From Mesorhizobium sp. M2A.F.Ca.ET.046.03.2.1 (lineage in GTDB: Bacteria > Pseudomonadota > Alphaproteobacteria > Rhizobiales > Rhizobiaceae), in assembly GCF_003952425.1 (NCBI RefSeq), contig NZ_CP034449.1, forward strand, positions 3,596,001-3,660,000: DNA of 64,000 bases, in the 5' to 3' direction. The position numbers were made by a program, and so were the translations under genes. Every line of letters starts with the position of its first letter. Within the stretch, counting starts at the first letter, position 1. Positions 1-64,000 of this stretch are shown in pieces. The notes under the pieces are model-generated. The model saw only the letters and a program-made list of their open reading frames with translations. It made no database searches and had not been told where the DNA came from.

Positions 1-44
1 GCAATGCGGATGGCCCCACGACAAATGCACCTGCTCGCGACGCC

Positions 45-205
45 ATCGTGTTTTCGCGTGAGGCGCGGCAGTGGGCCTCGACCACATCGAAAGGGGTCTT
101 CGGCTTCCAACCGAGCTTGTCGGCCTGCCTGCCTTGAGGTAACGCCGATCACAGGTCAACCTCGGTCGGACGGAAACAGCGTTCGTCGATCCCGATCAGC
201 GCTTG
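45..205 (-). pseudogene. Possible remnant of a GDP-mannose 4,6-dehydratase C-terminus
   Basis: Read on the minus strand, this stretch gives IDERCFRPTEVDL, an in-frame TGA, and then ADKLGWKPKTPFD. This spacing of 'FRPxEVxLL...KLGWxP' is the usual C-terminal signature of Gmd; the rhizobial Nod-factor form is called NoeL. The stop codon and the lack of any upstream Gmd sequence show that it is only a fragment. The match rests on a short motif seen by eye, so another NDP-sugar dehydratase is possible. Confidence 0.4.
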
Positions 206-1007
206 ATTACTTACTCACGGCCCACCTCGTCAACGCCTTCAGCCTCCCAGACGATCTCCTGTTCGACTCGCCTGAAGGCAGCAGCCCCAGCTGCGGCCGG
301 GGATGGTTGCCGTCGCGGTAGTTGACGCTCTCGAAACCGATGCGGCCCTTCGCCAGCGCGTCTCCCGGTTGCTTCCGCCTGGCCTACGAACGGGCTTTCC
401 GTCAAGGGGGTCCACGGCGGCCCCGCCCTTTTGATCCGGCGGCTCGGGCCAGTTATCGCGCAAGAGATCGGAATCCGCATTCTTCTCAAAGAGAGCGTGG
501 CTTTCGCTGTGTCATCGGTCATCAAATAGTTTCTTGAATCAGGTTGGTGTCCGCAGCCCGAGGTTGAACGGCGAATATTGATGACCGCCGCGAAGCCGCT
601 CGCTCGCTACGGCGCCATCGAGGAGCGCGCTCGCGAGCGGCTTCGCTACCGCCGAGCGACACAACCTCTGGCGACGCGACCCTGCTGATCTCCTTGGACC
701 CATTCATTTGTGCGGAGGCGCTATGGGCAGCGATGGGTGGGTACGTCAACTACCTGATGCCATAGTATCGGTGCTTTCGCGGAAGGTTTAGAAGCCATCT
801 TGTTGCAGCACATTCCCCGAAGACATCCGAATGGAGGGCAACGCAACCAACAATATTCAATGAGGATCCCGGCACCACCAGACCAAACCCAGACCAAACA
901 AAGCTGCCTCCGGCATTCTGCTTCAATGTTAAACGACGAACATATGCCGCAAACCACTAGCCATTAAACAGCTCTCTTCTTTGACGACTATGTGCAGAGG
1001 ACTTAAT
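206..1007. other. No gene recognised (leader of the first aminotransferase)
   Basis: Several overlapping open frames occur here, but none resembles a known protein family and none has a convincing ribosome binding site. The region has the look of decayed island DNA. The last ~100 bases are AT-richer and form the 5' leader of the aminotransferase gene at 1008. I found no -24/-12 (RpoN) or nod-box-like sequence in it. Confidence 0.4.
591..645. repeat. 13-bp inverted repeat
   Basis: CGAAGCCGCTCGC at 591-603 is exactly complementary to GCGAGCGGCTTCG at 633-645, with a 29-nt loop. No T-run follows, so it is not an obvious intrinsic terminator. It may be a leftover of a mobile-element end or an mRNA hairpin. 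Confidence 0.6.
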
Positions 1008-2264
1008 ATGGACACCGACGCTTTCACGGCTCATGAATCTAGCGTTCGTCGTTATTGCCGGGCGTTCCCCACCGTCTTTACGAAGGCCCTTGGGGCGACG
1101 ATCTGGGACGAGACGGGTAAGCCCTTTATCGATTTCCTGGTGGGTTCCGGCGCACTCAACTACGGGCACAACAATCCGGATATTATGGCGCCGGCGATTG
1201 AATATCTCGTCGGTGAGAACATTCTTCTGTCGCTTGATATGCATACGGCGGCAAAGCGTGACTTCATTGAAGGGTTCGTCGATTGGATCCTGAAACCCAG
1301 AGGCCTTTCATACAAGATTCAGTTTCCTGGGCCGACCGGCACGAACGCCAACGAAGCGGCTCTGGCGCTGGCGCGAAAATACACCGGCCGCTCGAGCGTC
1401 ATGGCCTTTACGAATGCGTTCCACGGCATGTCGCTCGGCTCTCTAGCGGTGTCGGGCTCGGCCTCAACCAGGGAACTGGGAGGCGTCGCTCGCCACGATG
1501 TGATCCGTGTTCCCTATGACGGCTATCCGAGCCAAGCTTTCGATTCCGCCAGTTACATCGACAGCGTTTTGAGCGACCCGGGGAGCGGCATAGAAAAGCC
1601 TGCCGCAATCATTCTGGAGACCATCCAGGCAGAGGGCGGCATGAACGCCGCATCCGCAGCGTGGCTCACGGAAATTCAGCGCATTTGCCGCACGCATGGC
1701 ATTGTTTTTATCGTCGACGACATCCAGGCAGGTGCGGGCCGAACTGGCGACTTCTTCTCATTCGAGTCTGCAAAAATCGAACCGGATATTGTTTGTCTTT
1801 CTAAGTCCCTTAGCGGTTCAGGTAGTCCGTTGTCCATCGTTCTGATTCGACCCGACTTGGATATATGGAAGCCCGGAGAACATAGCGGGACCTTCAGAGG
1901 AAACAATTTCGCCTTCGTGACGGCAGGAGCCATGTGCAAGATGTGGTCGGATAGGAAATTTACTGCAGGTGTCGAGCGGACAGCCGTCAGGCTGCAAACG
2001 CACCTCGATCGCCTGGTTGCGAAATTTCCAAGATACATCGAACAGAAGCGCGGCCGCGGTCTGATGGCCGGCCTGAAATGCCGTTCACCGGCAGTTGTCG
2101 GCCGCGTGCACGATGTCGCATTCGAAAATGGCCTTCTTATCGAATCCTCGGGGCCAAATCGCGACGTTATCAAAGTCCTCCCGCCGATAACCATCACCGA
2201 TGCCGAACTCGATCGTGGCATCACCATCCTTGAACACGCACTACAGGAGCAAGACAATGCCTAG
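1008..2264 (+). CDS. Class III PLP aminotransferase, diaminobutyrate--2-oxoglutarate type (EctB-like)
   Basis: A PLP-dependent transaminase of 418 residues. The stretch YKIQFPGPTGTNANEAAL (about 102-119) and VDDIQAGAGRTG (about 236-247) are typical of EctB/DABA aminotransferases, which convert aspartate semialdehyde plus glutamate to 2,4-diaminobutyrate and 2-oxoglutarate. D237 should pair with the pyridine nitrogen, and K266 in CLSKSLSGSG is the Schiff-base lysine. ATG 1008 is preferred over upstream starts because GAGG lies 7 nt before it. The stop overlaps the next gene by 8 nt, so the oxygenase downstream is translationally coupled. No ectA or ectC is nearby, so ectoine synthesis is not indicated; diaminobutyrate or another omega-amino acid may feed a different product (inference). 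Confidence 0.85.
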   Translation: MDTDAFTAHESSVRRYCRAFPTVFTKALGATIWDETGKPFIDFLVGSGALNYGHNNPDIMAPAIEYLVGENILLSLDMHTAAKRDFIEGFVDWILKPRGLSYKIQFPGPTGTNANEAALALARKYTGRSSVMAFTNAFHGMSLGSLAVSGSASTRELGGVARHDVIRVPYDGYPSQAFDSASYIDSVLSDPGSGIEKPAAIILETIQAEGGMNAASAAWLTEIQRICRTHGIVFIVDDIQAGAGRTGDFFSFESAKIEPDIVCLSKSLSGSGSPLSIVLIRPDLDIWKPGEHSGTFRGNNFAFVTAGAMCKMWSDRKFTAGVERTAVRLQTHLDRLVAKFPRYIEQKRGRGLMAGLKCRSPAVVGRVHDVAFENGLLIESSGPNRDVIKVLPPITITDAELDRGITILEHALQEQDNA

Positions 2265-3096
2265 TCAGATATCTCAAGTGCCAGCCATCTCGCCGGTTTC
2301 GATCAAAGAACGGACCGGGTCGATCAACACGGCGGAGATCATCTCGGTCCTGAAAGGTGAGCTCACCGCTCTGCACATCAAGCAAGCTTTCAGCACCGAA
2401 GTAGCAGAGGAGATCACTACGAACTTTATTGGAAGCTCCGGTCTCAGAGAGCGTAAAGATGGTGTGCCCGGACAATATGTCGGTGCATCTCACTACAGAA
2501 AGGATGCAGCCACCTATTTCGCAGACGCCGAAAACGCGCGGCCGTACGTCGATGCCCTTTTTAAGAATTTGGTTGACCCGGTTCGAGCAGTATTCGGGGC
2601 GTTGAAGCGAGAGCTTCACAACCAGGGAATCGAATTGCGGCTAGCGCGTTCCGAACACGGCCAGGCCAATGTTTGTCGCGGCCTCAGTTGGTCGGGCACA
2701 GGCACGTTTTCCTTGGATCCCCACGACGACGTCGCTCAAGTCTTACGTGCTGGCGATGATTACGAGCTTTCTGCGGTGGCGCACAATACGGTCGCAGCGC
2801 TCAACCTCTATCCCAGCATGCCTGAGGAAGGCGGCAATCTGAAGCTCTGGAGCCACAAGCCGACGGTTGCGGACCGGATATCGCAAGGTGTGGAGACCAC
2901 TGGATACCCCTATTCGGCAGCCTATCTGGAGGCCGTCCCTTGCCGCGAGTTCGAGCTCAAAACTGGGGATATCGCCCTAATCGATGGCGGCTTCGTTCAC
3001 GGGGTTACCGGTCAATCAGGCAACGGAAAGCGTCGCGTGCTGCTGAATTGCTTTTTCGGATTTGCGCGGCCAGATCTTGTTCTCTGGTGGACCTGA
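2257..3096 (+). CDS. 2-oxoglutarate/Fe(II)-dependent oxygenase-like protein
   Basis: A 279-residue protein carrying the facial triad expected of non-haem iron oxygenases. H156-x-D158 lies in DPHDD, the distal histidine H248 in GGFVHGV, and arginines R259/R260 lie 11-12 residues later where 2-oxoglutarate is usually bound. ATG 2257 overlaps the aminotransferase stop, so both are one transcription and translation unit. It probably hydroxylates or desaturates an amino acid or a peptidyl amino acid made with its partner. It is not close to ectoine hydroxylase EctD in the parts I can compare. Substrate unknown. Confidence 0.7.
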   Translation: MPSQISQVPAISPVSIKERTGSINTAEIISVLKGELTALHIKQAFSTEVAEEITTNFIGSSGLRERKDGVPGQYVGASHYRKDAATYFADAENARPYVDALFKNLVDPVRAVFGALKRELHNQGIELRLARSEHGQANVCRGLSWSGTGTFSLDPHDDVAQVLRAGDDYELSAVAHNTVAALNLYPSMPEEGGNLKLWSHKPTVADRISQGVETTGYPYSAAYLEAVPCREFELKTGDIALIDGGFVHGVTGQSGNGKRRVLLNCFFGFARPDLVLWWT

Positions 3097-3099
3097 GTG

Positions 3100-3560
3100 G
3101 ATGTCCCCGACCGCGGGTCATATCGGCCTGAGTGGGAGCGCCGCGGCGAACAGAAGCCACAAAAGCTCCTGAACCGTCTAGCAGGAGCGGGAAGTAGTCG
3201 GCGGTGGCCAGGGAGGCGCCGCCGACGTCGTCCTGATTGTGGGCGATACAGGTGCCGCCCCTCCGGTGTTCAGCTTTGATTGTGCCGATGACGGGCTCGA
3301 CCGCGTGGCGGTTCCCTTGTCTCGCGATTCATTTCCGGTGTCATGTTCCACCTAGTGCTGAAAACTCCAACCTGGGCTTTGCGGCACGTTGTGCCAGGAT
3401 GCGCCGGCTACTCAGGGCAGAAGAACTCTTCACCCCAGAACTGGGTATTCGGGTCTCTCCACCCAGGGCGCGCCAGCTCCTCATCCGACAGACTGAAGGT
3501 GTCTTCGGGATCATATCAGACGGCCATCAGCCGCATCGGAATTCGGCGGTTCGCAATTTG
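3100..3560 (-). mobile_element. Internally deleted IS5-family remnant
   Basis: Both ends of this stretch are similar to the longer IS5-type pseudogene at 4900-6100. 3130-3300 parallels the C-terminal end of that transposase gene, and 3440-3545 parallels its N-terminal end (coding on the minus strand for FNLSDE...-like residues). The middle is missing. Together with the second copy it brackets the synthase gene at 3621 in direct orientation. Confidence 0.6.
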
Positions 3561-3620
3561 GATCACGTGAGACTGGGGAGCCAATTTACCGCAAATATGC
3601 ACTTTTGAAAGGACGTCCAA

Positions 3621-4892
3621 ATGTCTCCGGTGGAATTCACAGCGGGCGCTGCAAACGCCAGTCATTTCCGCAACACCGCTTCGGTCATTGATCGGACGCG
3701 AATGCATTTCGAACGGGCTCACCAACGTGGTCTCATGGGTGTTTACGGGCGGTCTTTAGAGGGGAGGGCGGTCATGATCACGGAGGGCGAGCGTCGAGGC
3801 GATACCATGGCCGACTACGTACGTTGTTGCTACCTCGGCTTGGACAATCATCCAGCTATCGTTGCAGGCGCGGTTGCCGCGATAAAGGAATACGGATCAC
3901 TCCACTGGTCTTGTGCACGCACGCGCCTGAATTTCGGACTCGTTGGTGAACTTGAGGGATTGCTTTCCCAACTCTTTGGGGCGCGGATTATTACTTACTC
4001 GACGGTTATGATTGCCAACATGGGCGCACTGCCAATCATCGCCTCCGGACATTTAACGGGAGGTCAAAGACCTGTCATGGTGTTCGACCGTCTGGCACAT
4101 GCCTCGCTTGCCTTTCATAAGCCAGTTGTGGCCGAGGAGACCCAAGTCGAGACAATTCCTCACAATGACCTCGATGCTTTGGAGCAGCTTTGCCGCAAGC
4201 ATCCAATCGTCGCTTACGTCTGCGATGGCGTCTATTCGATGGGCGGCTTCGCGCCGATCGAAGGGCTTCTTGAGTTGCAGGAAAAGTATGGCCTTTTTCT
4301 TTACATCGACGACGCACACGGAATTTCACTATTTGGCGAAAGTGGCGAAGGTTTTGCGCGCTCGCAATTACCCAACGAGCTAGGTGAGCGCACGATCGTC
4401 GCGGCGTCCCTCGCCAAGGGCTTCGGCGCGTCGGGCGGCATGCTCATGCTGGGAACGGCATATCAAGAAGAGCTATTTCGTTGCTACTCCATTCCGCATG
4501 CCTTCTCGGCTTCGCCCAACGTTGCAGCTGTCGGTGCCGCTATGGCCTCGGCGAAAATCCACCGCACGAGCGAGCTCAGGGTTCGCCGAGATCAATTGAT
4601 CGACCGCATCGCCCTGTTCGACGATCTCATCAACACAGATCAGCGAGGCGCTCCTCTGCCAATTCGCATGATTAATGTGGGCGATGAATTTGCGGCTATT
4701 GATTTCGCAGCACGCCTATTCGATGATGGCTTTTACACTTCCGTCACGTTCTTTCCGACGGTCGCTCGGGGCCATGCGGGCATACGCATCTGTCTTACAG
4801 CGAGTCACGATCTGTCAGACTTGGCGCGGCTCTGTAATAAGATTCAGATCCACGGACAATCCGTGTTTACCGCAACAGAGGAGCCTCACTGA
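3621..4892 (+). CDS. Alpha-oxoamine synthase (8-amino-7-oxononanoate synthase-like)
   Basis: A fold-type I PLP enzyme of 423 residues, near the family's usual ~390-420. Visible elements are IDDAHG (229-234), whose D231 and H233 contact PLP, and ASLAKGFGASGG with the Schiff-base lysine K266. Family members (BioF, KBL, SPT, ALAS) condense an amino acid with an acyl-CoA with loss of CO2. ATG 3621 is preceded by GAAAGGA. No other biotin gene is near, and the company of aminotransferases, oxygenase and ATP-grasp ligases suggests a natural-product role rather than biotin (inference). It is flanked on both sides by remnants of one IS5-type element. Confidence 0.8.
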   Translation: MSPVEFTAGAANASHFRNTASVIDRTRMHFERAHQRGLMGVYGRSLEGRAVMITEGERRGDTMADYVRCCYLGLDNHPAIVAGAVAAIKEYGSLHWSCARTRLNFGLVGELEGLLSQLFGARIITYSTVMIANMGALPIIASGHLTGGQRPVMVFDRLAHASLAFHKPVVAEETQVETIPHNDLDALEQLCRKHPIVAYVCDGVYSMGGFAPIEGLLELQEKYGLFLYIDDAHGISLFGESGEGFARSQLPNELGERTIVAASLAKGFGASGGMLMLGTAYQEELFRCYSIPHAFSASPNVAAVGAAMASAKIHRTSELRVRRDQLIDRIALFDDLINTDQRGAPLPIRMINVGDEFAAIDFAARLFDDGFYTSVTFFPTVARGHAGIRICLTASHDLSDLARLCNKIQIHGQSVFTATEEPH

Positions 4893-4899
4893 ACACCAA

Positions 4900-6100
4900 G
4901 AATTGTCAGTCGTCCGTGAACAACGAGATTAGTCAGGCTTCGAGTCCTCTCGGCTGACTGGGCTGCGATGAGAAGCCACAAAACCTGTGAACCAGTTGAG
5001 CAGGAGGGAGAAGTTGTAGCCGGCGGCGGCGTTGAGGGCGTCGCCCTGCTGGCCGGCGAGGAGTTGCGGCTCATCCGGTGCTCAGCCTTGATGTGGCCGA
5101 TGCTCTATGGGCTTGCGAGCGTGTGGCCGCCATAGGGATTGCCGGGCAGCGCTTTTTGCATGCAGGGCGAACTGGCCGCCCGGACGCTTCAGCGTGGTGG
5201 CCACCGACACCTTCCCCCCGAACTCGTAGGGCATATGCGCCTTCCCTTGCCAATGCATTCCACCTCGTGCGCGTGCAGGCAGTAGATCTTGCGGACGCGC
5301 TGGCGCTGACGTTGCTGGAGAACGGTGGCGGCCTGGTAGAGCGGCCATTTGAAGAGCGCGTCCAGCCCCGCATTGCCGGCGATCTGGCGACCAATGTCGC
5401 GAATGGTCCGGCCGACATAGTCTTGAGCCTGCGCAGCGCCTTGTTGGCCCGCTTGAACTGCTTGGCGTGGGCATAGCGCTGGTGGCTGATCAGCGCCAGC
5501 TTGCCGACCCGCACATAGCTCTGGCGCAAATGGAGGCCCGTCCTCTTGGCCAGCCGCACCAGCCGCTCGCGCGCCCGGTGGATGAGCTTGGCGTCGGTCG
5601 GGAACATGACGTTCTTCGGCTGCACGGTGGTGTCGGTCCTCGGACTGATCCGGGGATCACCTGGCGCGTGTCGGCCGGCTTCATCGCCCCGGTCTTGACC
5701 GCAAGGCTGAGTCTCGCCTGCAACAGCGCCACGATCCGCTCCTCGCCCATGCGGCTGCGCCAACGCGTCATCAACGAGCGGTCGAACGGCAGCGTATGGC
5801 AAAAGAACGTCTCCCGGTGAGATACTGGAAATAGGGGTTCTCCACCCAGCGCTCGCACAGCACCTCGTCGGACAGGTTGAAGGTGTGCTTGAGGATCGCC
5901 AGCCCCGCCATCAGCCGGGTCGGCAGCGGCGGCATGCGGGGGCCGTCCGAATAGACCGCGCCAAAACGCTCCTCCAGCATCGGGCAGTCGATCGCATCCG
6001 CCAGCCGCACCAGCTCGTGCTTCATGCTGATGATCTGGTCGAGCCTGGAGCGGAACAGGTCCTGCTCTCCCGTCTCGCGCTTCTCGCGTGGCCCCGACAT
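4900..6100 (-). pseudogene. IS5-family transposase, frameshifted
   Basis: Starting near 6100, the minus strand reads MSGPREKRETGEQDLFRSRLDQI, then AGLAILKHTFNLSDE and CERWVENPYFQYLTG, typical of the N-terminal half of IS5-group transposases. Near 5800 the frame breaks (LPFDRSLMTRWRSRMGEE continues in another frame). The C-terminal AGYNFSLLLNWFTGF-like end lies near 4960-5030. Several frameshifts make it non-functional. Terminal inverted repeats were not recognised. Confidence 0.75.
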
Positions 6101-6459
6101 TCGCCGTCCCTCGATTCGCCCGCCGCCGGCCGAGCGAATCACGTTTCGGTTACAGCGTCTATGAAGCGCCCCGCCCACTTGTCTGATTCTAGGAAGGCAG
6201 ACTATGTACAAAGGGCCGATTCAATTTGAATTCTAGAACAATCGTCATGCCACTCCATATGTAGCAAACCATTTAGTATGCGAAGGATGCGACACTTCCC
6301 GCTCTCGGGACTGGTCAACATGAGCTGAAAAAGGAAGGCTGCGACTTCGCAAAGCCCGGCGTGAGACTGGGCTGCTTGCGGAGCCGTCATGCCTTTGATC
6401 ATCTTGTCGCAAAAAGAGCTGCCGCTCACGACCGCATCGCTCTCGGCGAATCAAAGAGC

Positions 6460-7035
6460 ACGGAAAACGTGTATCGGATCGGGCACACTCACCATCGTAA
6501 GCTGCCATGACAGGTCGAATGTTCGCAAGTGCGACCTCGGCAAGCTGCGAGGTGGCGACCTTTACGTACAATGGCGTTGTGTTGATGCTTCGGTGCCCTA
6601 GAAGATCGACGACCTCGTTGACCGGCCTTCACTGCTTGACGAGCTGGGTAGCAAGACTGTGGCGCAGGAGATGCGCACCTGCGACTCGCCCGAGTTCAAC
6701 CCCGCCATGTCGCAAACGCGCATTTGAATGCTGCCACGGGCGGCGTGAAGGACAGGAACAGATACGGACTATCCACCTTCGGTCGAGCGCGCAGGACGTA
6801 GTCGGCGAGCGCGGCGCCGGTCTCCTCGAGCGGCGGCGCCACCCGATCCCGCTTGCCCTTGGTGCGCCGGACCGATACCTCGCCAGCACGCCAGTCGATA
6901 TCCTGCAGCTGAATGGCGCGTAGCTCACCGTTGCGAATGCCCGTCGTGGCGAGTAGCAGCAGGGCTCGATCGCGGATGTCGACGGGCGTCGTTGCGCCGA
7001 TCGCATCGATTGTCGCCGAAGGTCATCCCATGAAG
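6460..7035 (-). pseudogene. Tyrosine recombinase (integrase) C-terminal fragment
   Basis: The minus strand encodes IRDRALLLLATTGIRNGEL (catalytic-arginine region), VRRTKGKRDRVAPP, a frameshift near 6710, then HLLRHSLATQLV (HxxR box). After another shift it gives LLGHRSINTT and YVKVA, the region of the nucleophilic tyrosine. The order and motifs are those of Xer/phage-type integrases. The N-terminal half is absent; an IS66 fragment abuts instead, so the gene is a broken relic. It could derive from a former island integrase or from an integron-like element. Confidence 0.75.
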
Positions 7036-7079
7036 ACGCGGCGGCAAATGCGCCAAACCGCTTTGATGGGTCCGCGGCT

Positions 7080-7240
7080 TCGGTGCCGGCGAAGCCCTCC
7101 GCCTCTACCTGCTGGCCATCCAGGCCCAGAAGCAACTGGTCCTCGGGCAGGCCCTCCGCCCTTGGCCCGAAGCGATAGCGCTGCAACTCCTTGATGATTT
7201 GGCGGAGCCTCTCATTCTCCGCACGCGCGGCCAGAAGCAT
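7080..7240 (-). mobile_element. IS66-family TnpC N-terminal fragment
   Basis: ENERLRQIIKELQRYRFG followed by LPEDQLLLGLD on the minus strand is the leucine-zipper-like N-terminus of IS66 transposase TnpC. The sequence then runs without a break into the integrase relic, marking a recombination junction near 7040-7080. No other IS66 part is present here. Confidence 0.75.
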
Positions 7241-7584
7241 CGCCTGAAGCCAAAACCTCGAGGCGTTGACGGCTGAGCACGTCCTCGCTGCTGTCGAGCA
7301 TCCGCTGTCGCTATCGGCCACCACCTCCCGCCAATGAGGCGTCCTTGGAACGACGCGGCCGAGATCCTGTCATGGTGGCCTTCGGATGTGAGAAGTCGCC
7401 GCCGTGCGCGTGATGCCAGGGCTCGCTTGGCTTGACCACGGCCCTGTCCGAAGGCAGCCTGTTCCAGGCGTTCGCCATGGCCCCTAGTGCAGCAGGTCCG
7501 TAAGTTCGCGCATGCGCAGAATGTGCGGGAGTGGCCGGCGCCGCGTCCTTCGTCACTGAATGGTTTGTGCCGCCGGCCGACAGA
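7241..7584. other. No gene recognised
   Basis: Downstream end of the minus-strand operon. Nothing in either strand resembles a protein family I know, and I found no clear terminator hairpin with a T-run. Confidence 0.4.
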
Positions 7585-8370
7585 TTAAGAGGGGGCGAAC
7601 TCACCGCCGTTGACATCGATGATGGCGCCGTTAATGAAGTCGGAATCCGAGCGAACAAGAAACTTAATGACGCGGCTGATGTCTTCGGGCCTGCCGAGCC
7701 GGCCGATCGGGATCCGCGCGAGTGCAGCGCGGTTTCCGGGCCTCTCGGGCGGTCCCGTCATATTGCTTAAGACACGGCCAGGGCAGATCGTGTTCACCGT
7801 GATACCAAGCCCGGCGTATTCGCTCATGATCGACCGGGCGAGCCCTGCAAGCGCGCTCTTCGAGGCAACGTAGCTCGCTCCGGCGATCTTCGGCTGCGTA
7901 CGCGCCGCGAGTGAACTGATCAGGACGATACGGCCTTGCCGGGCTTCCGCCATACCGGGCAACACCTCGCGGCAACAGAGGAAGGCGCCCGTGAGGTTCA
8001 CCCGGATAACATCATCCCATTTGGCAAGCGGCATATGGCCGAGAGCGACACGCTGATCGTTTGGACCTTTCGGCGAGTAGCCAGCATTGCAGACAAGCGC
8101 GGATACCGTTCCCCACCGCTCGCGGACATTGGCGAAGAACCGGCAGACGCCGCGTTCGTCACGGAGGTCGACCGTGTCGGCGTGGATATTCCAAGCTGGA
8201 AAACGGGCGCGTAGATCGACAGCGGCAGCCTCCACCCGCTCTCTCGTCTGGCTGAAGAAAGCGACGCGCCAGCCAGCGTCGATTAGATGCGCGACGGTCG
8301 CAAACCCGATCCCGGTTGCCCCGCCGGTGACGACCGCAACGCCCATTGATTTGGTGTTTTCTGTCGTCAT
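7585..8370 (-). CDS. Short-chain dehydrogenase/reductase (SDR)
   Basis: A 261-residue classical SDR. TGGATGIG (15-22) binds NAD(P), a CNAG motif follows beta-4, and the SSLAARTQPKIAGASYVASK segment holds the Ser-Tyr-Lys catalytic residues. ATG 8370 overlaps the stop of the preceding ThDP pseudogene (TGATG), implying original translational coupling. It resembles the SDR at 26440 (shared VNLTGAFLCCR and DVNGG motifs), so the two are paralogues serving parallel pathways. It probably reduces or oxidises a hydroxy/keto intermediate; substrate unknown. Confidence 0.85.
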   Translation of the reverse strand: MTTENTKSMGVAVVTGGATGIGFATVAHLIDAGWRVAFFSQTRERVEAAAVDLRARFPAWNIHADTVDLRDERGVCRFFANVRERWGTVSALVCNAGYSPKGPNDQRVALGHMPLAKWDDVIRVNLTGAFLCCREVLPGMAEARQGRIVLISSLAARTQPKIAGASYVASKSALAGLARSIMSEYAGLGITVNTICPGRVLSNMTGPPERPGNRAALARIPIGRLGRPEDISRVIKFLVRSDSDFINGAIIDVNGGEFAPS

Positions 8371-9150
8371 CAAACGGAACCCACGTCGCGCACGACGTTC
8401 TGGTCAACCGCGCCGCCGAAAAGGGAAAGAGCAGGATGGGCGTTGGGGGCGGCGACGACCTTGACTAGCCACGGCCTTTCAGAGGCGAGCGCCTCGAGAG
8501 CAGGCCCTATGTCGTCCGGTACCCTGACGACGGTCGCGCCGCAACCGCACGCCCGGGCGATTGCTGCGTGGTCGACTGGAGCGAAATGGCAGGCGCTCGT
8601 ACAGGGTCCTAACGGCATTGCTTCGGCATGCCTTTGGAAGCCGAGCACGCCATTCTTTAGCACGATTACGACGACGGACACGCAGTTGCGTACCATCGGC
8701 GCGGCGGCGCCACAGGTCGATGTGTTGGAGGATTTGACAAAGAGCGTTGATCGTGACCGCAGCATGGACCACGAGGCACAGCGCCTCGTAGGTGCAACCG
8801 ACCTCGGTTGGATCGACGCCGATATGGATGTTGCACGCGCCAGGCGTGATCTGGCGCCAACTGTCTGTTCCATTCTGGTTGGTGCGCGTTCCGACAGGCT
8901 CGCCTTGAAAGCCTCCGGAAGTGATGGCACGAGGATGGCCGCGGGCGGCCCGTTTTGGGTGGTAACCACTGCAATCCTGCTTAAGACGCGTTCAAAGTCG
9001 TCTGCCATGGCGCCCCCCATCTTCTCCTGCCGGTAGGCGAGCTGGCGGGATGCCAATCGTACCGCAGGCGAGGAGGACGGCAGACGGCAGGCTCTGGCCA
9101 AACAAGGGCTTCAACGCACGCGCGATCGCCTGTGCGACGGTTTCTTCCAT
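8370..9150 (-). pseudogene. ThDP-dependent enzyme (acetolactate synthase-like), internally deleted
   Basis: The N-terminal part (MEETVAQAIARAL, FGQSLPSAVLLA) and AYRQEKMGGAMAD match the intact ThDP enzyme at 23689, as does the C-terminal part from LKNGVLGFQ to LFGGAVD. About 350 central residues are missing or scrambled, including the GDG cofactor motif, and there is a frameshift near 9050. The gene lies between an intact aminotransferase (4 nt upstream) and an intact SDR, so it was the middle gene of an operon. It cannot make an active enzyme. Confidence 0.85.
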
Positions 9151-9153
9151 GAT

Positions 9154-10512
9154 CTAACCCGTGATAGTGTCGAGGAGCGCCGCGCGCTGAATTAGGAAGC
9201 GGTCGAAAGCATTTGCGACGAAGGCGATCTCATCCTCCCCCATCGGTGTTGAGAGGCAAGCGGCGGCCGCTTTGGGCAGAATGATGCCTTCCGTGGCGAA
9301 GAAGCGAGTTAATTCCGTCATCACGGCCACCTCCTGTAGGGTAAGGAAACTTTCTCGGAACTCTCGCGGCGGCTTGCGCCGCGGGTGAAGGCGAAAGAGG
9401 GAAGTGGCTCCAGTGACGCTGAAAGGGGCGCCGTGCCGCGCGATGATGCGTTCGAGCCCGTTTCGCAGTTTGTCCCCCAGCCGCTCGAGGTAATCGAAGG
9501 CAGCGCGGTCGAGGGCTTCCATCGCGGCGAGTCCTGCTGCCATCGAGAGCGGATTGGCTGAAAAGGTGCCGCCCTGCGGCAGAGCAGGACCGCCTGATGC
9601 GGCCTCGAAGACTGCCATCACCTCGCTGCGGCCTCCGATCGCGCCGATGGGGAGCCCGCCGCCAATGATCTTGCCGAGCGCGAAGAGATCGGGGGCGAGC
9701 CCATAGAGCGCAGAGGCGCCTTCGTAACCCTGTCGGAGGTTGAGAACCTCGTCGCTGATAACAAGGATACCGTGACGACGGGCCGTCTCTTGGATGGCGG
9801 ATACGAAATCCGGCGTGGGCGAAATGAGCCCACTGCGGCTCGGCATGGGATCAACGAGGACGGCTGCGAGACGCCCTGCATGTTCCGTGATCAGCCGGCG
9901 CGCGCCCTCGGCGTTGTTGAAGCGCAAAATCACAACGTCATCGAGCACAGCTGGCGGCATGCCGCGATAAGAAAGAGTGGGGGCGGGATGTTCGGGATCG
10001 CCCCACGTTTGAGGCGTTGCAGCCTGGCTGACCTCGACCCAGTCGTAGGCGCCGTGATAGGCTCCCTCGATCTTGGCAATGGCGGGACGTCCCGTGAACG
10101 CCCGCGCCGCCTTAATCGCAAACATGACCGCCTCGGTACCGGTATTGACGAAGCGGATGCGGTCAAGATGCGGAATTCGGGCGCAGAGAAGCTCAGCAAG
10201 ATCGATTTCAATCTCGGTCGGGTTGGCGAAGCAGCATCCGCTTCTGAGCTGCTGCGTCACGGCCTCGATCACGGGCGGGAAGGCGTGGCCATGGATGAGG
10301 GTCGTGAAGTTGCCGTTGAGGTCTAGGAGACGACGGCCATCAACGTCGACAAGAAACGCACTCTCTCCGTGATGCATGTAGCGGGGAATGGGATCGCGCT
10401 CGATAGTGATCCGCGTGGTGCCGTCCGGGAAAACCCTGCGCGCCCGGCCGAAAGTCTCGGCAGAACGGGGTCCGACGAGCGGAGGGGGGGGCAGGGCTGG
10501 TTGCTCTAACAC
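9154..10512 (-). CDS. Class III aminotransferase, glutamate-1-semialdehyde aminomutase-like
   Basis: A 452-residue PLP enzyme. FVNTGTEAVMFAIKAARAFTG (121-141), SDEV (253-256, with D254) and ALGKIIGGGLPIG with Schiff-base K281 place it in the GSA-aminomutase branch of class III aminotransferases. The GTG start at 10512 has AGAGGATAG upstream. It is not the housekeeping HemL: the N-terminus is diverged and it heads an operon with a ThDP enzyme and an SDR. Probably a transaminase or aminomutase on a small amino acid. Confidence 0.8.
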   Translation of the reverse strand: MLEQPALPPPPLVGPRSAETFGRARRVFPDGTTRITIERDPIPRYMHHGESAFLVDVDGRRLLDLNGNFTTLIHGHAFPPVIEAVTQQLRSGCCFANPTEIEIDLAELLCARIPHLDRIRFVNTGTEAVMFAIKAARAFTGRPAIAKIEGAYHGAYDWVEVSQAATPQTWGDPEHPAPTLSYRGMPPAVLDDVVILRFNNAEGARRLITEHAGRLAAVLVDPMPSRSGLISPTPDFVSAIQETARRHGILVISDEVLNLRQGYEGASALYGLAPDLFALGKIIGGGLPIGAIGGRSEVMAVFEAASGGPALPQGGTFSANPLSMAAGLAAMEALDRAAFDYLERLGDKLRNGLERIIARHGAPFSVTGATSLFRLHPRRKPPREFRESFLTLQEVAVMTELTRFFATEGIILPKAAAACLSTPMGEDEIAFVANAFDRFLIQRAALLDTITG

Positions 10513-10740
10513 CGCGGCTATCCTCTTGCTGTGGCCTGGGAATTACTCGCGCGACATAGCCGCCGCAAAAAATCAGAAGACAATTGTCCACCGCAGATAA
10601 GTTCAATTGCCTAGAGGTTCCCAGAAACAAAATTAGGTATCATTCACTTTGCGACGACCGCACTTGATTTTGCACTACAAGTTTCCTCTTCAATAGCTTC
10701 CCCTGGTGCGGCGACTTGAGGGGCTGATGATTGTCTTTGT
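10513..10740. other. Intergenic region between aminotransferase and first ATP-grasp gene
   Basis: AT-rich leader of the minus-strand aminotransferase operon, lying after the end of the upstream ATP-grasp gene. No terminator hairpin or known operator was identified. Confidence 0.35.
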
Positions 10741-12222
10741 TCACGGAAATGGAGAGATCGACCAACTGATTAAGTTCACCGCACGCTGAATTATCGCCTC
10801 GGTCCGGACACGGTCGGGTGAAGCGGCTATGACATGTCCCATGCGATCTCGATAGTCGCCTTTCCTCACGATAGGGGTATTGGGCTCGACACAAAATTGC
10901 ACCTCTGCGACACCCGGTACAGCAGCAGCCTGACTGCCGCCATGGATCCAATCGACGATGCCATCACGGTCAGGAATTAGGACCCGGACGGCCACAATGT
11001 GTGAATGCCTTCTGCGCAAATCCCATTCGTGGCCGACGGCAAGCTTGATGTGTTCGGTGATAAGATCGACTCCATAAGCCAGCCGAACCAATTGAGAACC
11101 CGTCCCGCCCAAAAGTCGCGGATTCACTTCAATGACGACAGGGCCAAGCTTCGTCCACCGGAGTTCAACATTCGTGGGACCCCAGCCAAGGCCGAGAATT
11201 CGCAAGCAGCTCAGCGAAACGTCGGCGATTCGCTCGTGCTCGTCATCTGTCAGCGAGGCTGGCTGGGTGCCGCTATGAAAGACGAAATGCGGTGGGGGGC
11301 CGTAGTCAGCGGCGGCAATCGCAACGACCTCATTTCCCATTATCTGAGCGATATAATGCGGACCATTCGCGTATTCTTCAACAAGTATCCTCGGCGAAGA
11401 TCGCCAAATGTGCTTCCCACCCAATAGGTAGGTGGTATGTTCGGCTAACTCATCGACGGTGCTGCATAATCGCACACCGATGCTGCCGCTGCCTATGGCT
11501 GGCTTCAGAATCACCGGCAGGCCGATCTCGGCGGCAGAGATTTCAACCTCCGCTGCATTCGCTGCTAAGCGATAAGCAGGTATTGGAATGCCGGCCTCCG
11601 CGAGGAGCTGACGTTGAGTAAATTTGTCGCAGCATTGTTCAATCGATGCGGGGTTCGGTCCCGGTAGATCGAAATGCAGGCAGAGCTTGCCAACTGTCGC
11701 GTAGATCGACTCGTCGTCGCCCGCAAAGCCAGTAATGCCAGCAATGTCATACGTCGCACGTAGCCGCGAACATTCGTGAATCAGCGCATCGAGATTGTCT
11801 GTATCGACACGGATTGTCTCGACACTTTCCGCCGCAAGGTAGTCATACCGAGCAGGATCAGCCGACAGGGTAATTGGATGGAAACCAAGACTCTGGGCCG
11901 CTTGGACGTATCGCAGACCAATTACCCTATGACCTTCAACTAGGATAAGCGCTCTCGTTGCTCTTGGCATCCATTTCTCCATTGCGAGCTGCGGCGGTCC
12001 GGGCGTAAACAGGGTATTAGCCTCTTTCAGCGCGCCTGACCTCAGATTTAAGATGAACCTATAACCTTCAGGGACTTGCGCTCGCAAAGATTCTATAAAT
12101 TTATTTGAAGCATTTGTTGCATGTATTCGCGGAGCGTCTAGATACCTGAGTAATTCGTCCACACCGCCTAATCCGGTGAAGTCGATTTCGGCGGCCACAT
12201 ATCCCGACGCGGCGACCGCCAT
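10741..12222 (-). CDS. ATP-grasp carboxylate-amine ligase, copy A
   Basis: A 493-residue ATP-grasp protein. After a pre-ATP-grasp domain (ATRALILVEGHRVIGLRYVQAAQSLG, then PITLSADPARYDYL) come LPVILKPAIGSGSIG (ATP loop lysine), RILVEEYANG and VIEVNPRLLGG with the Mg-binding E and N. Such enzymes join a carboxylate to an amine via an acyl-phosphate, as in dipeptide, siderophore or antibiotic assembly. The start is uncertain because no clear Shine-Dalgarno precedes ATG 12222; the ATG of MEKWMPRATR is an alternative. A 762-bp block is almost identical to copy B on the other strand. Confidence 0.75.
   Translation of the reverse strand: MAVAASGYVAAEIDFTGLGGVDELLRYLDAPRIHATNASNKFIESLRAQVPEGYRFILNLRSGALKEANTLFTPGPPQLAMEKWMPRATRALILVEGHRVIGLRYVQAAQSLGFHPITLSADPARYDYLAAESVETIRVDTDNLDALIHECSRLRATYDIAGITGFAGDDESIYATVGKLCLHFDLPGPNPASIEQCCDKFTQRQLLAEAGIPIPAYRLAANAAEVEISAAEIGLPVILKPAIGSGSIGVRLCSTVDELAEHTTYLLGGKHIWRSSPRILVEEYANGPHYIAQIMGNEVVAIAAADYGPPPHFVFHSGTQPASLTDDEHERIADVSLSCLRILGLGWGPTNVELRWTKLGPVVIEVNPRLLGGTGSQLVRLAYGVDLITEHIKLAVGHEWDLRRRHSHIVAVRVLIPDRDGIVDWIHGGSQAAAVPGVAEVQFCVEPNTPIVRKGDYRDRMGHVIAASPDRVRTEAIIQRAVNLISWSISPFP
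11360..12121 (-). repeat. 762-bp inverted near-identical block, arm A
   Basis: Matches 12991-13752 in inverse orientation with about five mismatches counted by eye. Identity ends abruptly at both sides, inside both ATP-grasp genes. Confidence 0.9.
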
Positions 12223-12640
12223 TTGCGTGAGCTTGTTTACGAAGAGGCGTCGGTTAGGGCACGGGTCTACAGCTCCGGGAGAGGATCGGCTTGAAAAGAG
12301 CTGCCGTTGGTGTGGCGCGCGAACGCGGTGATATACATACGACGCTTGAAACCGGCGAGCTCTTAAATGCGATGCACGATCGCCTGAGGCGTCCCTGCGG
12401 GGACGAGAGCCTAGCTATTCCGCTGATCGGGGTTGCACCGCTGGCTTAGCAAGGTGCGTCGTTCCCATTGAACGCTCGTCCCGTAAAGTCCCATCATGCG
12501 GCGAACCAATATTGACCACGAAGAACCGTGTGGCTAGTCAAAAGCTCACGAGGGGAATATCCGCTGCAAACGGCCGCCGTCTCCTCGATCGCGCTCCTCG
12601 ATCGCGCCAAGATCGGCTGCACAACGCAGCGCACAGCGGA
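12223..12640. other. No gene recognised between the inverted ATP-grasp genes
   Basis: Short open frames only, without family resemblance. It forms part of the ~870-bp spacer of the large inverted repeat and may contain decayed IS DNA, but I cannot assign it. Confidence 0.35.
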
Positions 12641-12649
12641 TGGGCCGGC

Positions 12650-12890
12650 CAGAGGATAGCGGTATGCTGGGAGGTGTCCCCACCGAGGCTACCGAGAAAG
12701 CTGAAGGCTCTTGGAAGCGGGAGCTGCGCCAGGCCAATGAGATCCTGCGCAAGGCGATGCTTGGTTTGCGGTGGCGGAGTTCGATCGTCTTTAGAGACGA
12801 TACTCGCCTTCCGCGGAGAAGAGGTTGGTCGAGCCGATCCGTCGATCTGAGGTGCTGCCGAACGCCGTGTCACATGGGATTCACTTGTCG
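12650..12890 (+). mobile_element. IS3-family remnant
   Basis: RELRQANEILRKA is the C-terminal coiled-coil end of IS3-group OrfA. It is followed in shifted frames by residues like FAVAEFDR and VEPIRR.EVLPNA, which parallel the OrfA end and the OrfB start. The rest of the element is gone. It lies just upstream of ATP-grasp copy B and may have been involved in the rearrangement that placed the two copies in inverse orientation. Confidence 0.65.
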
Positions 12891-12967
12891 CTGAGCTACC
12901 TGCAAGTTCCTTTTTTTGGCCTTATCCAAGTTCCTGCCGACTCCGTGCTTGTCTTCGCGGGTTCACC

Positions 12968-14380
12968 GTGGTTCCCGGTTACCAGCACGTTGCAACAAAT
13001 GCTTCAAATAAATTTATAGAATCTTTGCGAGCGCAAGTCCCTGAAGGTTATAGGTTCATCTTAAATCTGAGGTCAGGCGCGCTGAAAGAGGCTAATACCC
13101 TGTTTACGCCCGGACCGCCGCAGCTCGCAATGGAGAAATGGATGCCAAGAGCAACGAGAGCGCTTATCCTAGTTGAAGGTCATAGGGGAATTGGTCTGCG
13201 ATACGTCCAAGCGGCCCAGAGTCTTGGTTACCATCCAATTACCCTGTCGGCTGATCCTGCTCGGTATGACTACCTTGCGGCGGAAAGTGTCGAGACAATC
13301 CGTGTCGATACAGACAATCTCGATGCGCTGATTCACGAATGTTCGCGGCTACGTGCGACGTATGACATTGCTGGCATTACTGGCTTTGCGGGCGACGACG
13401 AGTCGATCTACGCGACAGTTGGCAAGCTCTGCCTGCATTTCGATCTACCGGGACCGAACCCCGCATCGATTGAACAATGCTGCGACAAATTTACTCAACG
13501 TCAGCTCCTCGCGGAGGCCGGCATTCCAATACCTGCTTATCGCTTAGCAGCGAATGCAGCGGAGGTTGAAATCTCTGCCGCCGAGATCGGCCTGCCGGTG
13601 ATTCTGAAGCCAGTCATAGGCAGCGGCAGCATCGGTGTGCGATTATGCAGCACCGTCGATGAGTTAGCCGAACATACCACCTACCTATTGGGTGGGAAGC
13701 ATATTTGGCGATCTTCACCGAGGATACTTGTTGAAGAATACGCGAATGGTCCAGACTACGGCGCTTACGCAATGGGAAATGAAATCGTTGGGATAGAGGC
13801 TGCTGTATATGGCGGCCAGCCGCATTTCGTCTGTAGTGAAGGAACCTTCCCAGCCCCGCTCATTGATGACGAGTACAAACTTATGGCCGATGTTTCGCTG
13901 AGTTGCTTGCGATCTCTCGGCCTTGGCTGGGGGCCAACCAGTATCCAATTCCGATGGACGACACGTGGTCCAGTCGTTATTGAAGTCAACCCGCGGCTTG
14001 GTGGTGGTCCTCAACCGGTTCATCTGGCTTACGGAGTCGACCTCGTCACCGAACACATCAAGCTTGTCATCGGTCGCGAATGTAACCTGCGCAAAAGCCA
14101 TTCACATATCGCGGCCTGGCGCTCATTGTTTCCTGATCGCGATGGCATCCTCGATTGGATCCATGGCGGCAGTCAGGCTGCTGCTGTACCGGGTGTCGCC
14201 GAAGTCAAATTTTATGTTGAGCCCAAGACGCCGATCATCAGGAAGGGCGATTACCGAGACTCCATGGGGTACATTATCGCCGTTTCATCCAACCGTTCTC
14301 GGACAAAGTCGATACTCCAGCAAGCCATCGACCTAATCGACTGGTCGATCACACCATTTCCGACTGAACAGGAACAATAA
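12968..14380 (+). CDS. ATP-grasp carboxylate-amine ligase, copy B
   Basis: A 470-residue paralogue of copy A. The segment from TNASNKFIESLRAQ to VEEYANGP is almost identical at the DNA level. The rest, through VIEVNPRLGGG to the end, is clearly related but diverged (e.g. AYAMGNEIVGIEA versus AQIMGNEVVAIAA in copy A). The first eight residues from GTG 12968 lie outside the shared block and have no good ribosome binding site, so the native start may be lost or may be the ATG at 13130. ATP-binding and Mg-binding motifs are present. The different C-terminal halves suggest different substrates (inference). Confidence 0.7.
   Translation: MVPGYQHVATNASNKFIESLRAQVPEGYRFILNLRSGALKEANTLFTPGPPQLAMEKWMPRATRALILVEGHRGIGLRYVQAAQSLGYHPITLSADPARYDYLAAESVETIRVDTDNLDALIHECSRLRATYDIAGITGFAGDDESIYATVGKLCLHFDLPGPNPASIEQCCDKFTQRQLLAEAGIPIPAYRLAANAAEVEISAAEIGLPVILKPVIGSGSIGVRLCSTVDELAEHTTYLLGGKHIWRSSPRILVEEYANGPDYGAYAMGNEIVGIEAAVYGGQPHFVCSEGTFPAPLIDDEYKLMADVSLSCLRSLGLGWGPTSIQFRWTTRGPVVIEVNPRLGGGPQPVHLAYGVDLVTEHIKLVIGRECNLRKSHSHIAAWRSLFPDRDGILDWIHGGSQAAAVPGVAEVKFYVEPKTPIIRKGDYRDSMGYIIAVSSNRSRTKSILQQAIDLIDWSITPFPTEQEQ
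12991..13752 (+). repeat. 762-bp inverted near-identical block, arm B
   Basis: Partner of 11360-12121. Visible differences are isolated substitutions that change V to G, F to Y and A to V, plus two silent sites. Confidence 0.9.
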
Positions 14381-14873
14381 TCGGTTCCTCGTCTCTCCGC
14401 ACCAGCGCAGATGTCCCAGCCAAAGAGTGATCGTTGCCGAACATTGGTGCGATTGAGAGCACGAAAGAGATGCGGAGCCATAGCTATACTTTGCGATCCG
14501 TGGCGAATCGCGATCGGTTGATTTTTGCTGATTCACAGAAGCCTCGTGCTTTGCTTTCCGCGACACGATCGTGAGTGGCGACTGATTACCTGCGCTCCAA
14601 AGGGGCTTTGCGCGAGCTAGGCTTCGCTTGATCAGGCGGCCGCCACCTGCTGAACAAGTCTCTCGGAGACATCTTGCAGCCAGATGACGTCGATATGGAA
14701 ACTGCATTTGACCATGGCCGCTGGGCGTTCAATCGTCTGACTTCTCTAGCCGCGAGTTGAACAACAAGCACAGGACGATCAAGCCTCAGCGACCGGATTG
14801 TGCTGGCCAGTCTTAGCGGAGGCTGTGTCATTGTTGCGCGAATGCAAACCTCAAAAATCAATGGAGTAGACTC
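14381..14873. other. No gene recognised; leader of the M24 gene
   Basis: No frame with family resemblance was found on either strand. The 3' end carries the ribosome binding site (GGAG) of the gene at 14874. Confidence 0.4.
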
Positions 14874-16043
14874 ATGACGATCCCAAAGGGTGTACAGGCA
14901 TTTCCACGCACTGAATACCTGCGCCGGCTGTCCGCCGTGAAGGCTGAAATGGAGGGACGCGACGTGGACGTACTGCTCGTTTTGGACGCTTCCAATATCA
15001 CTTATCTTTCAGGCTATACCACGCCGTCCGGATATGTTCCTCAGGCGCTTGTGATTGACGGGGTGGCTGAGGAGCCGACATTCATCCTTCGTCGTTGCGA
15101 TGCGCCGGCGGCCATGTACGAATGTTTCATGGAACAGGATAAGATCATCGGCTACCCGGAAGCGCTCATTGGCAATCTAGCCAACGACGGATACGATGCC
15201 GTCATCGACTTCCTGAATGAAGCTGGTCTCGCGAAACGGGGGCTGGGTATCGAGATGTCGAGCCTGCCTGCAGCGACATCGGAAAAGTTCAAGTCACGGC
15301 TGCCTGAGGCTCGCGTTGTAGACTGCACCAAGCTTGTCAGCTGGCTCCGCCTAGTCAAATCCGATCTCGAAATAGAAGTCATGCGGGAAGCCGCCGCCAT
15401 TTCCGACGCCGCGATGAAGCGCGCCAGCGAAGTCATACGTGCCGGTGTAGCGGAAGCCGACGCGGCGGCAGAGATCGCGGCGGCGTTAATCCGGGGAGCG
15501 AATGGAAAGCCGGGAACGGCGCTGAAGGCCTTCTATCTCTGCGCCTCGCCTCGGATAGGTACCTGTCACATTCCGTGGACGGGGGACGTGTTCCGCGACG
15601 GGTCCCAGATCAATCTCGAACTCGGCGGCACTCGCCATGGATATTCCGCGGGCCTCATGCGTACTTTCTCGATCGGCGCCCCGTCCGAACGCCTGCGCCG
15701 CATTCATGAGGCCCAGGTCGAAGGCCTTGAGGCGGCACTCGCCGCAGTCCGGCCGGGATCAACGTGCAGCGAAGTGGCCAACGCGTTCTACAAGACGCTC
15801 CGCAAACACGGTTTCGAAAAGGAAACGCGCTGCGGCTACGCGCACGGCATTGGCTGGCTCGAACCGACTGCAAGCCTCCGGGATGGCGACACGACTGAGC
15901 TGAAGCCGAACATGACCTTTCATTTGATGCTGGGCAACTGGATTGAGGACGACTTCGGTTACGTGATCAGCGAGACATTCCGGGTCGCCGGCACCGGCGC
16001 TGAGGTAATCACAAACACGCCGCGGAAGATCTTCGAAATCTGA
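14874..16043 (+). CDS. M24-fold hydrolase of the ectoine hydrolase/creatinase type (DoeA/EutD-like)
   Basis: A 389-residue 'pita-bread' protein with a creatinase-type N-terminal domain (DASNITYLSGYTTPSGYVP) and an M24 C-terminal domain. The two metal-binding aspartates of aminopeptidase P are not conserved: the usual DxG and SDxTRTF appear as LELGG and SAGLMRTF. The histidine of AHGIG (H324) is kept, and the MTFHLMLGNWIEDDFG segment near the end resembles ectoine hydrolase DoeA. It is therefore probably a metal-free amidine or amide hydrolase rather than a peptidase. ATG 14874 has GGAG about 10 nt upstream. It stands alone between IS-rich gaps. Confidence 0.7.
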   Translation: MTIPKGVQAFPRTEYLRRLSAVKAEMEGRDVDVLLVLDASNITYLSGYTTPSGYVPQALVIDGVAEEPTFILRRCDAPAAMYECFMEQDKIIGYPEALIGNLANDGYDAVIDFLNEAGLAKRGLGIEMSSLPAATSEKFKSRLPEARVVDCTKLVSWLRLVKSDLEIEVMREAAAISDAAMKRASEVIRAGVAEADAAAEIAAALIRGANGKPGTALKAFYLCASPRIGTCHIPWTGDVFRDGSQINLELGGTRHGYSAGLMRTFSIGAPSERLRRIHEAQVEGLEAALAAVRPGSTCSEVANAFYKTLRKHGFEKETRCGYAHGIGWLEPTASLRDGDTTELKPNMTFHLMLGNWIEDDFGYVISETFRVAGTGAEVITNTPRKIFEI

Positions 16044-16639
16044 ACGGGCAATCGTGTCCGGTCGCCTATCTATTCGATCGTGTTGATGTCAGGCGCTTCT
16101 AAGTTGTCCGAATCGCCGGCGTTTTGATGTCCTCCGGAGGGTCTTGCTTCTCTCCGGATTGGCTCTTGGGATTAGAAGAATGGCGGAAAGATCTGTTCGG
16201 CGTCTGATTCAATGATGCGATCAGCACGTGGACCGTAGCGAACTCCCTCCGAAGGACTTCTGTCCGCCAGTTGGCGGATTTGAGGTGACACTAGTTGCGA
16301 TGGCTTCTGGAGCGATTGCGGTCAAGCTTGTTAGTGCTTCATGTCCTATTCGATTGTTCGATCGGTTGGCGACCATCTCCTCGTCCTGACTTGGCTTCGG
16401 CTGTGCCGCGGGGGACTGGCCGGTCGTGTTGGCCGGCAGGTCATCGCGTGCGCGACGTGGCTTTGATGGAGCTACGAGCCCGATGGCTGCGATCGCGGCT
16501 GGTCTCGCGGCGCACCGCGACGATTTCCAGATCCGTGCCTTCCTCATCGAACAGGCGCATGGCTTGGCCTCGTGCCACGGCAATACAGTACCGGAGGGAA
16601 GCCGACTGTCCGCCGCATCTCAAAACCAGGAAGCCGCTT
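16044..16639. other. Decayed DNA, no gene recognised
   Basis: Short frames on both strands without recognisable domains. Likely a continuation of the IS110-type debris on the right. Confidence 0.35.
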
Positions 16640-17030
16640 ATCTGCGAATTCTGTTAATCCAGGCGGCCAGCTTCGGCGCATGGCTGCAGAATGCCGCGCC
16701 GCGGCTTCATCGCAGCAAGCTCGCCACGGCACTGGCTATCGCTGAAGCGCCAAAGTCCCGACAGCGATCGAAGGCTTCGCTGTGCCGATCGCCGCGACCA
16801 GGAGATCATCGGCGCGACGCCGGCACGCTCATCAGGCGACGGCAGTTCGCCTCGTTCTGGCTGATCTCCTCGATCTCCTGGCTGACCGTTTCGATGAGCT
16901 CGTCGAGCCACAGCCAGTCCTCGTAGAGTCCAACGATCGGATCGCTCATGCGCGGCGATATCTCGTCGGCACGGTTCTCCAGGATTGCGAACTGCGAGTT
17001 GCGAAGTGCTCTCGCGCCGGGCAGCACGGC
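16640..17030 (-). mobile_element. IS110-family transposase fragment
   Basis: The minus strand reads SDPIVGLYEDWLWLDELIETVSQEIEEI and ANCRRLMSVP, then a frameshifted AAIGTAKAFDRCRDFGA. This is the middle-to-C-terminal part of IS110/IS1111 transposases, where a helical stretch precedes 'CRRLMTVPGIG' and 'FRSGRDFAAWLGL'. Frameshifts and stops show it is dead. Confidence 0.7.
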
Positions 17031-17322
17031 AATACCGTGCTGCGCAATGGCTGGACATTCGGCAGCACCGAAACGAGGTGACGGCCATCTAAACCGCCAC
17101 CCCCCAGTGCGCGAGAAGCATGGAGCGAATATGAACGCACCCGGAATCTGTTTGACCCAAATGGTTGCCTGGCAACCTATCCGCTAATGAGATTAACGGT
17201 GCGTGCGAATTCCCCATCAAGGCCATGACACGCGAGCCGACCAAAAGGGCCGGATACATATGAGCGACTTCCGCTATCCTCCACGCCTCACTTGCGATCA
17301 GCAGCCGGTCCATACAATTGGG

Positions 17323-17530
17323 TCAGGTGGCCGCAAGCATGGTGTCTTGCCGTTTCCAGCGAAGTTCGGTGGCGTCCAGCCACGTGCGAGGCATGATCAC
17401 CGCCAGTCTTCTGGCAAGCGCGACAATGGCTTTTTGCGTCCCTCGCCGATTGGCGACGTTCTTCGCCCCGGCCTTAAACCACGACCAATTTGCCAACGCG
17501 TCAGCGGGACTGGGCGGCCTCGAAGGCAAC
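17323..17530 (-). mobile_element. IS110-family transposase C-terminal fragment
   Basis: RRGTQKAIVALARRLAVIMPRTWLDATELRW on the minus strand (in two adjoining parts) matches the typical IS110-family end 'RGxNKAxVAxARKLAVILHRMWxDGTxFRW'. It is separated from the other IS110 fragment, so either two copies or a rearranged one left these traces. Confidence 0.7.
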
Positions 17531-18123
17531 GACCTCTTCATGCCTAGGCCCGCAGGGGGACATGCATTCAACGCGCTCCCTTTCTCCCTGCTGAAATTAC
17601 CCGGTCATGGCCGACTTCATTATCTCCGGAGGGACAACCCCGGTCGCCTACGAAACAAGATCGATCACGACCAAACAATTGCCCTAGCCACCTGACGGCG
17701 ATCATCGATGCTGTGATTTGCGACAATGACGCTGCTTCCCGGACCCTTTTTCGATCGCAGCCTGATTATGCTCGATGTCGGAGGGAAATCCTAGCTTCCG
17801 CCGCCCCGTGACTAGTGCCATCGCCGAGGCCGCGGTCCACGCTGTCATGGATGATCTGGTCAGAGAGGGCCTCACGATCTTAATTCGGTGGGCCGGGCCG
17901 ACGCGCGAGGACGCAGACATCCAAGGGTCAGTTCCGTAACCGACTTGCCCCACGGCGACCTAGCATGTGCTGGCCGGGACCGACCTCTGTGCTGAAAAGC
18001 GAGCCTCGGGTCCATCTCGTTACTAGATGTCGATGATACACAAAAGGCATTTGACGAAATCGTGCTGCGGAATGATGCTCGCTTAAATAAGGCACTAGGA
18101 CAGAAAAAGCTGGGAACTAATAG
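17531..18123. other. No gene recognised; leader of the M20 operon
   Basis: About 590 bases without a recognisable coding region. The final 60 bases are AT-rich and probably hold the promoter of the gene at 18124. No -24/-12 promoter or operator could be identified. Confidence 0.35.
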
Positions 18124-19287
18124 ATGTACAGCGTCGACACTTTCCGACATCTCCAGGAAGAAGCCACGCAATGGCGCCGCTACCTGCACCAGAATCCGGA
18201 ACTGGGATACGAGGTGCACAATACGGCGAAGTTCGTTGCTGAGAAGCTGGCCTCCTTCGGTATCAATCACATCGAGACGGGCATCGCCGAGACCGGCGTG
18301 GTTGCCCTGATCCAGGGTGAGGGCGGGGAGGGGCCGACGATCGGACTGCGCGCCGATATGGATGCCCTGCCGATCCTGGAAGCGTCGAACAAGGCCTGGT
18401 CCTCGCGGATACCCGGCAAGATGCACGCGTGCGGCCATGACGGCCACACCGCGATGCTATTGGCGGCTGCAAAACACCTCGCCGCGACGCGCAACTTCAA
18501 AGGCTCAGCGGCTTTGATCTTCCAGCCCGCCGAGGAAGATGGACGAGGTGCTTTGAAGATGGTCCAGGAAGGAATCATGGAGCGCTTCAACATCTCCCAG
18601 GTCTACGGCCTGCACAACTCACCCGGCACTGACATTGGCCAGTTCGCCATCCGGGAGGGCGGTATGATGGCGGCGCTTGACGAGTTTGACATCATCGTCA
18701 AGGGGAGGGGCGGGCATGCAGCTTCGCCCCACAGGACTGTCGACCCTGTGGTCACCGCCGCACAAATCATCGTTGCCCTCCAGACCGTGGTGTCCCGCAA
18801 CACCGACCCCACTGACGCCCTCGTCGTTTCTGTCACGAAGTTCACGGCGAGCCAAGCCTACAACGTCATCGCGGACCAGGTCGAAATGGGTGGGACTGTC
18901 AGGAGTCTGACCTCCGCCGTGCGCGATCTGGCGCAGCGGCAGATCAGGTTATGCGCCGAGGGCGTGGCCCACGGGATGGGCGCGGAAATTGAGTTCAGGC
19001 ATCGGCGGCTCGAACCCCTTACATTCAATCACACGGCCGGAACACATTTCGCGATCACCGCAGCCCGCGGCCTCGTGGGCCATGACGCCGTAAACGACAA
19101 CGTCAAGCCTTCGATGGGATCCGAAGACTTTGCCTACATGCTGGAAGCGCGGCCGGGCGCGATCATCCTCTTGGGGAACGGCTCGACGCCGGGCTTGCAC
19201 AATCCCGCTTACGATTTCGACGACGAGGCGATCCCGTATGGCGTGGGCTATTGGGTAACCCTCGTCGAGAAGATTCTGGCGGCCTGA
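18124..19287 (+). CDS. M20-family amidohydrolase (hippurate hydrolase / N-acyl-amino acid deacylase-like)
   Basis: A 387-residue zinc hydrolase. Metal ligands and catalytic residues are visible in MHACGHDGHTA (H101, C103, H105, D106, H108), QPAEED (134-139, E137/E138), GLHN (H164), SMGSEDFAYM and the distal LHNPAYDF. The HACGH motif and length fit the HipO/AmaA/IAA-amidohydrolase branch, which splits N-acyl or indolyl amino-acid conjugates. It stands 190 bp upstream of a polyamine/opine-type ABC importer and degradation genes, so it may deacylate the imported compound in the cytoplasm (inference). Confidence 0.88.
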   Translation: MYSVDTFRHLQEEATQWRRYLHQNPELGYEVHNTAKFVAEKLASFGINHIETGIAETGVVALIQGEGGEGPTIGLRADMDALPILEASNKAWSSRIPGKMHACGHDGHTAMLLAAAKHLAATRNFKGSAALIFQPAEEDGRGALKMVQEGIMERFNISQVYGLHNSPGTDIGQFAIREGGMMAALDEFDIIVKGRGGHAASPHRTVDPVVTAAQIIVALQTVVSRNTDPTDALVVSVTKFTASQAYNVIADQVEMGGTVRSLTSAVRDLAQRQIRLCAEGVAHGMGAEIEFRHRRLEPLTFNHTAGTHFAITAARGLVGHDAVNDNVKPSMGSEDFAYMLEARPGAIILLGNGSTPGLHNPAYDFDDEAIPYGVGYWVTLVEKILAA

Positions 19288-19389
19288 CTTGTCGGGTTAC
19301 GGCTCGTGAACCGGGCTGAACGGCGAGAGATGCTTCAGTTGACCGTGAAACGCGCAGGACAGGACCGCGTCGGCACCGCCACGTAGATC

Positions 19390-19401
19390 ACTTCGCGAAG
19401 T
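19390..19401. promoter_or_regulatory. 12-bp perfect palindrome upstream of the binding-protein gene
   Basis: ACTTCGCGAAGT is a perfect dyad about 77 bp upstream of the start at 19478. Its position would suit an operator. No cognate regulator gene is adjacent. Confidence 0.35.
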
Positions 19402-19477
19402 CTCGATTGCGGCCGTCCGCTGGGTCGGCGAAAATTGCATATTCAATTATGCTCAACATTAAAAAAGGGGAATGGCC

Positions 19478-20593
19478 ATGAGCTTCTCTATTATCATTAA
19501 CCGCAGGCGTTTCCTGCAGGCAGCATCAACCGCCTTGGCTGCCGGCGCACTTCCTTCCATTGCCAGTAACAAGGCATCGGCGCAGACTCCTGGCGAACTG
19601 CGCGTCCTTGTCTACGGTGGCGATACCGGAAAGGCGATGATTGAGGCCTATGTAAAACCATTTGAAGCCGAAACAGGCATTAAGATGACCCCGATTACCG
19701 ATCAGGGCGACCGGGCATCGATCGAGATGATGGTTGCGCAGAATAACGTCACCGTCGATGTTGTCACCGCTAACCAGGGATCTTCGTTCGAGTTGTCCCA
19801 AAAGGGTCTTTTTGAGCCGATCGATTATTCTATTTACAGGAATGAAGACCTAGACGGGCTCGCCGACTTCGCAAAGCAGCCGTTTGGCGTAGCTAACGTA
19901 GTTTATGCGTTCGTCATGGTCTACAATACCGAAAAATTCCCAGCGGGTAAGCTGCGGCCGACCACATGGGCGGAATTCTGGGACGTGAACAGTTTCCCGG
20001 GTGTCCGCAGTCTTGTCAGCGGCCAATATGGTTCAGAAGGCCCTTGGGAGGAAGCCCTTCTCGCCGATGGCGTAAATCCAAAGGATATATATCCTATGGA
20101 CCTAGATCGTGTTTTCAAAAGTTTGGACAGAATAAAGCCCGATATTCGCAAATGGTGGGGAACAGGGTCCGAAATCCAGCAGATGATGCATGACAAGGCA
20201 GTAGATCTTGTAAATGCCTATGATGGTAGGGCCGGCACGTTGATCAAGCAGGGAGCACCGCTTGAAATTAATCGTAACCAGGCGAAAATAACTTGGGACT
20301 ACTGGCAGATTGTGAAGGGGTCTCCTAACGCGCACGCTGCGCAACAGTTTGTCGCATTTACCGCGCGCGCCGACCGTCAGGCAGCATTTTCACAACTCAT
20401 GCCGTTCGGCCCGAGCAACCTCAACGCGTTCAAGGTTCTACCGGAAGATATTGGGCGCTCGCTGGCCAGCCACCCCGACTACCTGAGGTCAAGTGTGCTA
20501 ATCGACTCGAAATGGTACGCCGAGAAGGGATCGGACGGGCTCACGAACACCGAAAAGCTGGTCCAGCGCTGGAACGAGTGGATCCTGCTTTAA
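19478..20593 (+). CDS. ABC transporter periplasmic binding protein, PotD-like
   Basis: A 371-residue extracellular solute-binding protein. The N-terminus NRRRFLQAASTALAAGALPS has a twin-arginine motif and hydrophobic core, so export through Tat is likely. The mature part (LRVLVYGGDTGKAMIEAYVKPFEAETGIKM) resembles spermidine/putrescine and opine-type binding proteins of family 1. ATG 19478 is chosen over ATG 19472 because AGGGGA ends 6 nt before it. It is the first gene of the transporter set, with ATPase and fused permease following. Confidence 0.85.
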   Translation: MSFSIIINRRRFLQAASTALAAGALPSIASNKASAQTPGELRVLVYGGDTGKAMIEAYVKPFEAETGIKMTPITDQGDRASIEMMVAQNNVTVDVVTANQGSSFELSQKGLFEPIDYSIYRNEDLDGLADFAKQPFGVANVVYAFVMVYNTEKFPAGKLRPTTWAEFWDVNSFPGVRSLVSGQYGSEGPWEEALLADGVNPKDIYPMDLDRVFKSLDRIKPDIRKWWGTGSEIQQMMHDKAVDLVNAYDGRAGTLIKQGAPLEINRNQAKITWDYWQIVKGSPNAHAAQQFVAFTARADRQAAFSQLMPFGPSNLNAFKVLPEDIGRSLASHPDYLRSSVLIDSKWYAEKGSDGLTNTEKLVQRWNEWILL

Positions 20594-20624
20594 GCCCCTG
20601 TCGGCCTTTTGCGACGGCATTTAC

Positions 20625-20658
20625 CGATGACGTGCCGCACCGAACCAGCACGTCATCG
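20625..20658. promoter_or_regulatory. Intercistronic stem-loop after the binding-protein gene
   Basis: CGATGACGTGC (20625-20635) pairs perfectly with GCACGTCATCG (20648-20658), loop 12 nt. It lies between the binding-protein stop and the ATPase start without a T-run. Such hairpins commonly stabilise the upstream mRNA so that the binding protein is made in excess over membrane parts. Confidence 0.6.
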
Positions 20659-20678
20659 TTCGGCTTGGAGTGACGAAC

Positions 20679-21776
20679 ATGAATGCACCAGTCAGAACGC
20701 TGCATCCGCTAGCTAAGGATAGACCATTGGAGAAACTCGCTCTTTCCGAGCAAATCGAATTTCGGAACGTCACCAAATTATACGGTCAGGTCATTGCGGT
20801 CAGGAGCCTGTCGTTGACCGTTGGGCGCGGCGAGTTCCTCACGATCCTTGGTCCGAGCGGTTCTGGCAAGACGACGACACTCATGCTGCTGGCGGGGTTC
20901 GAGGCGCCTACCGAAGGTGATATCCGCATCGCTGGGAAGTCCGTCGCCTCGGTACCTTCCTATCGGCGCGATCAGGGCGTCGTCTTCCAAAGCTATGCGC
21001 TCTTCCCGCACCTCACCGTTCGCCGCAACCTTGAATTTCCGCTCGAGATGCGCGGCATCAGGTCGGCTGAGCGGGCCGCGAGAGCCGAACGCATCCTGTC
21101 ACGTGTCCATTTGGACGGCTTGGGTGACCGCATGCCATCACAGCTCAGCGGTGGGCAGCAGCAGCGCGTGGCGCTCGCCCGGGCCCTCATAGCCGACCCT
21201 CCAATCTTGTTGCTAGACGAGCCGTTGGGAGCACTAGACCGTAACTTGCGTGAGCAAATGCAGGGTGAGATCAAGGGGCTTCACAAAGAGTTCGGAATCA
21301 CTACGGTGTGTGTCACACACGACCAGGAGGAGGCGCTCACGCTTTCCGATCGGATCGTGGTGATGAACGCTGGACGAATTGAGCAAACTGACACGCCTGA
21401 GGCGCTATATGACCGTCCTGTCTCCCGGTTTGTCGCGAATTTCCTTGGGGACGCCAACATCCTCGATGATCCGTCATTCGCTGTTGAGTCGGATACGCCG
21501 CAACCGGACGGCACCGTCGCGATGATCCGGCCGGAACGTATACGGATCTCCGCCCCTGGCGCCACGAAGAGTGCCGACGCCGATCAGCGCCAGCATGTCG
21601 CCGGCACCGTGACCGATATGATCTATGCCGGCCCGCTGCGAAGATACCATGTGGCTGTCGGCGATAACGACGTGGTCATACGCGAACACGTCGCCGCGGG
21701 GCGTCAGATCTTCCAGATCGGGGACACCATTCAGCTCGACTGGTTGAGATCGGACATCCGCTTCGTCACGACGTGA
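20679..21776 (+). CDS. ABC transporter ATP-binding protein, PotA-like
   Basis: A 365-residue ATPase. Walker A is GPSGSGKTT, the signature LSGGQQQRVALARAL, Walker B ILLLDEPLGALD, with the H-loop in CVTHDQEEALTLSDR. A C-terminal TOBE-like regulatory segment follows (MIRPERIRIS...). ATG 20679 is chosen because GGAG lies 8 nt before it. It powers the importer encoded with 19478 and 21794. Confidence 0.9.
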   Translation: MNAPVRTLHPLAKDRPLEKLALSEQIEFRNVTKLYGQVIAVRSLSLTVGRGEFLTILGPSGSGKTTTLMLLAGFEAPTEGDIRIAGKSVASVPSYRRDQGVVFQSYALFPHLTVRRNLEFPLEMRGIRSAERAARAERILSRVHLDGLGDRMPSQLSGGQQQRVALARALIADPPILLLDEPLGALDRNLREQMQGEIKGLHKEFGITTVCVTHDQEEALTLSDRIVVMNAGRIEQTDTPEALYDRPVSRFVANFLGDANILDDPSFAVESDTPQPDGTVAMIRPERIRISAPGATKSADADQRQHVAGTVTDMIYAGPLRRYHVAVGDNDVVIREHVAAGRQIFQIGDTIQLDWLRSDIRFVTT

Positions 21777-21793
21777 TCTCAGGGGACTCGCAG

Positions 21794-23566
21794 ATGTTGA
21801 CTTTACAAAAGCTTACGCGGGCCTCTGTTGTGCTGACCTTTCCGGCGCTCTGCCTCCTGCTACTCGTCTTTGCCATACCGATCGTCCAGCTCTTCTTAAA
21901 CAGCATCAACGCCCCCGCGCTCTCCCTCGTCAATTACGTGACGTTCTTCGTGCATCCTGCGAACGTTCGCGTCCTCATCCAGACCATCGAGGTAAGCATC
22001 GTAGCCACGGTCATCTGCGCTATCATCGGCTACCCGACGGCCTACCTGATCACGGCTGCTTCGAAGCAGGTCCGGTCTGTCTTGGTCATCCTCGTCCTGA
22101 TCCCGTATCTCACGAGTTCGCTGGCCCGAACCTACGCCTGGGTCATGATCCTAGGTGACCGCGGCCTTATCAATAACCTGCTGCTCGATCTGCGCGTCAT
22201 CACCAGTCCTCTGCCTCTGATTTACAACCGTATGGCCATGTATATCGGCATGGTCCACATCATGTTGCCGATCATGATCCTGCCGCTAGTGAGCGTGATG
22301 CTCGGCATCGATAAGTCGCAAGTGGCAGCCGCGCGCAGCATGGGCGCGCGTCCGTTCTCGGCCTTCTGGCGCGTGTTCTTACCGCTCAGTCTGCCCGGCT
22401 TACGCAGTGGTGCGTTGCTCGTCTTCATCCTGAGCCTCGGATTCTACATCACGCCCGCAGCCCTTGGTGGCCTGCGCGATGCCATGCTCTCGACTTTCAT
22501 CGCGGCTGAGGTGCAAAGCTCATTCAATCTCGGCCGGATAGGGGCAGCGTCATTTATTCTCCTCGCGATCGCGATGACGGTGCTCGCCGTCCTCAGACTC
22601 AATCCGGCCGGCCCCAAAGGCAATGCTGCGTCGGATCGGCGAAACCGTTTTCCCGCAGCGGGGGCCTTGGTGCGACATCTCACTGAGCTCGGCACGCTTC
22701 GGCGGGCGCGTCGCTGGAACATGCATCTTTACCGCGCTGGCGACGCCACCCATGTGTGGAGGTTCATAGGGATCACGGTAGTCATATTCACCCTACTCTT
22801 TCTCCTCTTCCCGGGCGTGGTGGTGATCATCGTGTCTTTTAGCGCCGGAACGCAGTTGGAATTCCCTCCATCCGGCTTTTCCGTGCAATGGTATCGTTCG
22901 TTTTTTGCCGATCCGTCGTGGAACGGGGCCGCGCTGAGCAGTTTCGAAATTGCAATCTCGGTAACCATAATCTCGACCATACTCGGCACGCTGGCCGCCT
23001 ATGGACTCAGTCGCAGCGCGCCAATGCTGCGCAACGTGCTCACGTTGGTCCTCCTAGCACCGATCACCTTTCCGGTGATCGTGGTCGGCATCGCAGCCTA
23101 CCTTGGTCTGGTATCCTTCGGCCTAGTCGGATCGAAGACAGGCATCGTCTTGGCGCACAGCATTGGCGCTATGAGCTATGTCGTAGTTGTCGTCGCGGCA
23201 ACGCTGGCCAACTTTGACATTAGTCTTGAGCAAGCCGCTAAGAGCATGCGGGCCGGGCCGTTCCGGACATTCATGAGGGTGACTCTGCCTTTGATCCGGC
23301 CAGGCATCCTCGGCGGGGCGGTTTTTGCGTTCCTCCATTCGTTCGACGAAGTGGTCATATCCTTGCTCGTCAGCGGTCTATCCATACGCACGCTTCCCTT
23401 AAAGATGTGGGAAAACATCCGGCATGAAATCGACCCCACCGTCGCCGCGGTGGCGTCGCTGCTGATGCTTCTGCCCGTGCTCTGGCTCGTCGCCATGTAC
23501 TTCATCTGGTGGCGGTCAAGATCCAGAATGCAAGCTGCCTCAGCCCGCATGCTCGCCGCGGTCTGA
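21794..23566 (+). CDS. Fused ABC permease (PotB-PotC in one chain)
   Basis: A 590-residue membrane protein made of two permease halves. Each has about six transmembrane segments and its own EAA loop: AARSMGARPFSAFWRVFLPLSLPG in the first half, AAKSMRAGPFRTFMRVTLPLIRPG in the second. A basic linker near residues 285-320 joins them. In most Pot-type systems these are separate proteins. ATG 21794 follows AGGGGA by 7 nt; an alternative GTG at 21773 would overlap the ATPase stop. Inner membrane; partner of the ATPase and binding protein just upstream. Confidence 0.85.
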   Translation: MLTLQKLTRASVVLTFPALCLLLLVFAIPIVQLFLNSINAPALSLVNYVTFFVHPANVRVLIQTIEVSIVATVICAIIGYPTAYLITAASKQVRSVLVILVLIPYLTSSLARTYAWVMILGDRGLINNLLLDLRVITSPLPLIYNRMAMYIGMVHIMLPIMILPLVSVMLGIDKSQVAAARSMGARPFSAFWRVFLPLSLPGLRSGALLVFILSLGFYITPAALGGLRDAMLSTFIAAEVQSSFNLGRIGAASFILLAIAMTVLAVLRLNPAGPKGNAASDRRNRFPAAGALVRHLTELGTLRRARRWNMHLYRAGDATHVWRFIGITVVIFTLLFLLFPGVVVIIVSFSAGTQLEFPPSGFSVQWYRSFFADPSWNGAALSSFEIAISVTIISTILGTLAAYGLSRSAPMLRNVLTLVLLAPITFPVIVVGIAAYLGLVSFGLVGSKTGIVLAHSIGAMSYVVVVVAATLANFDISLEQAAKSMRAGPFRTFMRVTLPLIRPGILGGAVFAFLHSFDEVVISLLVSGLSIRTLPLKMWENIRHEIDPTVAAVASLLMLLPVLWLVAMYFIWWRSRSRMQAASARMLAAV

Positions 23567-23688
23567 ATCCGCACTACTCGTTAGGGCTCCCGGGCAGTGC
23601 CAGCGTGTCAACCGCACGGCATGTTACGCGCCTTGGGGCCGCGGTCACTCTGCGCCTGACCATTCAGAACTCTATAGGAAGAAACACG

Positions 23689-25395
23689 ATGACAGAAATC
23701 GAACCTACCGTTGCCGTAACAATCGCTCGTGCGTTGTCGCGCCACGGCGTGAAGTTCATATTCGGTCAGAGCCTTCCTTCCGCCGTGATCCTCGCTGCGG
23801 AGGAAATCGGAATCCGTCAAATCGCCTACCGCCAGGAGAATATGGGTGGTGCGATGGCCGATGGTTTCGCGAGGGCCTCGGGACAGGTCGCGGTGGTCAC
23901 CGCCCAGAACGGTCCAGCAGCGGCACTGCTCGTTGCACCGCTGGCCGAGGCCCTGAAGGCCAGCATCCCCGTGGTGGCTCTCATTCAGGAGGTAGAGCGA
24001 CTGCAGGTGGATAAGAATGCCTTTCAGGAACTCGATCACCTGGCGCTTTTCGCATCCTGCGCCAAGTGGACGCGCCGTATTGGCACCGCGGATCGGGTTG
24101 ACGACTACGTGGACGCCGCGTTCGTGGCTGCGGCGAGTGGCCGGCCGGGGCCTGCCGTCCTTTTACTGCCGGCTGACCTGCTCCGCGAGACAGCCCAGCC
24201 CAGCGCCCACAAGCGCGAGGCATGCCTCAGCGCCTGGCCCCTCGACCGGACCCGGCCGTCGGATGCCAGCATTGCCGAAGCGGCTTTCCTAATCGCGAAA
24301 GCCCATTGCCCGGTGGTCATGGCGGGTGGGGGCGCCCTTTCCACCGGCGCGCCATCGGCTCTGGCGAACCTTCAGGAATTTGCCTCGCTCCCTGTATTCA
24401 CGACGAACATGGGGAAGGGTGCCGTCAATGAATTCCACCCCCTTTCATTCGGCGTGCTCGGATCCCTCGTAGGGCCAACATCGCTTGGCCGCTTCACGCG
24501 GAGCTTGGTCGAGGATGCCGACCTGATCCTGCAAGTTGGAACACGAAACAACCAGAACGGCACCGACAGCTGGCGCCTCATTCGTCCGGGTACAAGGATC
24601 ATCCAGATCGACCTTGACCCGCAGGAGATCGGGCGCAACTACGAGGCAGTCCGCCTCGTCGGGGATGCAGCAGAAACCCTCAAAGCACTCACGCAGGCCC
24701 TCAAGACCCAAGATCTCAAGGCAAGGTCACAGGCGCGCCCCGGTCTGGCCGAGCGGATTGCCGATGCCTGGCGCCAGTTCGAGACGGTCAGGGCACCCCT
24801 TCTAAAGCAGGCAACCGCAGGGATCAGGCCAGAACGCGTGATGGCGGAACTGCAGAATCTGCTCCAGCCAGAGATGATCATCACTGCTGATGCAAGCTAC
24901 TCATCGATGTGGGTCGTCGGTCATCTGCGAGCGCCACGGGAAGGGACGCGCTTCCTCACACCCCGTGGGCTCGCCGGGCTCGGATGGGGCCTTCCGCTCG
25001 CCATTGGAGCAAAAGTCGCGCGGCCTTCGGCACCTGTTGTGGCGCTTGTCGGGGACGGCGGCTTTGCCCATTCCTGGGCCGAATTGGAGACGATGGTCCG
25101 CATGGGAATTCCGGTGACGGTCGTCGTCCTGAACAACGGCATCCTCGGCTTCCAGAAGGACGCAGAAACCGTGAAGTTTGGGGCCTATACCACAGCCTGC
25201 CATTTTGCAGCGGTTGATCACGCGGCGATTGCGCGCGCCTGTGGCTGCGAAGGGATAAGAGTCGAGGACGCTGCGGCTCTGCCGGAGGTCCTCAAGCGAG
25301 CCCTCGTCGCCGAGCGGCCGACACTCATCGAGGTGATGACGGATCCCGATGCGCATCCTCCGATTTCGCTGTTTGCCGGGACCCTGGATCACTGA
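23689..25395 (+). CDS. ThDP-dependent enzyme, acetolactate synthase/decarboxylase-like
   Basis: A 568-residue three-domain ThDP enzyme of normal length. The conserved cofactor-activating glutamate is E50 in YRQENMGG. The ThDP/Mg motif is G455-D-G with N-N about 26 residues later (VLNNGILGF). ATG 23689 follows AGGAAG by 6 nt. The family makes or breaks bonds next to a carbonyl (acetolactate synthases, benzoylformate or sulfoacetaldehyde enzymes). Placement in an operon with importer, cyclase, SDR and aldehyde dehydrogenase suggests catabolic cleavage of a 2-keto acid. A decayed paralogue lies at 8370-9150. Confidence 0.85.
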   Translation: MTEIEPTVAVTIARALSRHGVKFIFGQSLPSAVILAAEEIGIRQIAYRQENMGGAMADGFARASGQVAVVTAQNGPAAALLVAPLAEALKASIPVVALIQEVERLQVDKNAFQELDHLALFASCAKWTRRIGTADRVDDYVDAAFVAAASGRPGPAVLLLPADLLRETAQPSAHKREACLSAWPLDRTRPSDASIAEAAFLIAKAHCPVVMAGGGALSTGAPSALANLQEFASLPVFTTNMGKGAVNEFHPLSFGVLGSLVGPTSLGRFTRSLVEDADLILQVGTRNNQNGTDSWRLIRPGTRIIQIDLDPQEIGRNYEAVRLVGDAAETLKALTQALKTQDLKARSQARPGLAERIADAWRQFETVRAPLLKQATAGIRPERVMAELQNLLQPEMIITADASYSSMWVVGHLRAPREGTRFLTPRGLAGLGWGLPLAIGAKVARPSAPVVALVGDGGFAHSWAELETMVRMGIPVTVVVLNNGILGFQKDAETVKFGAYTTACHFAAVDHAAIARACGCEGIRVEDAAALPEVLKRALVAERPTLIEVMTDPDAHPPISLFAGTLDH

Positions 25396-25410
25396 GCGGA
25401 ATGGCGTTAC

Positions 25411-26427
25411 GTGGGCAACCGATGGAACAATAAGCCGGAAGGCGCAAACCGGGGCCTGTTCGGCGCCGACGACGAAGTCGGGCGCCTCAACCTGATCACG
25501 GATGACATCCGACTGAAAGCGGCCGCCGAGATCAGGACCGGCCGGGCTTTCTGCCTCAGCTTGCCACTGGATCTCCCCGGCGGGACTGCGCTCAATCCGA
25601 ACCGCAAGCCGCCGCGTCGTCATGTGGCGATACGCAAGCAGGGACTGCCGGCGGTGAACTATCCCCTATATCTGGAGAACACTCATTACATTGACGCGTC
25701 CTGCGATGACAGCGTGACACTATTCACACAATATTCGACGCAGTGGGACGCCCTTAGCCACATCGGGCAGCATTTCAACACCGACGATGACGGCACCGCT
25801 GAGATCGTCTATTATAATGGCTTCAGGGGCGGCACGGATGTTCTTGGACCCGATGCCGAAGGCGGAGCTCGCGCGCGCCGATTAGGCATCGACAAGTTCG
25901 CCGAGACCTGCGTCCAAGGTTGGGGCGTGCTGCTTGACCTAGGCAGGATCTATGGACGGGACCGAACCCTGGTCGGCTACGATGCCCTAGTGCGTGCTAT
26001 GCAGACTCAGTCCGTTAAAGTCGAGGCGGGCGACATACTGTGCGTTCACACCGGATTCGCCAAACTTGTTGTCGACATGGACGGCAGCCCGGATCCGCGT
26101 GTTCTGCACAATGCCTGCGCCGTACTAGAGGGGCGGGACGACAGGCTGCTCCGGTGGATCGACGACTGCGGTATCGCCGCGCTGGTTGCCGACAACTTCG
26201 CGGTGGAGGCGTATCCGAATCGCGTACCGGACGGCTGCGACCACTGCGCCGGCCTGCCGCTGCACCAGCATTGTCTATTCAAGCTTGGCCTTGACGAGCT
26301 CTGGTATCTATCGGACTTGGCTGCGTGGCTAAGAGATCATAACCTTAGCCGGTTTTTCCTTACCGCTCCGCCTCTGCGCCTGCCCGGCTCGTTCGGCTTG
26401 CCGCTGACACCCGTCGCCACAGTGTAG
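25411..26427 (+). CDS. Cyclase-family hydrolase (PF04199-type)
   Basis: A 338-residue protein with STQWDALSHIG near residues 110-120, which corresponds to the metal-binding HxGTHxD/HWDALxH motif of the cyclase/kynurenine-formamidase family. GDILCVHTGFAK and ADNFAVEAYP follow as in longer bacterial members. GTG 25411 is the only start in frame at the right place, 15 nt after the ThDP gene. Members hydrolyse amides, lactams or cyclic intermediates. Likely part of the same degradation route. Confidence 0.75.
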   Translation: MGNRWNNKPEGANRGLFGADDEVGRLNLITDDIRLKAAAEIRTGRAFCLSLPLDLPGGTALNPNRKPPRRHVAIRKQGLPAVNYPLYLENTHYIDASCDDSVTLFTQYSTQWDALSHIGQHFNTDDDGTAEIVYYNGFRGGTDVLGPDAEGGARARRLGIDKFAETCVQGWGVLLDLGRIYGRDRTLVGYDALVRAMQTQSVKVEAGDILCVHTGFAKLVVDMDGSPDPRVLHNACAVLEGRDDRLLRWIDDCGIAALVADNFAVEAYPNRVPDGCDHCAGLPLHQHCLFKLGLDELWYLSDLAAWLRDHNLSRFFLTAPPLRLPGSFGLPLTPVATV

Positions 26428-26439
26428 GAGAAGTAGGTC

Positions 26440-27225
26440 GTGGACCAGGTTTCGCACGCGACCGCATTCGCCGGCAAGGTGGCTCTGGTGACAGGCGCCG
26501 CGCGGGGCATCGGACTTTCGATCGCCACCCGGTTTCTCAACGCCGGCGCCAATGTTGTGCTGGCGGACCTCTCCGAGAGTGACCTGAACGCCAGCATTTC
26601 GACCCTGTCTTCGGACTGTACTGGGCGGGCCTTGGCGGTGCGCGTTGATGTGTCCACAGACGCTGATGTCACGCGAATGGTCCAGGCTACATCGGCTCGA
26701 TTCGGGCGGGTCGACATCCTGGTCAACAACGCGGGAATCTCTCCGAAACACGGCGGACGGAAGGCAACGGTTGAGGAGATGCTCGCCGTGGAGTGGCGTC
26801 AGGTTCTCGAAGTAAATCTGACAGGCGCCTTCCTCTGCTGCCGGGCTTGTCTTCCCCACATGCGGGCGGCGAAATGGGGCCGGATCATCAACATCGCATC
26901 GGTGGCCGGCCGAACGAAAACCGAGATTGCAGGAGCACACTATGCCGCGTCAAAGGCCGGCATGATGGCCCTTGCCCGCACCCTTGCGGTTGAAGTCGGC
27001 TCAGCGAACATCACGGTGAATTCCATTGCGCCGGGTCGCATCGAAACTCCGATGGCTGCCGCGGCTGGTGCCGAACTTAACCAGGCCTACGTCGCCAGCA
27101 TTCCTGTCGGCCGACTGGGCACCGGTGACGACATCGCCGCTGCGGTCGCCTACCTGGCATCTGAAGACGCTGCCTTCCTCACGGGTGTCACGCTCGACGT
27201 TAACGGCGGCTCATTCATGATCTGA
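26440..27225 (+). CDS. Short-chain dehydrogenase/reductase (FabG-like SDR)
   Basis: A 261-residue classical SDR with TGAARGIG (18-25), VNNAGIS, catalytic Ser in NIASVAG and YAASKAG. GTG 26440 lies 12 nt after the cyclase stop with TAGGAGAAG upstream, so the two are co-transcribed. A paralogue accompanies the decayed ThDP gene at 7585-8370, which suggests that the ThDP/SDR pair works as a unit. Confidence 0.87.
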   Translation: MDQVSHATAFAGKVALVTGAARGIGLSIATRFLNAGANVVLADLSESDLNASISTLSSDCTGRALAVRVDVSTDADVTRMVQATSARFGRVDILVNNAGISPKHGGRKATVEEMLAVEWRQVLEVNLTGAFLCCRACLPHMRAAKWGRIINIASVAGRTKTEIAGAHYAASKAGMMALARTLAVEVGSANITVNSIAPGRIETPMAAAAGAELNQAYVASIPVGRLGTGDDIAAAVAYLASEDAAFLTGVTLDVNGGSFMI

Positions 27226-27274
27226 TCCGCCTGGCGGCTGAATACTTACAAGACTTGAAAGTGGAGCTCTGGGT

Positions 27275-28735
27275 ATGGGTGTACTTACCATGATGCCGGA
27301 GGGACTGGCCGTTCCTTCTCTTCTGATCGAACGCGCCTATGTCGCCGGCGAATGGATTTCGGGCGGACGTCGCTTTGACATGACCAATCCCCTCGACCGG
27401 CGCGGTCGTTTCGTCGGTCCCCGATGTCGGAAGGGATACGGTGGAGCAGGCCATCGACCCCGCGCACCGCGCGTAACGGGAATGGACCCGACGCACAGGC
27501 AAGGAGAGAGCTGGGGTCCTGCGCGCCCTCCATGACCTCATGGTCGCGAATGCCAACGATCTCGCGGCCGTCCTCACCGCCGAGATGGGCAAACCGTTCG
27601 CCGAAGCGCGCAGCGAGATCCTGTACGGCGCGTCCTACGTCGAGTGGTTCGCCGAGGAAGCAAGCGTCCTACGGCGACGTCATTCCCGGACATCAGGACG
27701 ACAAGCGCATTATGGTAATACGCCAGCCGGTCGGCGTGGTCGGTGCGATCACCCCGTGGAACTCCCCGGATGAGATGCTAGCGAGGAAGGTGGCGCCAGC
27801 GCTTGCTGCGGCTGCGCCATCGTCTCCAAGCCCGCCGCCCAGACACCGCTCTCGGCGCTGGCACTGGCGCTGCTCGCCGAGCGCGCGGGACTGCCGGGCG
27901 GACTGTTCTCGGTGATCACTTCGAAGGACGCGGTCATGGTGGGCAAGGCGTTCTGCGAGAACACCAAGGTTCGCAAGATCACGTTCACAGGCTCTATGCA
28001 GGTTGGCCGCACGCTGATGCGGCAGGCTTCCGGCCGGATCAAGAACCTTGGCCTCGAACTCGGCGGCAACGCCCCTTTCATCGTCTTCAACGACGCGGAC
28101 CTGGATGCTGCCGTCGAAGGCGCGATCCTGTCGAAACTCCGCAATGCCGGGCAGACCTGTGTGTGCGCCAACCGCCTCTACGTGCAGTCCGGGATCAATG
28201 ATGCCGCCGCGGCGGCGTTGACGAAGCGCGTCAGGAGCCTCAAGGTCGGCGACGGCTTCGAGAAAGGCGTGGCGATCGGACCGCTCATCGAGGAGAAGGC
28301 CGCCGCCAAGTGAAGGAGCACATTGCCGACGCATGTGCAATGGGTGCTCAAGTCGTCGCCGGCGGCGAACCGCACGAAAGAGGTGGGCTGTTCTTCACGC
28401 CGACGATCCTGACCGATGTAACGCAGGAGATGAAGGTCGCGCGCGAAGAGACATTTGGGCCGGTCGCGCCTCTCTTCCGATTTGATACGGAAGAAGAGGT
28501 CATCAAGCGCGCAAACGCTACCGAGTTCGGTCTCGCGTCCTACATCTACACCCGCGATGCATCCCGGATCTTCCGTGTCTCCGAGGCGCTGGAATAGGGC
28601 ATGGTCGTCATCAACACGGGGCTCATCTCCACCGAGGTTGCGCCGTTCGGTGGCATCAAGCAGTCCGGCATCGGCCGCGAAGGTTCGAGTACGGCCTCGA
28701 GGACTACACCGAGTTGAAGTATCTATGCCTGTCCC
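27275..28735 (+). pseudogene. Aldehyde dehydrogenase, multiply frameshifted
   Basis: All parts of an NAD(P)-aldehyde dehydrogenase are recognisable: LIERAYVAGEWISGG at the N-terminus, [51 protein letters not shown], the catalytic cysteine in NAGQTCVCANR, EETFGPVAPLFRF and [14 protein letters not shown]. They fall in several different frames, and in-frame stops occur at 28313 and 28597. It resembles succinate-semialdehyde dehydrogenases. It was probably the last enzyme of the catabolic operon and is now lost. Confidence 0.9.
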
Positions 28736-28779
28736 TCCAGGATCCCGGGCAGAGAGTTATCTCCTGCACTAAGCCGGGT

Positions 28780-28973
28780 AGGGACCGCGTTGCTGCAGGT
28801 CATGAGCGGTCTGGATGATCCCAAGCTGTCGACCTCGAGCGCGGGACGCTTGTTGCCGGTCCGGCCGGATTGCGTCTCCTCGAAGATCTACTCGCAGCCG
28901 GCGCGCATCAGAGCATCAGAGCATTGCAGGTCCAAGTTCTGGCCGTCGAAACGTGCGCGTAGCCGATCTGCAT
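28780..28973 (-). mobile_element. Serine recombinase (Tn3-type resolvase) N-terminal remnant
   Basis: The minus strand reads MQIGYAHVST, then after a frameshift GQNLDLQCSDALMRAGCE, a stop, and IFEETQSGRTGNKRPAL. This is the catalytic N-terminus of Tn3-family resolvases ('GYARVSTxxQNLDLQ...AGCxxIFEE'). The DNA binding half is missing. A res site might have lain at 28974-29040, but I cannot show one. Confidence 0.75.
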
Positions 28974-29296
28974 GTCCGGATTGAATCACAGAATTACAGA
29001 ATCGATTCCGTAAGAGCTCACGTCCGGACATACAGACGTTATTTCGGCCGGATGCCGCCAACGCGCATGACGCTCCGCAGATGCCGGGAAACGGTCGCTA
29101 TGCAGATATGCGGCTGGTTTGCTGCGGGGAGACAGCCGCGACGTCGCCGGGAAAGCCATCTGGCCTCACGATGGTGCCGCCTGCATTCGATATTTGACCG
29201 GCCGGCACAAGTGCGATCACATGGGCACGTGACCACCCGCAAGGGCGGCGCTGCCTCCGATGATGATGATATAGAATACTGCTCGAGGTTCCCCGC
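28974..29296. other. Intergenic region with a motif shared with the leader at 49285
   Basis: No gene recognised. It contains ATTCGATATTTGACC at 29185-29199, also found at 49285-49299 (listed separately), and the leader of the gene at 29297. Confidence 0.4.
29185..29199. repeat. 15-nt motif shared with 49285-49299
   Basis: ATTCGATATTTGACC occurs here, 98 bp upstream of the racemase-like gene. It also occurs 99 bp upstream of the aldehyde dehydrogenase start at 49398, in the same orientation, with weaker similarity on both sides. It may be a common operator or a fragment of a common ancestral sequence. Confidence 0.5.
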
Positions 29297-30196
29297 GTGA
29301 CATCACATAGACCTCCTGCCTCCTTAGGCTTTCTCGAGCTTGAGCGCGGGCTCGCGCCGGGCGAGAAACCTCCGCAAACGTATCCCGGTTCCCTGCTCAA
29401 TCCAGATACTTACGACTTTCCGATCATCATCGAGACAGTGGAGGGTGCTTGGGCGGATCGCGTCATCCGAGGCGATCCGTCGCTTGAACCGGCCTACGTC
29501 ACGTCAGCGCAACGCTTGGTCGAACGGGGCGCCGTTGCCGTGATCGCCAACTGTGGGTTCGCCATCCGACATCAGGCAGCGGTGGCCGCGTCGGTGAACG
29601 TACCCGTGGCGCTGTCAAGTCTCCTGCTTATACCGACCCTGCTACGTCAGCTTCCACCCGGCGCCAAGCTCGCGGTACTGACTGCCGATTCCACGCATTG
29701 CAGCGAAGGCCTATTCGGGATCGACGACCCGGCCGAGCGTGCGCGGATAGTGGTCGGCGGTATCGAAGGTGGAAAGCTCCTGGATAACGAAATGCAGCGC
29801 CCGCCGCGGCGCACGCTAGTGTCTGAAATCGAGGACGATGTCACGGCGTGCGTCACGCGACTGAGAAGGAGATATCCGCACATCGCGGCTTTTCTGTGTG
29901 AATGTACCGCATTCCCTCTGGTGTCCCCGATCATACGCCGGTTGACTGGGCTGCCTGTTTTCGACACGGTGATGCTGAGCCGAATGTTATTCACCAGCGC
30001 GGCGTGGACCGAATCATTCGAAACCAATCAGCGGACCCTCGCAGAAATAGTGAAGGACCGGGATGAAGGCGCTTATCTGGATAGGCGAGTGAAAGTCTTC
30101 ACGGCGTCGCGATGGGCACCAGCGGCCGGGTCGCCAGCTCCCTCAAGCGACGCCTGTCAGTCGACGTCGACCATGAGCGATGGCAAGACATCGTAG
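29297..30196 (+). CDS. Asp/Glu/hydantoin racemase-like protein
   Basis: A 299-residue protein with the cysteine pair typical of cofactor-independent racemases and related decarboxylases: C86 in VIANCGFAIRHQ and C201/C203 in FLCECTAFPLV. Start GTG 29297. The last ~35 residues (after VKVFTAS) are proline/serine-rich and lead into IS debris, so the natural C-terminus may have been replaced. It could racemise an amino acid or hydantoin, or act as an arylmalonate/maleate-type enzyme. Confidence 0.65.
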   Translation: MTSHRPPASLGFLELERGLAPGEKPPQTYPGSLLNPDTYDFPIIIETVEGAWADRVIRGDPSLEPAYVTSAQRLVERGAVAVIANCGFAIRHQAAVAASVNVPVALSSLLLIPTLLRQLPPGAKLAVLTADSTHCSEGLFGIDDPAERARIVVGGIEGGKLLDNEMQRPPRRTLVSEIEDDVTACVTRLRRRYPHIAAFLCECTAFPLVSPIIRRLTGLPVFDTVMLSRMLFTSAAWTESFETNQRTLAEIVKDRDEGAYLDRRVKVFTASRWAPAAGSPAPSSDACQSTSTMSDGKTS

Positions 30197-30976
30197 TTAT
30201 AGCGTCACCTTTAAGCGTTGGCCGTGCAGGAAAATCTGTCGGGCGAGACGCTGCACATTTGGGGGAACGGCATGACATCACCCGCACCCTGATCCTTGTC
30301 TGGATTGGCAGAGGCAGGTGGAGTGGTTCGATGAACATACGGCTTCGGCCGCTCTGATCACGGAAATGAGGCGCGAATCGCCGCAGCTGATCGGCAAGCA
30401 GGCTCAGGAGCTGGAATTTCTAGGGCGATCACGGCCTGCAACCGAAGGTCAGACGCCGGTTCGTCGCCGCGACCGACAGCATTCATAGCAGTCCGATCTA
30501 CTCCAATCTGGCAAAAGGACATTGTCCCGACCTGCCAACCAACTCTAGGTCGGCGATATCACCTATGCCGCGCTACCGGCCCGCTTCGTCTACGTCGCCG
30601 TCATTCTCGACGTCTGGTCGCGCATGATCGTCGGCTACGCCATCGCCCGCGCGATCGATGCCCCCCGACGGTCGCCGTTGCGCCGCAATCGAGCGCAGAA
30701 AGCCGCCGCCAGGCCGCGTCCAGCGGCTCCCGGCCCGCAACGATCGAGGATTAACACATCCGGCAGACGAGCAAAACCGCAGCCCGATCGGTGTAACCCT
30801 AGAGCGCACTCCAGATCGCGGTCAGTTTCTGCAGTCGAGCATTGCGACCAACATCTCATGTCGACCGCCGTCATCACCGCCGCCTCGCACTCGGCGCAGC
30901 ACCGAAATCGGTTGGCGACGTCTCGGCTGCCACGCTGATGGGGCACCGAGTGGGCGCCGACTCGACGCGTGACCGG
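30197..30976 (+). mobile_element. IS3-family OrfB remnant and surrounding debris
   Basis: At about 30550-30660 the plus strand encodes VGDITYAALPARFVYVAVILDVWSRMIVGYAIARAIDA, given here only as a match to the DDE core of IS3 OrfB ('W.GDITY....FVYLA..LD..SR.IVG'). The preceding 200 bases are a frameshifted continuation. The remainder, to 30976, holds nothing recognisable. Confidence 0.7.
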
Positions 30977-31984
30977 CTACGGGATGCCGATCCCGAAATA
31001 CCGCTTGTGGGCCACATCAAGGATGCGATTGATCAAGCTCGAATAGCTGTGCCCAGCGGCGATTGCGGCTAGGACATATTCGGATTGCATACTGAGCCCA
31101 GGCATCGTGTTGATCTCCAGCACAAAGGGTTGGCCGGAGCGGTCGATCCGGACGTCGAGGCGTGCATAGTCCCGGCACTCGCAGGCACGGAAGGTTGCAA
31201 TCGAAATATCCCGCAGCAAAGTCGCAAGACTGCTCCCGACTCGCGCCGGGCAAATCGTCGACGCCTGCTCGGCAGGCAGGTACTTCGCTTCCCAAGTCAA
31301 AAGGCCAATTTCGCGTTCGCCGAAGTCGATCTCTGCGAAGGGCAACACCTCGGGTTTTCCGTTTCCCAGCAGCGCGACATGGATTTCCCGCCCATCGATG
31401 TATTCTTCCACTAGCGCATCCTGCCCATATTGCCCAATGATCATTTCGACGGCTTGCGCCAGCTGAGAGGGCTCATGCACGAGTTGCAAACCGAAGCTGT
31501 TGTCTTCACGGCGCGGCTTCACCACAAGTGGGAATCGCAAATCGCCGGTGCTGTCGGTGCCGCAGCGCATGATGCGAAAGTTCGGCGTCGGCACGCCGCA
31601 ACTGCGCATGAGCGTCTTGCTGATAACTTTGTCGTCCGTCAGTCCATGCCCGAGTGGGCTCGATCCGGTGTATGGAACGCCGGCCATCTCAAGCATGCCC
31701 GGAACGTGCGTGAAACGGTAATCTCCTTGAATCCCCTCCGCCAGGTTGAAAACAAATCCTGAAGGGCGGGCTTGCGGATCGGGTGGCATGAAGCGCTCGA
31801 GCGTATTGAGCAGTCCTTTGTCGCCTTCACACAAAAGCGTTTCATGGCCGCCATCTTGCAGTGCCGCCACCGCCCTTTCGACTGTCTCGCCGGGCGGCCA
31901 AGGCTGCGGGGGCTGTGGATAAGGCTGACCGAATCGGTTGATCACGCCTGTAAAATCACGATTCCGGACGACGGCTACTCGCAT
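30977..31984 (-). CDS. D-alanine--D-alanine ligase-like ATP-grasp protein
   Basis: A 335-residue ATP-grasp enzyme. VFNLAEGIQGDYRFTHVPGMLEMAGVPYTGS and LTDDKVISKTLMRSCGVPTP match the Ddl layout. FPLVVKPRREDNSFG holds the ATP-binding lysine, LVEEYIDGREIHVALLGN and PFVLEINTMPGLS the metal ligands. Start ATG 31984 has an excellent AAGGAG 7 nt upstream, so a longer version is rejected. Ddl-like proteins in rhizobial accessory regions may ligate D-amino acids or other amino acids rather than build peptidoglycan. No mur genes are near. Confidence 0.8.
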   Translation of the reverse strand: MRVAVVRNRDFTGVINRFGQPYPQPPQPWPPGETVERAVAALQDGGHETLLCEGDKGLLNTLERFMPPDPQARPSGFVFNLAEGIQGDYRFTHVPGMLEMAGVPYTGSSPLGHGLTDDKVISKTLMRSCGVPTPNFRIMRCGTDSTGDLRFPLVVKPRREDNSFGLQLVHEPSQLAQAVEMIIGQYGQDALVEEYIDGREIHVALLGNGKPEVLPFAEIDFGEREIGLLTWEAKYLPAEQASTICPARVGSSLATLLRDISIATFRACECRDYARLDVRIDRSGQPFVLEINTMPGLSMQSEYVLAAIAAGHSYSSLINRILDVAHKRYFGIGIP

Positions 31985-32055
31985 GACGTACTCCTTGATG
32001 GTTCGGTTCTGCACTTCATTCGCTCGGATTTGTTTTCTCGAGGGAACAGCCCGCT

Positions 32056-32981
32056 TTATCCGCGCTCGCCTTCACGGAGTCCTATGCAATCCGCGTGCCA
32101 CCAAGAGACGGTGCGAATAAAGGGGCAAGCGCTATGTGTCTCGCGGCGCGCCCGCGCGGGACACTTGTGCCTATGCCGCCGCTTGACTTCTGCCGAGGGA
32201 CCCAGCCCGAGCCAGGCGGCGAAATCGCGACCGCACTTGAAGGGTTCCATCGGTGGCGAAAATGCCAAGGGCAGCAATAGGGCCGACACCGGGCATGGTT
32301 TGCAAGCGCCGAGATGTTGCAGCTTGCTTGGACAGCATGTCGATCGTCTTCTTCAATGCCGCGAAACGGCTGCTCAACTGTTTGATTTGGTCAAGAGCGC
32401 TGCAGATGTCGCGGACCAGATCCGGCAGGTCTGCACTCTCGTCCTCGACGATCTCTGCCAGACGTGGCAGGTGGCCGATGCCTTGCGGAACAACATAACC
32501 GAACTCCTAGAGGTGCGCGCGCAACGCATTCACCCATTCGGTTCTCTGATTCACGAACTGCTCTCTGGTGCGAAACACGATAGCCCGGGACTGCTACTCC
32601 TTGGTCTTCGGTTCGACAAAGCGCGTTGTCGGTCGTTGCGCTGCTTCGACGATCGCCTCCGCTTCGGCGACGTCGTTCTTCTGCCGCTTGACGGACGGTT
32701 TGGGACATAGGCCGGGACAATCAGTCTTGGCTCATGGCCAAGCCGAGCCATCTGACAGGTCTGTAGTGGGAGCTGCCGCACGCTTCCATTGCCACGACAC
32801 ATGCCGGTTGACTCGCCATGAACTTGCAAAACTGCAGGCGCGACAGCTTCTTGCGGAATACAACCGATCCATCAGCTGCCGCCCCCTGCAGCTGAATGCC
32901 GTTCTTTCCCAGATCGACCCCAATGATAGTAACTTTTCCATCGATGCCTGCCTCTCCTTTGCGTGGCGCTAACACCACCAA
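32056..32981 (-). pseudogene. IS110-family transposase, degenerate
   Basis: The minus strand starts VTIIGVDLGKNGIQLQGAAADG and continues LSRLQFCKFMASQPACVVAMEACG (DEDD domain). Then frameshifts and stops interrupt RPTTRFVEPKT, SRAIVFRTREQFVNQRTEWVNALRAHL and LQTMPGVGPIAALGIFATDG. All parts are in order, so the element decayed in place. It is separate from the IS110 fragments at 16.6-17.5 kb. Confidence 0.85.
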
Positions 32982-33064
32982 CTTGGCACATTGCGATGCC
33001 GTCGGAGAAGGCTGGCATCCACCCCATCAGTAAAATGGGACAGCCATGGTGCTGGTCGCGCGGC

Positions 33065-33290
33065 TTGGCGCAGAGCATGTTTCTTGTGCTCACGCAGATC
33101 GTCCATGTTGATCTAGCGGTTGGCGCCATCCGTTTTCGTTGGTTTCGACAGCCAATGTCCTGACGGGGGCGGCATCTCTATGTTTTGGAAAGATGAGCAC
33201 GACACAGGTGCGCCGGCGGATTTCCTCGTTGAGGCCGCCCTCGTCCATCTCGGCCTCGAGCACCTCCTGCATCCGCACGGATCACTTCGT
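33065..33290 (-). mobile_element. IS256-family remnant with internal deletion
   Basis: MQEVLEAEMDE, from the N-terminal part of mutator-type transposases, is directly followed by LNEEIRRRTCVVLIFPKHRD and RTLAVETNENG, which belong to the C-terminal end ('LNEEIRRRTxVVRIFPN...RALxxExNE.W'). The whole catalytic middle is lost. Only this scar remains. Confidence 0.65.
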
Positions 33291-33612
33291 GCGGACCTGC
33301 GGGGCTGGAAGCAGAATGTCTTTGGCGGCAGCGCTGGTCGATTACCGGGGAATCAACAGGTGCGATTTTCAGAGCTGCACCGTCGACAGAAAGCGTCCAT
33401 CTGGGCGGGGAGAGTCGTTAGCCATCTACTTATTAGATGGCGATTATATCGAGTCTCTATTTGCCAATTCAGCAGCTGTCGAAGAAATCTAACTTAAGAC
33501 TATAAAGGGGAACCGCCACACCAATTACCTTGTGCACGCGCTGGCCATCAGTTCCAAATGGGCGCGACGAGGTGCGGGAATGCGGCGTGGCGAGGCTTAA
33601 AGGAGGACCAGA
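33291..33612. other. Leader of the peptide transporter operon, no gene recognised
   Basis: No protein family found in this stretch. The last bases carry AGGAGG at 33601-33606, the ribosome binding site of the binding-protein gene. Confidence 0.4.
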
Positions 33613-35277
33613 ATGATGTGGTCTATGAATCGCCGTGCGGTCGTCAAAGCAATGCTGGTGGGATCGGTTGCCCCGTGGGTCATTAACTCAAGGGCGTTCG
33701 CTTCGTCTTGTAGCGACCATATTGTGCGTGTCGGCTCGATGGGTGCTCCCGATTCCATGAATCCATTCGCCACCTGGAGTTCGTTCTGGCCGCTTGTCTT
33801 GTCCTACGATTCGCTGGTCGGCGTTGACGCCCAGCGACACCCTGACCGGAGGGGGTTTGCGAAGGCGTGGGCCGTTGCTGATGACGGGCTCACTTGGACA
33901 ATCAAGGTATGGCCCGGCATGAAGTGGTCGGACGGCCAACCCGCCACCGCCAGAGACGCCGCGTTCACCTATAATTATCTGCTTGGCTCCGTGGGCAAGC
34001 CAGACGAGCTGAATATTGGCCAAAACAGCACAGACGGCATGGAACAAGTCGCATCCGTTACGGCCATTGATGACGAAACTCTGCGGATCGTGACCAAGGC
34101 TCCTACGCGCTGGCCAATTGACAACTTCGTTCTAATGGTCCCTGAGCACGTTTGGAAGGACATCGGCTACGCGGATGCGCGCAGCACTTTTCGCAACGAC
34201 CCGCCGCTGGTGGGAACTGGGCCTATGATCGTTGCGGAGTTTCAGCAAGGCCAATTTGTGCGCCTTACGCCAAACGCGTATTTTCGCACTGAGCAGCCGA
34301 AGACGGCCGGGATGATTATCCACTTCTTCACCACGCAGGATCCAATTGCCCAGGGTCTGAAGAGTGGGAGCTTCGATTGTGGGGGCGTGACAACCGCACA
34401 GTGGGCTGCCTTCTCGAAGGAGAGCGATATCGGGGTCTATGAATCTCGCGTGGAGCAGCGGGACTATCTGGCATTTAATACGGCCTCCGGGAAGGGGGCG
34501 GGCAGCACCAAGGCCCTGCAGGATCCAGCGTTTCGCGACGCGATCGGCTATGCGATCGATCAGAAAGCGATCGTGGATCGCGCCTACCGCGGGCACGCAG
34601 ACCCTGGTGTCGGAATTGTGATGCCGGTAGCCGCCGACTATTACTCAGACCTAAGCGACATCAGGCGCCGCTTCGATCTAGCCGAGGCGGGTCGTCGGCT
34701 AGACGCGGCCGGATATCGGGACACGAACGGCGATGGTGTCCGGGAGGACAAGGAGGGAAAGAGCTTACAGCTTGAGCTAATCACAGGAAAGGCTTCGGGT
34801 GTGAGCGAGATTCCGATTGCAGCCGTGCAGCTTGTTGCGGGCTGGCTGGGACAAATTGGCATTCCCGTGTCGGTGACCCAGCTCGATTCCGGTGCGCTCA
34901 CAGCCCGCACGACAGCGCCGACGGACGGCGGCGGAAGCTGGGATCTGCTAATCGCCAGCAACTGGCTGTCTTCCTCGCCTCACGACCTGCTCGTCTTGGG
35001 CAGTAGCAAGTCCATCGGCCTCACTAACAGATCGTACTGGACAAATGAGAAGTTCGACGCGCTCCTGACTGAGGTCGACCGTACCGTCGACCTGAAGAGG
35101 AGCCAGGAGCTGGTCGATCAGGCAGCGCGCCTCATCTATGCTGAGGCGCCGTATATCATTCTGAGTCACCCCTTAACGCTCGGTGCCTATCGTAAGGACT
35201 GCTTCCAGGGCTGGGGACCGGAGGACGCGATATCGGATTGGAGCTATTTCCCGTTCGATCGGTTGAGGCCGATCTAA
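33613..35277 (+). CDS. Peptide ABC transporter substrate-binding protein (family 5)
   Basis: A 554-residue DppA/OppA-type protein. An N-terminal signal (NRRAVVKAMLVGSVAPWVINSRAFA) includes a twin-arginine-like RR and a cleavage region near residue 30. The mature chain has the family pattern (DSMNPFATW, YDSLVGVD, WTIKVWPGMKWSDGQPATARDAAFTYNY in pieces). ATG 33613 follows AGGAGG by 6 nt. First gene of a five-gene importer operon; it likely binds peptides or a related amide in the periplasm. Confidence 0.88.
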   Translation: MMWSMNRRAVVKAMLVGSVAPWVINSRAFASSCSDHIVRVGSMGAPDSMNPFATWSSFWPLVLSYDSLVGVDAQRHPDRRGFAKAWAVADDGLTWTIKVWPGMKWSDGQPATARDAAFTYNYLLGSVGKPDELNIGQNSTDGMEQVASVTAIDDETLRIVTKAPTRWPIDNFVLMVPEHVWKDIGYADARSTFRNDPPLVGTGPMIVAEFQQGQFVRLTPNAYFRTEQPKTAGMIIHFFTTQDPIAQGLKSGSFDCGGVTTAQWAAFSKESDIGVYESRVEQRDYLAFNTASGKGAGSTKALQDPAFRDAIGYAIDQKAIVDRAYRGHADPGVGIVMPVAADYYSDLSDIRRRFDLAEAGRRLDAAGYRDTNGDGVREDKEGKSLQLELITGKASGVSEIPIAAVQLVAGWLGQIGIPVSVTQLDSGALTARTTAPTDGGGSWDLLIASNWLSSSPHDLLVLGSSKSIGLTNRSYWTNEKFDALLTEVDRTVDLKRSQELVDQAARLIYAEAPYIILSHPLTLGAYRKDCFQGWGPEDAISDWSYFPFDRLRPI

Positions 35278-35278
35278 C

Positions 35279-36277
35279 GTGGCTGGCAACGCACAGGAAG
35301 GGCGAACAAGCCGCATTGGGAATGTCCTGATCAGGGCGGCCATAACTCTTTCGATGGTGGCCACACTGAACTTCGTCCTGTTCAGGGTCATTCCCGGTGA
35401 CCCTGCAGCGCTTCTGCTTGGCGGTGCTCGGATGAGCGTGTCCGCTGAACGGATCGAGGCGCAGCGCCAGAACTGGGGACTCGACCGGCCGCTTTTCCCG
35501 GACCAGATACTTGACTACCTGTCGGCAACTCTACATGGCGATCTCGGCTACAGCTTCAAGTTCAGGGGTAGACTTGTCTCTGACCTTATTTGGGAGCGCT
35601 TGCCGGCCACCATCGCCCTGGTTGGCTTGGCCCAATTAATCGCCATGCTATGCGGTGTCATGCTTGGGCTCTATGCGGGTTGGCGCAGAGGAGGAGCTGT
35701 CGACCGTATCGCCATGGGAGCATCTCTAGCGCTCTATTCTACGCCGTCTTTCTGGCTTGCTATGGTACTAGTAGTCATTTTTAGCACGGCATTGGGGTGG
35801 TTTCCGGGTTATGGCATCTATTCACCCGGCGCTAGCATAGGTTCAACTGATAAGATCCTAGACTACTTGCGACATCTCGCACTTCCGGTCGCCGCGGTAG
35901 CCCTTGGGCTGATCGGGCAATACGTTGTGGTCGCGCGTGCAGCGATGAGTGACGTCGTTACTGAGGACTACATGGTGACCGCACGCGCCAAGGGACTTAC
36001 CAACGGTCAGATGCTGATGCGCCATGCATTTCGTAACGCAATGCTGCCGCTCGTGACCTTGATTACTCTCAATCTTGGCTACGTGGTCGCTGGTGCGATC
36101 ACCGTCGAAGCCGTCTTCGCCTGGCCGGGAATTGGTGGTCTCACGGTCGAAGCGCTCAACGCGCGGGACTACCCAGTTCTTCAAGGGATATTCCTGTTGC
36201 TTGGTGTATCGATCGTTGTCGCGAACCTCCTAGCCGATCTTGCCTACGGCATTCTTGATCCGCGAATCCGGCAATGA
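35279..36277 (+). CDS. Peptide ABC transporter permease (DppB-like)
   Basis: A 332-residue inner-membrane protein of the DppB family: an N-terminal membrane segment, FRVIPGDPAALLLGG, a large periplasmic stretch, then the EAA region DYMVTARAKGLTNGQMLMRHAFRNAMLPLVT. GTG 35279 lies immediately after the binding-protein stop, and its stop overlaps the next start (ATGA). Forms the channel together with the DppC-like partner. Confidence 0.9.
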   Translation: MAGNAQEGRTSRIGNVLIRAAITLSMVATLNFVLFRVIPGDPAALLLGGARMSVSAERIEAQRQNWGLDRPLFPDQILDYLSATLHGDLGYSFKFRGRLVSDLIWERLPATIALVGLAQLIAMLCGVMLGLYAGWRRGGAVDRIAMGASLALYSTPSFWLAMVLVVIFSTALGWFPGYGIYSPGASIGSTDKILDYLRHLALPVAAVALGLIGQYVVVARAAMSDVVTEDYMVTARAKGLTNGQMLMRHAFRNAMLPLVTLITLNLGYVVAGAITVEAVFAWPGIGGLTVEALNARDYPVLQGIFLLLGVSIVVANLLADLAYGILDPRIRQ

Positions 36278-37206
36278 GTGAAAGTATCGTGCGATATTCC
36301 TCGCGTAGCCGGGCGAGAGCGATCAAGAGCTTTCTATCCAATCTTCTTGGTCACGCCGGGGCTCAGCTCGGCCTGTTGTGTCTGGTGTTTTTCCTTGTCC
36401 TCTCTGCTGTGCCCAATATCCTCGTAGGTCCACTTGAGACCGTAGCCACCGCAACTGGTGATTTCCTCGTTCCACCATCAAGCCAGCATCTGCTGGGGAC
36501 CGATGAGGTGGGGCGTGACGTGCTCAATCTGGTCGTCCATGGTGCCCGGATATCGCTCACGATCGCGCTGCTGGCGACCGTCATCAGCCTCGTCGTCGGC
36601 ACTACGGTTGGTATCATTGCTGGCTACTACGGTGGCAGAGTTGACGTCTGGCTGATGCGGCTGACGGATTTCTTTTTCGTCATGCCGTCCTTCGTCCTTG
36701 CGCTGGTCATCACACCCGTGGTGCTCGAAGTAATGGGGCGGGGCAGAGAAATCCTCGGCTTCCGTCCTTCCCTCTTCGTGATCCTTGTCGTCATCGGCAT
36801 AACAAGCTGGGCGTTTGTCGCCCGTATCGTTCGCAGTCAGACACTATCGCTTAAGGAGCGAACATTCATTGATCGCGCACGAGTTGTGGGCAGCAGCAAT
36901 TTGAGCATCATGGTGCGGCATATCCTCCCCAATCTCGTTCCGCAAATCGCAGCGAATGGTGCGCTGGTCGTCGCTGGCGCAATCTATGTCGAGACGTCGC
37001 TCTCGTTCCTCGGGCTTGGCGACCCATTGCAGCCTTCATGGGGCACTTTGCTTTCGCTCGCTCAGCGCGCCGGTGCGGCCAGTACCGGAGCTTGGTGGTA
37101 CCTCGGCGCCCCCGGGCTGTGCGCCCTCGCGGTTTCCCTTAGCTTCGTCCTGGTCGGCAATGCCCTCGACGACACGTTCAATCCACGGCAGAGGGTGATC
37201 CCATGA
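36274..37206 (+). CDS. Peptide ABC transporter permease (DppC-like)
   Basis: A 310-residue permease with the DppC signatures LLGTDEVGRDVLNLVVHGARISL and an EAA loop FIDRARVVGSSNLSIMVRHILPNLVP. The ATGA overlaps at both ends (36274 and 37203) show translational coupling with its neighbours. Confidence 0.9.
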   Translation: MSESIVRYSSRSRARAIKSFLSNLLGHAGAQLGLLCLVFFLVLSAVPNILVGPLETVATATGDFLVPPSSQHLLGTDEVGRDVLNLVVHGARISLTIALLATVISLVVGTTVGIIAGYYGGRVDVWLMRLTDFFFVMPSFVLALVITPVVLEVMGRGREILGFRPSLFVILVVIGITSWAFVARIVRSQTLSLKERTFIDRARVVGSSNLSIMVRHILPNLVPQIAANGALVVAGAIYVETSLSFLGLGDPLQPSWGTLLSLAQRAGAASTGAWWYLGAPGLCALAVSLSFVLVGNALDDTFNPRQRVIP

Positions 37207-38210
37207 CAAACCTCTCCCAAGACAAGGCATCGCTTTTGGAAGTCGACGGGCTTTCTGTTGAGTATCGGCTCAAGGGCGTTTCATTGCGAGCGATCGACCG
37301 CGTGAGCTTCGCGCTCCAGGCTGGAGAGGCCGTTGGCCTCGTCGGTGAATCGGGCAGTGGCAAGACTACCACCGCCATGGCGATCGCTGGTCTACTATCG
37401 CCCAATGCACGGGTCAGCGGCGGCCAAGTGCGCTATCGTGGTAACCTGCTGTCGATCGACAATGATGCGGCGATGCGGCCACATCGCTGGACCGAGACGT
37501 CCGTCGTTTTCCAGGGCGCGATGAATGCGCTCAATCCCGTTCACCGCATTATCAAGCAAATCGCCGAGCCATGCATCCTGAAGCTCGGCATGTCGCGTGC
37601 CGAGGCGACCGCGCGGGCACGGGAGGTTCTAGAACTCGTCGGCATTCCGACGGATCGCGGCACTGCCTATCCCCACGAGTTGTCGGGCGGTATGCGTCAA
37701 AGAGTGATGATTGCCATGGCGCTCGCATGTCGCCCCTCGATCATCATCGGTGACGAGCCGACCACGGCGCTCGACGTCATCACACAGGCTCAGATCCTCA
37801 AGCTGTTGGGGAAGTTGCGATCGCAGCTTAACCTAGCGCTCATTTTAATCACCCACGACCTGTCTGTCGTCGCTGAGTCGTGTGATCGCGTGATGATCAT
37901 GTACGCCGGCCGGATAGTCGAGGATGGAACCGTCGCGGAGATCTTCGCTAAGCCCAAACATCCCTACACTCGCCTGCTGATCGAATCGATCCCCAACCCG
38001 GCGAGCGGCATACGGATAATTCGCCCTATCCCCGGTGATCCTCCCAACTTAATGAATCGACCGTCAGGCTGCGCCTTCCATCCACGTTGCCCGTCAGCAA
38101 CGGGGGTCTGCACGACCGAAGTTCCCAGCCTCGAAAAGTTCGGGTGGGGACGCGTCGCCTGTCACCTTCACCGTTCCTCGCAAGAAGGCAGGGTTGCAGT
38201 TCATGCCTGA
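37203..38210 (+). CDS. Peptide ABC transporter ATP-binding protein (DppD-like)
   Basis: A 335-residue ATPase with Walker [10 protein letters not shown] (48-56), signature [16 protein letters not shown], Walker [13 protein letters not shown] and the C-terminal cysteine cluster of peptide-type ATPases ([14 protein letters not shown]). It overlaps the permease upstream by 4 nt and the next ATPase by 8 nt. Confidence 0.9.
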
Positions 38211-39264
38211 CACCTCCGACATCCTGAGTCTCGAGAGCCTGAAGGTCCATTTTCCTATCCAGGGCGGACTGTTCGACCGGGTCCTGGGGCGATCTGCCGG
38301 GGCGGTGCGTGCGGCGGATGGAGTCGACCTCAACATTGGACGAGGTGAAATCGTCGCCCTGGTTGGAGAATCCGGAAGCGGCAAGACGACAGTGGGCCGC
38401 GTCATCACCAAGCTAGCCCAGCCCACAGGAGGCAGGTTGCTGTTTGAGGGCCGCGATATGACGTCTGCAAAGGGCTTCTCGGCTCTGCGTCCCTACCGGC
38501 GACGCGTGCAAATGATCTTTCAGGATGCTTATCAGGCGCTCAACCCGCGACACACCGTGTTCGACAGTGTGGCAGAGCCGTTGCGCTCCCTGCGGCTGGT
38601 CAAGAACCATGCTCAACTCACAGAAAGGGTCAGCGAAGCGCTTTCGGCGGCCGGGCTCAATCCTCCCGGTGATTTCTTCGCCCGCTTCCCACACGAACTC
38701 TCCGGCGGCCAGCGCCAGCGCGTCGTGATTGCCGGAGCGCTTGCCGTGAAGCCGGAGCTCATCGTTGCCGACGAGCCCGTGTCGATGCTCGATGTATCGA
38801 TACGCGCACAAATTCTTCAGGTCCTGGTTGACCTGCGCGCCAAGCACAACATGGCGCTACTGTTCATCACCCACGACCTGCCGCTCGCCTGGCTGATCGC
38901 CGACCGGATTGCAGTCTTATATCTTGGGAGATTGGTCGAGATCGGCAGCGCCGATGACATCACATTCAACCCCCGGCATCCCTATACGGTCGCGTTGCGC
39001 AACGCCACGCCGCAGATTCGCAGCGACGCAAGTCGCTTCGAGCTGCCGGCGTTGCAAGGAGAGGTTCCAAGCGCCGCACGCGTGCCGAAGGGCTGTCGTT
39101 TCCATCCTCGCTGCCCGCTTGCTTTCGACCGGTGCAAGGAGGAGGAGCCGCCGGCCATCGAAGTCGGGCCGCAGCATATGTCCGCATGCTGGCTGCCGAC
39201 GTCAGGTGCGAAAGCAGAATTGTCGACACCCAACCTGAAAAGTGCCGACCATGGTTCCGTCTGA
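38203..39264 (+). CDS. Peptide ABC transporter ATP-binding protein (DppF-like)
   Basis: A 353-residue second ATPase: [37 protein letters not shown] and [17 protein letters not shown] 38203 is preferred to TTG 38194. With 33613-38210 this completes a standard five-gene Dpp/Opp importer, all apparently intact. Confidence 0.9.
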
Positions 39265-39451
39265 CAGTAAGTAATAATAGGGCACTCGAAGCGCTATTCT
39301 GCCAGAACGGAATTAACGGATGTTGGTAATAACGCACCGTGGCTCGTTAAACGGTTTACACTATATCGCCTAGGAGCAACATTGATGCACAAACTGTCTG
39401 CTCGCGGACTGCCGCGCCAATTCCTTGCTCTTTTTTCCTGAGGGCCTTGTG

Positions 39452-41548
39452 ATGGTAGACAAGCACCTGCAGCCACCGCTTCCTCGTTCCGAGGCACGGA
39501 TCCGGGTCCTTCATGGCGACGTCACGATAGACTCGTATGGCTGGCTCAGGGACTGGGAGAATCCCGACGTCCGCGCGTATCTTGAAGCCGAGAACAGCTA
39601 CGCGCAGCAAGCGACAGCCCACCTGGAAGGGCTCAAGGCGGAACTTATCGCCGAGATCGAAGGGCGTCACACCTGCGAGGGCGCCCCACCAACCTTCCAG
39701 GTTGGGCCTTTCGAGTACTTCGAAAGACACGGGCGGGGCCTGTCTCATCCTGCGTGGTGGCGCCGGCCGGTGACCGGAGGCTCGGCCGAGCTTGTTCTCG
39801 ACCCGAACGCGATCCCGGGGGCCGAGATCTTCTATTCGCTCGGTGTCTTCGAGCCGAGTGACGACGGGCGTTACGTGGCGTTCAGCTTCGATGTCATCGG
39901 GGACGAGAACTTCGAGCTTAGGGTGCGGGACATAGAGACCGGCCATGACGTCTGGACGGGCTCGAGGCGGGCTGGGATGGTTACTTGGACCGCGGACGGC
40001 AACACGCTCTTTTTCACGCGGGAGCGGGCGGACCGGCGGCGGCAACGCCATGAGCTTATACGCCTGGACGTCAACGATTCGCACTCTGAGGTAGTGTTCG
40101 AGGAGGCGGACGAGCGACTGAACTTGCGGATTTGGCGCTCTGATAGCGGCGCCTGGCTGCTTTTGGACGTTATGGACAACGCCGGGGCGGTGGAGGTGTG
40201 GTGCCTTCCTGCCGACCAGCCGGGCGTTGGGTGGCGCCGGATTGTGGCGCGTGATCTTGGCCACCATGTCTTTGCCGAGCACTGGGGCGACAGGTTCTTG
40301 TTTCGGGTAAACGACGCTGGACCCTACTGGCGGCTCGTGTGTGCGCCGATAGGTGACCCGTCACCATCGTGCTGGGAGGAGGTCATCCCGCATCGAGCGG
40401 GCGTGACGCTTGAGGAGGTCCACGTGCTCGACCAGCACCTGGTTGTCCTGGAACGAGAGGGCCTTCGTCCTCGCCTCGTCTCGCATAACCGAAGCGGGGG
40501 GGTCGCCGCCACGATCGTTCCCGACGAGCCGAGCTGCACTCTTAAGGTCGGCTTGTCTGCAGGGGGTAGCTATTCGGTCGCACGGCATCCGTTCCGAAGC
40601 TCGAAGTTGGTCTACTCGGTTAGCTCATTCGTGACGCCCGACACGTTTGTAGAGCATGATCTCGCCGACGACCGATCGGCAGTCCTGTACCAGGCCCGCG
40701 TTCCCGGATATGACCCGGCTCAATACGTGGCGACGGTCGTCATGGCGCAGGCGGAAGACGGGGTGGATATACCAATTTCGCTCGTCGCGCGGCGCGATCG
40801 AACCACCCCAGGGCCGGTGTTATTGAATGTCTACGGCTGTTATGGAAAACCGAGATGGCCCTCGTTTTTCACTTGGCCCTCATCCATGACCAAACGTTTG
40901 AGCCTGCTCGATCGCGGAGTTGCTTTCGGCATCGTGCACGTACGGGGAGGCGGGGAGCTTGGACGTCCGTGGCACGAGGCGGCTACCCGCGATCGAAAAC
41001 GTATCACCCACACAGATCTGATCGTCGCTGTCGAGGCGCTTGTTAGGCAGGGGGTCGCCACCGGCGACGGCATCGTCATTGAGGGAGCGAGCGCTGGCGG
41101 GGGTACCGTGCTTGCCACGGCCGACTTGCGGCCCGACTTGTTCCGCGCCGTACTCGCCGAGGTTCCGCTCGCCGACATCATAGATACCGAGCTGGACTTC
41201 ACGATGCCGTACGCGCTGCCGGAAATAGCGGAGTACGGCGATCCCCACATAGCCGACGAATATCGGCACCTGCGCAGCTACGATCCTTACTACAACCTCA
41301 GTGCCGATCGCCCGCGCCCGCCAACTTACGTCGACGCCGCGCTCGACGACAGCCAGGTGCTCTACTACCAGCCTGCTCGGTACGTTGCCCAGCGACGTTC
41401 CTTTACGGCCGGTCGAGACCCAGGTCTTGTTTTCCACATGCGTATGGTCGGTGGCCACGGCGGCGCTTCACATGGGCCTAGTGTAGCCGAAGAAGCAGCA
41501 CTTCGTATGGCTTGGATTCTAGACCAGGTCCGATGCTCGGGCAATTAG
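39452..41548 (+). CDS. Prolyl oligopeptidase family serine peptidase (S9A)
   Basis: A 698-residue cytosolic peptidase, a normal length for S9A. The N-terminus (DSYGWLRDWENPDVRAYLEAEN) and propeller are typical. The catalytic serine is S547 in EGASAGGGTV, preceded by the conserved VRGGGELGRPWHE. The aspartate lies in DDSQVLYYQ and the histidine in GGHGGASHG. ATG 39452 follows GAGGG. Standing 187 bp after the peptide importer, it likely cleaves imported proline-containing or basic oligopeptides. Confidence 0.88.
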   Translation: MVDKHLQPPLPRSEARIRVLHGDVTIDSYGWLRDWENPDVRAYLEAENSYAQQATAHLEGLKAELIAEIEGRHTCEGAPPTFQVGPFEYFERHGRGLSHPAWWRRPVTGGSAELVLDPNAIPGAEIFYSLGVFEPSDDGRYVAFSFDVIGDENFELRVRDIETGHDVWTGSRRAGMVTWTADGNTLFFTRERADRRRQRHELIRLDVNDSHSEVVFEEADERLNLRIWRSDSGAWLLLDVMDNAGAVEVWCLPADQPGVGWRRIVARDLGHHVFAEHWGDRFLFRVNDAGPYWRLVCAPIGDPSPSCWEEVIPHRAGVTLEEVHVLDQHLVVLEREGLRPRLVSHNRSGGVAATIVPDEPSCTLKVGLSAGGSYSVARHPFRSSKLVYSVSSFVTPDTFVEHDLADDRSAVLYQARVPGYDPAQYVATVVMAQAEDGVDIPISLVARRDRTTPGPVLLNVYGCYGKPRWPSFFTWPSSMTKRLSLLDRGVAFGIVHVRGGGELGRPWHEAATRDRKRITHTDLIVAVEALVRQGVATGDGIVIEGASAGGGTVLATADLRPDLFRAVLAEVPLADIIDTELDFTMPYALPEIAEYGDPHIADEYRHLRSYDPYYNLSADRPRPPTYVDAALDDSQVLYYQPARYVAQRRSFTAGRDPGLVFHMRMVGGHGGASHGPSVAEEAALRMAWILDQVRCSGN

Positions 41549-41575
41549 GCATTTCTATGTTACAATCGGAATCAA

Positions 41576-42391
41576 AGCTAGGGTCAGGACCCATAATCTA
41601 TTGAGTTGATATCTGTTTGGTGATTCAGGGTGGCAGGAGGTGCTGCCTTGAGTGATTTGCTGATGTTGACGCCGGAGCAGATGCGCCGGATCGAGTCCTA
41701 TTTTCCTTTGTCGCATGGTGTTCCGCGTGTGGATGACCGCCGGGTGCTGAGCGGCATCCTGTTCGTGATCCGAAATGGCCTTCGCTGGCGAGATGTCCCT
41801 TCCGACTACGGTCCGTACAAGACCATCTACAACCGCTTCATCCGCTGGAGTCGGCTGGGTGTGTTCAACCGCATCCTAGCGGAACTGGCCGCGCAGGGCG
41901 GCGAAACGGACAATCTGATGATCGATGCCACCCATCTCAAAGCGCACCGCACTGCCGCCAGCCTCCTTAAAAAACTCTATCCCGATGTATCGGACGCAGC
42001 CGAGGCGGACTGACCACCAAGGGACGTCCGCGGCTGCTGCATCTGAGCGAAGGGCAGACCAATGATCACAAGACTGCTGCGGCCGTGATCGAGGATTTGC
42101 CCGCCGCCAACGCCCTGCTGGCCGATCGGGCCTACAGTTCAGCGGCCTTCCGCCAGGCGCTCGTCGAGCGCGGTATCAGGCCATGCATCCCACCCCATGC
42201 CAAGCATCGTGTTCAGCACAGCTATGATCCTGTCCGATACCGGCAACGTCACAGGATCGAGAACATGTTCGCACGCCTCAAAGACTGGCGACGCATCCAC
42301 ACCAGATACGACCGATGTGCTCACACCTTCCTGTCGGCTATCGCCTTCGCTGCAGCCTTCATCTTCTGGATCAATGAGTCCTGACCTAGCT
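41576..42391 (+). mobile_element. IS5-family (IS427-like) insertion sequence
   Basis: Bounded by imperfect terminal inverted repeats: AGCTAGGGTCAGGACCCAT at the left, and the complement of AGCTAGGTCAGGACTCAT at the right. It contains one frameshifted transposase gene. The exact ends are uncertain by a few bases because the repeat and the TA-type target overlap. Confidence 0.8.
41648..42384 (+). pseudogene. IS5-family transposase with frameshift and small deletion
   Basis: The first part (LTPEQMRRIESYFPLSHG, RNGLRWRDVPSDYGPYKTIYNRF, MIDATHLKAHRTA) ends at a stop near 42013. The second part (GRPRLLHLSEGQTNDHKTAA, LLADRAYSS, RYRQRHRIENMFARLKDWRRI) continues in another frame. Between them the usual 'GRTKGGLNTKLHAVCD' is shortened. 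Some IS5-group elements use a programmed frameshift here, but the missing residues make a dead copy more likely. Confidence 0.8.
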
Positions 42392-42486
42392 ACATGTTTG
42401 ATCCGGGGCTTTGATGGGGCATCCTTATCTTTCGAATCAAAGGATGCCCTATGGACCAAGTTCTCCATGGGAGCGCCATAACGAAA

Positions 42487-43656
42487 TCAAAGGCGTGCCT
42501 TGCCATCATTCATCTCGCTGCTGCCATCAAAGTCTAACGCCTTATTCCTAGGGGTCGTAGGTAACAAGGAAGAATTCAGATACCGTCTTGTGCAACCAGC
42601 ACCTAGGCGGGTTAAGACTTCGTGTGGGCTGAGGCCCACAGCTTCTGCAAGGTCATCTAAGGTAAAATCATTTCCCAGTAATTCCACAAAGTTACCTGGC
42701 CCACAAAGCGCTTCTGGAACATCTGTTATATCAATTGTCATGTTCTCCATGCATATTGTTCCGATTAGAGGGGCCGAATAACCTGCGAACCGAGCTGATA
42801 TCTTGTTCGCGCAGGCCCATGGAAGGCCATGTGTGTAGCCGATCCCGACGGTCGCTACGCGGGTAGCTCGACCCGTACGAAATGTCGCACCGTAGCCAAC
42901 AGCCTCCCGCCTAGCGACATTGCGCACGTCGAGTATTTTCGCTCGGAGCCTTGCAACCGCTTGCAGCGGATTTGGTCGAATGCCAGCATCGTTGAGCCCG
43001 TACAGGGCTGAGCCCACCCGTACCATGTCGAAATGATAGGATTTACCTAGCCAGATACCGGCGGACGCTGCGAGACTGCCGCAGGTGGGCTTAATCAGAT
43101 CGTAGATCGCCCGGAAGCGGTTCCGTTGCAGCACATTAGTTGGGTCCGCAACGGTTTCGCTGCACGCTAGATGGCTGAGTACGACCGAAGGGGGATACAT
43201 GTCGAACGTACCAGAAAAATACGCGCGACGCACGTCCGCAATGGCGAGCCCAAAGCGGGAAAATCCCGTTTCCACGTTAAGAAAATATGTCTTCGTTCCT
43301 GTTGCAATAACGGCTTCCAATTCGGCGCAATTGTTCACAACCGGTATGAGGTTATTGGATTGGTAGAATCTACCAAATTTCGCGAAATCATCGCAAAAAA
43401 CCGCGATTGCCTCGTCTACATGGGACGATCTTAGAAGCAGCGCTTCCTCAAGATTGCCGACGAAGAGCAGATCGCAGCCGACATGAATAAGCGCCCTTGC
43501 AATCTCTACAACACCAAGTCCATAGGCGTCGCTCTTGACGACAGCGGCGACCCTTACGCCTAACCCAACGAGGGCCGTGATGGCCCGGAAGTTCGCCTGA
43601 ATAGCCCCAAGATTGATTTCAAATATAGCATTTCTGGGGCGAACTAACGGCAACAT
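42487..43656 (-). CDS. alr: Alanine racemase
   Basis: A 389-residue PLP racemase. K41 in VVKSDAYGLG forms the Schiff base, Y274 in VGIGYTHGLP is the second base, and MVRVGSALYG plus CMENMTIDITDVP are family signatures. ATG 43656 has GGAGAG 7 nt upstream. It interconverts L- and D-alanine, though accessory alr-like genes may act on other amino acids (Ser, Lys). It lies divergently from an acetyltransferase, which could modify D-amino acids (inference). Probably a second copy rather than the chromosomal housekeeping gene. Confidence 0.88.
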   Translation of the reverse strand: MLPLVRPRNAIFEINLGAIQANFRAITALVGLGVRVAAVVKSDAYGLGVVEIARALIHVGCDLLFVGNLEEALLLRSSHVDEAIAVFCDDFAKFGRFYQSNNLIPVVNNCAELEAVIATGTKTYFLNVETGFSRFGLAIADVRRAYFSGTFDMYPPSVVLSHLACSETVADPTNVLQRNRFRAIYDLIKPTCGSLAASAGIWLGKSYHFDMVRVGSALYGLNDAGIRPNPLQAVARLRAKILDVRNVARREAVGYGATFRTGRATRVATVGIGYTHGLPWACANKISARFAGYSAPLIGTICMENMTIDITDVPEALCGPGNFVELLGNDFTLDDLAEAVGLSPHEVLTRLGAGCTRRYLNSSLLPTTPRNKALDFDGSSEMNDGKARL

Positions 43657-44033
43657 CTTTTGCTCTCCAACAGTCCCGTTTTTTATAAACCTCGCCGCCC
43701 CGCGATGCAGCCTACTATCCTAGGTAGGCGCGCGAGCTGAGATTGCCGTTTAAAAAGGGGCGCCGTCGAAGCACGGATTAGACACTGGTTAAAGCGGACT
43801 GAGACGCAAGCAGTCGCTTCGGCAGGGCACTTGCACGCAGATGACAAAGCATAGTCGTTCAACTGACTAGTAAGCTGTGTTCTGGATAGGGCAGTTGCTG
43901 CGCAGCTCTTCGTGCCAAAATCCGCCACAAGCTACTGCTGGTTTCACGCAGTCAGGGCGAAAATCTCGGCACCGGCTGCGAATACAAGGTATTGCGTAAG
44001 CTTAGATCAATCAATTTTTGTTAAGGGGTTGGC
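43657..44033. other. Divergent intergenic region between alr and the acetyltransferase
   Basis: 377 bases with no gene recognised, probably holding promoters for both directions. TATCCTAGGTAGG near 43720 is partly palindromic. The right end carries AAGGGG, the ribosome binding site for 44034. No nod-box or NifA site was found. Confidence 0.4.
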
Positions 44034-44450
44034 ATGAGCGAACAATCTGAGATCCTTTACGTTAGTGAGCCGAACCTTGACCCGGCCGAATTCTGCCGCG
44101 TGTTGGCCGAATCCGGCTTCGGGGCGACCCATGGCGAGCTTCGGCTGCATGCGATGCTCCGCCAAGCCGACTTGGTGCTGACGGCCCGGCTCCATCGGCC
44201 GGGGCGGAAGCTGGTCGGAGTACTTCGATGCGTTACTGACTTTTCCTGGATCTGCTACGTCTCCGAGCTTGCCGTATCGGCGTCGGCGCAAGGCCTCGGC
44301 ATCGGCAAGGGCCTCCTGTATGAAGCCCGCCGGCAACTCGGGCCTGCTGTGGCCATAGCTTTGATCTCTACACCCAACTCTGTCGGCTTCTATGAAGGGA
44401 TTGGATTGACGCGCATTTCAGACGCATTCTGGTTAATGCGCGAATGCTAA
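44034..44450 (+). CDS. GNAT-family N-acetyltransferase
   Basis: A 138-residue GNAT protein. The acetyl-CoA binding motif is QGLGIGKGLLYEARRQLG, following the beta-4 strand SELAVSA, and the NSVGFYEGIGL motif B lies near the C-terminus. ATG 44034 is preceded by AAGGGG. The acyl acceptor is unknown. Its position next to alanine racemase and upstream of methylaspartate lyase makes an amino acid a reasonable guess. Confidence 0.8.
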   Translation: MSEQSEILYVSEPNLDPAEFCRVLAESGFGATHGELRLHAMLRQADLVLTARLHRPGRKLVGVLRCVTDFSWICYVSELAVSASAQGLGIGKGLLYEARRQLGPAVAIALISTPNSVGFYEGIGLTRISDAFWLMREC

Positions 44451-44673
44451 CCCAAATGAGGTGAGTACGACGTTGCAATGTCCACCTATACAATAATTCG
44501 ACGTTCGTCGAATGCTTGCCGGAATACGGGGTGCATGTGTCTGACGCCGGCCATCTGAAAACGCGATGGGACCGTCCGGGACATTATGTTGGCGAACTCA
44601 AGATCAAGTGGTGCATAGTCGGCGCAGCAAATCCAACTGCCATCAACGATGTCCGAAAATCGAGCGAAGTGAA

Positions 44674-45927
44674 ATGCAGATCAAAGACGTCCTCCTTGCG
44701 CCTGGCAATGGCGCTTTTTTCTATGACGATCAGGGTGCCATCAGGGCCGGCGCGCCCCAGGACGGTTTCGTCTATAGCGGCGAGGCGACAGCGATTGGGT
44801 TCACGTCCATCCGCGTTCCGGCATCTTCGCTCAGCATCGGGCTTGCTCTCACCGACGGGGCCGTGGTTTGGGGTGACATGATGAGCGTTCAATATTCTGG
44901 TGCTGGAGGACGAGATCCTTTGTTTGAGAGTGCTCAAATCTCGGAGTTAACCTCGCGTATAGTCGTGCCCCGGCTTCTCAATGTCGACGTATCTCGTTAT
45001 CTCGATGCCTGTGCAAAGGTTTTTGAGCCTCTCCAGCACCAGCGGTTACCTCTCGCGATTGAGTATGGCGTTAGCCAGGCGCTCCTTCGCGCCTCGGCCC
45101 ATCTTCAAAGTACCACGATGGCGGAAGTCGTTTGCAGTGAATTTAACCTGCCGCTGCCAATTCGCAGGGTTCCGATCTACTGCCAAAGCGGCGATGCTCG
45201 CGAAATCAACGTCGACAAAATGATCTTGAAAGCGGTAGATATACTTCCCCACGGCCTGATCAACTCACGGCAGAAATTCGGCGTCGAGGGCCAGGCCTTC
45301 ATGGAGTTCGTGAAGTGGGTTGCGGCGCGGACGCGCGAAATTGGCCGCCCGGGGTATCATCCGGTGCTGCATTTCGATGTGTATGGCTGGATCGGCCAGG
45401 AAATCAGCCTGGAGCCGCAACTCATCGCCGACTTTATCTGCAGGGTCGCCGACGCTGTTCCGGGTTTCACCCTCAATGTCGAGTCCCCGGCGGATTTTGG
45501 TTCGACGCAAGCTCAAATTGAGAACTACGCCAAGATCGTATCAATTTTGGACAACCGGGGTTCCACCGCTCGCATTGTCGTGGACGAAAGGTGCAACACG
45601 CTCGAGGATATTCGGCTCTTTGCCGAAGCGAAGGCCGCGCATCTCATTCAAATCAAGACGCCTGATGTCGGCTCATTGGCTGACACGGCACGTGCAGTGC
45701 TCCTGTGTAAGGAGAACAAGGTAGGCGCGTACGTTGGAGGAAGCTGTACCGAGACAGATCTCTCTGCCCAGGCTTCCGTCCACATATCGATGGCGACCCA
45801 GGCAGACATGATGCTTGCGAAGCCTGGAATGGGAGTCGACGAGGCATTCTCGATCGTGGGCAATGAACAGAATCGGTTGCTTGCGATGCTGAATCGTCGT
45901 CGGGCTCAAAACGAAAATGTTGGATGA
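44674..45927 (+). CDS. mal: 3-methylaspartate ammonia-lyase
   Basis: A 417-residue enolase-superfamily enzyme very like clostridial/enterobacterial methylaspartases (VQYSGAGGRDPLF, VDKMILKAVDILPHGLIN, KPGMGVDEAFSIV). Mg ligands are D235 (HFDVYG), E270 (NVESPAD) and D304 (VVDERCNT); the catalytic base is K328 (QIKTPD). H193, Q171 and C358 also match known active-site positions. It deaminates 3-methylaspartate to mesaconate. ATG 44674 is the start that matches family N-termini (MQIKDVLLAPG). It heads a plus-strand set with CoA-transferase and CitE-like lyase; no glutamate mutase is present in the window. Confidence 0.93.
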   Translation: MQIKDVLLAPGNGAFFYDDQGAIRAGAPQDGFVYSGEATAIGFTSIRVPASSLSIGLALTDGAVVWGDMMSVQYSGAGGRDPLFESAQISELTSRIVVPRLLNVDVSRYLDACAKVFEPLQHQRLPLAIEYGVSQALLRASAHLQSTTMAEVVCSEFNLPLPIRRVPIYCQSGDAREINVDKMILKAVDILPHGLINSRQKFGVEGQAFMEFVKWVAARTREIGRPGYHPVLHFDVYGWIGQEISLEPQLIADFICRVADAVPGFTLNVESPADFGSTQAQIENYAKIVSILDNRGSTARIVVDERCNTLEDIRLFAEAKAAHLIQIKTPDVGSLADTARAVLLCKENKVGAYVGGSCTETDLSAQASVHISMATQADMMLAKPGMGVDEAFSIVGNEQNRLLAMLNRRRAQNENVG

Positions 45928-45942
45928 AGAGCGCGGTGTTGC

Positions 45943-47094
45943 ATGCAGAACTCTCTTGAGGGGATCACTGTCGTAGCTGTGGAGCAGGCCGTTGCTGCAC
46001 CGTATGCATCGTCTCGTCTTGCCGATGCAGGCGCCCGGGTGATCAAGGTTGAGAGGCCTGAGGGAGACTTTGCCCGGAAATACGATAAGTTGGTGCGGGG
46101 GCAAAGCGCCTATTTCGTTTGGCTCAACCGGGGTAAGGAGTCAGTATGCTTGGATTTGAGGTTGGAGGCGGACCGTGCTGTGCTGGACACGCTTGTTGCT
46201 GCTGCTGACGTCTTTATCCAGAATCTGAAGCCAGGCAGCATCGAAAAACTCGGCTTCGGATCTGCGGATCTGCGTCGCCGTTTTCCGCGGCTAATCACCT
46301 GCGACATTTCGGGATTTGGGGAGGGGGGGCCATTTTCTCACCTCAAGGCCTATGATCTCATCGTCCAAGCCGAAACCGGTCTGTGTGCGATCACCGGGAC
46401 GCAACAGGGACCCGCCCGTGTGGGTGTGTCGGTTTGCGACATCTCGGCAGGCATGACGGCACATAGCGCCATACTTCAGGCGCTGTATCATCGCGAGGTC
46501 ACTGGCGAAGGGGCTAGCATTCAGGTGTCCCTGTTCGATGCCGTCGCCGATTGGATGAACGTGCCGGTCCTGCAACACGACTACAGCAGCTACCACACGG
46601 TACGCGCGGGCGTGAAACACCCCTCGCTGGCGCCTTATGGCGCCTATCGCTGCGCCGATGGCAAGGACGTCATCTTTTCCGTGCAGAATGACCGGGAATG
46701 GGTGAATTTCTGCGAGAAATTCCTGAAGCGGCCTGAGCTCACGCGTGCACTTGGTTTCGCCGACAACATGGAGCGCCTCGGCCACCGTCCTCAACTTGAT
46801 GAGATAATTGAGCTGCGGTTTTCCGAGCTGTCCTGCCACGAAGCGATGCAGGAGCTTGAGGCGGCCGGTTTGGCATATGGGCGACTGAACGAAGTGGCGG
46901 ACATTTCAAAGCATCCACACGTTCGCAGGGTTGAGATTGGCACACCTGAAGGAACAGTAGAGACGATCGCCCCGGCGGCGATCTTCAACTCTGAGCGCCC
47001 CTCGCTGCGCCCAGTTCCGGGCCTTGGTGCGCATACGGAGGCTGTCCGCGAGGAGGTTCGAGCAGGTTTGCGCGCAAGAGCCGCGTCAGCATGA
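45943..47094 (+). CDS. Family III CoA-transferase (CaiB/BaiF), mesaconate- or citramalate-type predicted
   Basis: A 383-residue family III CoA-transferase. The N-terminal GITVVAVEQAVAAPYASSRLADAGARVIKVERPEGD, quoted in parts, is the family hallmark. The conserved aspartate is D138 in KAYDLIVQAETGL. It follows methylaspartase by 15 nt. Related enzymes move CoA from succinyl-CoA to mesaconate or citramalate, which is exactly what is needed here. Which of the two acids it uses cannot be told from sequence alone. Confidence 0.85.
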   Translation: MQNSLEGITVVAVEQAVAAPYASSRLADAGARVIKVERPEGDFARKYDKLVRGQSAYFVWLNRGKESVCLDLRLEADRAVLDTLVAAADVFIQNLKPGSIEKLGFGSADLRRRFPRLITCDISGFGEGGPFSHLKAYDLIVQAETGLCAITGTQQGPARVGVSVCDISAGMTAHSAILQALYHREVTGEGASIQVSLFDAVADWMNVPVLQHDYSSYHTVRAGVKHPSLAPYGAYRCADGKDVIFSVQNDREWVNFCEKFLKRPELTRALGFADNMERLGHRPQLDEIIELRFSELSCHEAMQELEAAGLAYGRLNEVADISKHPHVRRVEIGTPEGTVETIAPAAIFNSERPSLRPVPGLGAHTEAVREEVRAGLRARAASA

Positions 47095-47230
47095 GCGTGC
47101 CTGTTGTCGGGAAGGAAGCGCGATCGCGATTCACAGAGTGCATGCCTAGTCCTGGCCCCTCTGGGTGCCACGGCCGCCCAGCAAACTCACTGACAGCGCC
47201 CACGCTAGAATCGACCGCAGAGGCGACTTC

Positions 47231-48142
47231 ATGAATGACGCCGTTCAGGCCGTTGAAAGCCCGATGTCTGTTCCCCGCTGGAGATCTCTGCTCTTTGTTC
47301 CCGCTCATGTTCCGCGCTTTGTGGAGGCGGCTCATGAGCGCGGGGCAGATGGCGTCATACTCGACCTTGAGGACTCCGTTCCCCAGGATCAAAAAGGTGA
47401 GTCACGGCGCCAGCTTTCTGCATCCGTGGCAAAGGTGGGCCGCAGGGGCGCTTATGTTTTAGTTCGCGTGAATCGCGGTTTGCGTGCCTTGGCGGCCGAT
47501 CTCGATGCAGCCGTAGTAGCGGGTGTTGATGCACTTGTCCTTCCGAAGACGGATTCGGCAGCGTGGGTAATAGAGATCGCAAATGCGGTATCGGAACTTG
47601 AACGAGAAAGAAATCTTGCGGTGGGTCGAATCCGGTTCCTTGCCTTGATCGAGACCCCGGCAGCATTACAAAGTCTCTCAGCCATTGCGTCGGCCCATCC
47701 CAGGATGGTTGCAATGGCGCTGGGTCCTGAAGACTTCAGTGCCTCCGTTGGCGGTGCCCCGGAACTCGACCTTCTTTTGACACCGAACCTTTCTGTTCTG
47801 TTTGCCGCTCGCGCCGCTGGCTTGCTACCGCTTGGTTTCATAGGAAGTATCAGCGAGTTCTCAGACAATGATAGACTTCGTGAGGCCGCGGCCCATGCGC
47901 GGCGGCTTGGCTTTACCGGGGCTTTGGCGATCCATCCAAATCAGGTTGCCATATTCAATGAGGCTTTCTCACCAAGCCCACAGGAACTCGAGTGGGCCCG
48001 TCGTGTCCTCGCGGCGGAAAAAGATGCGACGGCGCAAGGCAGAGGCGCGTTCGCATTGGACGGAAAGATGGTCGATCCACCGGTTATTCGAAGGGCCCGA
48101 GAAATCATCGCGACGGATCCGGGCGCCGAGTTGGCCGTTTGA
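47231..48142 (+). CDS. CitE-like lyase (HpcH/HpaI family; citramalyl-CoA or methylmalyl-CoA lyase predicted)
   Basis: A 303-residue TIM-barrel lyase. RSLLFVPAHVPRFVEAA, the Mg site E141 (LIETP) and D168 (GPEDFS), R79 and LDLEDSV near 45-50 are the CitE/Mcl signatures. ATG 47231 follows AGAGGCGA. Family members cleave citramalyl-CoA to acetyl-CoA and pyruvate, or beta-methylmalyl-CoA to glyoxylate and propionyl-CoA. With a class I fumarase nearby, the citramalyl-CoA option is favoured (inference). Confidence 0.85.
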   Translation: MNDAVQAVESPMSVPRWRSLLFVPAHVPRFVEAAHERGADGVILDLEDSVPQDQKGESRRQLSASVAKVGRRGAYVLVRVNRGLRALAADLDAAVVAGVDALVLPKTDSAAWVIEIANAVSELERERNLAVGRIRFLALIETPAALQSLSAIASAHPRMVAMALGPEDFSASVGGAPELDLLLTPNLSVLFAARAAGLLPLGFIGSISEFSDNDRLREAAAHARRLGFTGALAIHPNQVAIFNEAFSPSPQELEWARRVLAAEKDATAQGRGAFALDGKMVDPPVIRRAREIIATDPGAELAV

Positions 48143-48275
48143 GTCCTCAGCGGGTTGATCAACAAGACTGGGACGACGACAGCAAGCGTCAGCAGCTCGG
48201 CACAATTATTGCTGTCGTGCCATCACATTTTAAGATAGATTGCGTCAATTGCAGTCCGCCCTCGGAAGAGTACCC

Positions 48276-49202
48276 GTGGAAATCAGGCAGTTAAGATACT
48301 TCGTCGGCGTGGTCGAAGCAGGCAGTTTCACGAAGGCCGCTGGCTTTCTGAATGTCGCCCAGAGTGCGCTGAGTCTGCATGTACGCCAATTGGAGGAAGG
48401 CTTCGGCACTCAGCTGCTGATACGCGACAGAACCGGCGTGAGCGTGACGGCGTCAGGAGCCAAACTGCTCGAGCGGGCGCGGGCAATTCTCAAAGAAATT
48501 CGACTTACCGAGGTGGAATTGACCAACACAGCCGCTTCCCCTGCCGGGGAGGTGACTATTGGGATTCCGTCTGGAGCTGCTCGCGTCCTGAGCGGTCCGC
48601 TGCTTGAGGCGGTGAGACACGAACTGCCCAAGGTGTCCCTCAAGATGGTCGAGGGTATGACGGGACCGCTAGAGGAATGGATGGCGGCTGGACGCTTCAA
48701 TCTGGCGGTTCTGTACCGCACAGCAGACAGTGTGGGGCGAATGACGGTGCTAGCGCGCGAAGACCTTTGTCTGGTGGTTCCGTCCGGCGAGCCACCGTTT
48801 GAAGATGCGATATCGCTGGTCGACCTGCATGAATTCCCCCTGGCGGTTCCCATGCGCAACAACAATGTCAGGCGTTCGGTGGCTGATGTCGTCGCACAAC
48901 ACGGTTGCGCGCTGGACGTCAGGTTTGAAGTGGACTCCCTCTCAACGATCATCAACATGGTCGTAGAGGGAAAAGCGCATTCTATTCTCGCCCCGTCTGC
49001 GGTTCAGAAAGAAGCCTCCCAAGGGCTGGTCCGGACTGTCAAGATCGTCGATCCGGTGATTACTCGGTCCGTGGTGCTCGCTGTAAATCCCAAAGATGAG
49101 CGTTCTGCGGCCGTTTCTGCGGTCTGCAAGCTCATTCCGAAGGTCGCCAGAAAATTGATTGAAATCCGGGACTGGGCGGCGGTGGCGCCTGAGGCGACCT
49201 GA
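48276..49202 (+). CDS. LysR-type transcriptional regulator
   Basis: A 308-residue LTTR. The winged helix is MEIRQLRYFVGVVEAGSFTKAA...VAQSALSLHVRQLEE at residues 1-45, followed by the ligand-binding domain. GTG 48276 follows GGAAGAG and gives the standard LTTR N-terminus. It sits between the lyase and the aldehyde dehydrogenase of the mesaconate cluster, in the same direction, and likely controls it. A member of the pathway, for instance mesaconate, would be a reasonable inducer (inference). Confidence 0.88.
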   Translation: MEIRQLRYFVGVVEAGSFTKAAGFLNVAQSALSLHVRQLEEGFGTQLLIRDRTGVSVTASGAKLLERARAILKEIRLTEVELTNTAASPAGEVTIGIPSGAARVLSGPLLEAVRHELPKVSLKMVEGMTGPLEEWMAAGRFNLAVLYRTADSVGRMTVLAREDLCLVVPSGEPPFEDAISLVDLHEFPLAVPMRNNNVRRSVADVVAQHGCALDVRFEVDSLSTIINMVVEGKAHSILAPSAVQKEASQGLVRTVKIVDPVITRSVVLAVNPKDERSAAVSAVCKLIPKVARKLIEIRDWAAVAPEAT

Positions 49203-49284
49203 CAAACTAACCTGTAAAGCTGGGCATGATCTTTTGCGGCCATAAGGACCAGCCCGATCTGGATTCCAGATGGATTTCGGCAAT

Positions 49285-49299
49285 ATTCGATATTTGACC
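49285..49299. repeat. 15-nt motif shared with 29185-29199
   Basis: ATTCGATATTTGACC, 99 bp before ATG 49398. See the other copy at 29185. Confidence 0.5.
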
Positions 49300-49397
49300 C
49301 GCCGCGACCATCGCGATGAAACTGGCTCAAGCGAGTTCAGCAGTTTCGATATCGAAACTGCGCTCGTATGCAAGAATTCAGTCAAGTGGAGCCCGTG

Positions 49398-50830
49398 ATG
49401 TCCGACGCCAAGAGCTACGAGCTCTTCATTAATGGCAAATGGCGAGCCGGTGGTAGCCGAGCCACTTTGCCGGTGATCAACCCGGCGACGGAGAAGGTAT
49501 TTGCCTCAGTGGCCTCGGCTACGGTTTCAGACTTGGATGAAGCTCTTGCCTCGGCAGAACGCAGCCGCAAGGCGTGGTCCTCACGACCCGCCAAAGAGCG
49601 TGGCGAGATCCTCGTCTCTGCCGCCAGCATTCTGGCAGAGAAAGCTGGCGCCGCAGCCAGGGACCTGTCGTCCGAACAGGGAAAGACGATTGCCGAAGCG
49701 ACAGGAGAATACGCGCGCGCAGTCGAAACGCTGGAATGGAATGGCCGGCATGCCGATGAGTTGTCGGCCCCGATTCCGTTGGGCTCGAACAGGATGATAG
49801 CCCCGAGCCGCTCGGTGTCGTCGCTGCATTTACGCCATGGAACTATCCGGCCGTTCTTATCGCCCGCAAGCTCGCCCCCGCGCTGGCGGCAGGCTGCCCG
49901 GTGATCCTCAAAGGGGCCGAGGAGACGCCAAGTGTGGCTGTCCATATCGTGGAATCTTTGCGTCAAGCAGGGATACCAGAAGGCGTGGTCAACCTGGTGT
50001 TCGGTGTTCCTGTGCATATATCGCGGCATCTGCTCAGTTCGCCAATTGTGAAAGTCTTGACGTTCACGGGGTCGACGGCTGTTGGAAAACAGCTAGCCAC
50101 GCTGGCCGCGAATAATCTGCAGCGTTGCATCCTTGAGCTCGGTGGACATTCCCCGGTTATTGTGTGCGAAGATGCGGATCTGGCAAGGGCGATACCGGCT
50201 ATTTCGGAATACAAATTCGAGTGCGCGGGCCAGAGCTGTAATGCGCCCAGCAGGATTCTTGTCGCCCGGTCCCGCTATGAGGAACTCCTGTTCCGGATGA
50301 CGGAGGCGGTCCGAAGAATCAGGATCGGACCACCGGATGACCCTGCAACGCAAATGGGGCCAATGGCAAACGCGCGGCGAATAGAGGCCATGCAGCGCCT
50401 GACCAAGGATGCGGTAGAAGGCGGCGCCCGCATCGAGACCGGTGGCATCCCCCTTGACCGACCGGGGTTTTACTGGCCGCCAACCATCCTGACGGGCGTA
50501 CCGAAGCAAGCGAGAGTGCTTCATGAAGAGCCGTTCGGACCGATTCTCACCGTGGCGCCTTTCGATACGATCGAAGAGGCGATCGAGGAAGCCAACGCCA
50601 CCGAGTACGGTCTGGCCGCCTACTTGTTTACTGGCGCGGCCGATACGCAACAGAAGCTTATCAATGGTCTCTCTGCGGGCGCAGTTAGTGTGAATTACCT
50701 GAAAGGGGTTTCCGCGGATGCGCCTTATGGGGGCGTCAAGCAAAGCGGCTATGGATATGAAGGCGGCGAGCAGGGGGTGCGAAGCTTCCAGATTTTGAAA
50801 ATGGTCAATGGCCTCGGTTCGTTTGGATAA
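49398..50830 (+). pseudogene. Aldehyde dehydrogenase (succinate-semialdehyde type), single frameshift
   Basis: The first part (YELFINGKWRAGG, VINPATEKVFASV, SSEQGKTIAEATGEY) runs to about 49800, where the frame is lost. EPLGVVAAFTPWNYP and everything after it (TGSTAVGKQLATLAANN, LELGGHSPVIVCEDADL, catalytic Cys in CAGQSCNAPSR, EEPFGPILTV, PYGGVKQSGYG) is in the next frame. All other family motifs are intact, so this is either a recent mutation or a sequencing error. ATG 49398 has GTGGAG 7 nt upstream. It would oxidise an aldehyde such as methylmalonate or succinate semialdehyde. Confidence 0.88.
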
Positions 50831-50836
50831 AATCCG

Positions 50837-52381
50837 GTGGGAAACAGAACACGGACCATCGCAGGTCGCGACATCACAAGGAGCGTCGCCGACGCCCTTC
50901 AGTACATCTCGTACTATCATCCTCCAGATTATATCCGGTCTCTTTCTCACGCATACACGCGAGAACAGAGCCCGTCGGCGAAGAATGCCATAGGTCAGAT
51001 TCTGCTGAACTCCCGCATGGCGGCCTTTGGGCGGCGCCCGATCTGTCAGGACACCGGACTTGTGGTTGTCTTCGCAAAGGTCGGCATGGATGCCCGCATT
51101 AAGTCAACAGCCAGTTTCGCTGATCTTGTGAATGAGGGCGTACGTCAAGCCTATCTCGATCCGGACAATCCCCTTCGGGCATCGATCGTTGCGGATCCCC
51201 TCGCTAGACGGGTCAACACCCGCGACAACACGCCGGCAGTTGTCCATGTCAACTTGGTGCAAGGTGACCAGATTGAGATCACTATCGCCGCAAAAGGCGG
51301 CGGGTCCGAGAACAAGGCACGTTTTACCACCCTTAATCCCAGCGCCTCCGTTTCCGACTGGGTGGTCAATACCGTTTCGACCCTGGGCAGCGGATGGTGT
51401 CCGCCTGGGCTGATCTCTGTTGGTATCGGTGGTAGCGCTGAAAAGGCGATGCTGCTGGCCAAGGAAGCCATGAACGAGCCCATCGATATGGCGGAACTAA
51501 TCGCAAGGGGGGCGTCAAGCCCGGAAGAGGGACTGCGGATTGAGCTTTATGAGCGGATCAACGCGCTTGGCATCGGCGCCCAAGGGCTTGGTGGTCTGAC
51601 GACAGTCGTTGACGTCAAGGTTGCGACCTATCCTACTCATGCGGCGTCCAAGCCTGTGGCGCTCATCCCGCAATGCGCCGCCAACCGGCACCTGAAGTTT
51701 ACTTTGGACGGCTCTGGACCCATCAGGCTCCAGCCGCCCGATTTGCGCGAATGGCCCGACATCGGAGCCGACGAATTGAACCCAGCCGGCGTCCGGCGGG
51801 TCAATTTAGATACGCTGACGAAGGAAGAGACGGCATCGTGGCGCTGCGGTGAAACGCTCCTGCTGTCTGGAAAGATGCTGACGGGCCGTGACGCTGCCCA
51901 CAAACGAATGGTCGAGCTGATCGATGCCGGCAAGCCGCTTCCGGTCGATCTGACGGGACGCGTGATCTACTATGTCGGTCCCGTCCGGGCAGTGAGGAAT
52001 GAGGTCGTTGGACCCGCCGGTCCAACAACCTCCAGCCGCTTGGACGATTTTACGGACAAGGTGCTCGCCGAAACCGGCCTTTTTGCGATGATCGGCAAAG
52101 CGGAAAGGGGACCGGCGGCCATCGAGTCGATTATAAGACACAAAACGCCCTATCTTGCTGCAGTGGGTGGCGCTGCGTACCTGATTTCAAAATCGATTAA
52201 GAAGGCGCGGATCGTTGCCTTTGAAGACCTGGGCATGGAAGCCATCTATGAATTCGATGTGCAGGACATGCCTGTTATCATGGCCGTCGATGTTGAGGGA
52301 AACTCCATTCACAATTCCGGGCCTCTCGAGTGGCGTAGGCGTATGGCGGCCGACAGCATCGCACGCAACATCGGCGTTTGA
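50837..52381 (+). CDS. Class I fumarase-type hydratase, mesaconase predicted
   Basis: A 514-residue single-chain class I fumarase with both alpha and beta domains. Iron-sulfur cysteines are C70 (ICQDTG), C188 (GSGWCPPG) and C280 (LIPQCAANRH); the beta part has MLTGRDAAHKRM and GPTTSSRLDDFTD. GTG 50837 lies 6 nt after the aldehyde dehydrogenase stop. Class I enzymes are oxygen-sensitive and some hydrate mesaconate to (S)-citramalate. Given the methylaspartase upstream, mesaconate is the likely substrate, although fumarate is not excluded. Confidence 0.85.
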   Translation: MGNRTRTIAGRDITRSVADALQYISYYHPPDYIRSLSHAYTREQSPSAKNAIGQILLNSRMAAFGRRPICQDTGLVVVFAKVGMDARIKSTASFADLVNEGVRQAYLDPDNPLRASIVADPLARRVNTRDNTPAVVHVNLVQGDQIEITIAAKGGGSENKARFTTLNPSASVSDWVVNTVSTLGSGWCPPGLISVGIGGSAEKAMLLAKEAMNEPIDMAELIARGASSPEEGLRIELYERINALGIGAQGLGGLTTVVDVKVATYPTHAASKPVALIPQCAANRHLKFTLDGSGPIRLQPPDLREWPDIGADELNPAGVRRVNLDTLTKEETASWRCGETLLLSGKMLTGRDAAHKRMVELIDAGKPLPVDLTGRVIYYVGPVRAVRNEVVGPAGPTTSSRLDDFTDKVLAETGLFAMIGKAERGPAAIESIIRHKTPYLAAVGGAAYLISKSIKKARIVAFEDLGMEAIYEFDVQDMPVIMAVDVEGNSIHNSGPLEWRRRMAADSIARNIGV

Positions 52382-52883
52382 ATCTTCCCAGTTAGGCGAT
52401 TTCGGCCAGACACCAGCGTCAAATTGTTGGGCACGCCGTACGACGAGCGGCATTTGCGGTGCCTTGCGCCTCGGCGAGCCGGACGAGCAAGGCCTTCAAT
52501 TCACCCCAATAGCTGAATGTGCCACTGAATACTGCATTGAGTATGCCGTCCACGCGATCGAGGCTCGAATGCAGTCGCGCGTCTATCAAGTACGGTAGCG
52601 GGGATTCAAGAAAATGGGTTATCTATTTTATTTATCAGAAGGTCTCTGCCGCCGCCGACTTCCTCTCCAGCTGCACCATTGCCCGTTAGGCGCTGGGGCG
52701 ATAGCCAAATTACTTCTGCAGCTTTTCTCAGCGGATCGCTCTCCTTAGCTGATTTTCATACCCATTCTAGCACATCTCGGGCCTGGAACGGATGCCTTCC
52801 ACTGCTACATTCGGTCGTTTCAATGATAATAGAATTGATCGGCACACGGCGCGCTGTCGATCGCTGCTTGAGAGCAACAGGTT
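52382..52883. other. No gene recognised
   Basis: About 500 bases between the hydratase and the Lrp gene. No family resemblance. An AT-rich stretch at 52600-52640 and at 52810-52840 may include the Lrp promoter. Confidence 0.4.
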
Positions 52884-53381
52884 ATGAAGTCGAAACCCGA
52901 TCCCGTGCAACTCGACAGTTGGGACGTCCGGATTCTCTCCGAGATTCAGGCAGACGGTCGGATTTCAAAAAGTGAGCTTGCAAAACGAGTTCATCTTTCG
53001 GCGTCGGCCTGTTCGGAGCGGCTCCGAGCACTCAAGGCCGCAGGAATTATTGAGGGATTTTATGCGCGACTGAGTCCTGCACTCGTCGGCGGCATGATCT
53101 TTGTGATGGTAGAAGTCGTGCTGGATCGCCATCGTCTTGAGGACCAACGAGTCTTCGAAACTGCAATCCAAGAGATTCCGGAAATCCTGGACTGCTGGGC
53201 AATTGGGGGGCGCGTGGATTATTTGATGCGGGTCGCATCTCGTTCTATGGCCGCCTATCAGGATTTCATGGAGGGACTGCTGCAGGCAGGCTTGGGGATT
53301 GATCAATACTATAGCCTTGTCGTCACGAAACCAGTGAAGTCCAATTCACCGATACCTTTGTCCGCCCTGAGGCAACGGTGA
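52884..53381 (+). CDS. Lrp/AsnC-family transcriptional regulator
   Basis: A 165-residue regulator. The helix-turn-helix is DVRILSEIQADGRISKSELAKRVHLSASACSERLRAL (about 14-50), and the RAM effector domain follows, ending in DQYYSLVVTK. Such proteins sense amino acids as octamers and often control an adjacent aminotransferase. Here the neighbouring copy of the aminotransferase leader (53412-53680) is decayed and the intact gene lies 3.9 kb further on. Confidence 0.9.
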   Translation: MKSKPDPVQLDSWDVRILSEIQADGRISKSELAKRVHLSASACSERLRALKAAGIIEGFYARLSPALVGGMIFVMVEVVLDRHRLEDQRVFETAIQEIPEILDCWAIGGRVDYLMRVASRSMAAYQDFMEGLLQAGLGIDQYYSLVVTKPVKSNSPIPLSALRQR

Positions 53382-53411
53382 AAGCGAAAGTTTAAGTTTC
53401 AACGGCGTTTG

Positions 53412-53680
53412 GCACGGATCCCGTAGATTCGTCGGCAAAAGGCGCCCATTCCGACGAAACTCAAGGGACATTTGCGGTATACTAATTGCTGGAAAAAGGT
53501 GGCCGAGCGCTATCCGCCAGTTGATGGCGAGGAAGGACGATGCGCTTGAGCAATCTGGAACCGATCATTCCAGGAGACGGATCGAAGCAGCCATCGGACG
53601 CACTTGGCCAGCACGGTTACGGCGAGAAGCCAAACCGGATCGTGCCTGGTTGAGGAGGCGTCCATATCTAAGATGCGAAG
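53412..53680 (+). pseudogene. Decayed duplicate of the aminotransferase leader and 5' coding end
   Basis: Parallels 57136-57400. Both have GATCCCG, a downstream GAAACTCAAGGGAC block, the GG-N10-GC element and a GTGGC.GGCCGAG stretch. The copy here then reads MRLSNLEPIIPG from ATG 53540 and GEKPNRIVPG before a stop, against MRLSNLGTEQ and GETPNRIMAG in the intact gene. Deletions and shifts destroy the frame. Confidence 0.8.
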
Positions 53681-53690
53681 TGCCGAAAAA

Positions 53691-54189
53691 ATGCCTCTAC
53701 CGCTACTTCAAGGGGGGAACTTTCGCCCTGGATTGGCGATCAGTGGCGATTGAGCTTAGTCGCGGTCAGCGCATCCGTGTGGGGGGGGCGAAATCTACAG
53801 CGAGGGTTTGGCAAGCCGACGGGTAGCGGGAGTGCAAGCTGGCCCGCTCGGCCCTGGCGACCAACCCGGCCCTCGACGCCTGCGGACATTCGGAGATCGC
53901 TCCATCGCGTTTTTACGTCGTAAGTTCGTTGCTGATCGAGATTAGGAGATCGTCTGTCCTGTTTGACATCGCTGGTCTCGCAGCCTTCTAAGCGAGGAGC
54001 ATGGCTGTGCCGGGGTCGCGTAGGTGGGTGACAAGGCCGGTCACTCCTGCCAGCCGACGTGGTCTTTGAGAAGGTGGAGGTTGCGCTACCGGCTGGAGAG
54101 CATGGTGCCAGTTTTCACAAGACAAGGGTCGCTTAATCGAATGGGCGTCAAGTTCATAGATTGCGAACAGATCATGGGGGATTTGAATA
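53691..54189. other. No gene recognised upstream of the TIR module
   Basis: About 500 bases without a recognisable gene on either strand. A GGGGGA block (54176-54181) is the likely ribosome binding site for GTG 54190. The region may hold the module's promoter and its left junction. Confidence 0.4.
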
Positions 54190-54777
54190 GTGCTACTGAC
54201 CGAGGCAGAGCTGAAAAGAGTTGCGAATGCCAGTCGAGGACATAGAGCCGCATCGATCGTTCTAAAGGAAGAGACGGCCGCAGCTACAGCCAGATCTTCA
54301 TTCGACGTTTTTCTGTCACATTCTTTCAAGGACGCAGAGATCATTCTCGGTGTGAAGCGAATTTTCGAGGAGCTTGGGTTCACTGCTTACGTAGATTGGG
54401 TCGAAGATTCACAACTGGACCGCACAAAGGTCTCCTCGGCCACCGCCGAGTTGCTGCGGACCCGTATGAGGCAGTCAAAGACGCTAATCTATGTGCATTC
54501 AAACAATTCTCCAGAATCCAGATGGATGCCTTGGGAGCTTGGCTTTTTCGATGGGTTTCGGACCGCGGTAGCGGTTCTGCCCGTGGCAAAAAATTCTTCG
54601 GAAACATTCTCCGGGCAAGAATTTTTGGGCCTATACCCTTACATTGATGGGACAGGACCTGCATTCCTGTTTATGAACAGAGGGACCGCGCCTCGCTCAA
54701 GAATAGGCTCTGTAAGCTCGACTGCTAACCTCACGTTTGCCAAATCCTGGCTTAAAGAATTTACCGCCACAAAATAG
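54190..54777 (+). CDS. TIR-domain protein
   Basis: A 195-residue protein. After ~35 residues comes a TIR fold: SSFDVFLSHSFKDAEII (beta-A and box 1), FEELGFTAYVDW, SKTLIYVHSNNSPESRWMPWELGFFDG. E116 in WMPWEL corresponds to the catalytic glutamate of NADase TIRs. GTG 54190 is assumed as start. Bacterial TIR proteins degrade NAD or make signalling ADP-ribose isomers on phage infection. It is followed after 17 nt by a two-membrane-segment SLATT protein and then by a ThsB-like TIR protein, so the three probably work together. Confidence 0.82.
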   Translation: MLLTEAELKRVANASRGHRAASIVLKEETAAATARSSFDVFLSHSFKDAEIILGVKRIFEELGFTAYVDWVEDSQLDRTKVSSATAELLRTRMRQSKTLIYVHSNNSPESRWMPWELGFFDGFRTAVAVLPVAKNSSETFSGQEFLGLYPYIDGTGPAFLFMNRGTAPRSRIGSVSSTANLTFAKSWLKEFTATK

Positions 54778-54794
54778 ACTGGTGTGCTTCAAAA

Positions 54795-55654
54795 ATGAAA
54801 TATCCTGGACTCTATAATAGCGCCGACGTGGCATCCAACGAGCAGCAGGCGACGTTTCTCCGCCTGATCCGGGCAGAGTACGTTCTTCTTTTTTAGCGTC
54901 GGTGCTCTCTTTGGACTTGTCGCCATCAAAAGCCTATTTCGGTGTCTATGCTGCGGTATTTCTTTGCTCAATGGGAGTCCTCATTTTCCGGTCGGTCACA
55001 AAGCCCGAGCAGGTCTGGTATCAGGCTCGAGCTCTTGCAGAGTCGGTGAAGACATTGACTTGGCGCTTCGCGATGCGAGCACAGCCGTTCGATGACGCGC
55101 GCGCCGCTGACGCCAGAGCTGATTTTCGAAAGCTCATGGAAGGTATCCTTGATAGCAATCGTCACCTTGGTAGCGCGTTGAGCGGCACCGATTCAGCATC
55201 CCCCCAAACAACCGACCAGATGATGTCGATAAGGGACTCCCCGCTAAAAGAAAGAAAAGACATATATCTGCAGAGACGAATCTGCGACCAGCGGAAGTGG
55301 TACGAGAAGAAGGCGCGCTCGAACAAGAGGTCCGCGAAAGTCTGGATGGGCCTTGGTATTTTTGCATACGCTCTGGGATTCTCGTTCATCGTAGTACGCA
55401 TCGCTGACCCCGCGATGCCTGGCTGGCCGACCGAGCCGCTAATTGTCATCGCCGCCTCGCTTATCGGGTGGACCCAGATCAAGAAATTTAACGAATTGGC
55501 ATCGGCTTACACGTTGACAGCTCACGAGATCGGCTTGACTGCCGACCTTATTACGGACGCCAACTCGGATGAGGCATTCTCCGCCGCGGTGAACGAAGCC
55601 GAACTGGCTTTCTCACGGGAGCACACCCAGTGGGTTGCTCGTCAAAACAACTAA
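54795..55654 (+). CDS. SLATT/DUF4231 two-transmembrane effector-type protein, frame broken near the N-terminus
   Basis: The C-terminal ~250 residues are an intact SLATT-type domain: a hydrophobic AYFGVYAAVFLCSMGVLIF segment, the hallmark WYQARALAESVKTLTWRFAM, then two more hydrophobic stretches near VWMGLGIFAYALGFSFIVV. The natural start appears to be ATG 54795 (MKYPGLYNSADVASN, RLIRAEYVLLF). After a run of six T there is TAG; slipping back one base gives TTA-GCG and the frame of the rest. So either one T was lost, or a -1 slip restores the protein. An internal GTG at 54902 would give a shortened form. SLATT proteins are thought to be membrane-permeabilising effectors driven by nucleotide-signal systems. 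Confidence 0.7.
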
Positions 55655-55663
55655 GAGACAACA

Positions 55664-56170
55664 ATGGCATACAGCGATCCGACCTATGTAATATTTGACG
55701 GCGATGAAGACGCTTGGGCATACCGCTTTATGAAAGGGTGGAATGCCAGCGAGAATGTGAGTTTTGAATTCGCGAACGCTCACGATCTGGACAATATGAC
55801 GAGCCGAGCACAGGACGAAGATTATGTTAAACGCAATCTTCGCAACAGAATGAATGGATCGAGCCAGGTACTTGTCCTGATCGGTGAGAAAACGAAAAAC
55901 CTTTTTCGCTTCGTGCGCTGGGAAATGGAATTGGCCCTTGATCTAGGTCTGCCGATAATCGCAGCAAACCTTAACGGCTCGCGGCAACAAGATGCGAGCT
56001 GTCCGCCTATCATCAGGGACAAATGTGTTGTGCACGTGCCGTTCAAGATGAAGGCCATCAAGCACGCGCTAGCCAATTGGCCCAGCGAATTTCATCGGCT
56101 TTCAAACGCTCAGCGTGGCGATGGCGCCAGGAGCTATGGCGAAAGCACCTATCGCGATCTCGGCTTATAA
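55664..56170 (+). CDS. ThsB-like TIR protein (DUF1863/MTH538 type)
   Basis: A 168-residue protein. YVIFDGDEDAWAYRFMKGW, the DEDYVKRNLRNRM region, SSQVLVLIGEKTKNLFRFVRWEMELALDLGLPIIAANLNG and HVPFKMKAIKHALANWP follow the layout of MTH538 TIR-like proteins, the family of Thoeris ThsB. E87 in RWEMEL is the likely catalytic residue. It begins 9 nt after the SLATT gene. No ThsA (SIR2/SLOG) homologue is present, so it is not a standard Thoeris system; SLATT may replace ThsA as effector (inference). Confidence 0.78.
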   Translation: MAYSDPTYVIFDGDEDAWAYRFMKGWNASENVSFEFANAHDLDNMTSRAQDEDYVKRNLRNRMNGSSQVLVLIGEKTKNLFRFVRWEMELALDLGLPIIAANLNGSRQQDASCPPIIRDKCVVHVPFKMKAIKHALANWPSEFHRLSNAQRGDGARSYGESTYRDLGL

Positions 56171-56379
56171 TCGCCCACCTAAAAGCACTTAGCCGCCAAA
56201 ACATCCTCGCCATCCGCTGGCGGCGACTAGCCTTAGCAACGTCCCCCAGCGTGTTCCGAGCTTGCCGAGCGATGATAAGAAGAGACGTCCGATTTGCTGA
56301 GTTTGGCTGAAAGCTGCAGGTCATGTGCAACCTATTAGAGGAGCCCCGCTCGAAGCGTCGGATCGTCAGACAAGATCAT

Positions 56380-57035
56380 GTCGCGCGAGGGCGCTGGTTT
56401 CGCGAGGAAAAGGAGCGGCTGTTCGATGTTTGAGGCTTGATCCAGCGTTTCGAGACTGCACGAGCGGCCAGCATTGATGGAGGCAGCTTTTCAGGCCGCG
56501 CAATTCTGTCGGCTCGCCCCCTCCTGCGAGCCGCAGCTCGGCTCGCCCTGCGCAGCAACCACGAATTTGCGATCGCAAGAAAGGCAACACGCTCACGATA
56601 GAACTTGGCGGCGCTGGTCGGCTGCGAATCAAGATGTCAATGGCAAGGAGCTCTCGCCGCGCGTCTTTGCCGGGCCGAACCTTCTGGCTATGCTCCTTCG
56701 AGAAGTCTGCCGAGCACCAGCCGCCGCACCGCCAAAGCGATCAATATGCGCGAGGGCACGACCTCAGCCTCTCAGCGCTGGCCAACCAGGTTGGAGCCTG
56801 TGCCGCGGCACGGAACCCGCTGCCTGCTGATCGAGGCGAATGTGCTTTGCCCCTGATCACCTGCATTACCACCCTTGGGAACGGCAAGACCGATCCGGAC
56901 CGTCAGAATGTAAGGGATGACCGGCAGTTCGGCGGAACATGGCCGCCGGCGCTCTATCGTGCCTCGCGCGGCCGGCGGGAACAGCGTCCCGAGCGCTATT
57001 CATCCGTCAATATCGCCCGCTAATCGGGCACTATG
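56380..57035 (+). mobile_element. IS66-family TnpC remnant
   Basis: The plus strand encodes, in several frames, HQPPHRQSDQYARGHDLSLSALANQVGACAAA, TLGNGKTDPDRQNVRDDRQFGG and PPALYRASRGRREQRPE, all taken from the middle of IS66 TnpC ('...LNRQSERYAREGVDLSLSTLADQVG...KGKTxTGRLWTYVRDDRPFG'). It is degenerate, with stops and shifts. It marks the right side of the DNA carrying the TIR module. Confidence 0.75.
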
Positions 57036-57195
57036 CTGGGCGCATGCGCGTCGTAAGCTGTTCGTGTTTGCATGACGCGCCCCCGACCCTCGGCTAAGGC
57101 GAACGTGACGCCTTAGTTTTCACGGCAATTCGGGCCGATCCCGCGAATTTCACGGCGAATAACCTGCATTCCCGAGAAACTCAAGGGACGTTTCC

Positions 57196-57209
57196 GGTAT
57201 GCTATTTGC
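57196..57209 (+). promoter_or_regulatory. GG-N10-GC element, possible RpoN (sigma-54) promoter
   Basis: CGGTATGCTATTTGCT has GG and GC exactly 10 bases apart, with TTTGCT matching the -12 consensus well and CGGTAT the -24 only partly. The same spacing is kept in the decayed duplicate (GG 53476, GC 53488). It is 54 bp upstream of ATG 57263. No NifA-type TGT-N10-ACA was found nearby. Confidence 0.4.
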
Positions 57210-57262
57210 TAAACAGGTGGCTGGCCGAGTGCCCTCCGCCAATTTATCGCGAGGAGAGGGAC

Positions 57263-58669
57263 ATGCGCTTGAGCAATCTGGGAACCGAGCAACTCCGGGA
57301 GAAGGATAGAAGCTTCGTCTTCCATCCTTCTACGCATTTGGCCAAGCACAGCCGAGGCGAAACGCCAAATAGGATTATGGCCGGTGCGGAAGGCGTCTAT
57401 ATCTGGGACACCGAAGGCCGAAGGAGCCTCGACGGTTTCGGAGGACTCTACTGCGTCAACATGGGATATGGATGCACGGAGATCGCCGAGGCCATTGCCA
57501 GGCAAGCACACGAATTGCCGTTCGCACACGTCTATGCCAGCCAAGGTACGGAGCCGGTCGCCCTGTTGGCAGAGGCCGTGGTCGAGTATTTCGGTCAGAA
57601 CATGCGAAGGGTCTATTTCGGCCTCTCCGGTTCCGATGCCAACGAAACCAACATCAAGCTGGTCTGGTACTATAATAACATTCTTGGCCGGCCCGAAAAG
57701 AAAAAGATCATCTCGCGAAATCGCGGCTATCACGGGTCTGGATTGGTCACGGGTAGCCTAACTGGCCTTCCCTTCTTTCACAATTTCTTCGACCTGCCTC
57801 TGGATTTGGTGCGCCATACAACCACGCCGCACTATTACCGCCAGGCGCGTGTCGAGGAGAGCGAGGAAGCGTTCTCCCGGCGCTGTGCCGATGAGCTTGA
57901 AGCCTTGATCCTGGCCGAAGGACCGGAAACGGTTGCAGCTTTTATCGGAGAGCCGGTACTTGGGACAGGAGGTATTGTGCCGCCCCCCAAAGGGTACTGG
58001 ACGTCCATTCAAGCGGTGCTCGACAAATACGATATCCTTCTAATCGCGGATGAAGTGGTCTGTGGCTTCGCGCGAACCGGCGAGAAGTTCGGTTCCCACC
58101 TGTATAACATGCGTCCGGATTTCGTGACCATCGCAAAGGGTTTGAGTTCCGCCTACCTCCCCATCTCCGGGTCAATCATTGGCGACCGTGTCTGGTCGGT
58201 TTTGGAACAAGGAACTGAGAAGCACGGCGCACTCGGCCACGGCTGGACATATTCGGGGCACACGCTTTGTGCCGCAGCCGCGCTCGCCAATATTCGACTG
58301 CTTAAAGAAAAAAATATTCTGGAGCATGTCCGCGATGTTGGACCGTATTGGCAAGACCGGATGAAGGCCGAGCTGGCGGGACATCCCATCGTTGGTGAAG
58401 TTCGCGGAGTGGGTATCCTGTCGGCCGTGGAGATGATGCGGGACCCAAAACAAAGGATACCATTCGAACCCGACCTTCAGGTCGGGGTGCGCACTGCAGC
58501 TGCTCTGTTTGAGAATGGCGTCATCGGACGGGCCATGCCGCATGGCGACATCCTCGGTTATGCCCCCCCCCTGATCATTACCCGAAAAGAGATCGACATC
58601 ATTGTCGACGCGACGGTAAAGTCGGTCGATACCACCTATCGCGCGCTGAAGGCCGAGGGTGCCGTATGA
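57263..58669 (+). CDS. Class III omega-aminotransferase
   Basis: A 468-residue class III aminotransferase: FGLSGSDANETNIKLVWYYN (119-138), FIGEPVLGTGG, LIADEVVCGFARTG (D263, E264) and FVTIAKGLSSAYLP with Schiff-base K292. It resembles pyruvate-dependent omega-transaminases and, as far as I can recall, the NGR234 protein y4uB. ATG 57263 has GGAGAGGG upstream. Likely transfers an amino group from a beta- or omega-amino compound to pyruvate. Its leader exists in a second, decayed copy next to the Lrp gene at 52884, which probably regulated it. Confidence 0.88.
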   Translation: MRLSNLGTEQLREKDRSFVFHPSTHLAKHSRGETPNRIMAGAEGVYIWDTEGRRSLDGFGGLYCVNMGYGCTEIAEAIARQAHELPFAHVYASQGTEPVALLAEAVVEYFGQNMRRVYFGLSGSDANETNIKLVWYYNNILGRPEKKKIISRNRGYHGSGLVTGSLTGLPFFHNFFDLPLDLVRHTTTPHYYRQARVEESEEAFSRRCADELEALILAEGPETVAAFIGEPVLGTGGIVPPPKGYWTSIQAVLDKYDILLIADEVVCGFARTGEKFGSHLYNMRPDFVTIAKGLSSAYLPISGSIIGDRVWSVLEQGTEKHGALGHGWTYSGHTLCAAAALANIRLLKEKNILEHVRDVGPYWQDRMKAELAGHPIVGEVRGVGILSAVEMMRDPKQRIPFEPDLQVGVRTAAALFENGVIGRAMPHGDILGYAPPLIITRKEIDIIVDATVKSVDTTYRALKAEGAV

Positions 58670-58861
58670 TTTTGCGATCGCGAAGGAGCGAGTCCGGAGG
58701 CAGGCATGTCCCTGCGCGCTACTGCGCCGAGCAGACCCAAAACTGTTGAATTCCAGATATCTGATCTTGAGCATGCTCCGGGCTATTTCAGTCACGATTT
58801 GTAACCGAATCAGTTCTGCCGCCGCTGTCCTGTTGCCCAACGACCAGGACCTCTGTGCGGC

Positions 58862-58905
58862 GCGCCCTGCGGGTGTACCTCCCCGCCGGCAGGGCGCCCT
58901 TTTTG
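58862..58905 (+). terminator. Intrinsic terminator
   Basis: GCGCCCTGC (58862-58870) pairs perfectly with GCAGGGCGC (58889-58897), with a GC-rich loop and CCTTTTT right after. It lies about 190 bp past the aminotransferase stop, the first suitable terminator downstream. Confidence 0.75.
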
Positions 58906-58923
58906 ACCCACGTAATCAGTATC

Positions 58924-59026
58924 ATTATGGCCCGTGCGGGATCGAGGGTCTGGTAAAGGTCATCTGCACGTTCCGATGCAGATTGAGCTTAGACGTGCCC
59001 TTTACATCATTGCAGCGGGCCATAAT
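58924..59026. repeat. Nested inverted-repeat element (possible structured RNA)
   Basis: Outer arms ATTATGGCCCG (58924-58934) and CGGGCCATAAT (59016-59026) are perfectly complementary. Inside, GTAAAGG (58953-58959) pairs with CCTTTAC (58999-59005), and GCACGT (58966-58971) with ACGTGC (58993-58998). An alternative hairpin ATCTGC/GCAGAT (58962-58967, 58978-58983) competes with the innermost pairing. No coding function is evident. It stands between a terminator and a LuxR-type gene. Confidence 0.7.
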
Positions 59027-59534
59027 CATTGCGGTGAATTTTATCACGTCAGGTATATAGAAGACGATACTCACACGCACCCGTTCACAAGGAAGGCATT
59101 TTAATATTGTTGAGACGATTTGCCTATCAAAGAAAAGAAAGCATCGCAACACTTCTTTGCGGATCACGGCGCCCCGGGTGGGGGATGAGCGGCTATCCGA
59201 ATTGTTATGCTAATGCCGACCCAAATTCCTGCAAAAGCTGGGGTCAATGATGGCTTTTGGTCAGCGCAGGATGATTTCTCCTGATTTGGTCGGTGCAGGG
59301 GCGGTCATGATTTAATGCATGGAGATTCTCTGATTGAGCTGTTGAGATCATGAGGCGTCTGCCAGACGCCCATCGGGTGAGCCCAGCATGATTGGATGAC
59401 CGACGAAGATCGAAAGTGTGGCAGCATTCTGGAGCCCGGTCAGCCCAGCGACGCCCGCGAATTCAATCACGTTTGTCGGGACATACACGACGCAGCCGGA
59501 AGGCGTGCAGAAAGAGGAAGAATCGAGCGCGACG
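59027..59534. other. Leader of the LuxR gene, no gene recognised
   Basis: About 500 bases with no recognisable coding region. Parts near 59210-59280 have the look of an old IS end, but I cannot assign a family. No palindromic lux/tra box was identified. Confidence 0.35.
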
Positions 59535-60272
59535 ATGACGAGGCACATGCCACTTGTTTTCGAGACATTCCTTGAAAGACTGTCACAGAGTATCGATGAG
59601 GCAGATTTCCGGGATGCCATGGCTGAGGCGGCCGGACGACTTGACCTAATCTTCTTTGCCTACCTCTCCTTGCCAGCACGGCCTTCCGGCAAACCGAGGT
59701 TAATTTCAAACTATCCACCCCGCTGGACCAGACAGTATCTGGAAAATCAGTATGAGAAACTCGATCCTGTGGTCTTGCGTGCTCGAAATGGCGGCTGCCC
59801 GTTTCACTGGGGATCGAATTTGGGAGGCGATAAAATGTCGCCGGCTCAACAGCAGCTATTCGATGAGGCGGCTCAATTCAGCATCTGCTGCGGTTTGACG
59901 ATCCCAATTGTCGATCTCCGCGGCCGCATCGCTGCGGTTACTTTTGCCGCCGATGAGCCTCGTCCAGTATTTCTTCGGGTCGCTGAGCGGTACGAACAAG
60001 CTCTTCAACTGATGGCGGCCTGCTTTCATCGTTGCGTTCGCCGCAAATTGCCGAGCGATCGAACAGTGGATGGGGTTTCGCTGACATCCCGCGAATATGA
60101 GTGCCTGAGGTGGGCAGCGCGGGGTAATTCAGCCTGGGTGACCGGCCGCATCTTGGGTATCAAGCCACGCACGATCGCTTTTCATTTGGACAATGCCAAG
60201 AAGAAGCTAGGCGTGCGAACCCAAAATCAGGCTATAGCCCTTTTGGGGTCCGAAGGGTCCTCAATTGTCTGA
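59535..60272 (+). CDS. LuxR-family regulator with autoinducer-binding domain (TraR/y4qH-like)
   Basis: A 245-residue regulator. The acyl-homoserine-lactone pocket residues known from TraR are all present in order: W and Y in RWTRQYLENQYEKLDPVV, the following D-P, W in CPFHWG and G in CGLTIPI. The C-terminal HTH is LTSREYECLRWAARGN...IKPRTIAFHLDNAKKKLGV. ATG 59535 or 59547 are both possible starts. No synthase (luxI/traI) is in the window, so it either responds to a signal made elsewhere or is a solo. Nearby QseM-like antiactivators could bind it (inference). Confidence 0.85.
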   Translation: MTRHMPLVFETFLERLSQSIDEADFRDAMAEAAGRLDLIFFAYLSLPARPSGKPRLISNYPPRWTRQYLENQYEKLDPVVLRARNGGCPFHWGSNLGGDKMSPAQQQLFDEAAQFSICCGLTIPIVDLRGRIAAVTFAADEPRPVFLRVAERYEQALQLMAACFHRCVRRKLPSDRTVDGVSLTSREYECLRWAARGNSAWVTGRILGIKPRTIAFHLDNAKKKLGVRTQNQAIALLGSEGSSIV

Positions 60273-60452
60273 GAAGCTTTTTGATCCCCTTGTGCTCGGG
60301 CCATTCGATCGCGCGCTTTGTATCGAGCGTTGACTGGATGCCGAGATCTTCTGTTCCGCCGGCTCGGGCGATGCAGCCGTATTCTTCCAGTCCGCGCCGG
60401 TGATCATAGTCTATGGGTGCTCGAGCGGGTGTGTCGTCGCTGACGAGCTAGT
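60273..60452. other. Short spacer before IS481
   Basis: Only the left target duplication of IS481 (GCTAGT at 60447-60452) is recognisable here. Confidence 0.5.
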
Positions 60453-61404
60453 TGTGGAGCCTCAACAGGTTGTCCTCGGTTAGAGCGAGGCGACTGATAG
60501 GTGTTTTGGACTTTAGGCTCCCGTGGGGACGGTGCCAATTGTATCTGTGCAGCCAGACCGGCAACTCTGCGGCGCGGTGATCTGAAGTCGGATAAGCGAT
60601 GGCATAAGCCCATTCGCGCAGTGCTGTCTGGATGAAGCGCTCGGCCTTGCCATTGGTCTTGGGTGTATAGGGTCTTGTCCTGACGTGCTTGAGGCCGAGA
60701 TCGCGGCAGGCCTTGGCGAAGGCCTTTGATCTGTAGCAGGAGCCGTTGTCGGTCATGACGCGGGCTATCGTGACGCCGAGGCTGGCGTAGTAGGCCACCG
60801 CCGCCTTGAGGAAGGCGATGGCGCTTTCTTTTTTCTCGTCGGGCAGGATCTGCGAGAAGGCGATGCGGGAGGCGTCGTCGATGCAGACATGGACGAACTC
60901 CCAACTGCTGCCGCGCGAGCTGGCATTGCCGGTGCGCTTGCCGGTAATGCGATGACCGATGCGCTCGAAACGACCGAGCTTCTTGATATCGATATGGATC
61001 ATCTCGCCAGGATGCTCGCGCTCGTAGCGTCGGATCGGCTCGGCCGGTTCGATATCCCGCAACCGCGACAGTCCGGCACGCTTGAGAACCCGGCTAACGG
61101 TGGCGGGCGAGACGCCGACCTCATGGGCGATGTGCTTGCCGGTCCAACGTTGCCGCCGCAGCGCCATGATGCGCTCGGCGATCAACGCAGCGGTGGCCTG
61201 CGGCATATTGGCGGGCCGCGAGGAACGGTCGATCATGCCGGCCCGCCCTTCGGACTTGTAGCGCTCGACCCAGCGCGCCACGATCTTGGCCGACACGCCG
61301 TAGACACGCGCCGCATGGGCTTTGGAGAAAGCGCCTTCTATCACCGACAGCGCCATCTCCTCTCGACGCAGCGGTGTGAGACGGGCATTCTTATGGATGT
61401 TCAT
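60448..61404 (-). CDS. IS481-family transposase
   Basis: A 318-residue transposase that appears intact: N-terminal HTH (ALSVIEGAFSKAHAARVYGVSAKIVARWVERY), then the DDE core with D in IHIDIKKLGRFE, D in VMTDNGSCYRS and E in NGKAERFIQTALREW, and PHGSLKSKTPI near the end. Start ATG 61404 (MNIHKNARLTP). The TAG stop at 60448-60450 lies in the duplicated target CTAG, outside the element itself. Confidence 0.92.
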   Translation of the reverse strand: MNIHKNARLTPLRREEMALSVIEGAFSKAHAARVYGVSAKIVARWVERYKSEGRAGMIDRSSRPANMPQATAALIAERIMALRRQRWTGKHIAHEVGVSPATVSRVLKRAGLSRLRDIEPAEPIRRYEREHPGEMIHIDIKKLGRFERIGHRITGKRTGNASSRGSSWEFVHVCIDDASRIAFSQILPDEKKESAIAFLKAAVAYYASLGVTIARVMTDNGSCYRSKAFAKACRDLGLKHVRTRPYTPKTNGKAERFIQTALREWAYAIAYPTSDHRAAELPVWLHRYNWHRPHGSLKSKTPISRLALTEDNLLRLHN

Positions 61405-61487
61405 TCGGACCCTCCGGTGAGTGCTGAAGCTTGGTAACTCCAGTCTCCCCGGTCCGGTCCGAATGGACAACCTCCCGAAAGCTCACA
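60453..61487 (-). mobile_element. IS481-family insertion sequence, complete
   Basis: A 1,035-bp element. Left end TGTGGAGCCTCAACAGGTTGTCC, right end (complement) TGTGAGCTTTCGGGAGGTTGTCC, each quoted only in short. It is flanked on both sides by a 6-bp duplication GCTAGT (60447-60452 and 61488-61493), which fits the NCTAGN target preference of this family. The duplication shows a simple, fairly recent insertion. Confidence 0.9.
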
Positions 61488-61493
61488 GCTAGT

Positions 61494-61842
61494 CGTGCGG
61501 TTATATAGTTTCCGAGGATGGCCCGCTTGCATACCTGCCTGCCGGTAATCTCTAACCCTTGACTTAGGGCGATGGCTATCGGTTATGCGGCTTGAAAGCG
61601 AAGAGGTGGACCCTTCGTCGAGCGCCGGTACGATATGGAGTGCTGCTCCGGGCTAATACCCATCCAGACAGAGCGGAACCTTCTATCACGTCAGACGCTC
61701 GGACAGTTGCCAAACCCCGATTTCCTGGGAACTGAATTGTGCTCGCCACCGGGTCCATTTTGCCGGCGCGTCTGTGGTGCAGGCCCCGATCAGCCTGACC
61801 AATGGCACAGGAACGCTTCTATGACCGAGCACTGCGAATTTG
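61494..61842. other. No gene recognised
   Basis: Flank of the IS481 insertion up to the DUF2285-type gene. No recognisable coding region on either strand. Confidence 0.4.
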
Positions 61843-62124
61843 TCAGCTGGCGAACAATTCCTTGTAGCCGCTCGTCACCATCCAGTTCGCACGGTCGAGA
61901 TGACTACGAAGCGCCTTCCTGGCGCGCTCCGGTTCAAGTGCCGGATCAATGCCGAGGATCAGTTGGGCCATTTCCTCTTCGGGCGCCTCATCGGCTGAGG
62001 CGTCCAGGAGCCTCATATAGATGGTAAAGTGCGCCCTGTCGTAGGCGGTAAGACGGTCAGACCAAGGGACTTCGTCGAGCAGTGTTGAGCTTTGAGTCCT
62101 ATCTGTTCCCGTTGATTGATTCAT
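61843..62124 (-). CDS. DUF2285-type protein, QseM-like antiactivator, copy 1
   Basis: A 93-residue protein from ATG 62124 (MNQSTGTDRTQ), which is where similarity to copy 2 begins. The core VPWSDRLTAYDRAHFTIYMRLLDA, LILGIDPALEPERARKALRSHLDRANWM and SGYKELF is the DUF2285 pattern. In Mesorhizobium symbiosis islands the DUF2285 protein QseM blocks the quorum-sensing activator TraR and the transfer activator FseA, and is transcribed divergently from the repressor gene qseC. The same divergent arrangement occurs here with the HTH gene at 62240. Confidence 0.75.
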   Translation of the reverse strand: MNQSTGTDRTQSSTLLDEVPWSDRLTAYDRAHFTIYMRLLDASADEAPEEEMAQLILGIDPALEPERARKALRSHLDRANWMVTSGYKELFAS

Positions 62125-62169
62125 GTCTGCCGCGAACCTCGCATGTTGATCGCTGGATCCAAGGCAGAA

Positions 62170-62203
62170 TATCCCAAAATGGGATAATCCGAAACGGGGA
62201 TTA
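62170..62203. promoter_or_regulatory. Two overlapping dyads between antiactivator and HTH gene, probable operators
   Basis: TATCCCA-AAA-TGGGATA (62170-62186) and TAATCC-GAAACGG-GGATTA (62185-62203) share two bases and have centres about 16 bp apart. They lie in the 115-bp divergent region, as expected for two binding sites of a small controller protein that switches between its own gene and the antiactivator gene. Confidence 0.65.
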
Positions 62204-62239
62204 GTCGCTGAGCCGGTCTCTACCTGCCGGTTCACCTAA

Positions 62240-62473
62240 ATGCCCAAATCTCTTCGATCTCCCCGCCACCAGCGGTTTCTGGCCCAGTTGATCTCACTGC
62301 GCAATGTCAAAGGGCTGACGCAGGCGCAGGTGGCTGAGAAGCTTGGTCGTCCGCAATCTTTCGTGGCGAAATATGAGGGTGGCGAACGGCGTCTCGATGT
62401 CATTGAGTTTCTCGACGTAACTGCGGCCCTCGATGCTGATCCGTGTGAGATTCTGTTGAGCCTGCGCACGTAG
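62240..62473 (+). CDS. Small HTH (Cro/CI-type) regulator, QseC-like
   Basis: A 77-residue protein almost wholly made of an HTH domain: QRFLAQLISLRNVKGLTQAQVAEKLGRPQSFVAKYEGGERRLDVIEFLDVTAAL, quoted in pieces. It is transcribed away from the DUF2285 gene, 115 bp apart. There is no ribosome binding site before ATG 62240, so a leaderless transcript is possible. It is the likely repressor/activator acting on the dyads at 62170-62203. Confidence 0.75.
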   Translation: MPKSLRSPRHQRFLAQLISLRNVKGLTQAQVAEKLGRPQSFVAKYEGGERRLDVIEFLDVTAALDADPCEILLSLRT

Positions 62474-62631
62474 TGGGCGCCCGCGCCCATCACCGCGCGT
62501 GCCGTGTGCCGGTGGGTCGAGCCCCGCTTTTCTTGGCTCTGGCGTCTCGACCATTCCGCTGCGCCTCCTAGCGCGTCGTTAGACTCTCGCAATTCGCTCT
62601 GTTTTGTGCCTTTCTCAGCAGGTGGCGCCGC

Positions 62632-62724
62632 ATCCTTCTAGGCCCGCCGCGGCGTCCCGCAACCCTTAGCCAGCTGTGAGCTTTCAGTAGGTTGTCCATC
62701 CGGCCCTTCGGATGCGGTGCGGCT
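62632..62724. repeat. Downstream repeat of the tandem unit, copy 1
   Basis: CTAGGCCCGCCGCGGC, TCCCGCAACC and CCTTCGGATGCGGT recur at 63687-63773, about 1,050-1,055 bp further, the same offset as the two DUF2285 genes. This supports a tandem duplication of the whole unit. Confidence 0.7.
62675..62703. repeat. Solitary IS481-end-like sequence
   Basis: TGTGAGCTTTCAGTAGG followed by TTGTCCATCCGG matches the right end of the IS481 copy at 60453-61487 with a few differences. No partner end or transposase belongs to it. Confidence 0.65.
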
Positions 62725-62911
62725 CAGACGGCGGACCCGTTCCTGTCATGATTCGCCGCCGCACCCATTCCTGGGAAGCAGCCATTGGCGAGCGGAGGAC
62801 AAAATGATGAGACAGCGAAGCGCTGGGCCATCCGCGCTGTGGTGATACGTCGATGCATGGCGGTTGCGCGACTTCGTTGCTTGAAGCGAAGCGACCGCAC
62901 CGCCCATTTCG

Positions 62912-63178
62912 TCAACTGGCGAACAAATCCTTGTAGCCGCTCGTCACCACCCAGTTTGCACGGTCGAGATGACTGCGAAGAACGTTGCGTGCGCGCTCAG
63001 GTTCGCGTGCCGGATCAATGCCGAGGATCACTTTGGCCATTTCCTCTTCAGTGGCGTTGTCGGCCGAGGCGTCCAGGAGCCTCATATAGGTTGTAAAGTG
63101 GTCCTTGTCGTAGGCTGTAATGCGGTCCGACCAGGGGACCTCGTCGGCGAACGGCGTGTTCGATCTGGGCTGCAACAT
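62912..63178 (-). CDS. DUF2285-type protein, QseM-like antiactivator, copy 2
   Basis: An 88-residue close paralogue of copy 1: VPWSDRITAYDKDHFTTYMRLLDA, VILGIDPAREPERARNVLRSHLDRANWV, SGYKDLFAS. ATG 63178 has GGAGATAG upstream. It is divergent from the HTH gene at 63288. Because both copies are intact and most residues agree, both may be functional. Confidence 0.75.
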   Translation of the reverse strand: MLQPRSNTPFADEVPWSDRITAYDKDHFTTYMRLLDASADNATEEEMAKVILGIDPAREPERARNVLRSHLDRANWVVTSGYKDLFAS

Positions 63179-63287
63179 CGCTAATTCTATCTCCGGCCAA
63201 TGGACCCGCGAAGCCCTGTGCCTGCTAAATGTGGATTACATATTATAGTTGATAAACTCAAGCCGCCTGATCCGCTGGCTTGCGTGC
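63179..63287. promoter_or_regulatory. Divergent control region of the second pair
   Basis: 109 bases with an AT-rich stretch GGATTACATATTATAGTTG (63233-63251) suited to divergent promoters. The strong dyads of the first pair are not repeated here, so its regulator probably recognises a different operator. Confidence 0.45.
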
Positions 63288-63506
63288 ATGGATATGCGCA
63301 AGTTGGTCGGACGGAATGTGCAGAGGATCAGGCAAAGGAAGCGCCTGACGCAGGAGCAGCTTGCGGAGATTTCCGGGTTCAGTCAGCAGTACATCAGCGG
63401 CTTGGAGAAAGGCCGAAGAAATCCGACAATTATCACGATCTATGAACTGGCATTGGCCCTCGGCGTCAGCCACATGGATCTGGTTCGGCCCGACAAACAG
63501 GCATGA
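63288..63506 (+). CDS. Small XRE-family HTH regulator, second pair
   Basis: A 72-residue HTH protein: VGRNVQRIRQRKRLTQEQLAEISGFSQQYISGLEKGRRNP, quoted in parts, then IITIYELALALGV. ATG 63288 or 63294 could be the start; no good ribosome binding site is seen. It holds the place of the QseC-like gene in the second tandem unit but is clearly diverged from the 62240 protein. Confidence 0.78.
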   Translation: MDMRKLVGRNVQRIRQRKRLTQEQLAEISGFSQQYISGLEKGRRNPTIITIYELALALGVSHMDLVRPDKQA

Positions 63507-64000
63507 TACACCCGCCCTCCAAGTAGCTGGCCGCCTGATGGCGCGCGCCGGGTGCTCGTGAACCCAGGCTTTTCTTAGGGTCCCCCGGCAGCCCCTGCCA
63601 TTTGGCTCGCCCTGGCCCGGCGCACCCTATTGGACAGTCGGCCGCTGCGGTTTTTGTCAGCCTTTCCTGGGGCGGTCGGCATTGCCTTTTAGGCCCGCCG
63701 CGGCCTCCCGCAACCTTCGCTCTCGCTTCAGGTCCTTCTCTTGGTTACGATCCTTCGGATGCGGTTCGCCTCTTTCAGCGGGCCTAATCGCTTTCTGCCG
63801 CCCACCCCACGGGGACAGCCACGCGAGACTAGTATGGAGCGTTGCGGTTAGCGCACGAACAGCAAAGGAACTGAAAAAACAGGCAACTGTCGAAGCATGG
63901 CTGAACCAGCCATCGTGTCGGCATCTTGGAGCCGCGTGTTCGCCTTGAGGCCCTGCCGGTAGGATCCCTGCAGTTGAAGTCATTGTCGGCATTCTGACAA
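63507..64000. other. Right end of the window, no gene recognised
   Basis: About 490 bases, GC-rich, including the second copy of the downstream repeat. Open frames occur on both strands but none resembles a known family. In related islands such a region can precede transfer or antirestriction genes; nothing here allows that call. Confidence 0.4.
63687..63773. repeat. Downstream repeat of the tandem unit, copy 2
   Basis: Partner of 62632-62724 (AGGCCCGCCGCGGC, TCCCGCAACC, CCTTCGGATGCGGT). Confidence 0.7.

Follow-up and report, generated by a model that had tools for sequence, protein, structure and literature searches.

A candidate Thoeris-like TIR–SLATT–TIR module near nodulation genes in Mesorhizobium

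The window analysed here is a 64,000-nucleotide stretch (positions 3,596,001–3,660,000) of the 7.37-Mb single-contig genome of Mesorhizobium sp. M2A.F.Ca.ET.046.03.2.1 (G000). Three consecutive genes lie on its plus strand: TIR1 (54,190–54,777), encoding a 195-aa phenylalanine-type TIR protein (F41, E116); a SLATT gene, divided between an N-terminal fragment (54,795–54,896; 33 codons, then a stop) and a body in a different frame (54,902–55,654) that carries the SLATT_3 and SLATT_1 domains; and TIR2 (55,664–56,170), encoding a 168-aa tyrosine-type ThsB (Y8, E87). Both TIR genes are open reading frames, and the catalytic glutamates expected of NADase/cyclase TIRs are present in both, at the places given in a first-pass annotation of this DNA (E116 in WMPWEL of TIR1; E87 in RWEMEL of TIR2). 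The neighbours of the module are a gene for an AsnC-type regulator (52,884–53,381) on the left and a class-III aminotransferase gene (57,206–58,669) on the right. A decayed duplicate of the aminotransferase 5′ region (promoter and first codons; 53,395–53,669, plus strand) and the original (57,115–57,404, plus strand), 71–73% alike and 3.72 kb apart, flank the module, and a remnant matching annotated IS66 TnpB/transposase (56,390–57,000) lies between TIR2 and the aminotransferase gene. Given the flanking duplicate and the downstream IS66-like remnant, the module seems to have been inserted between the genes for AsnC and the aminotransferase, with the two 5′ regions as its left and right boundaries.

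The SLATT protein matches the Pfam profiles SLATT_3 (3.6e-30) and SLATT_1 (1.3e-31), in that order, and passes the curated cut-offs of PF18181 (109.6 bits; cut-off 26.3) and PF18184 (105.7 bits; 26.3). It is not matched by PADLOC models, and no SIR2 or SLOG domain was found by profile search in any of the three module proteins. As the first-pass annotation had it, there is no ThsA in the module, the middle protein matching SLATT only. In the ORF list the body starts with a GTG (54,902), the ATG at 54,795 being in another frame. Since intact relatives in sister genomes have a single 286-codon open frame, the SLATT gene is frameshifted in this assembly, through either a genuine mutation or a sequence error at this place, and the pathway is therefore probably without its effector in this strain. 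Of the two intergenic gaps described earlier, the 9 nt between SLATT and TIR2 stands, whereas a plain 17-nt spacing from TIR1 to an intact SLATT gene is ruled out by the 33-codon frame and the position of the body in another. A generally error-ridden assembly is rejected as the cause of the frameshift: among 98 sister-genome ORFs of at least 250 aa, 58 matched the 240 kb around the window, 52 of them at full length, one split and five partial, leaving a single local error as a possible cause. The reverse comparison over the same 240 kb gave 57 matches (52 full, one split, four partial). The split ORF of the first comparison is an aldehyde dehydrogenase gene (49,368–50,830), 4 kb upstream of the module, which is read in two overlapping frames here and is whole in the sister genome.

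Across the genus, the SLATT protein was matched in 31 of 146 genomes, 29 of which carry an orthologue of the window copy; the others are G136 (60% identity) and G904 (24%), and G860 has an extra copy (47%). The orthologue is whole in 24 of the 29 (residues 1–286 covered, 95–100% identity) and broken in five (G000, G857, G847, G854 and G849). This near-identity may also stem from recent spread and hence leaves selection unproven.

An intact SLATT protein is modelled with confidence (pLDDT 91.9) as entirely helical. The description of a SLATT protein with two or three membrane segments in the first-pass annotation is borne out as to family, and its segment count is revised to three that are clear by hydropathy plus a likely fourth from the model helices. 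An alignment of 40 SLATT sequences has 29 invariant columns, of which 18 are W, R, E, K or Y. Searches for a solved relative gave nothing at 0.001 or better with Foldseek, middling Z scores to unrelated helical proteins with VIA-align (best 8.1) and weak ribosomal-protein matches only with profiles, an absence that does not establish a new fold. No ligand-binding domain was recognisable by profile search, and no ligand of SLATT proteins was found in a literature search.

TIR2 matches ThsB_TIR (PF08937; 1.2e-18) and PADLOC PDLC00429 (5.6e-56), and aligns end to end with EcThsB2 (8v6t; 7.1e-23). In a Foldseek search with its model (pLDDT 80, weakest near residues 41–50), 8v6t is the clear best match (7.2e-14, TM 0.82), followed by one at 7.8e-07, which rules out its assignment as a generic DUF1863/MTH538 TIR. 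Y8 and E87 align with Y8 and E89, given as the active-site pair of EcThsB2 in PMC11204291, and represent the tyrosine-type active site of type II Thoeris. The tyrosine is kept in 36 of 37 TIR2-family ORFs among 64 SLATT loci, collected through two conserved peptide patterns and so favouring near kin; the remaining ORF is a weak match in L059 in which the pattern was not found. Judged by sequence and predicted structure, TIR2 is a full-length relative of EcThsB2, i.e. a tyrosine-type ThsB of type II Thoeris.

Nine plasmid records with relatives of TIR2 show two kinds of partner, a macro-domain ThsA beside five (Pfam-checked for S. medicae, taken from record annotation for the other four) and SLATT beside two; of the rest, one lies in a restriction-modification locus and one, from Mycobacterium, has no partner on the single flank visible before the record ends. 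In a TIR2 tree, SLATT-linked and macro-linked forms are split by one branch (98/98), L070 being scored as SLATT-linked despite a nearer TIR of the other class, and the row for L136 being partial. Outside the window, G000 itself has at 1,289,327–1,290,690 (L098:7328–8691) a TIR of the EcThsB2 class that is interrupted by an internal stop; the macro-domain ThsA after it is divided over two frames. From its sequence, this locus is a broken type II Thoeris; it is ~10 kb from the second full nodA (1.279 Mb).

TIR1 matches the PADLOC ThsB model PDLC00422 (9.4e-65) and PDB 8btn chain B (3.7e-43); its score against Pfam TIR_2 (26.6 bits) is below the cut-off of 28. The phenylalanine is present in 23 of 24 TIR1 ORFs of the 64 loci, the exception being a fragment. 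Among these loci TIR1 adjoins SLATT in the Mesorhizobium module only, and no TIR1 match was found in G136, a congener with a different SLATT locus. Relatives of TIR1 occur in 85 plasmid records, and in six of the seven regions examined they lie beside SIR2+TIR, caspase+TIR or other TIRs (TIR-TPR-TIR, or further TIRs, once with a short macro-domain gene); the seventh has no annotated TIR partner or known effector. On account of this company we propose that TIR1 is a shared add-on, an accessory or sensor TIR used with several effectors.

The Mesorhizobium module accounts for 23 of the 64 SLATT loci, and its three genes are in identical order in all 23, more often than chance would give, so that conserved co-occurrence, set beforehand as the test on which the proposed module could fail, holds. 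SLATT is broken in two of the 23 and TIR1 in one: L082 has a split SLATT gene and two open TIRs, and in L054 both TIR1 and SLATT are broken. Aldehyde dehydrogenase, fumarase, AsnC, TIR1, SLATT and TIR2 genes are found in all 23, followed in 22 by aminotransferase and LuxR genes, which are absent from the stretch available for L043. In the 21 loci with a whole SLATT frame, the end of TIR1 is 12–18 nt upstream of SLATT and the start of TIR2 is 9 nt downstream; the exception is L041, with an overlapping ORF call.

Outside the module, 35 of 41 loci have a TIR no more than 400 bp from SLATT (34 if L067 is excluded, where a convergent ORF, its own seed, was judged TIR-like by eye); for scale, four places in the 7.4-Mb genome match TIR_2 or ThsB_TIR. 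The partners are 12 TIRs of the TIR2 type (11 downstream; upstream in L077), 20 of a shorter type directly upstream, and three others. The six loci with no TIR within 400 bp are L068, L078, L084 and L085, the last three with SLATT at a contig end, and L080 and L086, where SLATT is partial. The shorter partners have the phenylalanine in 20 of 22 cases, and in two the pattern was not found. In a SLATT tree of 40 rows (14 with TIR2-type partners, 20 with the shorter type, six unlabelled; L075 excluded), the class of the partner changes twice, compared with ~11 times in shuffles, and SLATT has therefore evolved with its own TIR. Most kindred loci have a phenylalanine-type partner, so SLATT proteins as a group are not bound to a single TIR chemistry.

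SLATT is also present in 81 plasmid records, nine of which were examined (L002, L003 and seven others). Five (L128–L132), from plasmids of Vibrio and enterobacteria that range from about 5 to 125 kb in size, carry a minimal convergent pair of SLATT and a 134-aa TIR, the smallest being a 5.2-kb E. coli plasmid. Two rhizobial plasmids (L126, L127) have SLATT without an adjacent TIR, next to a TRAFs-binding or hypothetical gene and a PfkB or deoxyribosyltransferase-like gene. The SLATT body had no match in the phages collection. A further arrangement, at L002:1333–7156 (plasmid pTiCFBP4996) and in L003, L016, L046, L047, L076 and L099, places PfkB, a TIR-TGT fusion, an OGG-like gene, QueC and a TIR near SLATT+TIR (matches in L002 to TIR_2+TGT, Ogg-HhH, QueC and ThsB_TIR; the TGT match in L099 is below the Pfam cut-off). 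All seven loci, which lie outside the window, have M-G-G-G in the TIR that follows QueC: five have it at the called start, L016 has it one Met further on, and in L099 it falls within a longer ORF. An N-terminal M-G-G-S is described as the deazaguanylation acceptor of type IV CBASS (PMC13279940), and by analogy the seven QueC loci suggest a candidate deazaguanylation-controlled TIR–SLATT system. The PADLOC QueC model also matches 12 of 14 control genomes and so is not by itself a marker of a defence QueC.

Two full copies and two fragments of nodA are present in G000, and nodA was found in all eight sisters searched, chosen from the 31 genomes of the genus with SLATT. In all seven single-contig genomes examined (G000, G821, G842, G848, G871, G847 and G849) 137–190 kb separate the module from a full nodA, and the relative orientation of the two is constant; in G209 and G309 nodA is on a different contig from the module, which makes them uninformative on distance. 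Because of this linkage and constant orientation, the module is likely to be carried on the symbiosis island. Symbiosis islands are mobile in Mesorhizobium.

Compared with known systems, the module has the ThsB TIR proteins of type II Thoeris (PADLOC for both TIRs, PF08937 for TIR2) and no TM-macro ThsA in the operon, ThsA_Macro (PF20016) being found in the genome only in the broken locus at 1.29 Mb, >2.3 Mb away; nor is the SIR2-SLOG ThsA of type I Thoeris among its three proteins. Like type II Thoeris as presented in PMC11204291, it combines two TIRs, one of the EcThsB2 class with the Tyr/Glu pair, with one membrane effector, but it has SLATT where the macro-domain ThsA stands, and TIR1 is not established as an orthologue of EcThsB1. 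The type I ThsA-B1-B2 system of S. aureus (PMC12578639) likewise has two TIRs and one effector, and offers a model for a sensor plus an enzyme; unlike in the module, its effector is a SIR2-SLOG ThsA and both of its TIRs are of the phenylalanine type. Two TIR classes with one effector, considered unusual in the first-pass annotation, are thus ordinary in Thoeris (EcThsB1/EcThsB2, PMC11204291; S. aureus ThsB1/ThsB2, PMC12578639). The architecture is not classical Thoeris, as there is no ThsA, in line with the first-pass annotation; TIR–SLATT neighbourhoods as such had already been described, in Firmicute phages, where a TIR adjoins SLATT as a predicted membrane effector regulated by ADPr derivatives (PMC9503650). 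In the accessible text of that paper these neighbourhoods differ from the module in being phage-borne, with one TIR and without a tyrosine-type class or accessory TIR. As a TIR adjoining SLATT is in print there, no new kind of system is claimed. Beyond that passage, as far as it is accessible, a literature search whose scope largely excluded subscription papers and bioRxiv found no description of a TIR1–SLATT–TIR2 module. Three features appear to be new, as far as could be seen: a TIR of the EcThsB2 class paired with SLATT, an accessory TIR that is shared, and a location near nodulation genes. By its title, a 2025 preprint (10.64898/2025.12.03.692087) surveys TIR-based signalling systems, among which TIR with SLATT may already feature.

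The module is probably an anti-virus alarm. We give an even chance to its being an abortive-infection system of Thoeris-like design, with a SLATT membrane protein where Thoeris has ThsA: TIR1 would be the sensor, TIR2 the signal-making enzyme and cognate partner of SLATT, and SLATT the membrane effector. TIR1 would meet a phage product and recruit or switch on TIR2; TIR2 would use NAD+ to make an ADP-ribose conjugate, the likeliest kind being histidine- or imidazole-ADPR; and in response to this signal SLATT, with its three or four membrane segments, would assemble in the inner membrane or open there, so that the infected cell stops. A signal from a TIR to SLATT, as proposed in the first-pass annotation, would be the most economical mechanism; the signal itself, a pore and protection against phage are inferred. 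The split into sensor, enzyme and receptor-effector is modelled on S. aureus, where the phage capsid is bound by ThsB1, which recruits ThsB2, and catalytic residues are needed in ThsB2 alone (PMC12578639). The tyrosine-type class has been linked to histidine-ADPR by way of a Bacillus system with one ThsB (PMC11204291), and SLATT had been predicted earlier to be an effector regulated by ADPr derivatives (PMC9503650). Several observations count against this reading: SLATT is broken in the window and in 5/29 copies, occurs without an adjacent TIR (L068 and two rhizobial plasmids), and has no recognisable ligand domain or solved relative, and its kindred partners are mostly of the phenylalanine type.

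A further point against it, that EcThsB2 alone has no NADase activity in vitro while the EcThsB1 TIR is active (PMC11204291), would be explained if the NADase that makes the signal were TIR1, with its canonical Phe/Glu pair (F41, E116), and TIR2 served as a regulator or co-factor; SLATT would then answer an ADPR or cADPR-type product of TIR1. This exchange of roles appears unlikely, however, given the 35 other TIR-bearing loci that pair SLATT with TIR2-type or other TIRs and without TIR1, the way SLATT lineages track their own TIR class, and the dispensability of the glutamate of the accessory ThsB1 in S. aureus (PMC12578639). It is rather improbable that no diffusible signal is involved and that a TIR binds and gates SLATT at the membrane, or that SLATT simply anchors or clusters NAD-depleting TIRs, since the class to which TIR2 belongs is reported to act through a diffusible signal in type II Thoeris (PMC11204291, PMC12847820) and SLATT is predicted to be a nucleotide-regulated effector (PMC9503650); yet direct contact would also be expected to produce close gene pairing and parallel SLATT and TIR lineages, and it would suit a SLATT protein without a recognised ligand domain and a SLATT family that works with both Phe- and Tyr-type TIRs.

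Decay of the module in Mesorhizobium to a relic with no present role would account for the SLATT frameshift here, the broken SLATT in 5/29 orthologous copies and the stop in TIR1 of G847 and G849. With 24 of the 29 SLATT copies whole at 95–100% identity and both window TIRs open, we consider this very unlikely.

The preferred reading, with TIR1 as sensor and TIR2 as signal-making enzyme, can be extended, more tentatively, to the whole family. SLATT itself may be a receptor for ADP-ribose conjugates, and SLATT+TIR an exchangeable output cassette, which in Mesorhizobium would be wired to an EcThsB2-class enzyme, replacing the macro-domain ThsA and served by a promiscuous accessory sensor TIR, and in other bacteria to a deazaguanylation front end resembling that of type IV CBASS (QueC, TGT, OGG), which would act on a TIR beginning M-G-G-G. 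In the accessible parts of PMC11204291, tyrosine-type ThsB proteins are reported only with TM-macro ThsA, and to this reported exclusivity the module is a counter-example. The module is compact, with three genes, and its proposed signal-making TIR comes from a class that has a solved structure and a suggested product; it thereby makes sensing and membrane action by SLATT directly testable. It also places a defence-like cassette in the symbiosis-gene region of Mesorhizobium.
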